DNA of 36,090 nucleotides, taken from the NCBI GenBank assembly GCA_024709165.1, contig JANJXF010000128.1, forward strand, positions 1-36,090. The letters are read 5' to 3'. The notes under the pieces are model-generated. The model did no database searches. It had not been told where the DNA came from and saw nothing but the letters and a program-made list of their open reading frames with translations. The DNA is from Thiobacillus sp. (GTDB taxonomy: Bacteria > Pseudomonadota > Gammaproteobacteria > Burkholderiales > Thiobacillaceae). Below are positions 1 through 36,090 of this stretch, piece by piece (position 1 is the stretch's first letter; the number at the start of each line of letters is the position of its first letter). Position numbers and translations under genes: made by a program.

Positions 1-169
1 TCGATACCGTTTATCTGATGGGTGAGACCGCTACGCACCCGATGGCACGCCTGCTCGTGCGCCTGCCTTTGTCGCGCCTCCTTGCGGGCCCCGGCCCGCG
101 GCGTCGTTGCTTCGTGGCAGACACCCGATCAGACGCACCCTCGGGCGCGTCCAACTGTGGTTTTTAGGA
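1..169. other. Left edge, no supported gene
   Basis: This stretch lies downstream of the minus-strand transporter gene that ends at 170. One plus-strand frame is open from the edge to a stop at 164-166, but its translation does not look like any family I recognise. A GC-rich perfect dyad with 7-base arms and a 2-base centre sits at 84-99. It has no following T-run, so it is not a convincing terminator. Confidence 0.4.
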
Positions 170-1216
170 TTATTCAGCGCTTCCCGAGAGACGAAATGCG
201 GTCACTTGCCGCAGAAGATGGCGAGCGAAGCCGGCAAATACCGTTGTCCAGACAACAAGTGCGACGTAGAAGAAACTCTCCGGCAGGAAGCGAAGGAATT
301 CGAGCCCCATCGCCTGAATCATCTGATGTGTGCTGGTTGCATACATGCCCAGGGGAAAGACCGCGCCCCAGTAGAGCGGATCGTACTTCAGCGGGAAATG
401 CCGGTAGACATGGCGCCATATGCCCAGGATCAGCAGCATTGGTATCCACCACGTGCCGGTCGCCCAGTAGAAGACCGTAAACCCCTTGATGAACGGCAAC
501 TGCGAGAGCAGGAAAGGCGCGTCGTGCGAGTTGAGGATGAGCAGCGACCCGGTCAGGGTCGATATCGCCATGGCGCCCATGTTGATCCAGTAGGGCGGCG
601 ACAGGTCGCCGGGAGAGAACGAAAAAAACGTGTAACGGTAAAAGATCAGCGACATCATCCAGATGTAGAGCATGCCGCCCCATAGCCACATGGAAAGCGC
701 GAGGAAATTCATCTCGATCCGGTACGGCTGGTCGGCATGAACCGCAAGCAACGCGCTGAGCACCGCAATCGATTGCGTCGCCACGACGGCCAGCAGCCAG
801 GCGCCGCTGATTCCCTGCTGCAGGGGAGGCTTGTGCTCCTTGACCGTAAAACCGGCGAAAATGGCGTAGGTGAGCCCGACCCACAGCACGGCTGCCAATC
901 CCCAGAGCACCATGGCGACGCGGTATTCCCCAACGAGCAGCACAAATTGGCTGCCGAGAAGGCATGTGCCCGCCACGACCGTGAAAAAGCCGGGTCCGCG
1001 AAGGTGATCGATCAGATCCTCGAAGCAGCAGCGCGGGTAGCGCACGAGGCGCAGGATGGTGAGGAACCAAAGCACGACATAGACGACGCAATTGAGCAGG
1101 AACAACGCTCTTGCCACAAATTGCATCGCCAGCAGGTGTGCCGCGAGCGAGACGATGCCCGTCGCCATGACCATGCCGAAATAGGCCGGTGACAACCCCG
1201 CCAATTGGGTAAGCAC
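170..1216 (-). CDS. TDT/SLAC1-family membrane transporter (TehA-like)
   Basis: A 348-residue, very hydrophobic protein with about ten membrane spans and the overall look of the tellurite-resistance/dicarboxylate transporter (TDT, SLAC1/TehA) family. It opens with the family-like stretch LSPAYFGMVMATGIVS, in which a short polar lead is followed by a Met/Gly-rich first span. The start is a GTG at 1216-1214 with an AGGGAG-type ribosome site a few bases upstream. A possible minus-strand -10 (TATGAT, 1275-1270) lies in the 170-base gap to dgt. Members export or conduct small anions (malate, sulfite, chloride-like) across the inner membrane. The substrate cannot be read from the sequence. It appears to be a separate unit from dgt and the nir genes. 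Confidence 0.8.
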   Translation of the reverse strand: MLTQLAGLSPAYFGMVMATGIVSLAAHLLAMQFVARALFLLNCVVYVVLWFLTILRLVRYPRCCFEDLIDHLRGPGFFTVVAGTCLLGSQFVLLVGEYRVAMVLWGLAAVLWVGLTYAIFAGFTVKEHKPPLQQGISGAWLLAVVATQSIAVLSALLAVHADQPYRIEMNFLALSMWLWGGMLYIWMMSLIFYRYTFFSFSPGDLSPPYWINMGAMAISTLTGSLLILNSHDAPFLLSQLPFIKGFTVFYWATGTWWIPMLLILGIWRHVYRHFPLKYDPLYWGAVFPLGMYATSTHQMIQAMGLEFLRFLPESFFYVALVVWTTVFAGFARHLLRQVTAFRLSGSAE

Positions 1217-1387
1217 AGATTCTCCCTGGAGCCCGATTCGAGCGCTCCGATTCAGCAGAGACGGCTTTCATCATAGCGAACAATCGAACGAGCGGGGACT
1301 ACGGTTTCGCCACTCTCCCCTGAACCGTCCCCCGAGCCCGTCGGGCTTGAGCGAGGACGGATTTGCCCATTCTTGAGGCGCCATCCA

Positions 1388-2515
1388 TCACGCCAGAATC
1401 TCCTCCACCGCAAAAATCCGCCGGTGCTCGCGCATGGCGTAGCGATCGGTCATACCGGCGATGTAGTCGGCGACGGCACGGGCGCCTTCAACGGATTCGC
1501 GTTCCTGGTGTTCGGGGGGCAGCAGACGGGCATCGCCGGTGAAGGCGGTGTAGAGATCGGTGATGATGCGACTGGCCTTGGCGCTCATGCGTGCAACCTT
1601 GTAGTGCCGATACAGGCGGCGCAACAGGAAGCGCTTGAGCTCGCGGTGTTCGTCGAGCAGGGCCGGACTGAACGCGACGAGCGGCGGGGCGTGGCGGACG
1701 TCGTCGATGCTCGCGACGCCAGCGCGCTCGATATTGACGCGCGTGGTGTCGACGAGATCGATGACCAGGGTGTTGATGATGCGGCGCACCGTTTCGGTGA
1801 CGACGCGGCGGCCTGTGAGCAGCGGATATCGGGCGCGCACCTCGTCGAGGTGGCGCGCGAAGACCTGCACTTCGGCGAGCTGTTCGAGCGTGATGAGGCC
1901 GGAGCGCAGGCCGTCGTCGACATCATGGTTGTTGTAGGCGATTTCGTCGGCGAGGTTGGCGATCTGCGCTTCGAGCGACGGCTGCTGCTTGTCGATGAAG
2001 CGGCGGCCGACCTCACCGAGCTTTTCCGCGTGCGCGAGCGAGCAGTGCTTGAGGATGCCTTCGCGCGCCTCGAAGCTGAGATTGAGGCCGTCGAATTCGG
2101 CGTAGCGTTCTTCCAGCAGGTCGACCACGCGCAGCGACTGCAGATTGTGCTCGAAGCCGCCGTGCTCGCGCATGCAGGCATTCAATGCATCCTGCCCGGC
2201 GTGGCCGAAGGGAGTGTGGCCAAGGTCGTGCGCCAGCGCAACGGCTTCGACGAGATCCTCATTGAGACGCAACAGGCGCGCGATGGTACGACCGATCTGC
2301 GCGACTTCGAGGCTGTGGGTGAGCCGCGTGCGGAAGAGATCGCCTTCGTGGTTAACGAACACCTGGGTCTTGTATTCCAGGCGGCGGAACGCGGTGGAAT
2401 GGATGATGCGGTCGCGGTCGCGCTGGAATTCGGAGCGCGGCGCGGCGGCTGGCTCGGCATGCAGGCGGCCGCGGCTGGTGGTGGACTGTGCGGCGTAGGA
2501 AGCGAGTTCGTTCAT
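1388..2515 (-). CDS. dgt: dGTPase-like HD-domain triphosphohydrolase
   Basis: A 375-residue deoxyguanosinetriphosphate triphosphohydrolase-like protein that would hydrolyse dNTPs to the nucleoside and tripolyphosphate in the cytoplasm. The HD metal site is visible: His67 in RLTHSLEV, His96-Asp97 in [11 protein letters not shown], and a later Asp in [11 protein letters not shown]. The arrangement [20 protein letters not shown] near the N terminus is typical of the shorter Dgt type 2 class. The ATG at 2515 is preferred; a TTG at 2542 would add nine residues that do not look conserved. The gene lies 63 bases after the stop of the last nir-cluster gene on the same strand, so read-through from the nir operon is possible but nothing ties the functions together. 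A small AGCCCG/CGGGCT stem at about 1335-1348 follows the gene without a T-run. Confidence 0.9.
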
Positions 2516-2578
2516 GGTGGATTTCCAGGAGGCAAGCTGCAAGTCTGCCGCAAACCGGGGGGGGTCCGCCAGCGGGGA

Positions 2579-3874
2579 TCAGCCACCCGGATCGGCGAGC
2601 GAACCGTCTTCCAGAGCCACACGCTTCACTTCCTGCAGCGTGGCGCTGTCGTAGACGACGAGCGTACTCTCCACACTCACCAGCGCATGCCGGCCGTCGC
2701 GGCTGAAGGTGAGGCGTGCGGCCACGGCGCCGGATTGCGGACAGACACGGCCCGCCGGTTCGAGCGTCGCCTTGTCGATGAAGACGAAGCAGCCGCGCAA
2801 CGCGCCGTCGAAGCCACCGAGCCAGGCGTAGGGGCTGGCGCCATGGCTGGCGAGGCTGCACCCGGGCGCTTCGACGGCGATGTGCCGCAATACCTGCCAG
2901 GTGTCGCGGTCCAGTACACTGACCACACTCTCCGTGCAGTTCGGCAGCGCGAGTATGGCGCGTCCGCGCCGTTCCCATGCCGCAGCGCCGCCAGCGTGCG
3001 GGCGCCCCGGCAGCGGCATGCGCGCGATCGCGCGGCGTACGTCGAGATGCACGATGTGCGCGGTGATGCCATCGGGCGGCACGCCGATCATATGCTCGAA
3101 CGAGCGTTCAAAGAAAAAATCCGCGATGGGCGTGTCGAGGCGACTGCGGCGCGGCGCGAACGGCCCTTCGACGATGTGGCCTTCGCGCAGGTTGAAGTCG
3201 TGCACCAGACCTTCGTAGACCGGCTGCGGGTTCGCTGCGTAGGACATCTCCCATATCTCGGGGATGTCGCTGAACGTGGCGATGAAGCTTTGCCGTGGCG
3301 TGGCGTCGACGACACGGGCAACGCTCGAGGCAAGCCCGTCCTTGTTGCGCACGGGAATACGGCGGATGAGTGCAAGATCGCGCGCGTCCAGCGCCACCAG
3401 GGTGTGTGGGACGGCATTGCCGGCCATCAGCACGCGGCCGTCGCCGGACAGCGCCACACTGTGCAATTCGTGGCCGACGCGGATTTCCGCCACGGTACGC
3501 AAGGTGAGAAGGTCGAGTTTGCGCACCCAGCCGTCGCGCGTGGCGAGGAACGCGAAGCGGCCATCCGGCGACACCGGTGGCGCGCCCGCGAGTGCATGGT
3601 CGAGGGCGATGCGCCGCAGTGGCGCGTACGTTTCGCCGTCGAGCAGGCTGAGGTGACGGTCGGTGGGGTCCGCCAGCAGCACCAGCGTGCGCAGGTCCGC
3701 GACGTGGGCCGGCCTGCCCTCCGCTGCCGCGTGCGCGACGTGCGAGGCGCGAATGGCAACTTCGTCGCCGGACCATGCCGGCGCGGCAACGCCGCCACGC
3801 ACGACCGTGACCCACGCCGCCAGGACCAGCGCCAGCGTTACCCTGCCGATGCTGCCCTGCCCTGCCCGCTTCAT
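2579..3874 (-). CDS. Degenerate NirN-like d1-propeller protein without cytochrome c domain
   Basis: A 431-residue protein with an N-terminal signal-like segment (roughly residues 10-31, ending GGVAAPAW) and an eight-bladed-propeller d1-type domain that aligns along its length with the d1 domain of the neighbouring nirN. Shared landmarks are SPDGRFAFLATRDGW, LSGDGRVLMAGN, ADFFFERSFEHMIG and YDSATLQEVKRV. It lacks any CXXCH haem-c site. By eye-alignment, the proximal haem d1 histidine (His180 in NirS, His166 in NirN, His62 in NirF) is replaced by Ala96. The distal PH motif (His293 in RPHAGG) is kept. The gene starts 14 bases after the nirN stop, with a GAGG site overlapping that stop, so it is co-transcribed. 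It probably arose by tandem duplication of nirN. A non-catalytic haem d1 carrier, a NirN/NirS partner or a relic are all possible; function unknown. Confidence 0.75.
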   Translation of the reverse strand: MKRAGQGSIGRVTLALVLAAWVTVVRGGVAAPAWSGDEVAIRASHVAHAAAEGRPAHVADLRTLVLLADPTDRHLSLLDGETYAPLRRIALDHALAGAPPVSPDGRFAFLATRDGWVRKLDLLTLRTVAEIRVGHELHSVALSGDGRVLMAGNAVPHTLVALDARDLALIRRIPVRNKDGLASSVARVVDATPRQSFIATFSDIPEIWEMSYAANPQPVYEGLVHDFNLREGHIVEGPFAPRRSRLDTPIADFFFERSFEHMIGVPPDGITAHIVHLDVRRAIARMPLPGRPHAGGAAAWERRGRAILALPNCTESVVSVLDRDTWQVLRHIAVEAPGCSLASHGASPYAWLGGFDGALRGCFVFIDKATLEPAGRVCPQSGAVAARLTFSRDGRHALVSVESTLVVYDSATLQEVKRVALEDGSLADPGG

Positions 3875-3888
3875 CGCCGCAGCGCGCC

Positions 3889-5379
3889 TCAGTGGCTGGT
3901 GCCGGCGGAGCGGGTGATCTTGTTGTACACGTTGTACTTGCCGGAGGGCTTCTTCATCGGGATGCGCTTGACCTCCTGCAGCGTGTCCGCGTCGTAGATC
4001 ACCAGCGCGCCGTCGTTCTCCCAGATGCTCACCAGCGCGTATTTTCCGTCGCGGGTGAATTCGACATGGGCCGCGGTCTTGCCGGGCTCGGGACGCAGCA
4101 CGTGCGCGACCTCGAGCGTGTCCTTGTCGATGAGGTGCATCACGTCGCGGCTTGTCGGGTCGCCGGTGGCGAAACCGTCGGTCCAGGCGTAGCGTGTGTT
4201 CTCGTGGCTGCGCATGAAAAAGCCGGGGCCGAGCGTCTTGATCGCTTTCACCGTCTGCCAGGTCTGCATGTCGATGACGCTCACCACGCCCGCTTTCATG
4301 TTGGGCGTGGCCATCACCGGATGACCCCGATAGTCCCAGGTGATGCCGGAGCCCAGATGCGGCATGCCGGGGAGATCGAGCTCGGCGAGCTTGCGGCCGG
4401 AATCGAGATCGAGCACCTGCCCCTTGTGACTGTCGCGCGCGCTACCGATAAGAAGCTTGTAGGATTGATCGAAAAAAAAGTCGTCGAGATAATCGTCGAC
4501 CGCGATGCGGCGCAACGGGAAGTCGCGCCGGGTGTAGTCGATCTCCCACACCTCCCTGGTGTCCTTCAGCGCGGCGACGAAACTGCCGCGCGGCTCGGCC
4601 TGGTACACGGCGGACACGCGCGAGGAAACGCCATCCTGCCCGACGCTGGGGATGACCTTGATGACGCGCAGGTCGGCGGCGTCGAGCAGCACCAGACTGT
4701 GTGGCAGATAGTTGCCGACCAGGAGCGTCCTGCCGTCACCGGAGACGGCAAGGTTGCGCGTGTTGAGTCCGGCGCGCACCTCGGCCACGGTCTTCAGGCT
4801 GAAAAGATCGAACTTGCTGATCCAGCCGTCGCGCGAGGCGAAGTAGACGAAGCGTCCGGTGGGCGAGAACTTGGGCCCGCCGTGCAGGGCGAAGCGCGTT
4901 GCGAAACGGTGGATCGGCTCGAAGCGGTCGCCGTCGAGGATGGTGGCGTGATGGTCGCCAAGCTCCACCACCACGAAAAGATTGTGCGGATCGGCCTTGA
5001 ACCCGGGACGCGCCGGCAGTTTCGCCGACGGCACATGACGCACGCGCGTGGCGGCGATTTCCTTCTCGCCCCACACCGGCACCTCGGCCAGCGGCGTATA
5101 GATGAAGTCGGCCAGCGCCTCGATTTCCGCTGCCGCGAGCTTGTCGGAGAACCCCGCCATCTGGCTCGCCGCACGACCCTGGGCGATGACCTTGACCGCC
5201 TCGCCGCGCCGCAGGCGCGAAAGGTTTTCCGGCAGGAGTGCCGGGCCAATGCCGCCCAGACGCCCGGCGCCGTGACAACTGGCGCAGTGCTCCGCGTAGC
5301 GCTTCTCGGTGCCGGGTGCGGGGTCCGCGAGCGCGCCGCCGGCCAGCAGCAGCGCAAGACCGAAAACGACACTACGCAT
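3889..5379 (-). CDS. nirN: NirN, periplasmic dihydro-haem d1 dehydrogenase
   Basis: A 496-residue protein with a signal peptide (to about residue 19, GGALADP), a monohaem cytochrome c domain (CASCH, residues 32-36) and a C-terminal d1-type propeller. This is the NirN architecture, which resembles NirS. NirN performs the last step of haem d1 synthesis, oxidising dihydro-haem d1 before transfer to NirS. The putative proximal histidine is His166 in RFALHGGPKFSPTGR and the distal one is His341 in MPHLGSG. The first catalytic histidine of NirS (FLHDGG) is Phe here (FFFDQS), which separates it from a true nitrite reductase. The ATG at 5379 overlaps the nirJ stop by 8 bases; a TTG at 5388 is an alternative start. 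NirN and NirS are homologous, but the position at the end of the biosynthesis block and the missing FLHDGG histidine support NirN. Confidence 0.9.
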   Translation of the reverse strand: MRSVVFGLALLLAGGALADPAPGTEKRYAEHCASCHGAGRLGGIGPALLPENLSRLRRGEAVKVIAQGRAASQMAGFSDKLAAAEIEALADFIYTPLAEVPVWGEKEIAATRVRHVPSAKLPARPGFKADPHNLFVVVELGDHHATILDGDRFEPIHRFATRFALHGGPKFSPTGRFVYFASRDGWISKFDLFSLKTVAEVRAGLNTRNLAVSGDGRTLLVGNYLPHSLVLLDAADLRVIKVIPSVGQDGVSSRVSAVYQAEPRGSFVAALKDTREVWEIDYTRRDFPLRRIAVDDYLDDFFFDQSYKLLIGSARDSHKGQVLDLDSGRKLAELDLPGMPHLGSGITWDYRGHPVMATPNMKAGVVSVIDMQTWQTVKAIKTLGPGFFMRSHENTRYAWTDGFATGDPTSRDVMHLIDKDTLEVAHVLRPEPGKTAAHVEFTRDGKYALVSIWENDGALVIYDADTLQEVKRIPMKKPSGKYNVYNKITRSAGTSH

Positions 5380-6523
5380 GCACTTCAACGTCGATCTCCT
5401 CGTCGGTCAGATAACAGGCCGGGTCCTCCGCCCACGGGTCGCCGCTCACCTGCCAGGCGCGCACCCGCGTGTTGCCGCCGCAGATGTCGAAATGCGCGCA
5501 GGCGCCGCAGCGCCCGCTCACCGTGCGCGGACGCGCCTTGAGGCCGGCCATGATGGGGTCGGAGGTGTCCATCCAGATCTCGGAAAACGGCCGCTCGCGC
5601 ACGTTGCCGAGCGTATGGTTCCACCACATGGTATCGGGATGGACATTGCCCAGGTTGTCGATGTTGGCGACGTTGACGCCGCTCGAGTTGCCGCCCCATT
5701 GCACGAGCTTGGCGCGCATGTGCGCCTCGAGGTGCGGAAAATGCTCACGCACCCACAGCAGCAGATACACCCCGTCGGCATCGTTGTTGCCGGTGACGAA
5801 CTCCTTGCACCGGCCGTTCTGCTCCGCCCGCCAGCAGGTGTCGAACAGCAGGTCCATCGCCTGCCGCGTGGTGCGGTGGTAGGCGTCGGTCTTGCGGTTG
5901 CGGTTGCCGCGTCCGGCGTAATTCAGATGCGACAGGTAGAACTTGTCGAGTTCCTCGTCCTCCAGCAATTGCAGCAGCGCAGGCAGGTCGTGGGCGTTGT
6001 CCTGCGTGAGCGTGAAGCGGATGCCGACCTTGATGCCGCGCTCCTTGCACAGGCGGATACCGTGCATGGACTTGTCGAACGCGCCGTCCATGCGGCGGAA
6101 GGTGTCGTGTGTCTGCGCGATACCGTCCAGGCTCACGCCGACGTAGTCGAAACCGACCGCGGCGATGCGCTCGATGTTGTTCGCGTCGATCAGCGTGCCG
6201 TTGGAGGACAACCCGACATAGAAGCCCATGGCCTTGGCACGCGTCGCGATATCGAAAATGTCGGGGCGCAAGAGTGGCTCGCCACCGGAGAGGATCAGTA
6301 CCGGCACACGAAAGCGCTTCAGATCGTCCATCACGCCGAAAACTTCGGCGGTGGAGAGCTCGCCGGGAAAGTCCTTGTCGGCGGAGATGGAATAGCAGTG
6401 CTTGCAGGTGAGGTTGCAGCGCCGGATCAGGTTCCAGATCACCACCGGGCCGGGCGGGTTGCGCGTCGGTCCCAGCGGCGTGGGTTGGGCGATTTCCTGC
6501 ATGTACTGGGAGATTCTGAACAT
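5372..6523 (-). CDS. nirJ: NirJ, radical SAM enzyme of haem d1 synthesis
   Basis: A 383-residue cytoplasmic radical SAM protein. The S-adenosylmethionine 4Fe-4S cluster motif is CNLTCKHC (Cys36, Cys40, Cys43), followed by LSGGEPLLRPD. A C-terminal SPASM-like auxiliary cluster is shown by Cys339, Cys342, Cys348 and Cys370 (CGACAHFDIC, then PACYL). NirJ removes the propionate side chains of 12,18-didecarboxysiroheme and replaces them with oxo groups on the way to haem d1. The length matches the family. It starts 22 bases after nirH and its stop overlaps nirN. The placement between siroheme decarboxylase subunits and nirN agrees with the assignment; the haem d1 context argues against the related AhbC/AhbD or PqqE enzymes. 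Confidence 0.95.
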   Translation of the reverse strand: MFRISQYMQEIAQPTPLGPTRNPPGPVVIWNLIRRCNLTCKHCYSISADKDFPGELSTAEVFGVMDDLKRFRVPVLILSGGEPLLRPDIFDIATRAKAMGFYVGLSSNGTLIDANNIERIAAVGFDYVGVSLDGIAQTHDTFRRMDGAFDKSMHGIRLCKERGIKVGIRFTLTQDNAHDLPALLQLLEDEELDKFYLSHLNYAGRGNRNRKTDAYHRTTRQAMDLLFDTCWRAEQNGRCKEFVTGNNDADGVYLLLWVREHFPHLEAHMRAKLVQWGGNSSGVNVANIDNLGNVHPDTMWWNHTLGNVRERPFSEIWMDTSDPIMAGLKARPRTVSGRCGACAHFDICGGNTRVRAWQVSGDPWAEDPACYLTDEEIDVEVHA

Positions 6524-6545
6524 GGTGTTCTCGTCGGTGCGGGGC

Positions 6546-7031
6546 TCAGGCGAAGCGCAGCCCGGTCTTTTTCAGGATGCGCGTGCTGTAGAGGATCGCG
6601 TGCGCGCTGCACGCATCGCCAAGCAGTTCGGCGATCTGCCCCGCCTTGTGTTCCACCTCGGCACGGTCGTGGCCGTGCACCATCGCAAACAGATTGTACG
6701 GCCACTCCGGGCGCTTGCGCGGGCGCAGGTAGCAGTGGCTCACCGCGTCGAGCCGGCCCACCGCGTCGCCGAGCGCGAACACGCGGTCGTCGGCCACGTC
6801 CCATACGGTCATGCCGTTGGCAACGTAGCCAAGCGCATAGTGGTTGGGCACCGCGCCGATGCGGCGGATGATGCCGGCGTCGAGCATGTGCTGCATGCGC
6901 GCCATCACCGCCTCCGCGCTTGTGCCGACCTGCTCGGCGACGGCATGATAGGGCCGTGCAACCAAGGGCAGACCGCGCTGGGTGGCGAGGAGAATGCGGC
7001 GGTCGAGCGCGTCCAGCGAACCAGTTTCCAT
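6546..7031 (-). CDS. nirH: NirH, siroheme decarboxylase subunit
   Basis: A 161-residue AsnC/Lrp-fold protein with a winged-helix N terminus (LDALDRRILLATQRGLPLV) and a ligand-binding C-terminal half. It belongs to the NirD/L/G/H set, which decarboxylates siroheme to 12,18-didecarboxysiroheme in the cytoplasm. The stretch RRIGAVPNHYALGYVANGM, followed by a YNLFAMVHGHDRAEV segment, parallels the C-terminal half of NirDL; the His in this loop is the type of residue implicated in catalysis. The ATG at 7031 is chosen because the domain begins there; the frame is open further upstream but would run into nirG. Two bases separate it from the nirG stop. H rather than L is inferred from gene order and from the L-like sequence already being fused in NirDL. 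Confidence 0.85.
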   Translation of the reverse strand: METGSLDALDRRILLATQRGLPLVARPYHAVAEQVGTSAEAVMARMQHMLDAGIIRRIGAVPNHYALGYVANGMTVWDVADDRVFALGDAVGRLDAVSHCYLRPRKRPEWPYNLFAMVHGHDRAEVEHKAGQIAELLGDACSAHAILYSTRILKKTGLRFA

Positions 7032-7033
7032 GC

Positions 7034-7477
7034 TCAGGCGCGCAGCTTCAGTTCGACGAAGAATTCGCGAAGCTTCGGCATGGCATAGACCGAATAACCG
7101 GTATCGTGTTCGATGCGCGCCAGTGCATCGCTGAGTCCCTGCGGAGTTTCGGTGGCAAGCACGAACCACATGTTGAAAACATGCTCGCGCTCGTAGTTGT
7201 GGGCGACCTCGGGCAGGGCGTTGACGAGGGCGGCAACGCGTTCGAAATCCGTCGGCGGGATCTTCATCGCCACCAGGCACAGCCCGCCGCCGAGACGCTC
7301 GGCGTGGTACATCGGGCCAAAGCGGCTCAGGATGCGCGTATCCAGAAGATCGTCGAGGCGCGCCAGCAATTCGTCCTCGCCGCAGCCGAGCTCCGCCGCC
7401 ACCGCGGCATAGGGACGCTCGCAGAGCGGAAAGCCGTCCTGCAGCCGATTGACGATGGCGCGGTCGAGCGCGTCCAT
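7034..7477 (-). CDS. nirG: NirG, siroheme decarboxylase subunit
   Basis: A 147-residue AsnC/Lrp-type protein of the siroheme decarboxylase complex. It begins MDALDRAIVNRLQDGFPLC, the winged-helix start shared by this set, and carries the D/G-type signature RFGPMYHAERLGG and HNYEREHVFNMWFVL, which closely matches the N-terminal half of NirDL (HNYQREHHYNLWFVV). The ATG at 7477 lies 4 bases after the nirDL stop. The ribosome site is weak, suggesting translational coupling. The frame stays open upstream of the ATG, but that extension overlaps nirDL and has no domain content. Confidence 0.87.
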   Translation of the reverse strand: MDALDRAIVNRLQDGFPLCERPYAAVAAELGCGEDELLARLDDLLDTRILSRFGPMYHAERLGGGLCLVAMKIPPTDFERVAALVNALPEVAHNYEREHVFNMWFVLATETPQGLSDALARIEHDTGYSVYAMPKLREFFVELKLRA

Positions 7478-7481
7478 GGCG

Positions 7482-8474
7482 TCACGCCGCGGCACGAACG
7501 TAGCGTGCCCCACACTGCTTGAAGCGGCGCGTGCTGAACAGCACCTCGAAAGCGATGTCCGTGAGGCCACAGCTCTGGCGCATCGCCTCGACGCGCGCCA
7601 GCACCTCGGCGCGGTCGCGCCCGTGGATCATGCAGAACAAGTTGTAACGCCAGGCGGGCAGACGACGCGGGCGACGGTAACACAGGGTGACGTATTCGAT
7701 GTCGCCAAGACAGCTACCGACTTCGTCCACCACGCCATCCGGGATGTCCCACACCACCATGGCGTTGGCGCGGAAGCCCAGCTCGTGGTGACGCACCACC
7801 ACGCCCATGCGCCGGATCACCCCGCGCGCCACGAGATTCTGCAGCGTGGCGATCGCCGCATCTTCGCTCATGTCTGCCTGCGCTCCGACCGCCGCATAGG
7901 GCCGCGGAACGAGCGGCAGGCCCGCCTGGATGGCGGCGATCAGCCGGGTTTCCGCAGCACTCGGCACATAGGGCGGACGCACGCCACCGGCGTGGGATTC
8001 GACGTGCCGCATACGCTTGGCCCGGACACCGGTGAGGTCGAAGCCGAGGTCGATGTGATAGTCCTCGACCAGCGGCAGAAACAGCACACGACGGCCCGAG
8101 CGCTCCTCGATTTCATGCAGCACCCGCTGCAACGCCAGTTCGTCCGGCGCGGTCACGACGAACCACAGGTTGTAGTGATGCTCACGCTGGTAATTGTGGT
8201 TGACCTCGGGATAGGCGCTCACCAGTTGCGCGACCCGCTCCAGATCGTGCTCCGGCACCGCCAGCGCGGCCAGCGTGCTGGCACCGATACTGCGCGGACG
8301 AAACACCGCGCCGACGCGGCTGACCGTGCCCTGCGCCTGCAAGCGGACAAGCACCTCCAGAACCGCCTCCTCGGACGCGCCGAGCGCGTCGCCGAGCGCG
8401 GCGAACGGCGCCGGCGTCAGCGGAAAGTCGTGCTGGTAATCGTTGAGCAGGCTGAGTTCCAGATCGGCGTTCAT
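7482..8474 (-). CDS. nirDL: NirDL, fused siroheme decarboxylase subunits
   Basis: A 330-residue fusion of two AsnC/Lrp-fold siroheme decarboxylase subunits. The NirD-like half (about residues 1-150) carries GAVFRPRSIGASTLAALAVP and HNYQREHHYNLWFVV. The NirL-like half (about 172-330) starts SAAETRLIAAIQAGLPLVPR and carries RRMGVVVRHHELGFRANAM and YNLFCMIHGRDRAEV. The two halves are about twice the length of nirG and nirH together with a linker around residues 150-170. In Pseudomonas aeruginosa NirD and NirL are separate; fused NirDL is known from other denitrifiers. The ATG at 8474 overlaps the nirF stop in an ATGA, and nirG follows after 4 bases. The enzyme decarboxylates siroheme at the C12 and C18 acetates. 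Confidence 0.93.
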   Translation of the reverse strand: MNADLELSLLNDYQHDFPLTPAPFAALGDALGASEEAVLEVLVRLQAQGTVSRVGAVFRPRSIGASTLAALAVPEHDLERVAQLVSAYPEVNHNYQREHHYNLWFVVTAPDELALQRVLHEIEERSGRRVLFLPLVEDYHIDLGFDLTGVRAKRMRHVESHAGGVRPPYVPSAAETRLIAAIQAGLPLVPRPYAAVGAQADMSEDAAIATLQNLVARGVIRRMGVVVRHHELGFRANAMVVWDIPDGVVDEVGSCLGDIEYVTLCYRRPRRLPAWRYNLFCMIHGRDRAEVLARVEAMRQSCGLTDIAFEVLFSTRRFKQCGARYVRAAA

Positions 8475-9643
8475 AGTCCGGTCCTGTGCGCACGGTGGGT
8501 GAAGAAGATGCCGCTCGGGCTGTCGAGCGCGAGTTCGCCGACGAGCGCGAAGGTTTCACTGTCGTAGACCAGCACCTTGTTGTCGTCGCGCGCCGACAGC
8601 CAGGCGTGTTCGCCGCGCGGTGTGAATTCGATGTGCAGCACCCCTCGCCCCGGCTTGAAGGTGTGCACGACGCGACGGCTCGGCACGTCGATGACCTGCA
8701 CCGTGTCGTTGTGCGGAAAAGCGAAGTTCACCCACACCTGACGGTTGTCCGGACGCGCCACCACAAACACCGGCTGACCGTGCACCGCGATGCGGCCGGT
8801 CTCCTTCCAGTTGCCCTGATCCACCACCAGCACCTCGTGCCGGCCGACCGCGGGCACCAGCAGTTCCGTGCCGGTCGCAGCCCAGCCTTCCAGATGCGGC
8901 ATCTTGTACACCGGCAGTTTTTGTTCGCCGCGGCCATACCCATCGAGAACGCGCGTGACGCCGGCGTCGAGGTTCCACAGGTCGAGCAAGGCAAGGCCGT
9001 CCTCGCCGAACAGGCCGGCGAGATAATGCCTACCGTCGGCGGTGATCATGGCGTCGTAGGGTTCCTTGCCGATGTTGCGAAACTTGCGGAGCTGCGGCTT
9101 GCGCGGATCGCTGAAATCGCCAACCCAGATTTCCCCCGCCTCGAACAGGCTCCACACGAAACGCTTACCCGCCGCATCGACCAGGCCGATGACCTTGGAC
9201 GGCTTGCCCGCGTCGTCCAGCGCCGGGATGTCGGCGAGCAGTTCGAGCGTAGCGGTATCGAACACTTTCACACCACCCGGTGCGTAATTGGCGACCGCGA
9301 GCAGCCGCCCGTCCTGCGAGATCGCCCCGCCAATGCTGTTGCCCGCCTGCACAGTGCGTCTGACGAGTTTCTGTTGCAGCAGATCGACCTGCGTCAGGCC
9401 GCCGTCGCGGCCGAACACATAGGCGTAGCGGGCGTCGCGCGAGAAATTCAGCGAGGCGTGCGAGAGGTCGCCCAATCCGTCGATGCGCCCGAGCACGCTG
9501 CGGCCGCTGGTCTCGACGATCGCCACGCTGCCGGCGGCGCGCTCGATCACCACGCCGAGATCGCCGGTGCCGCGCAGCGGCGCCTGCGCGCAGCCTTGCA
9601 GCGTCAGCATCAGCAACGCGACGAAAGCAAACCAGGCACGCAT
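8471..9643 (-). CDS. nirF: NirF, haem d1 biosynthesis lipoprotein
   Basis: A 390-residue d1-propeller protein needed for a late periplasmic step of haem d1 formation. The N terminus is a lipoprotein signal (MRAWFAFVALLMLTLQGC, lipobox Cys18), so the protein is anchored to the membrane facing the periplasm. The conserved His62 (LSHASLNFSRDARYAYVFGRDG) aligns with the proximal haem ligand of NirS, and His250 (KMPHLEGW) aligns with the distal histidine. The ATG at 9643 has an AAGGGAAAA ribosome site and shares its A with the stop of nirC (TGATG). The stop overlaps nirDL (ATGA). No cytochrome c site is present, as expected for NirF. A reading extended upstream in the same frame is not used because it lies inside nirC. 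Confidence 0.95.
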   Translation of the reverse strand: MRAWFAFVALLMLTLQGCAQAPLRGTGDLGVVIERAAGSVAIVETSGRSVLGRIDGLGDLSHASLNFSRDARYAYVFGRDGGLTQVDLLQQKLVRRTVQAGNSIGGAISQDGRLLAVANYAPGGVKVFDTATLELLADIPALDDAGKPSKVIGLVDAAGKRFVWSLFEAGEIWVGDFSDPRKPQLRKFRNIGKEPYDAMITADGRHYLAGLFGEDGLALLDLWNLDAGVTRVLDGYGRGEQKLPVYKMPHLEGWAATGTELLVPAVGRHEVLVVDQGNWKETGRIAVHGQPVFVVARPDNRQVWVNFAFPHNDTVQVIDVPSRRVVHTFKPGRGVLHIEFTPRGEHAWLSARDDNKVLVYDSETFALVGELALDSPSGIFFTHRAHRTGL

Positions 9644-9963
9644 CAGAATTTTCCCTTCAGCAGCATATCGACCACCCATTCGGCCTCGGCTTCGCTGAGG
9701 AAGGGCGCCCACGGCGGCATGGCGGTTCCCGGACGGCCATACAGAATGGTCGCGACCAGACTTTCCCGCGGCTTGTCGTGCAGCGCTTCGGGGCGCAACG
9801 GCAGGCCCAGCCCCCCGGCCAACGTCATCCCGTGGCAGGAGCCGCAATCCTGCCGCACCAGATGGGCGATTTCGCGTTGCCGCGCGGCGTCCGGGTCCGC
9901 CGCCGGCGCAACGCAGGGAATCACGAGCACGATCGCAAGCCATGTGAGTCGCCATTGCTTCAT
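9643..9963 (-). CDS. nirC: NirC, small monohaem cytochrome c
   Basis: A 106-residue secreted cytochrome c with a signal peptide (about residues 1-21, ending VAPAADP), one CXXCH site (DCGSCHGMTLAGG) and a likely Met ligand in GRPGTAMPPWAPFL. Its size and position next to nirF fit NirC (cytochrome c55X), which acts as an electron acceptor/donor in haem d1 maturation and can reduce NirS in some species. The ATG at 9963 overlaps the stop of the cupredoxin gene (ATGA), and the stop touches nirF. Confidence 0.88.
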   Translation of the reverse strand: MKQWRLTWLAIVLVIPCVAPAADPDAARQREIAHLVRQDCGSCHGMTLAGGLGLPLRPEALHDKPRESLVATILYGRPGTAMPPWAPFLSEAEAEWVVDMLLKGKF

Positions 9964-10271
9964 TCGATCACTTCAACCAGGCCGCGCATCTCCGGGTGCG
10001 GGCCACAACGGTACGGATAGGCACCGGGCCGTTCGAACGTGCGGCGATAAGTCTCGCCGGGAAACAGGCGGTCGGATTCCAGCCCGTTTTCCTGTTCGAA
10101 GAGCACCGAGTGATTGGTGCGCTTCTCGCGGTTGATCCAGGTGACGGTGGCCCCTGCCTTGACCTTCACGGCCGGCGGATCGAAACGCATGTTCTCGATC
10201 GCTACCTCGGCCTCGGTCGCCCCGGCGGGGCCGGCGAGGACAGCGACGGCAATCCAGGTGCGGCGCAGCAC
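9960..10271 (-). CDS. Small secreted cupredoxin (plastocyanin-like)
   Basis: A protein of about 103 residues with a signal peptide (LRRTWIAVAVLAGPAGATEA) and one cupredoxin domain. Type-1 copper ligands are visible: His in RTNHSVLF, then Cys, His and Met in YRCGPHPEMRG. The stretch FDPPAVKVKAGATVTW is the usual plastocyanin/amicyanin-like N-terminal strand pair. It should shuttle single electrons in the periplasm. Sitting between the haem protein gene and nirC, it is a candidate donor to NirS or a partner of the haem d1 enzymes. The start is uncertain: the GTG at 10271 gives a compact signal peptide, while the GTG at 10328 has a GGGG site, lies 19 bases from the upstream gene and would add 19 residues. 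The stop overlaps nirC (ATGA). Confidence 0.82.
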   Translation of the reverse strand: MLRRTWIAVAVLAGPAGATEAEVAIENMRFDPPAVKVKAGATVTWINREKRTNHSVLFEQENGLESDRLFPGETYRRTFERPGAYPYRCGPHPEMRGLVEVIE

Positions 10272-10347
10272 AGTGCCTGTCCGCTGCCGCCATCCTCGCG
10301 CCGGGCCGTGGCCACTGTCCAAACTCACCGCCGCACCCCGCCGTTCG

Positions 10348-11256
10348 TCACTTCGCCGCGCTGATGTCGGCCTTGGTGTCGATGCCGAGGCTGTAGCCGA
10401 ACGACACGTGATGGAAGCGGCCCGCCGCGTGGTCGTTGTGGATGGCGAAGCCCAGGTTGTACGACTTGCCCGAGGCCAGCGCGATATCACCGTCGCCGCC
10501 GGAAAGCTTGCGGGTGAAGGTCACCACCCAGGTGTCGCCTTCCTTCTTGCCCTCGGCCTTCGCCAGCGCCTTGCCGCCTTCCATGACGCGCTTGTCGGCG
10601 ACATGGCCGTCGACACCCTTGCCGCCCTTGCCGCTTTGCCACTGCATGAGGTCGTAGTAGTTGCCGGAAGCGAGCGAGGCGCCGATGACGTACTTGGTCT
10701 TCTTGTCATTGCCGGCCGGCATGGTGCGGACGTCGGCGTGACAGGTCCCCCAGCACCCGCCCGCGCGTCCGATCTGCACCGTGGCGCCGCGCGTGTCCTT
10801 GGCGGTAATTTTGTTGTCCTCTAGCATGACCGCGAGCTTGATCGGATTGTCCTTGTCCATCTTCTCCGCGCCGCCGCCGGCATCCTTCCAGCTGAAGCGC
10901 AGGTAGAGGTTCGTGCCGTCGTTGGCGGCCTGTACCGTCACCGGCATGGTCGGCACGCGGCCGGCAACCGGCTTCGGTTCGAGTTTCTCGCCCTTGAGTA
11001 TCTTGTCCGAGGCGATGTCGACGTTACGGGTCTTCTCGTCCTCGTGGCAGGCGATGCACGTCTCGCCCTTTTTCAGCCCCTTGGCGCCGCCGTGCTGGGT
11101 GCCGTTCATGATCCATTCGAGGTTGGCCGGACCGGGATAAAACACCGTCACCTTGCGCGAGGGCACCTTGCTCCAGTCCGGGGCCGCGAGCGCAGTGCCG
11201 GCGCTCGCCGCGAGCGCGAGTCCGAGAACCGAAATGCCGAGCGTTGCCTTGTTCAT
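10348..11256 (-). CDS. Ethylbenzene-dehydrogenase-type periplasmic haem protein
   Basis: A 302-residue secreted protein (signal peptide to about residue 24, AGTALAAPDW) that looks like the EB_dh/DMSO-reductase-family gamma-type haem-binding fold, with VPTMPVTVQAANDGTNLYLRFSW and a C-terminal YNLGFAIHNDHAAGRFHHVSFGYSLG. One ordinary haem c site is present (CIACH, residues 67-71). A second possible site is CWGTCH at 168-173, which has three residues between the cysteines (CX3CH) rather than two. It is the third gene of the nir operon, with a strong AAGGAG site 7 bases before the ATG. Inference: it relays electrons between the tetraheme protein upstream and NirS or the cupredoxin. The exact haem content and partner are unknown. 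Confidence 0.78.
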   Translation of the reverse strand: MNKATLGISVLGLALAASAGTALAAPDWSKVPSRKVTVFYPGPANLEWIMNGTQHGGAKGLKKGETCIACHEDEKTRNVDIASDKILKGEKLEPKPVAGRVPTMPVTVQAANDGTNLYLRFSWKDAGGGAEKMDKDNPIKLAVMLEDNKITAKDTRGATVQIGRAGGCWGTCHADVRTMPAGNDKKTKYVIGASLASGNYYDLMQWQSGKGGKGVDGHVADKRVMEGGKALAKAEGKKEGDTWVVTFTRKLSGGDGDIALASGKSYNLGFAIHNDHAAGRFHHVSFGYSLGIDTKADISAAK

Positions 11257-11308
11257 GCAAAATCTCCTTGAGTCGATGGAAAGCGTGTCGAATGCTGCGG
11301 GCCGGCGA

Positions 11309-11893
11309 TCAGAGTTCGTCCTCTTCGGTCATGCCCTCGGGTTTCTTGTGCGCGATGCCCTTGTGGCAGTCGATGCAGGTCATCTTGTCCTCGAGCGCCA
11401 TCTCGTGCTGTTTCTTGGCACGCGTTTTCTGCACCTCGGTGTTCATGCCGTCGAAGCTGTGGCAGTTGCGGCATTCGCGCGAGTCCGACGCCTTCATGCG
11501 TTTCCATTCGTTGCGCGCGAGTTGCAGGCGCTTGGCCTCGAACTTCTCCTTGGTGGCGATGGTGCCCATCACCTTGCCGTACAGTTCCTTGCTGGCCTGC
11601 ACCTTGCGGACGATCTTGTGCGTCCAGTCCTTGGGTACGTGGCAGTCCGAGCACACGGCGCGTACGCCGGTGCGGTTCGAATAGTGGATGGTCTGCTTGT
11701 ATTCCTGATAGACGTTGTCGCGCATCTCGTGGCACGACACACAGAACTCCAGGGTGTTGGTGGCTTCCATGCCGGTGTTGAACCCGCCCCAGAACAGGAT
11801 GCCGGCAACGAAGCCGCCCCCCAGCAGGGTCAGGATCGAATACTTGGCGGTCGGCGAACGCAGCCGGGACCACCATCCCTTCTTTGCACTCAT
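11309..11893 (-). CDS. NapC/NirT-family tetraheme cytochrome c
   Basis: A 194-residue membrane-anchored cytochrome with one N-terminal transmembrane helix (about 19-37) and four CXXCH haem sites: CVSCH (51-55), CSDCH (81-85), CRNCH (141-145) and CIDCH (173-177). NapC/NirT proteins oxidise membrane quinol and pass electrons to periplasmic reductases without the bc1 complex. The position directly after nirS mirrors nirT in Pseudomonas stutzeri, so it probably feeds NirS. A GAGGGAG site precedes the ATG. The gene follows nirS after 62 bases that include a strong hairpin. The name nirT is likely but the subfamily (NapC versus NirT) was not verified. Confidence 0.88.
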   Translation of the reverse strand: MSAKKGWWSRLRSPTAKYSILTLLGGGFVAGILFWGGFNTGMEATNTLEFCVSCHEMRDNVYQEYKQTIHYSNRTGVRAVCSDCHVPKDWTHKIVRKVQASKELYGKVMGTIATKEKFEAKRLQLARNEWKRMKASDSRECRNCHSFDGMNTEVQKTRAKKQHEMALEDKMTCIDCHKGIAHKKPEGMTEEDEL

Positions 11894-11917
11894 TTCTTGT
11901 TACTCCCTCGGCCGATC

Positions 11918-11943
11918 GGCGGGCGGGGTCGCCCCCGCCCGCC
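11918..11943 (-). other. Strong GC hairpin between nirS and the next gene
   Basis: A perfect inverted repeat: GGCGGGCGGGG and CCCCGCCCGCC, 11-base arms around a 4-base loop. It begins 12 bases after the nirS stop codon in the direction of transcription. No T-run follows, so it is unlikely to be a simple intrinsic terminator. It more likely stabilises the 3' end of nirS mRNA or attenuates read-through to the downstream genes. Confidence 0.7.
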
Positions 11944-11955
11944 TGGCTTGCTTAC

Positions 11956-13596
<1,641 letters not shown>

Positions 13597-13641
13597 TCAT
13601 TGAGTTGACCAGATGAACATCAGCAGGGCTCACCGCTCCAC

Positions 13642-13655
13642 TTGATCTACATCAT
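13642..13655 (-). promoter_or_regulatory. FNR/DNR-type box 1 upstream of nirS
   Basis: TTGATCTACATCAT matches the FNR/DNR/NNR consensus TTGAT-N4-ATCAA in nine of ten fixed bases. Its centre is about 64 bases upstream of the nirS ATG. Activation at -41.5 would put the transcript start near 13607, leaving a short leader with the ribosome site, so this is the better-placed activator site. A small perfect dyad (CCTGT-A-ACAGG, 13657-13667) lies just beside it. Confidence 0.7.
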
Positions 13656-13678
13656 GCCTGTAACAGGGAAGGCGATCC

Positions 13679-13692
13679 TTGACATATATCAA
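13679..13692 (-). promoter_or_regulatory. FNR/DNR-type box 2 upstream of nirS
   Basis: TTGACATATATCAA matches the consensus TTGAT-N4-ATCAA in nine of ten fixed bases. Its centre is 37 bases further upstream than box 1 and about 101 bases from the nirS ATG. It may bind a second FNR-family regulator, act with box 1, or drive an alternative upstream start. Confidence 0.65.
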
Positions 13693-13693
13693 G

Positions 13694-13705
13694 AAATCAT
13701 GATTT
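13694..13705. promoter_or_regulatory. Perfect 12-base palindrome beside FNR box 2
   Basis: AAATCATGATTT is a perfect even palindrome starting 2 bases after FNR box 2, in an AT-rich patch that stands out from the GC-rich surroundings. It could be a further operator in the nirS control region. The binding protein is not recognised. Confidence 0.4.
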
Positions 13706-13821
13706 TCTAACTTTATTACCAGCAACGGGGTCGGAACCGTACCATCCGCAGCCAGAAGGCCGCATGTTTTGTACGATAACTCAATGGCTTGCGCGATCCT
13801 TCCGGGAACGCGTGGCGGTTG

Positions 13822-14895
13822 TCAGGGGATGAGAACGTCGCGCAGCGCGGCCTCCGGCACGTCGCCGGTGATCACCGCCTCGCCCAGCCGCTTCAGCAGC
13901 ACGAAGCGCAGCTTGCCGCCTTCGACTTTCTTGTCGTGGCCCATGTACTCGAGCCAGGTGTCGAAGGGCAGTTCGGGCGCCACATCCGGAAGACCTGCAG
14001 CACGCACGATGGCGCGCGTGTGCGCGACCTCGGCTTCGCCAAGCCAGCCCAGGCGCTGCGAAGCCGCGGCGGCGAGCACCATGCCCGCTGCCACCGCCTC
14101 GCCGTGCAGCCAGTTGCCATAGCCCATGGCGCTCTCGATGGCATGGCCGAAGGTGTGACCGAGATTGAGGATGGCGCGCAGACCGCCTTCGCGCTCGTCC
14201 TGCGCCACGACCTGGGCCTTGATTTCACAGGAACGGTGGATCGCATGACTGATCGCCGCGGGGTCCAGCGTCCGCAGCTTCGCCATGTTCGCTTCCAGCC
14301 AGGCGAGAAACTCCGCATCCCAGATGAGGCCGTACTTGATGACCTCGGCGAGTCCCGCGGACAGTTCGCGCGCCGGCAGCGTGCGCAGCGTGTCGGTGTC
14401 GGCAAGCACCGCCCTGGGCTGATAGAACGCGCCGATCATGTTCTTGCCGAGCGGATGGTTGATGCCGGTCTTGCCGCCGACGGAGGAATCGACCTGCGAC
14501 AGCAGGGTAGTGGGAATCTGCACGAAGGGCACGCCGCGCTGATAGCAGGCGGCGGCAAAGCCGGTCATGTCGCCGATCACTCCGCCCCCCAGCGCGACGA
14601 GCGTGGTCTTGCGCTCGGCGCGCCCCGCGAGGAGGGCGTCGAACACGAGATTGAGCGTTTCCCAGTTCTTGTACGCCTCGCCGTCGGGCAGCACCACGTT
14701 CGCCACAGCGACTCCCGCCCGCTCCAGCGTCGCGGTGAGGCGCGCCAGATACAGCGGCGCGACGGTGGTGTTGGTCACCACCATGACCCGCTTCTGCGCG
14801 AGGTGCGGCACGATCAGCTCGGCGCGGTCGAGCAGGCCGGGGCCGATGTGAATGGGGTATGAGCGGTCGCCGAGATCGACGGTCAGGGTTGGCAT
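13822..14895 (-). CDS. aroB: 3-dehydroquinate synthase
   Basis: A 357-residue AroB that converts DAHP to 3-dehydroquinate, the second step of the shikimate pathway, in the cytoplasm using NAD and a divalent metal. Visible motifs are the NAD-binding [17 protein letters not shown], the substrate region [18 protein letters not shown], and metal-ligand stretches [25 protein letters not shown] and [11 protein letters not shown]. The ATG at 14895 ([15 protein letters not shown]) is preferred to longer in-frame starts because AroB proteins begin here. aroK, its common partner, is not adjacent: the upstream neighbour is a divergent efflux operon. A possible -10 (TACAAT, complement of 14930-14935) lies 35 bases upstream. 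Confidence 0.97.
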
Positions 14896-15054
14896 GGACG
14901 CTGCACGAGAGATCAACAAATAAAACGGGATTGTAACCAAAGCTGCGCAAGCAGATTTTTGCAAGGCGTTTCATACTCTGGATCGGCGCAGGCTTGTGGC
15001 GCATACTGCTGCGACACTGCGCCTTTACCACACCCGCGCCGACCAGGCAAGACC

Positions 15055-15083
15055 TTGAATTGCAACGCATATTAGAATACTCT
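15055..15083 (+). promoter_or_regulatory. Predicted promoter of the RND operon
   Basis: A -35-like TTGAAT (15055-15060) and a weak -10-like TACTCT (15078-15083) are 17 bases apart. Initiation near 15090 would exclude the upstream in-frame ATG at 15085 and supports the start at 15109. The downstream half is covered by the inverted repeat at 15071-15086. Confidence 0.4.
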
Positions 15084-15086
15084 AAT
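15071..15086. promoter_or_regulatory. ArsR/BigR/SqrR-like operator
   Basis: ATTAGAATACTCTAAT: perfect 6-base arms (ATTAGA, TCTAAT) around ATAC, overlapping the predicted -10 of the efflux operon. AT-rich inverted repeats with TTAGA/TCTAA-type arms are typical of ArsR-family repressors, including persulfide sensors that control DUF2892 and rhodanese genes. The regulator gene is not in the window, so the assignment is by resemblance. Confidence 0.55.
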
Positions 15087-15108
15087 GCACATCTCTCGAG
15101 GTGACCGC

Positions 15109-16152
15109 ATGCGCAACCCCGCCCGTCTGCTGTTTCTTGCCCTGCTGTTCGCATCCCCCGCGCGGGCGGCGTTGCCCTTCCCTGTCGCGCCGGTCAAGTA
15201 CCAGATGACCGACACCGGCTATTCGACCGAAGCGACGGTCGAGGCCGTGAAGCAGTCGACCGTGTCGGCGCAGGTGGCCGGGCGCGTGGCGGCAGTGAAC
15301 TTCGACGCCGGCGACAGCGTCAAGGCCGGTTCGGTAATCGTCCGCCTGTCGGCGCAGGAACTCGGTGCCGCAGTGGCTGGCAGCCAGGCGCAGGTGGCAC
15401 AGGCACAAGCCAATCTGGCCAACGCGCGCGCCAACTACGAACGCCAGCAACAGCTGTTCCAGCAGAAATTCATCAGCCAGGCCGCGCTCGATCGCGCCAC
15501 CGCCGAATACCACGCGGCCGAGGCAGCGGCTCGTGCCGCTCGCGCCGGCGTCGGTCAGACGGCCGCAGTGAGCGGTTACACCACGATCACCGCGCCATTC
15601 TCCGGGGTGGTCGCCGCGCGCCACGTCGAACCCGGCGAGTCGGTGACACCGGGACAAGCGCTGATGACCGGCTTCGACCCCCGGGACATGCGCGTCATCG
15701 CCAGCATCCCGCAGTACAAACTCGCCGAGGTGAAAGCCTCGCCACGCGTCGCAGTGGAGATTCCCTCGCTCAACAGGTGGATCGACGCCACCGGCGTCAC
15801 CGTGCTGCCGTCCGCCGATGTAGCCACTCACACGATCAAGGTGCGCCTTGATCTGCCGGCCGGTCTCGAAGGCGTGATCCCCGGCATGTTTGCACGCGCT
15901 CACTTCGCCACGGGCACCGCACGCAAGCTGGCCATCCCCGCGGATGCCGTCGTGCGGCGTTCCGAGGTCACGGCCGTCTACGTGGTCAAGGACGAACGCG
16001 TCAGCCTGCGCCAGATCCGCCTGGGCACCCCCAATGCGCGCGGCGAGGTGGAAGTGCTCTCCGGCCTCAATCCGGGCGAGGTCATCGCGCTCGACCCGGT
16101 CAAGGCGGGCATCTACGCCAAGCGCCCCGTCGCTGCGCCCGCCGGGAAATAA
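15109..16152 (+). CDS. RND efflux periplasmic adaptor (membrane fusion protein)
   Basis: A 347-residue AcrA/MFP-type protein with a signal peptide (RLLFLALLFASPARA), a lipoyl/barrel-sandwich half (VAGRVAAVNFDAGDSVKAGS), an alpha-hairpin rich in Ala/Gln (about residues 85-145, coiled coil), the second lipoyl half (ITAPFSGVVAARHVEPGESV) and beta-barrel and membrane-proximal domains. It would bridge the inner-membrane permease to an outer-membrane channel. No outer-membrane factor is encoded nearby, so a TolC-like protein must be supplied in trans. The ATG at 15109 has a GAGG site 7 bases upstream; an ATG at 15085 lies inside the operator and lacks a ribosome site. The permease follows after 6 bases. 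Confidence 0.9.
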   Translation: MRNPARLLFLALLFASPARAALPFPVAPVKYQMTDTGYSTEATVEAVKQSTVSAQVAGRVAAVNFDAGDSVKAGSVIVRLSAQELGAAVAGSQAQVAQAQANLANARANYERQQQLFQQKFISQAALDRATAEYHAAEAAARAARAGVGQTAAVSGYTTITAPFSGVVAARHVEPGESVTPGQALMTGFDPRDMRVIASIPQYKLAEVKASPRVAVEIPSLNRWIDATGVTVLPSADVATHTIKVRLDLPAGLEGVIPGMFARAHFATGTARKLAIPADAVVRRSEVTAVYVVKDERVSLRQIRLGTPNARGEVEVLSGLNPGEVIALDPVKAGIYAKRPVAAPAGK

Positions 16153-16158
16153 GCCATC

Positions 16159-19100
16159 ATGGGACTCTCGGGCCGCATCGCGCGCTTCTTCCTCACGTCC
16201 CAGCTGACGCCGCTGATCGCGCTGATCGCGGCCTTGCTGGGCCTGTTCGCCATCCTGATCACACCGCGCGAGGAAGAACCGCAGATCAACGTGACCATGG
16301 CCAACGTGTTCATTCCTTTCCCCGGCGCGTCGGCGAAGGACGTGGAAGCGCTGGTGGCGACGCCCGCCGAGCAGGTGCTCTCGCAGATCGCGGGCATCGA
16401 GCACATCTATTCCGTGTCGAAACCCGGCATGGCCGTGCTGACGGTGCAATACCTGGTGGGGCAGGACCGCACGCAGGCGCTGGTGCGCCTGTACGACACC
16501 GTGCAGGCGAACCGCGACTGGGTATCGCCCGAGCTCGGCGTCGGCGAGCCGATCATCAAGCCGCTCGGCATCGACGACGTGCCCATCGTCACCGCCACCC
16601 TGTGGACACGTGACGCGGCACGCGGCGCCTACGAGCTGGAACAGGTCGCACACGCCGCCGAAATCGAGCTGAAGCGCATCGCCGGCACGCGCGAAGTCAC
16701 CACCACCGGCGGTCCAGGACGCGCGGTGCGGGTGCTGATGGATCCCGACCGCATGGCGGCATTCGGCGTATCGGCCAAGGACATCCGCGACGCCCTGCAG
16801 GTGTCGAACGCGGCGCAGCCGTCAGGCACGCTGGTGTCGGACAACGCGGAAATTCTCGTCCAGACCGGCACCTTCCTCTCCGGCGTCGAGGACGTGAAGC
16901 AACTCGTCGTCGGCGTCGCCCAGGGCCGTCCGGTGTACATGAGCGACATTGCCAGTGTGGTCGGCGGTCCCGACCAGCCGCCACGCTACGTGTGGCACGG
17001 ACCTGGCGCCGGCGGTCCGGATGCCGCCGCGGTCGGACAGAGTTTCCCCGCGGTGACGCTCGCGGTGTCGAAGAAGCCGGGCGAAAACGCGGTCGACGTC
17101 GCAGAAAAAGTCATTGCGCGTATCGCCAGTCTGCATGGCAGCGTGATTCCGGACGGCGTGGAAGTCAGCGTCACCCGCAACTACGGCGCCACCGCCGACG
17201 ACAAGGCGCAGAAGCTGATCCAGAAGCTGATCTTCGCCACCGCCTCGGTGGTGCTGCTGGTGCTGTTCGCGCTCGGCCGCCGCGAGGCGCTCATCGTCGG
17301 CGCAGCGGTGCTGCTGACACTCGCCGCCACGCTGTTCGCCTCGTGGGCGTGGGGGTTCACCCTCAACCGGGTATCGCTGTTCGCCCTCATCTTCTCGATC
17401 GGCATCCTGGTCGACGACGCCATCGTGGTGGTCGAGAACATCCACCGCCGCATGGGACTCGACCACGACGGCATGGACGCGATCATTCCACGGGCGGTGG
17501 ACGAAGTGGGCGGTCCCACCATCCTCGCCACCTTCACCGTGATCGCCGCGCTCCTGCCGATGGCCTTCGTCACCGGCCTCATGGGCCCGTACATGAGCCC
17601 GATTCCGATCAACGCCTCGATCGGCATGCTGATTTCGCTTGCCATCGCCTTCATCGTCACGCCCTGGCTCGCGCTCAAGCTGATCAAGCAGGACGCGCAT
17701 GCCACAGAAGGCGGCAACACCAGGTTGCTCGATCTGTTCCACAAGCGCATGACGCCCTTCCTGCGCGGGGCGGCCGGCCGCGCTGCGCGCAACAGGCTGT
17801 GGTTCGGCATCGGCGCCGCCATTCTGCTGTCGGTGGCGCTGCCGATGGTGAAACTGGTCATCCTGAAAATGCTGCCCTTCGACAACAAGTCGGAATTCCA
17901 GGTCGTCGTCGACATGCCAGTCGGCACGCCGCTGGAAAGGACCGCGCAGGTACTCGCCGAGATGGGCGAGGCGCTCGCCGGCGTGCCCGAGATCACCGAT
18001 TACCAGGCGTACGCCGGCACCGCCGCGCCCATCAATTTCAACGGACTGGTGCGCCAGTATTACCTGCGCACCGGCCCCGAGGTCGGCGATCTGCAGGTCA
18101 ACCTCGTCGACAAGCACCACCGCGACCGCAAGAGCCACGACATCGCCCAGGCCGTGCGTCCGCTCGTCGAGGTCATCGCAAAGCGGCACGGCGCCGACGT
18201 CAAGGTAGTCGAAGTGCCACCCGGCCCGCCGGTGATCTCGCCCATCGTCGCCGAGATCTACGGCCCGGACTACGAGGCGCAGATGCAGGTGGCGAAAACG
18301 GTGCGTGGCGTGTTCGAAAAAACCGCAGGCATCGTCGCCATCGACGACACCGTCGAGGACGACGCCCAGCGCTTCGTGCTGCGCGTGCTGCAGAACAAGG
18401 CGGCGATGGCCGGCGTGGCGCAGAAGGACATCGTCGAGGCGATGAAGATGGGCCTGGACGGCGAGAACGTCACCCCCATCCATGGCAGCGGCGCCAAATA
18501 CGAGATCCCGGTACGCGTCGCGCTGCCGCCGGAGCGGCAGAACCGCATCGACGAGCTCCTCAAGCTGCCGGTACGCGGTGCGCAGGGTGCGCTGGTGCCG
18601 CTCTCCGAACTGGTCGAGGTGATGCCGAGCGCGCGCGAGAAAGCCATCTACCACAAAGATCTGCTGCCGGTGGTGTTCGTGCTCGGCGACACCGGCGGCG
18701 CACTCGATTCGCCGCTGTACGGGCTGTTCGCCATGCGCGGCGAACTCGATGGTCGGCCGCTCGAGCAGGGCGGCACGCTGGCCGAGTATTTCATCCGCCA
18801 GCCTGCCGACCCCTACGCCGGTTTCGCGCTCAAGTGGGATGGCGAGTGGCAGGTGACCTATGAAACCTTCCGCGACATGGGCATCGCCTATGCGGTCGGA
18901 CTGCTCCTCATTTACATCCTGGTGGTCGCGCAGTTCAAGAGCTATCTCACGCCGCTCATCATCATGGCGCCGATTCCGCTCACCATCATCGGCGTGATGC
19001 CAGGCCACGCCCTGCTGGGCGCGCAGTTCACCGCCACCTCGATGATCGGCATGATCGCGCTGGCCGGCATCATCGTGCGCAACTCGATCCTGCTGGTCGA

Positions 19101-19362
19101 TTTCGCCAACGAGCAGACCGCCGCCGGCATGGACTTCCAGGAAGCGGTGATCCAGGCCGGCGCTGCGCGCGCCAAGCCCATCGTGCTGACCGGACTGGCC
19201 GCCATGCTCGGTGCCTTCTTCATCCTGGATGACCCGATTTTTTCGGGCCTGGCCGTCTCGCTCATCTTCGGCATTCTGGTTTCCACCCTGCTCACCCTGG
19301 TGGTGATCCCGGTGCTCTATTACGCCGCCAACTACCGCAAACATCTGCCCGCAACTTCCTGA
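16159..19362 (+). CDS. RND efflux permease (inner-membrane pump)
   Basis: A 1067-residue RND-superfamily permease with the expected 12 transmembrane spans and two large periplasmic loops. Span 4 carries the paired aspartates of proton-driven pumps (GILVDDAIVVVENIHRR), and span 10 has GMIALAGIIVRNSILLVDFANEQ. The proton-relay acids argue for an active HAE1-like or related exporter rather than a SecDF-type protein. It is closest in style to the group encoded with a DUF2892 protein, which also follows here 10 bases after the stop. The substrate cannot be read from sequence; hydrophobic compounds or thiol/sulfur species are open options. The ribosome site is weak and coupling to the adaptor gene is likely. 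Confidence 0.93.
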   Translation: MGLSGRIARFFLTSQLTPLIALIAALLGLFAILITPREEEPQINVTMANVFIPFPGASAKDVEALVATPAEQVLSQIAGIEHIYSVSKPGMAVLTVQYLVGQDRTQALVRLYDTVQANRDWVSPELGVGEPIIKPLGIDDVPIVTATLWTRDAARGAYELEQVAHAAEIELKRIAGTREVTTTGGPGRAVRVLMDPDRMAAFGVSAKDIRDALQVSNAAQPSGTLVSDNAEILVQTGTFLSGVEDVKQLVVGVAQGRPVYMSDIASVVGGPDQPPRYVWHGPGAGGPDAAAVGQSFPAVTLAVSKKPGENAVDVAEKVIARIASLHGSVIPDGVEVSVTRNYGATADDKAQKLIQKLIFATASVVLLVLFALGRREALIVGAAVLLTLAATLFASWAWGFTLNRVSLFALIFSIGILVDDAIVVVENIHRRMGLDHDGMDAIIPRAVDEVGGPTILATFTVIAALLPMAFVTGLMGPYMSPIPINASIGMLISLAIAFIVTPWLALKLIKQDAHATEGGNTRLLDLFHKRMTPFLRGAAGRAARNRLWFGIGAAILLSVALPMVKLVILKMLPFDNKSEFQVVVDMPVGTPLERTAQVLAEMGEALAGVPEITDYQAYAGTAAPINFNGLVRQYYLRTGPEVGDLQVNLVDKHHRDRKSHDIAQAVRPLVEVIAKRHGADVKVVEVPPGPPVISPIVAEIYGPDYEAQMQVAKTVRGVFEKTAGIVAIDDTVEDDAQRFVLRVLQNKAAMAGVAQKDIVEAMKMGLDGENVTPIHGSGAKYEIPVRVALPPERQNRIDELLKLPVRGAQGALVPLSELVEVMPSAREKAIYHKDLLPVVFVLGDTGGALDSPLYGLFAMRGELDGRPLEQGGTLAEYFIRQPADPYAGFALKWDGEWQVTYETFRDMGIAYAVGLLLIYILVVAQFKSYLTPLIIMAPIPLTIIGVMPGHALLGAQFTATSMIGMIALAGIIVRNSILLVDFANEQTAAGMDFQEAVIQAGAARAKPIVLTGLAAMLGAFFILDDPIFSGLAVSLIFGILVSTLLTLVVIPVLYYAANYRKHLPATS

Positions 19363-19372
19363 GGAGTACTCC

Positions 19373-19591
19373 ATGACCGTCGAACGTATCGTCCGTATCG
19401 TTGCCGGATTCTTCATCCTGCTGTCCCTCGCACTGGCTCACGTCAACGGCAGCGCCGACATGACGCAGGCGTCCTGGCTGTGGTTCACCGCCTTCGTCGG
19501 CTTCAATCTGTTCCAGTCCGGCTTCACCCGTTTCTGCCCGATGGATTCGATGCTGAAGAAAGCCGGATTCAAGCAGGGCTGCGGCCTGTAA
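19373..19591 (+). CDS. DUF2892 small membrane protein
   Basis: A 72-residue protein with two membrane spans (about residues 8-24 and 34-51) and the C-terminal FTRFCPMDSMLKKAGFKQGCG typical of DUF2892 (the membrane part of YgaP). A GAGGAGT site lies just before the ATG. In many bacteria this domain is fused to or encoded beside a rhodanese and is under ArsR-type sulfide/persulfide control; here a rhodanese gene follows 4 bases later and an ArsR-like operator precedes the operon. A role in sulfur-species handling at the membrane is inference. Confidence 0.88.
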   Translation: MTVERIVRIVAGFFILLSLALAHVNGSADMTQASWLWFTAFVGFNLFQSGFTRFCPMDSMLKKAGFKQGCGL

Positions 19592-19595
19592 ACCC

Positions 19596-20012
19596 ATGGA
19601 CACGCAATTCCTGCAGAACAACTGGATGCTCGCCACGCTGGCGGCGGTGTCGGGCGGCTTGCTGGCGTGGTCCTTCATCGGTGGCCGCCTGTCGGGCGTG
19701 GAACAGGCCGACACGTTGAAGGCCACCCGCCTCTACAACGACGATGCGCTGGTGCTCGACGTGCGCGAGGACAACGAATACGCCGCCGGCCACATTCCAC
19801 GCGCGAAACACATCCCCGTCGGCAAGCTCGGCGGGCGGCTGGGCGAGCTCGACAAGTTCAGGGACAAACCCGTTCTCGTCACCTGCCGCAGCGGTCACCG
19901 CTCGGCACGCGCCTGCCGCATCCTGAAGAAGGCAGGCTTCGCCACAGTCTACAACCAGGCGGGCGGCATCCTCGCGTGGGAACGCGCGAACCTCCCCGTC
20001 ACCCAGAAATGA
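19596..20012 (+). CDS. Membrane-anchored rhodanese (YibN-like)
   Basis: A 138-residue protein with one N-terminal membrane helix (about 10-28) and a single rhodanese domain with the active-site loop CRSGHRS (Cys97) after LVLDVREDNEYAAGHIPRA. It should move sulfane sulfur between thiols. The order rhodanese-grxC-secB-gpsA matches yibN-grxC-secB-gpsA of enterobacteria, so it is the probable YibN counterpart. The ribosome site is weak and the gene begins 4 bases after the DUF2892 stop, so read-through from the efflux operon is likely. Confidence 0.88.
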   Translation: MDTQFLQNNWMLATLAAVSGGLLAWSFIGGRLSGVEQADTLKATRLYNDDALVLDVREDNEYAAGHIPRAKHIPVGKLGGRLGELDKFRDKPVLVTCRSGHRSARACRILKKAGFATVYNQAGGILAWERANLPVTQK

Positions 20013-20025
20013 GAAGGAAGCCTCG

Positions 20026-20286
20026 ATGGCCAAAGTCGTGATGTACTGCACCGCCGTGTGTCCCTACTGCGTCGCTGCCGAAAGGCTGCTGAAAAGCCGT
20101 GGCGTCACCGAAATCGACAAGATCCGCATCGACCTCGATCCGGCGAGGATGGACGAAATGGTCGAACGCTCCGGCGGTCGCCGCACCGTGCCGCAGGTGT
20201 TCATCGGCGACACCCACGTCGGCGGTTTCGACGACACCTCGGCACTCGACGCGGCCGGCGAACTGGTGCCGCTGCTGAACGCTTGA
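20026..20286 (+). CDS. grxC: Glutaredoxin 3
   Basis: An 86-residue dithiol glutaredoxin with the active site CPYC (Cys12, Cys15), the cis-Pro motif TVPQVFIG and the glutathione-binding GGFDDTSAL. It reduces protein and glutathione mixed disulfides using glutathione, which is made by the gshA-gshB genes in this same window. The start 13 bases after the rhodanese stop has a GAAGG-type site. Length and motifs match GrxC. Confidence 0.95.
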   Translation: MAKVVMYCTAVCPYCVAAERLLKSRGVTEIDKIRIDLDPARMDEMVERSGGRRTVPQVFIGDTHVGGFDDTSALDAAGELVPLLNA

Positions 20287-20310
20287 TTTCCGCAGGGATG
20301 ACGCCACCTT

Positions 20311-20331
20311 GAAGTGAACTGTGTTCACTTC
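20311..20331. promoter_or_regulatory. Perfect 21-base dyad upstream of trxC
   Basis: Arms GAAGTGAAC and GTTCACTTC (9 bases each) surround TGT. The dyad ends directly before the GGGGAA ribosome site of trxC. It could be a repressor operator or an mRNA hairpin that affects access to the ribosome site. It lacks a T-run, so a terminator for grxC is less likely. The regulator is not recognised. Confidence 0.65.
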
Positions 20332-20342
20332 GGGGAATCGCC

Positions 20343-20762
20343 ATGGAACTTGCCTGTCCGCACTGCCTTGCCATCAACCGGGTGCCCGACGCGCGCCTCG
20401 CCGACGGCCCCAAATGCGGCCAGTGCGGCACGCCGCTGTTGCCAGGACATCCCATCGAGCTGACGCAGGCGAGCTTCGACCGTTTCATCGCGAAAGCCGG
20501 CCTGCCCGTGCTGGTGGATTTCTGGGCCGACTGGTGCGGACCGTGCAAGATGATGGCGCCGGTATTCCAGCAGGTCGCCGCTGAACTCGCCACCCAGGTG
20601 CGTTTCGCCAAGGTCGATACCGAGGCGCACCCCCAGGTCTCGATGCGCCACCACATCCGCGGCATTCCCACGCTGATCCTGTTCCGGAACGGCGCCGAGG
20701 CCGCGCGCACGTCCGGTGCGGTGGATGCCTTCGCACTGAAACGCTGGCTGGCCGCACACTGA
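20343..20762 (+). CDS. trxC: Thioredoxin 2 (zinc-finger thioredoxin)
   Basis: A 139-residue TrxC: an N-terminal zinc ribbon (Cys5, Cys8, Cys25, Cys28: CPHC and CGQC) followed by a thioredoxin domain with WCGPC (Cys65, Cys68) and the cis-Pro segment GIPTLILF. It reduces cytoplasmic disulfides, usually under oxidative stress. It is inserted between grxC and secB, which are adjacent in enterobacteria. A palindrome sits just upstream, so it may have its own control. A GGGGA site precedes the ATG. Confidence 0.95.
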   Translation: MELACPHCLAINRVPDARLADGPKCGQCGTPLLPGHPIELTQASFDRFIAKAGLPVLVDFWADWCGPCKMMAPVFQQVAAELATQVRFAKVDTEAHPQVSMRHHIRGIPTLILFRNGAEAARTSGAVDAFALKRWLAAH

Positions 20763-20845
20763 CCCGGAGCATCGCGTGCCGGTGCCGTGTAAAATATACG
20801 GTTGACCGGGGCCGCGGCTCCATTTTTCCAATCCAGGGGGACACC

Positions 20846-21298
20846 ATGAGCGACGCCCAGCAGCAACCCGTATTCAACATCGAAAAACTCTACGTCAAGG
20901 ATCTTTCCGTCGAGGTGCCCGGCGCGCCCGAGTGTTTCCTCGAACGCGAAGCGCCGCAGATGGAAGTCAACATGTCGACCGCCAGCCGCGAACTCGGTGA
21001 CGACGTCTACCAGAACAGCCTCACCGTCACCGTCACCGCCAAGCACGGCGACAAGACCCTGTTCCTGGTCGAATGCACCCAGGCCGGCATCTTCCGCATC
21101 CAGAACATCCCCCAGGAGCAGATGCCGATGGTGCTCAACATCGGCTGCCCCAACATCGTCTTCCCCTATCTGCGCGAAACCGTGTCCGACGTGATCATCC
21201 GCGCCGGTTTCCCGCCGCTGCTTCTGAACCCGGTGAACTTCGAGGCCCTGTTCCTGCAACAGCAGCAGCAACAGCAGGCGGGCGCGCAGACGCACTGA
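20846..21298 (+). CDS. secB: Protein-export chaperone SecB
   Basis: A 150-residue SecB that holds precursor proteins unfolded and hands them to SecA. The family signatures are [32 protein letters not shown] and a C-terminal [16 protein letters not shown], which contacts SecA. The tail is a run of seven glutamines from a CAG/CAA repeat. A GGGGGA site precedes the ATG. The 83-base gap after trxC contains TAAAAT (20790-20795), a possible -10. Confidence 0.97.
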
Positions 21299-21312
21299 GT
21301 CCGAAGATCGCG

Positions 21313-21759
21313 GTGGCCGCGCTCATTCGCTTTCTCGCCGCCAGCGCCCTGCTGCTTGCCGCCGGCGCAGCGCACGCGCTGGACTACCGCACCACCAACC
21401 GCCCGGCCGTGCTCTACGACGCGCCGTCGACCGCCGCCGCCAAGGTGGCTGTCGCCGGCAGCGGCCTGCCGCTGGAAGTCGTGGTCGAGACCGAGGGCTG
21501 GACCAAGGTGCGCGACCACGGCGGCCGTCTCACCTGGATCGAACAGTCCGCCTTCGGCACCGTCCGCAACGTCATGGTCAAGGCCGAAGCCGCGAGTGTG
21601 CGCAAACAGCCGCGTCCCGATGCCGAAGTGGCCTTCCTCGCCGCGCGCGGCGTGCTGCTGGAAATCAGCGGCGATGCCGATGGCTTTGGCTGGCTGCCTG
21701 TGAAACACGCCAACGGCCTGACCGGCTGGCTGCCGCTGTTCGAGGTGTGGGGGCGATGA
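21313..21759 (+). CDS. Secreted SH3-like domain protein
   Basis: A 148-residue protein with a signal peptide ([19 protein letters not shown]) and two bacterial SH3-type repeats (about 25-80 and 85-148; compare [17 protein letters not shown] with [16 protein letters not shown]). Such domains bind cell-wall or protein ligands in the periplasm; the function here is unknown. The start is probably the GTG at 21313, 14 bases after the secB stop. No ATG is available near it. The stop overlaps the gpsA start (ATGA), so it is in the secB-gpsA operon. Confidence 0.85.
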
Positions 21760-22742
21760 AACTCGCCGTACTCGGCGCCGGCGCCTGGGGCACCGCACTC
21801 GCGGCGGTCTGGGCGCCTCATCGTTCCGTCACCCTGTGGGCGCGCGATGCCGCCGCAGTTGCAGCGATGCGCGGCACCCGCACCAATGCGCGCTACCTGC
21901 CCGGCTGCCCGCTGCCTGCCGCGCTCGCATTCACCGCCGACCTCGATGCCGCGCTCGACGCAGCGGATCTGGTCGTCACCGCCGTCCCCAGCGGTGGCCT
22001 GCGCCCCACCCTCGCCGCACTCGCACGGCGGGCCACGCTGCCGCCGCTCGTCTGGGTGAACAAGGGTTTCGAACCCGGCAGCCGCAAACTGCCGCACCAG
22101 CTCGTCGCCGAACTGCTGCCCGGTCACGCCGACACCGGCGTGCTGTCCGGCCCCAGCTTCGCCCAGGAAGTCGCGCACGGCTGTCCCACCGCGCTCACCC
22201 TCGCCTCGCAGGATGCCGCACTGGCGCGCCGCCTCGCCGAAGCGCTGTCCAACCAGCGCCTGCGCATCTATGCCCACGACGACGTCATCGGCGTCGAACT
22301 CGGCGGCGCGCTGAAGAACGTCATGGCGATCGCCGCCGGCATCTGCGACGGTCTGGCGCTGGGCCACAACGCGCGCGCCGCGCTCATCACGCGCGGGCTT
22401 GCCGAGATGACCCGTCTCGGCGTCAGGCTTGGCGGCCACTTCGAAACCTTCATGGGCCTGTCCGGCCTCGGCGACCTCGTCCTCACCACCACCGGCGACC
22501 TCTCGCGCAACCGCCAGGTCGGCCTGCGCCTCGCCCGCGGCCAATCGCTCGATGCCATCCTCGCCGAACTCGGCCACGTCGCCGAAGGCGTCACCACCGC
22601 ACGCGAAGTCACGGCGCTCGCCGGCGACATCGGCGTCGACATGCCCATCACCCGCGCAGTCTGTCAGGTGCTGTTCGAGAGCCTTTCGCCCGCCCAGGCG
22701 GTCGATGGCCTGCTGAACCGCGACATCAAGGCCGAGTTCTGA
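21756..22742 (+). CDS. gpsA: Glycerol-3-phosphate dehydrogenase [NAD(P)+]
   Basis: A 328-residue GpsA that reduces dihydroxyacetone phosphate to sn-glycerol-3-phosphate for phospholipid synthesis. The Rossmann motif is [13 protein letters not shown] at the N terminus; other landmarks are [21 protein letters not shown], the catalytic-lysine region [16 protein letters not shown], and the C-terminal [11 protein letters not shown]. The ATG at 21756 overlaps the upstream stop; three more in-frame residues upstream (ATG at 21747) are not needed. Last gene of the block. Confidence 0.96.
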
Positions 22743-22917
22743 GGAGAATTCGAGGGGGATCGCCCTTCCCGCCCGCACGCCCCAGGAACAAGGTCACCGG
22801 CCTTGATCTGGCCGAAAAGAACTCGCAATTCCTTGGTTTCATCAAGCACCAGGCCACCGTGCCCCCTGCGCCTTCGTGCCAGCAAGCTTGCTTTCCCGTC
22901 ACGCTGGTGTTAAGTTG

Positions 22918-22940
22918 AATATGTATTTCTAATTCATGTT
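22918..22940. promoter_or_regulatory. NsrR-type operator upstream of the NO-stress genes
   Basis: The core ATGTATTTCTAATTCAT (22921-22937) resembles the NsrR operator, two AAGATGYATTT-like arms around a central base. Over the 22 defined positions of the full 23-base site I count 18 matches. It lies just before the coding region of three genes of the kinds NsrR controls. It also covers an in-frame ATG at 22936, favouring the start at 22954. The rest of the 211-base gap after gpsA shows no gene. Confidence 0.65.
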
Positions 22941-22953
22941 CATGGAAGCCCAG

Positions 22954-23274
22954 ATGTCCTTCCCGCCAGCCGTCACCGAGGACGCCGTGCGCGCCGCGCT
23001 GCAACGCGTCATCGACCCGGAGGTCGGGATGAACATCGTCGATCTCGGGCTGGTGTACGGCGTGGCGGTCACGCCGGACACGGTTCGCGTCGACCTCACC
23101 ATGACCACACCGGCCTGTCCGATGGGAGAAATGATTTTCGACGATGCGCATGAGGCATTGGCCGCACTGGTGCCGGCGAACGTCAACATCGACCTCGCGC
23201 TGGTGTGGGATCCGCCATGGAGCCCGGACAGGATGAGCCCACACGCGCGGGAGCGTTTCGGATGGCACATCTGA
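22954..23274 (+). CDS. DUF59/MIP18-family Fe-S assembly protein
   Basis: A 106-residue protein of the DUF59 (SufT/PaaD/MIP18) family: VIDPEVGMNIVDLGLVYGV near the N terminus, the conserved cysteine in TTPACPMGEM, and a C-terminal WDPPWSPDRMSPHARERFG. These proteins help mature iron-sulfur proteins. The ATG at 22954 has a GGAAG site 5 bases upstream. ATGs at 22936 and 22942 are in frame but overlap or touch the NsrR-like site. First gene of the probable NO-response operon, consistent with repair of NO-damaged clusters. Confidence 0.87.
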   Translation: MSFPPAVTEDAVRAALQRVIDPEVGMNIVDLGLVYGVAVTPDTVRVDLTMTTPACPMGEMIFDDAHEALAALVPANVNIDLALVWDPPWSPDRMSPHARERFGWHI

Positions 23275-23283
23275 TCGTCAACA

Positions 23284-23305
23284 CCGCAGCCGTCGATGGC
23301 TGCGG
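23284..23305 (+). other. Intra-operon hairpin
   Basis: A perfect stem with 8-base arms CCGCAGCC and GGCTGCGG around GTCGAT, between the DUF59 gene and the membrane protein gene. No T-run follows. It may tune relative expression or mRNA stability. Confidence 0.55.
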
Positions 23306-23327
23306 CGGCCGCTGAACCGGGCACGAC

Positions 23328-24470
23328 GTGCGCCCCGGCGACCTCGGCGTCCCCTTCCGCCTGCCGCTTTTGATACTCGGATTTGCCGCACTGGTCTCCG
23401 GGGTGCTGGCGGGTCTCGCGCGTCTCGGCTGGAACGCGCCCCTGCCCGGCCCGCAACTGCTTCTGCTGCATGGCCCGCTCATGGTCTCGGGTTTTCTCGG
23501 CACGGTCATCGGCCTCGAACGGGCCGTGGCCATGGGCCGCCGCTGGGCTTACGCCGGTCCGCTTTTCAGCGGGCTGGGTGGTGTTTTGCTGCTGGCCGGC
23601 CTGCCGCCTGCCATGGGAGCGTCGGCCATGGCACTGGGCAGCGGCGTGCTCCTCGTCGCAACCACGCAGCTGCTGCTGCGCCAGCGCACCCTGTTCCTCG
23701 CCACCATGGCGCTCGGCGCACTCAGCTGGGCGGCCGGCAACCTGCTGTGGCTCGCCGGCACGCCGGTCCCGGGGGTGGTCGCGCTGTGGATCAACTTCCT
23801 GGTACTGACCATCGCCGGAGAACGTCTCGAGCTCTCACGCTTCCTGCCGCCGTCCGCCGGCGCAAGGCGGGTGTTCGCGGCCATCCTGGTGGCGCTGCTG
23901 GCTGGCGGCGCCTTCGGCGCCACACGCCCGGGCATGGCGCTGTACGGCGCCGGGCTCTTCGCTCTGGCACTCTGGCTGCTGCGCCAGGACATCGCCCGGC
24001 GCACGGTGCGCGAACGGGGGCTCACGCGCTATATCGCCGTCTGCCTGCTCTCCGGCTACGCCTGGCTTGCCATCGGCAGCCTGATCCTGCTGACACGCGG
24101 CGAGTTCGCCGGTGCCGCCTACGACGCCGCGCTGCACGCCATCCTGCTCGGCTTCGTGTTCTCCATGGTGTTCGGCCACGCACCGGTGATCTTTCCCTCG
24201 GTGGTGCGCGTGAAAATGCCTTATCACTGGAGTTTCTACCTGCCCCTGCTGGTGTTGCACGCTTCGCTGCTGCTGCGGCTCGCCGGCGATGGGTTGGCGG
24301 TGCCGGCCTTGCGCAGCCATGGCGGCTTGCTCAACGCCGCCGCCATCATCCTGTTCATCCTCGGCAGTGTCGGCAGCGTGCTCCGCGGCCTGAACGCCGC
24401 GCCGCGACCTGCACCGGCCAAGCCGCGCGAAACGCATATCGCCGGGGACGAATCCGATCGTCCCGCATGA
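23328..24470 (+). CDS. NnrS-like polytopic membrane protein
   Basis: A 380-residue protein with about twelve membrane spans. Two histidine-containing segments, LLHGPLMVSGFLGTVIG (about residues 46-62) and ALHAILLGFVFSMVFGHAP (about 265-285), resemble the pattern of the NnrS family, haem- and copper-associated membrane proteins that relieve NO stress. Overall similarity to NnrS is a judgement by eye, and it may be a distinct related family. The start is a GTG at 23328 with a weak ribosome site, 53 bases after the DUF59 gene. The stop overlaps the hemerythrin start (ATGA). The polar C-terminal tail (about 365-380) is cytoplasmic or disordered. Confidence 0.68.
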   Translation: MRPGDLGVPFRLPLLILGFAALVSGVLAGLARLGWNAPLPGPQLLLLHGPLMVSGFLGTVIGLERAVAMGRRWAYAGPLFSGLGGVLLLAGLPPAMGASAMALGSGVLLVATTQLLLRQRTLFLATMALGALSWAAGNLLWLAGTPVPGVVALWINFLVLTIAGERLELSRFLPPSAGARRVFAAILVALLAGGAFGATRPGMALYGAGLFALALWLLRQDIARRTVRERGLTRYIAVCLLSGYAWLAIGSLILLTRGEFAGAAYDAALHAILLGFVFSMVFGHAPVIFPSVVRVKMPYHWSFYLPLLVLHASLLLRLAGDGLAVPALRSHGGLLNAAAIILFILGSVGSVLRGLNAAPRPAPAKPRETHIAGDESDRPA

Positions 24471-24847
24471 AACGACACGCTTCCCTCCTTCCCCTGTCGC
24501 GCGAACATCACACCGCGCTGAGCCTTGCCCGACACTGCGAACGCTGCGCCCAGTCGGGCGACGCAACCCTGATCGACGCGGCCTGCCGGCGTGCCATCGA
24601 CGAATTCGCGCGCCATCTCGACGCGCACTTCCAGACGGAGGAGCGCACGCTGCTGCCACTGCTGCAGGGCGCCGCCACAGCGCCGCTGGTGCAGCGCACG
24701 CTCGCCGAGCACCGTGCGTTGCACGACTGTCTCGATGGCTTGCAGCACAACGATGTCGGTGTACTGGCGCGCTTCGGCCAGTGCCTCGCCGCCCACGTGC
24801 GCTTCGAGGAACGCGAACTGTTCCCGGCCATCGAAGATCTGCTCTGA
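24467..24847 (+). CDS. Hemerythrin HHE-domain protein
   Basis: A 126-residue four-helix hemerythrin-like protein. Candidate di-iron ligands are spread as expected: REHHTALSLARH (His14/15), HLDAHFQTEER (His54, Glu58), EHRALHD (His82, His86) and HVRFEERELFP (His110, Glu114). Hemerythrins of this kind bind O2 or NO or donate iron for cluster repair (compare the C-terminal domain of YtfE/Ric). The ATG overlaps the stop of the NnrS-like gene, so the two are translationally coupled and belong to the NsrR-type operon. It lacks the N-terminal ScdA domain of full Ric proteins. Confidence 0.88.
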   Translation: MKRHASLLPLSREHHTALSLARHCERCAQSGDATLIDAACRRAIDEFARHLDAHFQTEERTLLPLLQGAATAPLVQRTLAEHRALHDCLDGLQHNDVGVLARFGQCLAAHVRFEERELFPAIEDLL

Positions 24848-24903
24848 ATTCTGCAAAGCCGGCCGGAACTCCGACGCCACGACGCCCCGAAGAAACACCG
24901 GGA

Positions 24904-25383
24904 TCAGCGGCGCGGCGCGCCCGTCTCGGCGGCGATGCGTTCGATCGTTGCGACGAAGTCCGGGTCCTCTCCCTGCAGCAGTCTCGGCAACGCGCTGCGG
25001 AAGTCCTCGCGCGCGCACCACTCGTGCATGTAGTCGACCCACGACTGCCACAGCCGTGCCTGCTGCCGGCTCATGTCGTCCTCGTACACCAGTACGTAGG
25101 CACGCTCGAACAGGCTGATGAGAATGGCGAACAGGGCGTGCTTGCGTTCCTGTTGCTCTTCGGTGAACCCACCCACCGGCTCCCGCGACAGCAAGCGCAG
25201 GTCGGCGTTGCCGATGACCAGCCGCATGAAGTCGGAATATTCGTCGGAGAGACGCAGATAGATTTCCTCCTCGTCGCTCTGCCGTTCCCGCCGGCGGTCG
25301 TGGACGAACACCAAGATGGCGAGCGGCAGACCGACGACGGTGACGAGATAGCTCGCCGCTTCCAGCATTTGCAAGGCATCCAT
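24904..25383 (-). CDS. Membrane-anchored protein of unknown function
   Basis: A 159-residue protein with one N-terminal hydrophobic segment (about residues 9-28, ASYLVTVVGLPLAILVFVHD) followed by a charged, mainly helical cytoplasmic part (DRRRERQSDEEEIYLRLSDEY onward). The build resembles DUF4760-type proteins but I cannot assign a family firmly. The ATG follows directly on the stop of trmL (TGA ATG), so the two are co-transcribed. The gene is convergent with the hemerythrin gene, with a 56-base gap that shows no clear terminator. Confidence 0.75.
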   Translation of the reverse strand: MDALQMLEAASYLVTVVGLPLAILVFVHDRRRERQSDEEEIYLRLSDEYSDFMRLVIGNADLRLLSREPVGGFTEEQQERKHALFAILISLFERAYVLVYEDDMSRQQARLWQSWVDYMHEWCAREDFRSALPRLLQGEDPDFVATIERIAAETGAPRR

Positions 25384-25848
25384 TCACATCCCTCCCGCAA
25401 ATCCGTTCTGCCGCCAGGCTTCGAACACGGTGACGCTCACCGCATTCGACAGATTCATGCTGCGCGAGCCGGGCAGCATGGGCAGGCGCAGGCGATGGAC
25501 GTTGTCGAAACGCTCCAGGATCTCGTCCGGCAGGCCGCGTGACTCCGGCCCGAACAGCAGCACGTCACCGGGACAAAAACCGATCGTCGCATAGTTGCGG
25601 CTGGCCTTGGTGGTGAGTGCGTACCAGCGCCGTTCTGCCAGCGCGGACGCCACCGCCTGCCAGTCGGCGTGCACCCGCACGCACGCCATGTCATGGTAAT
25701 CGAGTCCCGCTCGCGCCACCTGCCTGTCGGACAGATCGAAGCCGAGCGGCTCGACCAGGTGCAGGCGGCAGCCCGTGTTGGCGGCGAGGCGGATGAGATT
25801 GCCGGTGTTGGGCGGAATTTCCGGCTGATACAAAACGATGTCAAACAT
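25384..25848 (-). CDS. trmL: tRNA (cytidine(34)-2'-O)-methyltransferase
   Basis: A 154-residue SPOUT methyltransferase that methylates the wobble ribose of tRNA-Leu isoacceptors. It starts MFDIVLYQPEIPPNTGNLIRL, the TrmL N terminus, and has the knotted SAM-binding region LLFGPESRGLPDE and RLPMLPGSRSMNLSNAVSV. The ATG at 25848 is preferred to an upstream in-frame start at 25881, since the family begins at MFDI. Divergent from gshA with 44 bases between. Confidence 0.95.
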   Translation of the reverse strand: MFDIVLYQPEIPPNTGNLIRLAANTGCRLHLVEPLGFDLSDRQVARAGLDYHDMACVRVHADWQAVASALAERRWYALTTKASRNYATIGFCPGDVLLFGPESRGLPDEILERFDNVHRLRLPMLPGSRSMNLSNAVSVTVFEAWRQNGFAGGM

Positions 25849-25892
25849 CCGGCTTGGCCTAAAATGCAAGGATATCTCCAAACACGTATTCT

Positions 25893-27185
25893 ATGGTCCC
25901 CTACCTCACCACCGCACTCACCGGCCCGTTGCTGGAGCTGGAAAAACGCCTGCTTGACGCGCAGCCGACCATCGAACACTGGTTCCGCCAGCAGTGGAAG
26001 GAGCAGGCGGCACCGTTCTACACGTCGGTCGACATCCGCAATGCCGGCTTCAAGCTGGCACCGGTCGACACCAATCTTTTCCCGGGTGGCTTCAACAACC
26101 TCAATCCTGCATTCATGTCGCTGTCGATCCACGCGGCGATGGGCGCGGTGGAAAAGATATGCCCGGATGCGCAGCGTCTGCTGCTGATCCCGGAGAACCA
26201 CACGCGCAACACCTTCTACCTGCAGAACGTCGCGGTGCTGGCACACATCCTGCGCCAGACGGGACTCATCGTGCGCATCGGCACCCTGATTCCCGAGATC
26301 ACCCAGCCCACCACGCTGGAGCTGCCGGCCGGCGGCCGCCTCACGCTGGAACCGTTGGTGCGCCAGGGTGAGCGGGTCGGGCTGGCGGATTTCGATCCCT
26401 GCGCGGTGCTGCTCAACAATGACCTGTCGGCCGGCGTGCCCGCGATCCTCAAGGGCATCGAGCAGACCATCATGCCGCCGCTCTACGCCGGCTGGTCGAC
26501 GCGGCGCAAGTCGCGGCACTTCCGCGCCTACGAGCAGGTCGCGGTGGAGTTCTCGCGGCTCATCGGCATCGACCCCTGGCTGATCGACCCGTATTTCGAC
26601 CAGTGCGGCAAGATCGATTTCCAGGCGCACCAGGGCGAAGAATGCCTGGCGGAGAAAGTCTCCGCACTGCTCGCGCGCATCCGGCTCAAGTACGACGAAT
26701 ACGGCATCGACCAGCCGCCCTTCGTCATCGTCAAGGCCGACGCCGGCACCTACGGCATGGGCATCATGACGGTGAAATCACCCGACGACGTACGCGAACT
26801 CAACCGCCGCCAGCGCAACAAGATGGCCGTCGGCAAGGAGGGCATGGAAATCCACGAAGTGCTGATCCAGGAGGGCGTGTACACCTTCGAGAGCATCAAC
26901 GAGGCGGTCGCCGAACCGGTCGTCTACATGATCGACCACTTCGTCGTCGGCGGTTTCTACCGCGTGCACACCACGCGTGGCGTCGACGAGAACCTCAACA
27001 GCCCGGGCATGCACTTCGTGCCGCTGGCGTTCGACGAAACCTGCCTGATGCCCGACCGCAGCGCCAACCCCGACGCCAGTCTCAACCGCTTCTATGCCTA
27101 CGGCGTGATCGCGCGTCTGGCGATGCTGGCGGCGAGCGTCGAACTCGACGACACCCTCAACGAGCTCGGCGACGCCGTCCCATGA
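25893..27185 (+). CDS. gshA: Glutamate-cysteine ligase (proteobacterial alternative type)
   Basis: A 430-residue ligase of the type found in many betaproteobacteria and acidithiobacilli, unrelated in sequence to E. coli GshA. It would make gamma-glutamylcysteine, the first step of glutathione synthesis. Recognisable stretches are SVDIRNAGFKLAPVDTNLFPGGFNNL, FVIVKADAGTYGMGIMTVK and YMIDHFVVGGFYRVHTTRG. The ATG at 25893 follows a short gap containing TAAAAT (25860-25865), a possible -10. The stop overlaps gshB (ATGA), which supports the assignment. Confidence 0.92.
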   Translation: MVPYLTTALTGPLLELEKRLLDAQPTIEHWFRQQWKEQAAPFYTSVDIRNAGFKLAPVDTNLFPGGFNNLNPAFMSLSIHAAMGAVEKICPDAQRLLLIPENHTRNTFYLQNVAVLAHILRQTGLIVRIGTLIPEITQPTTLELPAGGRLTLEPLVRQGERVGLADFDPCAVLLNNDLSAGVPAILKGIEQTIMPPLYAGWSTRRKSRHFRAYEQVAVEFSRLIGIDPWLIDPYFDQCGKIDFQAHQGEECLAEKVSALLARIRLKYDEYGIDQPPFVIVKADAGTYGMGIMTVKSPDDVRELNRRQRNKMAVGKEGMEIHEVLIQEGVYTFESINEAVAEPVVYMIDHFVVGGFYRVHTTRGVDENLNSPGMHFVPLAFDETCLMPDRSANPDASLNRFYAYGVIARLAMLAASVELDDTLNELGDAVP

Positions 27186-28135
27186 AACTGCTGTTCGTCG
27201 TCGACCCCCTGGCGAGCCTCAAGCCGCAGAAGGACAGCTCGGTAGCGATGATGCGCAGTGCGGCGGCGCGCGGTCATGCCGTGTTCGCCTGCACGGCGCG
27301 CGATCTCTTCGTGCGCGATGGCATCACCCACGCACCGTGCGCCACGGTGGAAGTTGCCGCCGGCGACGCGTGGTTCCGCGTCGCTCACACCGAGATCCTG
27401 CGGCTGAAGGATTTCAGCGCCGTCGTCATGCGCACCGATCCGCCCGTCGACACGGATTACCTGCTCGCAACCCATCTGCTCGGCGTGGCCGAGGCCAACG
27501 GAGCGCATGTGTTGAACCGCCCTGCGGCGCTGCGCAACTTCAACGAGAAGCTCGCCATCCTCGACTTCCCGCAATTCATCGCTCCCACGCTGGTGAGCGC
27601 AGACGCCGCACAAATCCGCGATTTCCTTGCCGAACAGGAAGACATCATCGTCAAGCCACTCACCGAAATGGGCGGCAGCGGCGTCTTCCGCCTCACCGGC
27701 GCCGATCCCAATCGCAACGTCATTCTGGAAACGCTCACCCGGCGCGGTGCGCGCGCCATCATGGCGCAGCGCTACCTGCCCGCAATCAGCGCAGGCGACA
27801 AGCGCATCCTTCTCATCGACGGCGAGGTCGTGCCGTGGGCGCTCGCGCGCGTCCCGCAGGCCGGCGACACGCGCGGCAACCTCGCTGCCGGTGGCCGCGC
27901 GCGCGTACAAGCCTTGAGCGAGCGCGACCGCCGCATCGCCGACGCGGTTGCGCCGTGGGCGCAGACACAGGGCATCTTTCTCGCCGGGATCGATGTCATC
28001 GGCGACTGTCTCACCGAAATCAACGTCACCAGCCCCACCGGTTTCCAGGAAATCGCGGCACAAAGTGGCCACGACGTCGCCGCTGAGTTCGTCGTCGCGT
28101 TGGAGCGCAACTTCGCCCGCGCGGTGCGGCCGTGA
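27182..28135 (+). CDS. gshB: Glutathione synthetase
   Basis: A 317-residue ATP-grasp enzyme that adds glycine to gamma-glutamylcysteine. Family landmarks: MKLLFVVDPLASLKPQKDSS at the N terminus, NFNEKLAILDFP, VKPLTEMGGSGVFRL (ATP-grasp lysine loop), RILLIDGEVVPWALARVP and the metal-site TEINVTSPTGFQEI. The start overlaps gshA (ATGA) and the stop overlaps apbE (GTGA). Glutathione made here would serve grxC in the same window. Confidence 0.97.
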   Translation: MKLLFVVDPLASLKPQKDSSVAMMRSAAARGHAVFACTARDLFVRDGITHAPCATVEVAAGDAWFRVAHTEILRLKDFSAVVMRTDPPVDTDYLLATHLLGVAEANGAHVLNRPAALRNFNEKLAILDFPQFIAPTLVSADAAQIRDFLAEQEDIIVKPLTEMGGSGVFRLTGADPNRNVILETLTRRGARAIMAQRYLPAISAGDKRILLIDGEVVPWALARVPQAGDTRGNLAAGGRARVQALSERDRRIADAVAPWAQTQGIFLAGIDVIGDCLTEINVTSPTGFQEIAAQSGHDVAAEFVVALERNFARAVRP

Positions 28136-29160
28136 ACGCAGCCGCCTGGCGGGCGGCCACGCGCCGCCTGATCGCGTACCTGTTCGTCGCCACGCTCGCC
28201 GCGTGCAGCCCGCCGCCGCTTTATCAGCAGCAGTCCTTCGTGTTCGGCACGCTGGTCGAAGTGAGCCTCTACGGTGCACCGGACGCCCAGGCACGCACTG
28301 CGGCAGCCGCCGTACTGGCGCGTTTCGACGCACTGCACCGCGAACTGCACGCCTGGCAGCCGAGTGCGCTGTCGCGGCTCAACGCGGCACTGGCGCGCGG
28401 CGAGCCCGCGACGGTACCGCCGGAACTGGCGGCGATGCTGAAAGATGCGCAGACACTCGCCATCCAGTCGGACGAGCTGTTCAACCCCGCCATCGGCGGG
28501 CTTATCGCACTGTGGGGTTTCCAGGCCGACGCGCCGCATGGCCGGGTACCCACCGACGACGCGGTCGACGCCTGGGTCGCACGCCGTCCGCGCATGGCCG
28601 ATCTCGTCATCGACGGTGACACGGTGTCGAGTCGCAATCCAGCGGTGCAGCTGGATCTCGGCGGCTACGCCAAGGGACGGGCGCTGGATGATGCGGTCGC
28701 CATCCTGAAGCAGCACGGCATCGCCAACGCGCTGATCAACATCGGCGGCAACGTCATCGTCCTCGGCCGCCACGGCGAACGTCCGTGGCGTGTGGGCATC
28801 CAGCATCCACGCACCCCCGGCACGCTGGCGACGCTCGAACTCCACGATGGCGAGGCGGTCGGCACCTCCGGTGATTATCAGCGTTTTTTCGAGGTGGACG
28901 GACGCCGCTACTGCCACCTCATCGACCCGCGCAATGGGCGGTCCGCATCGGCAATGCAGTCGGTGACGGTACTGGTACGCGGCGAACACGCCGGCACCCG
29001 CTCCGACGCGCTGTCCAAGCCGCTGTTCATCGACGGTCCGGCACGCCTCGCGGATCATGCCGCGCGGCTCGGCGTCCGCGAGTATCTCGCGGTGGATGCG
29101 GCGGGAAAGTCGATCGTCTCGCCCGGCATGGCGGCCCGTGTCACACCCGGACACCGATGA
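28132..29160 (+). CDS. apbE: FAD:protein FMN transferase (ApbE-type lipoprotein)
   Basis: A 342-residue ApbE that covalently attaches FMN to threonine residues of target proteins such as Nqr/Rnf subunits, in the periplasm. It has a lipoprotein signal (LFVATLAACSPP, lipobox Cys about 25), ELFNPAIGGLIALWGF, the conserved LDLGGYAKGRALDDAV and NIGGNVIVLG loops, and a C-terminal HLIDPRNGR. The start is a GTG overlapping the gshB stop. Rnf/Nqr-type target genes are not in the window. Its link to glutathione genes is positional only. Confidence 0.93.
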   Translation: MNAAAWRAATRRLIAYLFVATLAACSPPPLYQQQSFVFGTLVEVSLYGAPDAQARTAAAAVLARFDALHRELHAWQPSALSRLNAALARGEPATVPPELAAMLKDAQTLAIQSDELFNPAIGGLIALWGFQADAPHGRVPTDDAVDAWVARRPRMADLVIDGDTVSSRNPAVQLDLGGYAKGRALDDAVAILKQHGIANALINIGGNVIVLGRHGERPWRVGIQHPRTPGTLATLELHDGEAVGTSGDYQRFFEVDGRRYCHLIDPRNGRSASAMQSVTVLVRGEHAGTRSDALSKPLFIDGPARLADHAARLGVREYLAVDAAGKSIVSPGMAARVTPGHR

Positions 29161-29187
29161 GTCGGCACGGGTGGCCGCCGCTCGCGT

Positions 29188-29193
29188 TAAAAT
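29188..29193 (+). promoter_or_regulatory. Possible -10 element of the PTS operon
   Basis: TAAAAT in the 62-base gap between apbE and the EIIA gene, in the setting GTTAAAATACGG. A similar TAAAATATACGG lies before secB. No convincing -35 is seen 17 bases upstream. Confidence 0.3.
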
Positions 29194-29222
29194 ACGGTTT
29201 TCGTCCGAAATGAAGTGAAGGC

Positions 29223-29639
29223 GTGATTGGCATACTCATCGTTGCTCATGGCTCGCTCGCCGACAGCCTGGTCGAGTGCGTCACCCATGTGCTGGGGCAG
29301 CGCCCGCGAGGGCTCGCCACGCTGGACTTCATCGGCCACGCGGATCCCGACGAGCGGCAGAAGGCGCTGCAGGCGCGGCTCGACGATCTGGACGAGGGCG
29401 ACGGCATTCTCGTCCTCACCGACATGTATGGTGCGACGCCCAGCAATACACTTTGCCGCGTGCTCGAGCCGGCGCACATCGAAGGCATCACCGGCGTCAA
29501 CCTGCCGATGCTGCTGAAGGCGCTGAACTACCGCGAATCCCTGGCCCTGCCGCAGCTCGTGGAACGCATCGTCGAAGGCGGTCGCAACAGTATCAACCAC
29601 ATTTCCGAGATCATGTGTCATGCAGCAACGGGACGTTGA
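29223..29639 (+). CDS. PTS EIIA component, mannose family
   Basis: A 138-residue EIIA-Man-type protein. The phosphorylated histidine is His9 in IGILIVAHGSLADS; other family stretches are GDGILVLTDMYGATPSN and GVNLPMLLKAL. The start is a GTG at 29223 with a GAAG site. It overlaps ptsH by 20 bases. No EIIB, EIIC or EIID follows, so it is probably a regulatory phosphocarrier rather than part of a sugar transporter. Confidence 0.92.
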   Translation: MIGILIVAHGSLADSLVECVTHVLGQRPRGLATLDFIGHADPDERQKALQARLDDLDEGDGILVLTDMYGATPSNTLCRVLEPAHIEGITGVNLPMLLKALNYRESLALPQLVERIVEGGRNSINHISEIMCHAATGR

Positions 29640-29886
29640 AGTGATCAACAAGCTCGGGCTGCACGCCCGCCCGTCGGCGCGGATTACCCAGCTCGCCGCC
29701 CAGTTCAAAAGCCAGATCCACGTCTCGCGCAACGGCCGCCGGGTCAACGCGAAGAGCATCATGGGGGTGATGATGCTGGCGGCCGCACGCGGCACCACCG
29801 TCACCCTGGAAACCGAGGGCGAGGACGAGACCGAGGCCATCGACGCGCTTGTCGGCCTCATTTCCAGCGGTTTCGGCGAAGAATGA
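29620..29886 (+). CDS. ptsH: HPr phosphocarrier protein
   Basis: An 88-residue HPr that passes phosphate from enzyme I to EIIA. His15 is in GLHARPSARI, and Ser46 is present in NAKSIMGVMML, the site used by HPr kinase where that enzyme exists. The ATG at 29620 lies inside the EIIA gene, giving translational coupling; ptsI follows 4 bases after the stop. Confidence 0.97.
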   Translation: MQQRDVEVINKLGLHARPSARITQLAAQFKSQIHVSRNGRRVNAKSIMGVMMLAAARGTTVTLETEGEDETEAIDALVGLISSGFGEE

Positions 29887-29890
29887 ACGC

Positions 29891-31615
29891 ATGAGCTTCT
29901 CGCTGCACGGCATCGGCGTCTCCGGCGGCATCGCCATCGGTTACGCGCACCTCGCGTCCAGCGCACGGGTCGAAGTGCCGCAATACATGCTCGACCAGAA
30001 GCACATCCAGGACGAACTGGATCGCTTCGACGAAGCGATCCTTGCCACGCGCGCCGAACTCGAAGGACTGCGCAGCCACATTCCTCACGACGCCCCGGCC
30101 GAACTGTCGGCCTTTCTCGACATGCACCTGATGTTCCTTGGCGATTCGATGATCGCCGAGGAACCCAAACGCCTCATCCGCGACACCCAGTGCAACGCCG
30201 AGTGGGCCCTGGCCCAGCAAATGGAGGCGCTGGTGGCGCGCTTCGAGGAAATCGATGACGCCTATCTCCGGAGCCGCCAGGAAGACGTGGTGCAGGTGGT
30301 GCAGCGCGTGCTGAAAGCGCTGACCGGCCACCCCAGCCACCTGCCGCTCGACGTCGACTTCGATAGCGAGCGCATCCTCGTCGCGCACGAGCTGTCGCCG
30401 GCTGACATGGTCGTTTTCAAGAACGTGCATTTCGCCGCATTCGTCACCGACCTCGGCGGCACCACCTCGCACACCGCGATTCTTGCGCGCAGCATGGGCA
30501 TGCCGTCGGTGATGGCGCTGCACAATGCGCGCAGCCTGATCCGCGACCACGACCTCCTCATCGTCGACGGCCGCGACGGCGTGGTGATCGTCAACCCCGA
30601 CGAGTCGGTGCTGGCCGAATACCGGCTGCGCCAGAACCAGTGGCGCATCGACACCGACAAGCTCAAGCGCCTGAAAACCAGCCGCTCGGCCACACTCGAC
30701 GGCACCCCGATCGAACTGATGGCGAACATCGAATTACTGTCCGACATCGACGCGGTGAAGGCGGCAGGTGCGCACGGCATCGGCCTGTTCCGCAGCGAGT
30801 TTCTCTTCCTCAACCGTTCCGACCTGCCGAGCGAGAACGAGCAGTACGAATCCTACAAGACCGTGGCCGAAGCGCTCGACGGCAAGCCGGTGACCATCCG
30901 CACCCTCGACCTCGGCGCCGACAAGCAGGCCCCGTGGGGGCACAGCGTCGCCGACAATCCGGCACTCGGCCTGCGCGCGATCCGCCTGTGCCTTGCCGAA
31001 CCGGGATTGTTTCTCACCCAGCTGCGTGCCATCCTGCGCGCCTCCGTGCACGGCCGCGTGCGCATCCTCGTGCCCATGCTTGCCAGCTTCACGGAACTGC
31101 GCCAGACCTTGCAGCGTATCGACGAAGCCAAGGGATCGCTGCGTCGCGACGGTCTGAAATTCGATGAATCCATCCCGGTCGGCGGCATGATCGAAGTTCC
31201 GGCAGCGGCGCTGGCGGCCGGTTATTTTGCCGAGCAACTCGATTTTCTGTCGATCGGCACCAACGACCTGATCCAGTACACACTGGCGATCGATCGCGCC
31301 GACGACAGCGTGTCCCACCTCTACGACCCGCTGCACCCGGCGGTGCTCGGCCTCATCCAGCAGACCATCCGCGCCGGCGCCAAGGCCGGCAAGCCGGTAT
31401 CGGTGTGCGGCGAGATGGCCGGCGATCCGCTGCTTACCCGCCTGTTGCTCGGGCTTGGCCTGCGCAGCTTCTCCATGCACCCCGCAAGCCTCCTGCAGGT
31501 GAAACAGCAGGTGCTGCGATCGCACATCGAGGAGATCACGCCGGCGGCGCAAAAACTACTGAAGAACGTCGACCCCGAGCGGACGGCGCTGCTGCTCAAC
31601 CGGCTGAACGGCTGA
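29891..31615 (+). CDS. ptsI: PTS enzyme I
   Basis: A 574-residue enzyme I (phosphoenolpyruvate-protein phosphotransferase). The active-site histidine is His194 in GGTTSHTAILARSMG. The PEP-binding half shows GLFRSEFLFLNR, VGGMIEVPAAA, SIGTNDLIQYTLAIDR and the CGEMAGDP loop. There is no N-terminal GAF domain, so this is PtsI rather than PtsP. The ATG at 29891 (MSFSLHGIGVSGGIAIG) is chosen over an earlier in-frame start that would overlap ptsH. Confidence 0.97.
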   Translation: MSFSLHGIGVSGGIAIGYAHLASSARVEVPQYMLDQKHIQDELDRFDEAILATRAELEGLRSHIPHDAPAELSAFLDMHLMFLGDSMIAEEPKRLIRDTQCNAEWALAQQMEALVARFEEIDDAYLRSRQEDVVQVVQRVLKALTGHPSHLPLDVDFDSERILVAHELSPADMVVFKNVHFAAFVTDLGGTTSHTAILARSMGMPSVMALHNARSLIRDHDLLIVDGRDGVVIVNPDESVLAEYRLRQNQWRIDTDKLKRLKTSRSATLDGTPIELMANIELLSDIDAVKAAGAHGIGLFRSEFLFLNRSDLPSENEQYESYKTVAEALDGKPVTIRTLDLGADKQAPWGHSVADNPALGLRAIRLCLAEPGLFLTQLRAILRASVHGRVRILVPMLASFTELRQTLQRIDEAKGSLRRDGLKFDESIPVGGMIEVPAAALAAGYFAEQLDFLSIGTNDLIQYTLAIDRADDSVSHLYDPLHPAVLGLIQQTIRAGAKAGKPVSVCGEMAGDPLLTRLLLGLGLRSFSMHPASLLQVKQQVLRSHIEEITPAAQKLLKNVDPERTALLLNRLNG

Positions 31616-31616
31616 A

Positions 31617-31660
31617 CCGGTCGGCAACGGTCTTTCCGGCGAACACCGGAGTACGACCGG
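31617..31660. terminator. Possible shared terminator structure between convergent genes
   Basis: Outer arms CCGGTCG (31617-31623) and CGACCGG (31654-31660) enclose an inner stem TCCGG/CCGGA (31635-31639, 31646-31650), between ptsI (plus) and the dynamin-like gene (minus). No T-run is present on either strand, so termination is only suggested by the position. Confidence 0.35.
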
Positions 31661-31682
31661 AATCACGCGCCGTTCCGTCACG

Positions 31683-33587
31683 CTACGCCGCGAACGCCTC
31701 GCCGATCCGTGTCAGCTCCACCTTGTCGCGCCGCAGCCGCTCGATCTGCTGCTTCAGTTGCGCCATGCGGTTGTGCAGCGTGCCCATGTTCTCGAGGATG
31801 CGTTGCAGGCTGGACAGACGGGTGTCGAGGTCGTGTTTGTACTCGCGGATACGCGTCATGACAGGATCGAGCGCAATGCGCAGCCAGCGCTCGGCTTCGG
31901 TGCGCGCGAGCAGGAAGGTCTTGCGCGCCTCTTCCGCGAGCCCGGCGTAGAAGCGGCGGATCATGAAGCGCTTTTCCAGCATGAGATTGGCGGGATCGCG
32001 GCAGAAGGCCTCGGTTTCCACCGCGAGCGTCTCCAGGCGGTGGCGGTAGGCGCCAAGATCGAGCCGCGGCACCTGCATCTTCGGCAGCCGATGCTGGCGG
32101 TGAAAGCGCGCGTAGGCCTGCTCGAGCACGTCCAGCATCTGGTTGGCCTGCGCGCTGGCGCGATGGAAGCGTGCGCCCATCTGCGCGCTCAGCTTGCGAA
32201 TGCCCTGAGTAAGACCATGCGTGGTCCAGCTTCCCTCCATCATCGCACGGCCATCCTTCAGGATGACGTCGAGTGTTTCCTCGGAAAGCTCGGCCAGCAG
32301 CTCCTTGCCGCGCGCCTGCAGGCCCCTGCGCGTGACGCGGAACTGGTCGGCGGTGGCATCGTAGGCCTCCTTTTCGCGCAGCAGCTCCGCGCGCGTCTGC
32401 TCGATCAGCTCGCGGTTCTTGCCGGACAACTGGGTGAGCTGGATGAGCTCATCGCTGGTGCGTTTGACGCGTGCCGACAGGTCGATCCGGCTCTCCTCCA
32501 TCATGCCGTTCACTTCGCGGCCGATGGAATGGAACAGCATGTCGCGCCGCGCCGGGACGATCTGGTGCGCGAGCAGATATTCCAGTGCGTCGATGCCGGA
32601 ACGCAGGCGCAACTCCTCGTCGCCACGCACCTTGGCCGTCAGCGCCTTCTGCGCCGACACCGCGAACACATTGGCGCGCGGCAGCTTGAGCACGTGCGCG
32701 GTCTCCTCGGCCTGGCGCTCGATGGTGGCGCGCACCTCGGCGTCGTTCTTCAGCTCGTCCCACAGCATGTCGATCTTGTTCAGCACCGCGACGTGGTAAT
32801 TGGTGTGGCGATGCACGTGCTTCTGCCAGATTTCCAGATCCGAGCGGGTCACCCCGGTGTCGGTGCCGAGCAGGAAAAGGACGGCGTGCGCAGCGGGAAT
32901 CACCGAGAGGGTCAACTCGGGTTCGGTACCCAGCGCGTTGAGGCCCGGGGTGTCGAGAATGGTGAGTCCGGCCTCCAGCAACGGATGCGGGCAATTGACC
33001 ATGGCGTAGCGCCAGACAGGCACCTCCACGGTGCCGTCAGGACGCAGTGCATGGCGTTCGCTATCGTTTTCCCCTTGCCACAGTCCCAGCTCGATGGCCT
33101 CGAGCGCCGGCATCGGCCGAGTCTCGGTGAGCTTCTTCAGACTTTCCTGCAGCTGGCGCGGGTCTTCGGGATCGAGCGACACGCGGCACCACTCGACCGG
33201 CATGCGCTTCAGGCGCGCCAGCGACGCATCGCACCGCCGCGTCTCGATCGGCAGCAGAAGCAGGCTGGGCGCCTCGTCGGAATTGTAGCCGAGCTCGGTC
33301 GGACACATGGTGGTGCGGCCGACGTCGGACGGCAGCAGGCGCTGGCCGTGATCGGCAAAAAACAGCGCATTGATGAGTTCGGTCTTGCCGCGCGAGAACT
33401 CGGCGACGAAAGCCACCACCAGACGATCCTGGCGCAGGCTGGCAGCAGTGTCCGCCAGACGCAGGGTGCGCTCGGCGTCGATGCCGTGCTGACGGTCCAG
33501 CCAGTCGGCGTAGTCGGTAATCGCAGTCGCCAGCTTCAGACGGCGCTCGCTGTAGTCGGCGACTTCCTTTTCCAGATGGATGCTCAT
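31683..33587 (-). CDS. Dynamin-like GTPase
   Basis: A 634-residue protein with a dynamin-type GTPase domain in its first half and a long helical region after about residue 340. G1 is VAEFSRGKTELINAL (Lys68, Thr69), where Ala62 takes the place of the first P-loop glycine; G2 is around Thr92-Thr93 (GRTTMCPTEL), G3 is DTPG (212-215) and G4 is NKID (270-273). Heptad-like stretches near 390-440 and 590-625 suggest coiled coils. No membrane span is evident. Bacterial dynamin-like proteins remodel or protect membranes; the role of this one is unknown. The ATG overlaps the stop of the DUF167 gene (ATGA), making it the last gene of the yggS-proC-yggT-yggU operon. Confidence 0.85.
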   Translation of the reverse strand: MSIHLEKEVADYSERRLKLATAITDYADWLDRQHGIDAERTLRLADTAASLRQDRLVVAFVAEFSRGKTELINALFFADHGQRLLPSDVGRTTMCPTELGYNSDEAPSLLLLPIETRRCDASLARLKRMPVEWCRVSLDPEDPRQLQESLKKLTETRPMPALEAIELGLWQGENDSERHALRPDGTVEVPVWRYAMVNCPHPLLEAGLTILDTPGLNALGTEPELTLSVIPAAHAVLFLLGTDTGVTRSDLEIWQKHVHRHTNYHVAVLNKIDMLWDELKNDAEVRATIERQAEETAHVLKLPRANVFAVSAQKALTAKVRGDEELRLRSGIDALEYLLAHQIVPARRDMLFHSIGREVNGMMEESRIDLSARVKRTSDELIQLTQLSGKNRELIEQTRAELLREKEAYDATADQFRVTRRGLQARGKELLAELSEETLDVILKDGRAMMEGSWTTHGLTQGIRKLSAQMGARFHRASAQANQMLDVLEQAYARFHRQHRLPKMQVPRLDLGAYRHRLETLAVETEAFCRDPANLMLEKRFMIRRFYAGLAEEARKTFLLARTEAERWLRIALDPVMTRIREYKHDLDTRLSSLQRILENMGTLHNRMAQLKQQIERLRRDKVELTRIGEAFAA

Positions 33588-33898
33588 ATCTTGCTATCGT
33601 TCTCGATCAGGGTCCACGGCGCGTCGACTCCCCTCACGGCAACCGTTTTCTGCCGCGATGTCTCACCCCTCACCAGGTGCAGCGTGGATTTCGCGACGCC
33701 CAGGACAGCCGCGAGCCAGGCCAGCAGGTGCTCGTTCGCCTTGTTATCGACCGGCGGTGCGGCAATCTTTAACTTGAGGCGCCCGCCATGCACGCCCGCG
33801 ATGCCGGTCGTCCGCGCACCCGGCTGGACGTGCAGGTCGAGCAGCCAGGCGTCGCCGTCGCGGCGCGCCCAGACGGGTGGGGCCGGCTCAGAGCGCAC
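33584..33898 (-). CDS. DUF167 family protein (YggU-like)
   Basis: A 104-residue DUF167/YggU protein with LDLHVQPGARTTGIAGVHGGRLKLKIAAPPVDNKANEHLLAWLA, the family core. Function unknown; widely found next to yggT and proC. The start is a GTG at 33898 that overlaps the end of yggT by 11 bases. The stop overlaps the dynamin-like gene. Confidence 0.9.
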   Translation of the reverse strand: MRSEPAPPVWARRDGDAWLLDLHVQPGARTTGIAGVHGGRLKLKIAAPPVDNKANEHLLAWLAAVLGVAKSTLHLVRGETSRQKTVAVRGVDAPWTLIENDSKI

Positions 33899-34463
33899 CG
33901 ATCAGGGCGCGTTCCAGTCCAAGCACCGGCACCATCAGCACCAGCTGGCACAGGAGAAACAGCACCAGCGGCGTGAGATCGATGTTGGCGACCAGTGGCA
34001 CGACGCGGCGCAGAGGTCGCAGAAAGGGTTCGGACAACTCGTACACCACCGGCATCAGCGGTGAACTGGTGTTGACCCAGGACAGCACTGCGCGCACCAG
34101 GGTGAGGCCGATGATCAGGTACACCGCCAGGCTCACCAGACGCACCACCGCCAGGCCGATCAGCACGGGCCACACCCGCGGCCCCGCCAGCGCAAAGGGG
34201 AAACCGTCGAGCCAGTAGCCGGCGGCGACCACGACGAACTCCACCACGAGCGCCAGCACCAGGCAGGCCCAGTCGAGCCCGAACACGCCGGGAATCGCGC
34301 GGCGCAGGGGCTTGACCGCGAAATCGGTCAACGCCACGATGAACTGCGCAAACGGATTGCGGAACGGCACGCGGAACAGCTGCATCATGAAGCGCAGCAG
34401 CACCGCAATGACGAACAGGTTGCCCAGCGTCTGGATGAGAAACTTGAGCGCGGCTCCGATCAT
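33888..34463 (-). CDS. YggT family membrane protein
   Basis: A 191-residue integral membrane protein with two YggT repeats (FRVPFRNPFAQFIVALTDFAVKPLRR and SWVNTSSPLMPVVYELSEPFLRPLRRVVP) and about four to five membrane spans. The family is implicated in membrane/osmotic homeostasis and resembles CcmB/SepG-associated proteins of other phyla. The ATG overlaps the proC stop (ATGA). Confidence 0.93.
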   Translation of the reverse strand: MIGAALKFLIQTLGNLFVIAVLLRFMMQLFRVPFRNPFAQFIVALTDFAVKPLRRAIPGVFGLDWACLVLALVVEFVVVAAGYWLDGFPFALAGPRVWPVLIGLAVVRLVSLAVYLIIGLTLVRAVLSWVNTSSPLMPVVYELSEPFLRPLRRVVPLVANIDLTPLVLFLLCQLVLMVPVLGLERALIGAL

Positions 34464-35275
34464 GCCAGCCGCCCCAGTTCATCGCCCAGCTCGGCGCTGC
34501 GCCGGCGCGCCGCCTCCACCGCCTGCCCCACGGCAGCCTTGACCGCCGCCGCTTCCAGCGCGGCGACGCCGCGCTCGGTGGTACCGCCCCGGGAAGTGAC
34601 ACGCTGGCGCAGCACCGCGGGTTCCTCGCCGGACTCCAGCGCCAGCTTGGCGGCACCGAAGAAAGTCTGCAACGCCAGCTGGCGCGCCGTGGCTGGCGCC
34701 AGCCCCTGCGCCACCGCGGCGGCTTCCAGCGATTCGATGAAATAGAACACGTAGGCCGGTCCGCTGCCCGACACTGCGGTCACCGCGTCGAGCTGCGTCT
34801 CGTCCTCGACCCACACCACGCCGCCCACGGCGCGCAGCACGGTTTCGGCCTGCGAGCGCGCGTCAGCGGCCACCTCCGGGGCCGCATAGAGTCCGGCCAC
34901 CCCCGCCTGCACCAGCGCCGGGGTGTTGGGCATGCTGCGCACGATGCGCGTGTGCCCCCCCAGCCAGCGCGACAGATCGGCGACACGGACCCCGGCGGCG
35001 ATCGATATCACCAGATGCCCCGCCAGGCGCGTGGACAGTGCGGCCGCGACCTCGGGCAGCGTCTGCGGCTTGACCGCCAGCACCAGCAAGGGATGCAGGC
35101 GGGCGTGCGGCAGTTCGGCGTGCGTGACCACGCCAAAACGCGCCGCCAGCTGCGCGCGTGCGTCGGCGTTGATTTCCACCACCTCGATGTCGGCCGGCGC
35201 CGTGCCGCTGGCGACCAGCCCGCCGATAATGGCCGCAGCCATGTTGCCACCGCCGATGAAGCTGACTTTATTCAT
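34460..35275 (-). CDS. proC: Pyrroline-5-carboxylate reductase
   Basis: A 271-residue ProC that makes proline from pyrroline-5-carboxylate with NAD(P)H. Rossmann motif VSFIGGGNMAAAIIGG at the N terminus, VRSMPNTPALVQAGVAG and the C-terminal GSGPAYVFYFIESLEAAAV region. The ATG at 35275 (MNKVSFIGG) is preferred to an earlier in-frame start. It overlaps the yggS end by 8 bases. Confidence 0.97.
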   Translation of the reverse strand: MNKVSFIGGGNMAAAIIGGLVASGTAPADIEVVEINADARAQLAARFGVVTHAELPHARLHPLLVLAVKPQTLPEVAAALSTRLAGHLVISIAAGVRVADLSRWLGGHTRIVRSMPNTPALVQAGVAGLYAAPEVAADARSQAETVLRAVGGVVWVEDETQLDAVTAVSGSGPAYVFYFIESLEAAAVAQGLAPATARQLALQTFFGAAKLALESGEEPAVLRQRVTSRGGTTERGVAALEAAAVKAAVGQAVEAARRRSAELGDELGRLA

Positions 35276-35972
35276 TACCGTAATTCCTTTCGCCAAACAG
35301 CGCAGTACCCACCCGCACGATGGTCGCGCCTTCCAGGATGGCCGCCTCGAGGTCGGCCGACATGCCCATCGAAAGGGTATCGAGGTCGTGTCCGCGCGCC
35401 TTGAGTGTGTCGAACAGTTCGCGCACGCGGCGGAACGCCGCGCGTTGCGCCGTCGGATCCGGCGTCGGTGCGGGAATCGCCATCAGCCCGCGCAGGCGCA
35501 GGGCGGGAAGCCCGGCTACCGTGTCGGCCAGCGCCGGCAGTTCGGCAGGACTCACCCCGCCCTTGCTCGCCTCGCCGCTGATCTTGACTTCGAGACACAC
35601 CTCCAGCGGCGGCAACCCGCGCGGGCGCTGCGCCGACAGACGCTCGGCCACCTTCAGGCGGTCGACGCTGTGCACCCAGGCGAAATTTTCCGTGATCGGG
35701 CGCGTCTTGTTGCTCTGGATCGGACCGATGAAATGCCACACCAGAGGCAGGTCGTCCAGCGCCGCTTGTTTTTCGAGTGCTTCCTGCACGTAATTCTCAC
35801 CGAACGCGCCCTGTCCGGCCGCTGCCAGCGCCCGCACCGCCGCGGCGCCGAAGGTCTTGCTCACCGCCAGCAACTGCACCGTCCCCGGATCGCGCCCGGC
35901 CTCGCAGCAGGCGCGCACGATCCGCGCCCGCACGGCCTGCAGGCGCGCCACCGCGGGCTCAAGTTCACGCAT
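35268..35972 (-). CDS. PLP homeostasis protein (YggS/PLPBP)
   Basis: A 234-residue YggS/PLPBP-family protein that binds pyridoxal phosphate and balances vitamin B6 and amino-acid pools. The PLP lysine is in QLLAVSKTFGAAAVRALA; other landmarks are FGENYVQEALEK, WHFIGPIQSNKTR and LSMGMSADLEAAI near the C terminus. The ATG at 35972 (GGGAC site) best fits family length; an ATG at 35990 would add six residues. Divergent from pilT. Confidence 0.95.
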   Translation of the reverse strand: MRELEPAVARLQAVRARIVRACCEAGRDPGTVQLLAVSKTFGAAAVRALAAAGQGAFGENYVQEALEKQAALDDLPLVWHFIGPIQSNKTRPITENFAWVHSVDRLKVAERLSAQRPRGLPPLEVCLEVKISGEASKGGVSPAELPALADTVAGLPALRLRGLMAIPAPTPDPTAQRAAFRRVRELFDTLKARGHDLDTLSMGMSADLEAAILEGATIVRVGTALFGERNYGNE

Positions 35973-36037
35973 GTCCCGGCCGTTACTCATGTTGGTTATT
36001 ATCCGCCAAAATCCCACCCATATAGAACGAGGCACGC

Positions 36038-36090
36038 GTGGACATTTCCGAACTGCTGGCATTTTCCGTCAAGAACAAGGCTTCCGACCT
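36038..36090 (+). CDS. pilT: PilT twitching motility ATPase (N-terminal fragment)
   Basis: Only the first 17 codons are present (VDISELLAFSVKNKASDL), the conserved N terminus of the PilT type IV pilus retraction ATPase. The start is a GTG with a GAGG site 5 bases upstream. The gene is cut by the window end. Its 65-base divergent gap with yggS contains TATAGA (36021-36026) and GATAAT (minus) as possible -10 elements, neither with a clear -35. Confidence 0.88.
   Translation, partial: MDISELLAFSVKNKASD

Follow-up and report, generated by a model that had tools for sequence, protein, structure and literature searches.

A cytochrome-less NirN relative in a Thiobacillus nir operon, with a candidate role in handing haem d1 to NirS

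Directly downstream of nirN, the window, i.e., the whole stretch of 36,090 nucleotides analysed here, carries a gene for a NirN-like protein that lacks both the cytochrome c domain and the proximal haem d1 ligand (Table 1; the focal gene and focal protein below). The gene is under selection and is not decaying. Judged from sequence comparison, the focal protein may well be a non-enzymatic derivative of NirN that helps to hand haem d1 to NirS. The insertion of haem d1 into NirS is an open question in denitrification, and a loop-based hand-over by a non-catalytic NirN derivative, if true, is testable with two point mutations. In the literature surveyed, no title or abstract opening mentions a NirN without its cytochrome domain, the import of haem d1, or a TonB receptor next to nirS.

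Fold and haem d1 site of the focal protein

The focal protein matches PF02239, the cytochrome d1 haem domain, with 186.9 bits (curated cut-off 25.5). Its predicted fold is the d1 propeller, and structure and sequence matching both place it nearest to NirN (dihydro-haem d1 dehydrogenase, PDB 6RTD and 6RTE), in keeping with the original prediction. The two proteins share an operon and the distal-side histidine. Unlike NirN, the focal protein has no CXXCH motif and no N-terminal cytochrome c domain anywhere in its scanned sequence, lacks the proximal histidine and other invariant residues, and contains a loop that is missing from the NirN of 6RTD. In having a d1 propeller without a cytochrome domain it resembles NirF (dihydro-haem d1 synthase component, PDB 6TV2 and 6TV9), whereas from NirS (cd1 nitrite reductase), with which it shares ~17–21% identity, it differs by the absence of haem c and of the proximal histidine.

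According to PMC7278500, His182 of NirS is the fifth iron ligand, and the equivalent histidine of NirN and NirF turns to coordinate the iron. In our alignment of 78 d1 domains this proximal column is histidine in 54/54 NirN, 11/11 NirF and 9/9 NirS, and alanine in the focal protein; the predicted loss of CXXCH and replacement of the proximal histidine by Ala96 are thus exact to the residue number. Three other Thiobacillus copies are likewise without the histidine, the residues of the four being Ala (G000, G014 and G004) and Thr (G010). His93, which had been named as a ligand that might take its place, is histidine in just two of the four copies and was rejected. Further residues invariant in NirN are missing from all four copies, namely His441 (replaced by Arg), Glu443, Arg393, Lys275 and the C-terminal KYN..NK, where the numbers are those of the window's own NirN counted from TTG and the catalytic role of NirN residues is inferred from conservation.

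The start of the focal protein, read from the sequence, is signal-like with no cysteine near the cleavage region. Cys362 and Cys378 occur in all four copies; Cys313 and Cys339 occur together in three and are both absent from G004. Disulfides are the likelier state of these two pairs by sequence, and a new metal site composed of them was rejected because the first pair is absent from G004. PADLOC gave no match in the window.

Table 1. Positions of the features discussed
Feature	Position	Strand	Basis or remark
Cytochrome-less, proximal-His-less NirN-like protein, 431 aa (focal gene)	2579..3874	-	PF02239, E 5.4e-55
Signal-peptide-like N-terminus, residues 1–31	3782..3874	-	Read from the sequence, with low confidence in the model; dN/dS >1
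Ala96 codon, proximal haem d1 ligand position	3587..3589	-	Alignment
Conserved core, residues 194–281	3032..3295	-	dN/dS 0.21, against 0.31–0.35 in the remainder of the propeller
Long loop GLVHDF....E, residues 212–240, missing from neighbouring NirN	3155..3241	-	Alignment
His225 to Glu231, both kept in 16/16 cytochrome-less relatives	3182..3202	-	Alignment
His293 (distal PH), kept only in the four Thiobacillus copies and G652	2996..2998	-	Alignment
nirN of the short-loop type; CXXCH and proximal His present	3889..5388	-	Pfam/PDB match
nirJ (presumed name, from gene order and sequence)	5372..6523	-
nirF	8471..9643	-	Pfam/PDB match
nirS	11956..13584	-	Pfam/PDB match
Cupredoxin-like, c10348 (one CXXCH) and nirT genes (names presumed)	9960..11893	-	Near several other cytochrome-less NirN relatives

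Operon context

The operon runs in the order nirS, nirT, c10348, cupredoxin-like gene, nirC, nirF, nirDL, two NirD/L/G/H-type genes, nirJ, nirN, focal gene and dGTPase gene, with aroB upstream; genes that have no Pfam or PDB match carry names presumed from the gene order customary in nir clusters. The focal gene starts 14 bp past the nirN stop codon. For nirN itself, an in-frame TTG overlaps nirJ and an ATG follows three codons on, either of which could be the start.

The nirT, c10348 and cupredoxin-like genes lie near a cytochrome-less gene in the window and in four other genomes described below (G587, G565, G652 and G423), which would suit a focal protein acting in their electron-transfer route. 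Such a role is highly improbable: the protein has no redox site, none of the three genes was found with these queries in the stretches of G390, G137, G305 and G214, and all three occur without a cytochrome-less gene in G006, G202 and G049. A strict link between the gene trio and the cytochrome-less gene was likewise rejected.

The loop and the origin of the gene

In the loop stretch, 45 of the 54 NirN sequences are ~20 residues longer than the remaining nine, and the NirN of the window belongs to these short ones; the P. aeruginosa NirN (6RTD) is also of the short-loop type. Because its loop is absent from the neighbouring NirN, the focal gene probably did not arise by simply copying that neighbour. 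In the tree, the four Thiobacillus copies form one clade with a long stem, located near the long-loop NirN of another family in the order with weak support (75/55). What stands of the predicted tandem NirN paralogue is therefore a NirN-like d1 propeller encoded beside nirN; simple tandem duplication of the neighbour is disfavoured by the long loop and the tree placement, although a clade of the four copies with short-loop NirN is not rejected by the AU test (p 0.326). A strict pairing of short-loop NirN with a cytochrome-less gene was also considered and rejected, since it holds in Thiobacillus and in G451/G452 and fails in three genomes: the NirN of G565 and that of G652 have the loop, and the NirN of G587 has a variant loop.

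Distribution and selection in Thiobacillus

Among 56 Thiobacillus genomes, 21 have NirN, seven of them of the short-loop type. The focal gene is found in four of these seven and in 0/49 others, always between nirN and the dGTPase gene; the three loci nearest to that of the window come from MAGs named Thiobacillus sp. In G006, G202 and G444 the nirN–dGTPase junction is alike but empty, and this absence from 3/7 Thiobacillus genomes with the same operon type indicates that the gene is dispensable in sister genomes.

The four reading frames are intact and 66–83% identical. Pairwise dN/dS across the four genomes is 0.27–0.35 for the focal gene (rows involving G006 were cross-hits to NirN and were dropped) and 0.05–0.17 for nine neighbouring genes, and the gene is selected rather than decaying, since its ratio lies well below 1. 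Two of the findings that the original prediction had named as speaking against it, a decaying gene and orthologues with the proximal histidine, are thus not observed among the four Thiobacillus copies. By region, the ratio is lowest in residues 194–281 (Table 1) and reaches 1.24 in residues 1–31.

These values also bear on whether the gene is a relic, i.e., what is left of an earlier NirN that the current one replaced, surviving by chance and decaying slowly. The long stem, the ratio above that of the neighbours, the value for the signal peptide region, the lack of the gene in sister genomes whose operon is otherwise alike, and a cytochrome remnant in G652 (below) would all agree with such a history. 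We consider it unlikely in view of the four intact frames and the low overall ratio, the recurrence of such genes beside nirS, and the fusion of the loop to a receptor, in which the loop core is the most constrained part.

Cytochrome-less relatives in other genomes

Profile searches matched 102 of the 297 genomes from an alphaproteobacterial order and 87 of the 399 from the order to which the window belongs. The former contain cytochrome-less relatives in G451, G452, G587, G565 and G652 (5/297); in the latter, the profile search and the fetched loci yielded G390 and G423 besides the window genome. Eight regions with second or partial profile matches were inspected, of which L144 is a NirN whose frame is broken and L145 a NirN truncated by the contig end; the partial matches in G506, G468, G686, G453, G517, G693, G730 and G654 were left out. 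A contig scan required either of two peptide patterns. As DGRVLMAG was among them, the likeness between the focal protein and the G451/G452 copies in that segment was selected for and is excluded as evidence. Searches of plasmid records gave 22 and two matches; four of the 22, checked by annotation, carry full-length NirN-like genes. Apart from the MAGs named Thiobacillus sp., no cytochrome-less member was traced to a named organism.

The cytochrome-less relatives are linked to nirS in every lineage. Absence of CXXCH, retention of the loop histidine and glutamate, and linkage to nirS are the traits by which we recognize such a relative, and the focal protein has all three. The G587 gene directly follows nirN, with a possible ATG 7 bp past the stop codon, as in the window, and the G423 relative has shrunk to ~207 residues, loop included. 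A regulator or an inactive partner of NirN, for example in a mixed complex, could be expected directly downstream of nirN, where the gene is found in the window, in the three other Thiobacillus genomes and in G587, but this assignment is quite improbable, as relatives sit next to nirS where canonical NirN was not found.

The G652 gene (L140:6999-8393) has CATCP in place of CXXCH, has otherwise lost the cytochrome domain, and keeps the proximal histidine; it adjoins nirS, and the canonical NirN lies on a separate contig. By sequence, this copy is a probable evolutionary intermediate. As regards a single origin of the cytochrome-less form, eight rows in the tree of relatives form one clade at 97/99, in which, however, long branches meet, and the G652 copy stands separately from the other cytochrome-less rows; without the longest rows, Thiobacillus and G587/G565 group at 66/96. 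Placement of the alphaproteobacterial copy with alphaproteobacterial NirN is not rejected (p 0.216), and that of G587/G565 with their own NirN gives p 0.044.

On plasmid p4 of Azospirillum brasilense Sp 7 (L146), a d1 gene of NirS size, a NapC/NirT gene, a plastocyanin/azurin-type gene and a d1 gene of NirN size form a short cluster, with no further nir biosynthesis gene annotated in that stretch.

Conserved residues and a proposed hand-over to NirS

Across 16 cytochrome-less or fused proteins, the invariant columns are Gly115, Arg194, Trp208, Glu209, His225, Glu231, Arg242, Leu277 and Arg281, although the short proteins align uncertainly at Gly115. Conservation is centred on the loop and its surrounding blade. 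Of the 16 proteins, 12 extend over the proximal position, and one of these (G652) has histidine there. In ten proteins compared for residues invariant in NirN, segment 206–247 retains 5/7 to 7/7 and the rest of the protein 23/139 to 115/139 (Fisher p <0.05 in 6/10). The conservation of the loop is partly inherited, because His225 and Glu231 are also kept in 23/23 and 22/23 long-loop NirN.

The distal PH motif, which the original prediction described as kept, is indeed retained in Thiobacillus, where both His293 and His344 are present in 4/4 copies, and is lost from the other relatives except G652. A carrier of haem d1, or of a precursor, whose tetrapyrrole iron is bound by His293/His344 or by the loop residue His225, would draw on these histidines, on His225 in 16/16 relatives, and on the retained propeller fold. 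It is not very likely, given the loss of His293/His344 in the other lineages, the loss of further NirN-invariant residues, and the fused and shortened proteins, which have too little propeller for a d1 pocket. That the loop, and not the distal histidine, is kept across all cytochrome-less relatives speaks less for a d1 site that half works than for a hand-over to NirS. The suggested function as a haem d1 chaperone or an inactive partner of NirN or NirS thus came close to the evidence, with loop conservation favouring the hand-over to NirS.

In the periplasm, as described in PMC13168839, dihydro-haem d1 is produced by NirF and NirC, and haem d1 by NirN; the pantotrophus NirN transfers haem d1 to NirS in vitro, according to PMC3694632. 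By analogy of sequence, the focal protein would be exported to the periplasm, would have no dehydrogenase activity, and would help to pass haem d1 (or dihydro-haem d1) to apo-NirS, its loop either docking apo-NirS or touching the tetrapyrrole during the hand-over. In the operon of the window, such a helper would work beside a loop-less NirN. Several observations count against the helper role: the loop conservation is partly inherited, the gene is dispensable in sister genomes, the dN/dS of the focal gene is two to three times that of its neighbours, the P. aeruginosa NirN works without the loop, and the canonical NirN of G565 and G652 has the loop too. The proposed role is carried over to the focal gene from its relatives by their shared conservation, because its own genome has the full haem d1 pathway.

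TonB-dependent receptors beside lone nirS genes

Some of the relatives come from genomes with NirS in which canonical NirN and NirF were not found. At E 1e-25, PF02239 identified 15 single-match genomes among the 399; together with G390 and G423 (two matches each, a relative already known) they form a set of 17, and four other two-match genomes lie outside it. NirS is present in 17/17, and in G390 and in both NirS of G423 the three histidine positions of the d1 site are kept. The absence of biosynthesis genes is called from PF02239 at this threshold and, for four genomes, from NirJ, several of the genomes being incomplete: for G390, G423, G057 and G137 (4/17), the best NirJ match has E 5.6e-30 or none is found at 1e-20, compared with 1e-164 or better in five nirJ-bearing genomes. 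In G390, a further gene (L173:895-2772) specifies a divergent protein that combines CXXCH with a d1-like domain and is neither canonical NirN nor NirF; this genome is accordingly not free of NirN-like proteins.

Cytochrome-less profile matches lie near nirS in 8/17 of these genomes (6/15 of the single-match ones, the unbiased subset), i.e., G390, G423, G305, G137, G214, G399, G373 and G344. Seven of the eight start within 0.5 kb downstream of nirS, and the G423 gene lies between two nirS genes. In G399, G373 and G344, the NirN-loop fragment (~200 residues with a signal-like start) is the N-terminus of a TonB-dependent receptor of 901–925 residues, of the haem/haemoglobin type (TIGR01786/TIGR01785), a part that the focal gene does not have. 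Plug and barrel are recognized by Pfam in 3/3 partial sequences, and TIGR01786 scores above cut-off in the 2/2 tested. The fusion is not one assembly error, because in their receptor parts the G344 protein shares 71% and 79% identity with the two others. Within the fused protein, the loop core has the lowest dN/dS (0.13) and the receptor 0.35.

Searching the 17 lone-nirS stretches of 11.5–19.9 kb with the G344 receptor part (E 1e-4) yielded a TonB receptor in 15 (13/15 of the single-match ones; L176–L182, L184–L189, L191 and L143). It is fused to the loop or within 1.8 kb of nirS in 14 of them, with start sites estimated, and 6.2 kb off in G274; the receptor genes are often divergent from nirS or directly downstream of it. 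The same query found none in the stretches of G059 and G161, in the window, or in 21 control stretches. Of these controls, all but L070 and L141 contain nirS or part of it, which makes 19 (four plasmid records by annotation). Receptors are thus near nirS in 15/17 lone-nirS stretches versus 0/19 nirS stretches with NirN (Fisher p 2e-8, a value that ignores relatedness; nine of the 19 controls are Thiobacillus, six with the same operon). Compared with NCBIfam, ten receptors divide into four of haem type above cut-off (L179, L181, L182 and L186), four with a haem type best but below cut-off (L189, L176, L184 and L191), and two that fit better to a siderophore type (L143) or to PRK13483, a ligand-gated channel (L185).

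From this gene neighbourhood, we infer that organisms with lone-nirS genomes may import haem d1. The loop module, encoded beside nirS or fused to the receptor, would then hand the imported haem d1 to NirS. Taking these genomes together with the window, we tentatively propose that haem d1 is a traded cofactor: nirS bacteria without synthesis genes would import it by a TonB receptor, a NirN-derived loop module, free or fused, would load NirS, and the focal gene would be a loading module kept by a maker of haem d1. The pattern of a lone NirS, a TonB receptor and a fused NirN loop predicts haem d1 uptake and cross-feeding; if true, a nirS gene without biosynthesis genes in a genome or metagenome could mean reliance on a neighbour's cofactor. 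Finally, we note that G090, G118, G146, G167, G352 and G371 are among the genomes with at least two NirS-like PF02239 matches of ~500 bits, some of them a few kb apart.
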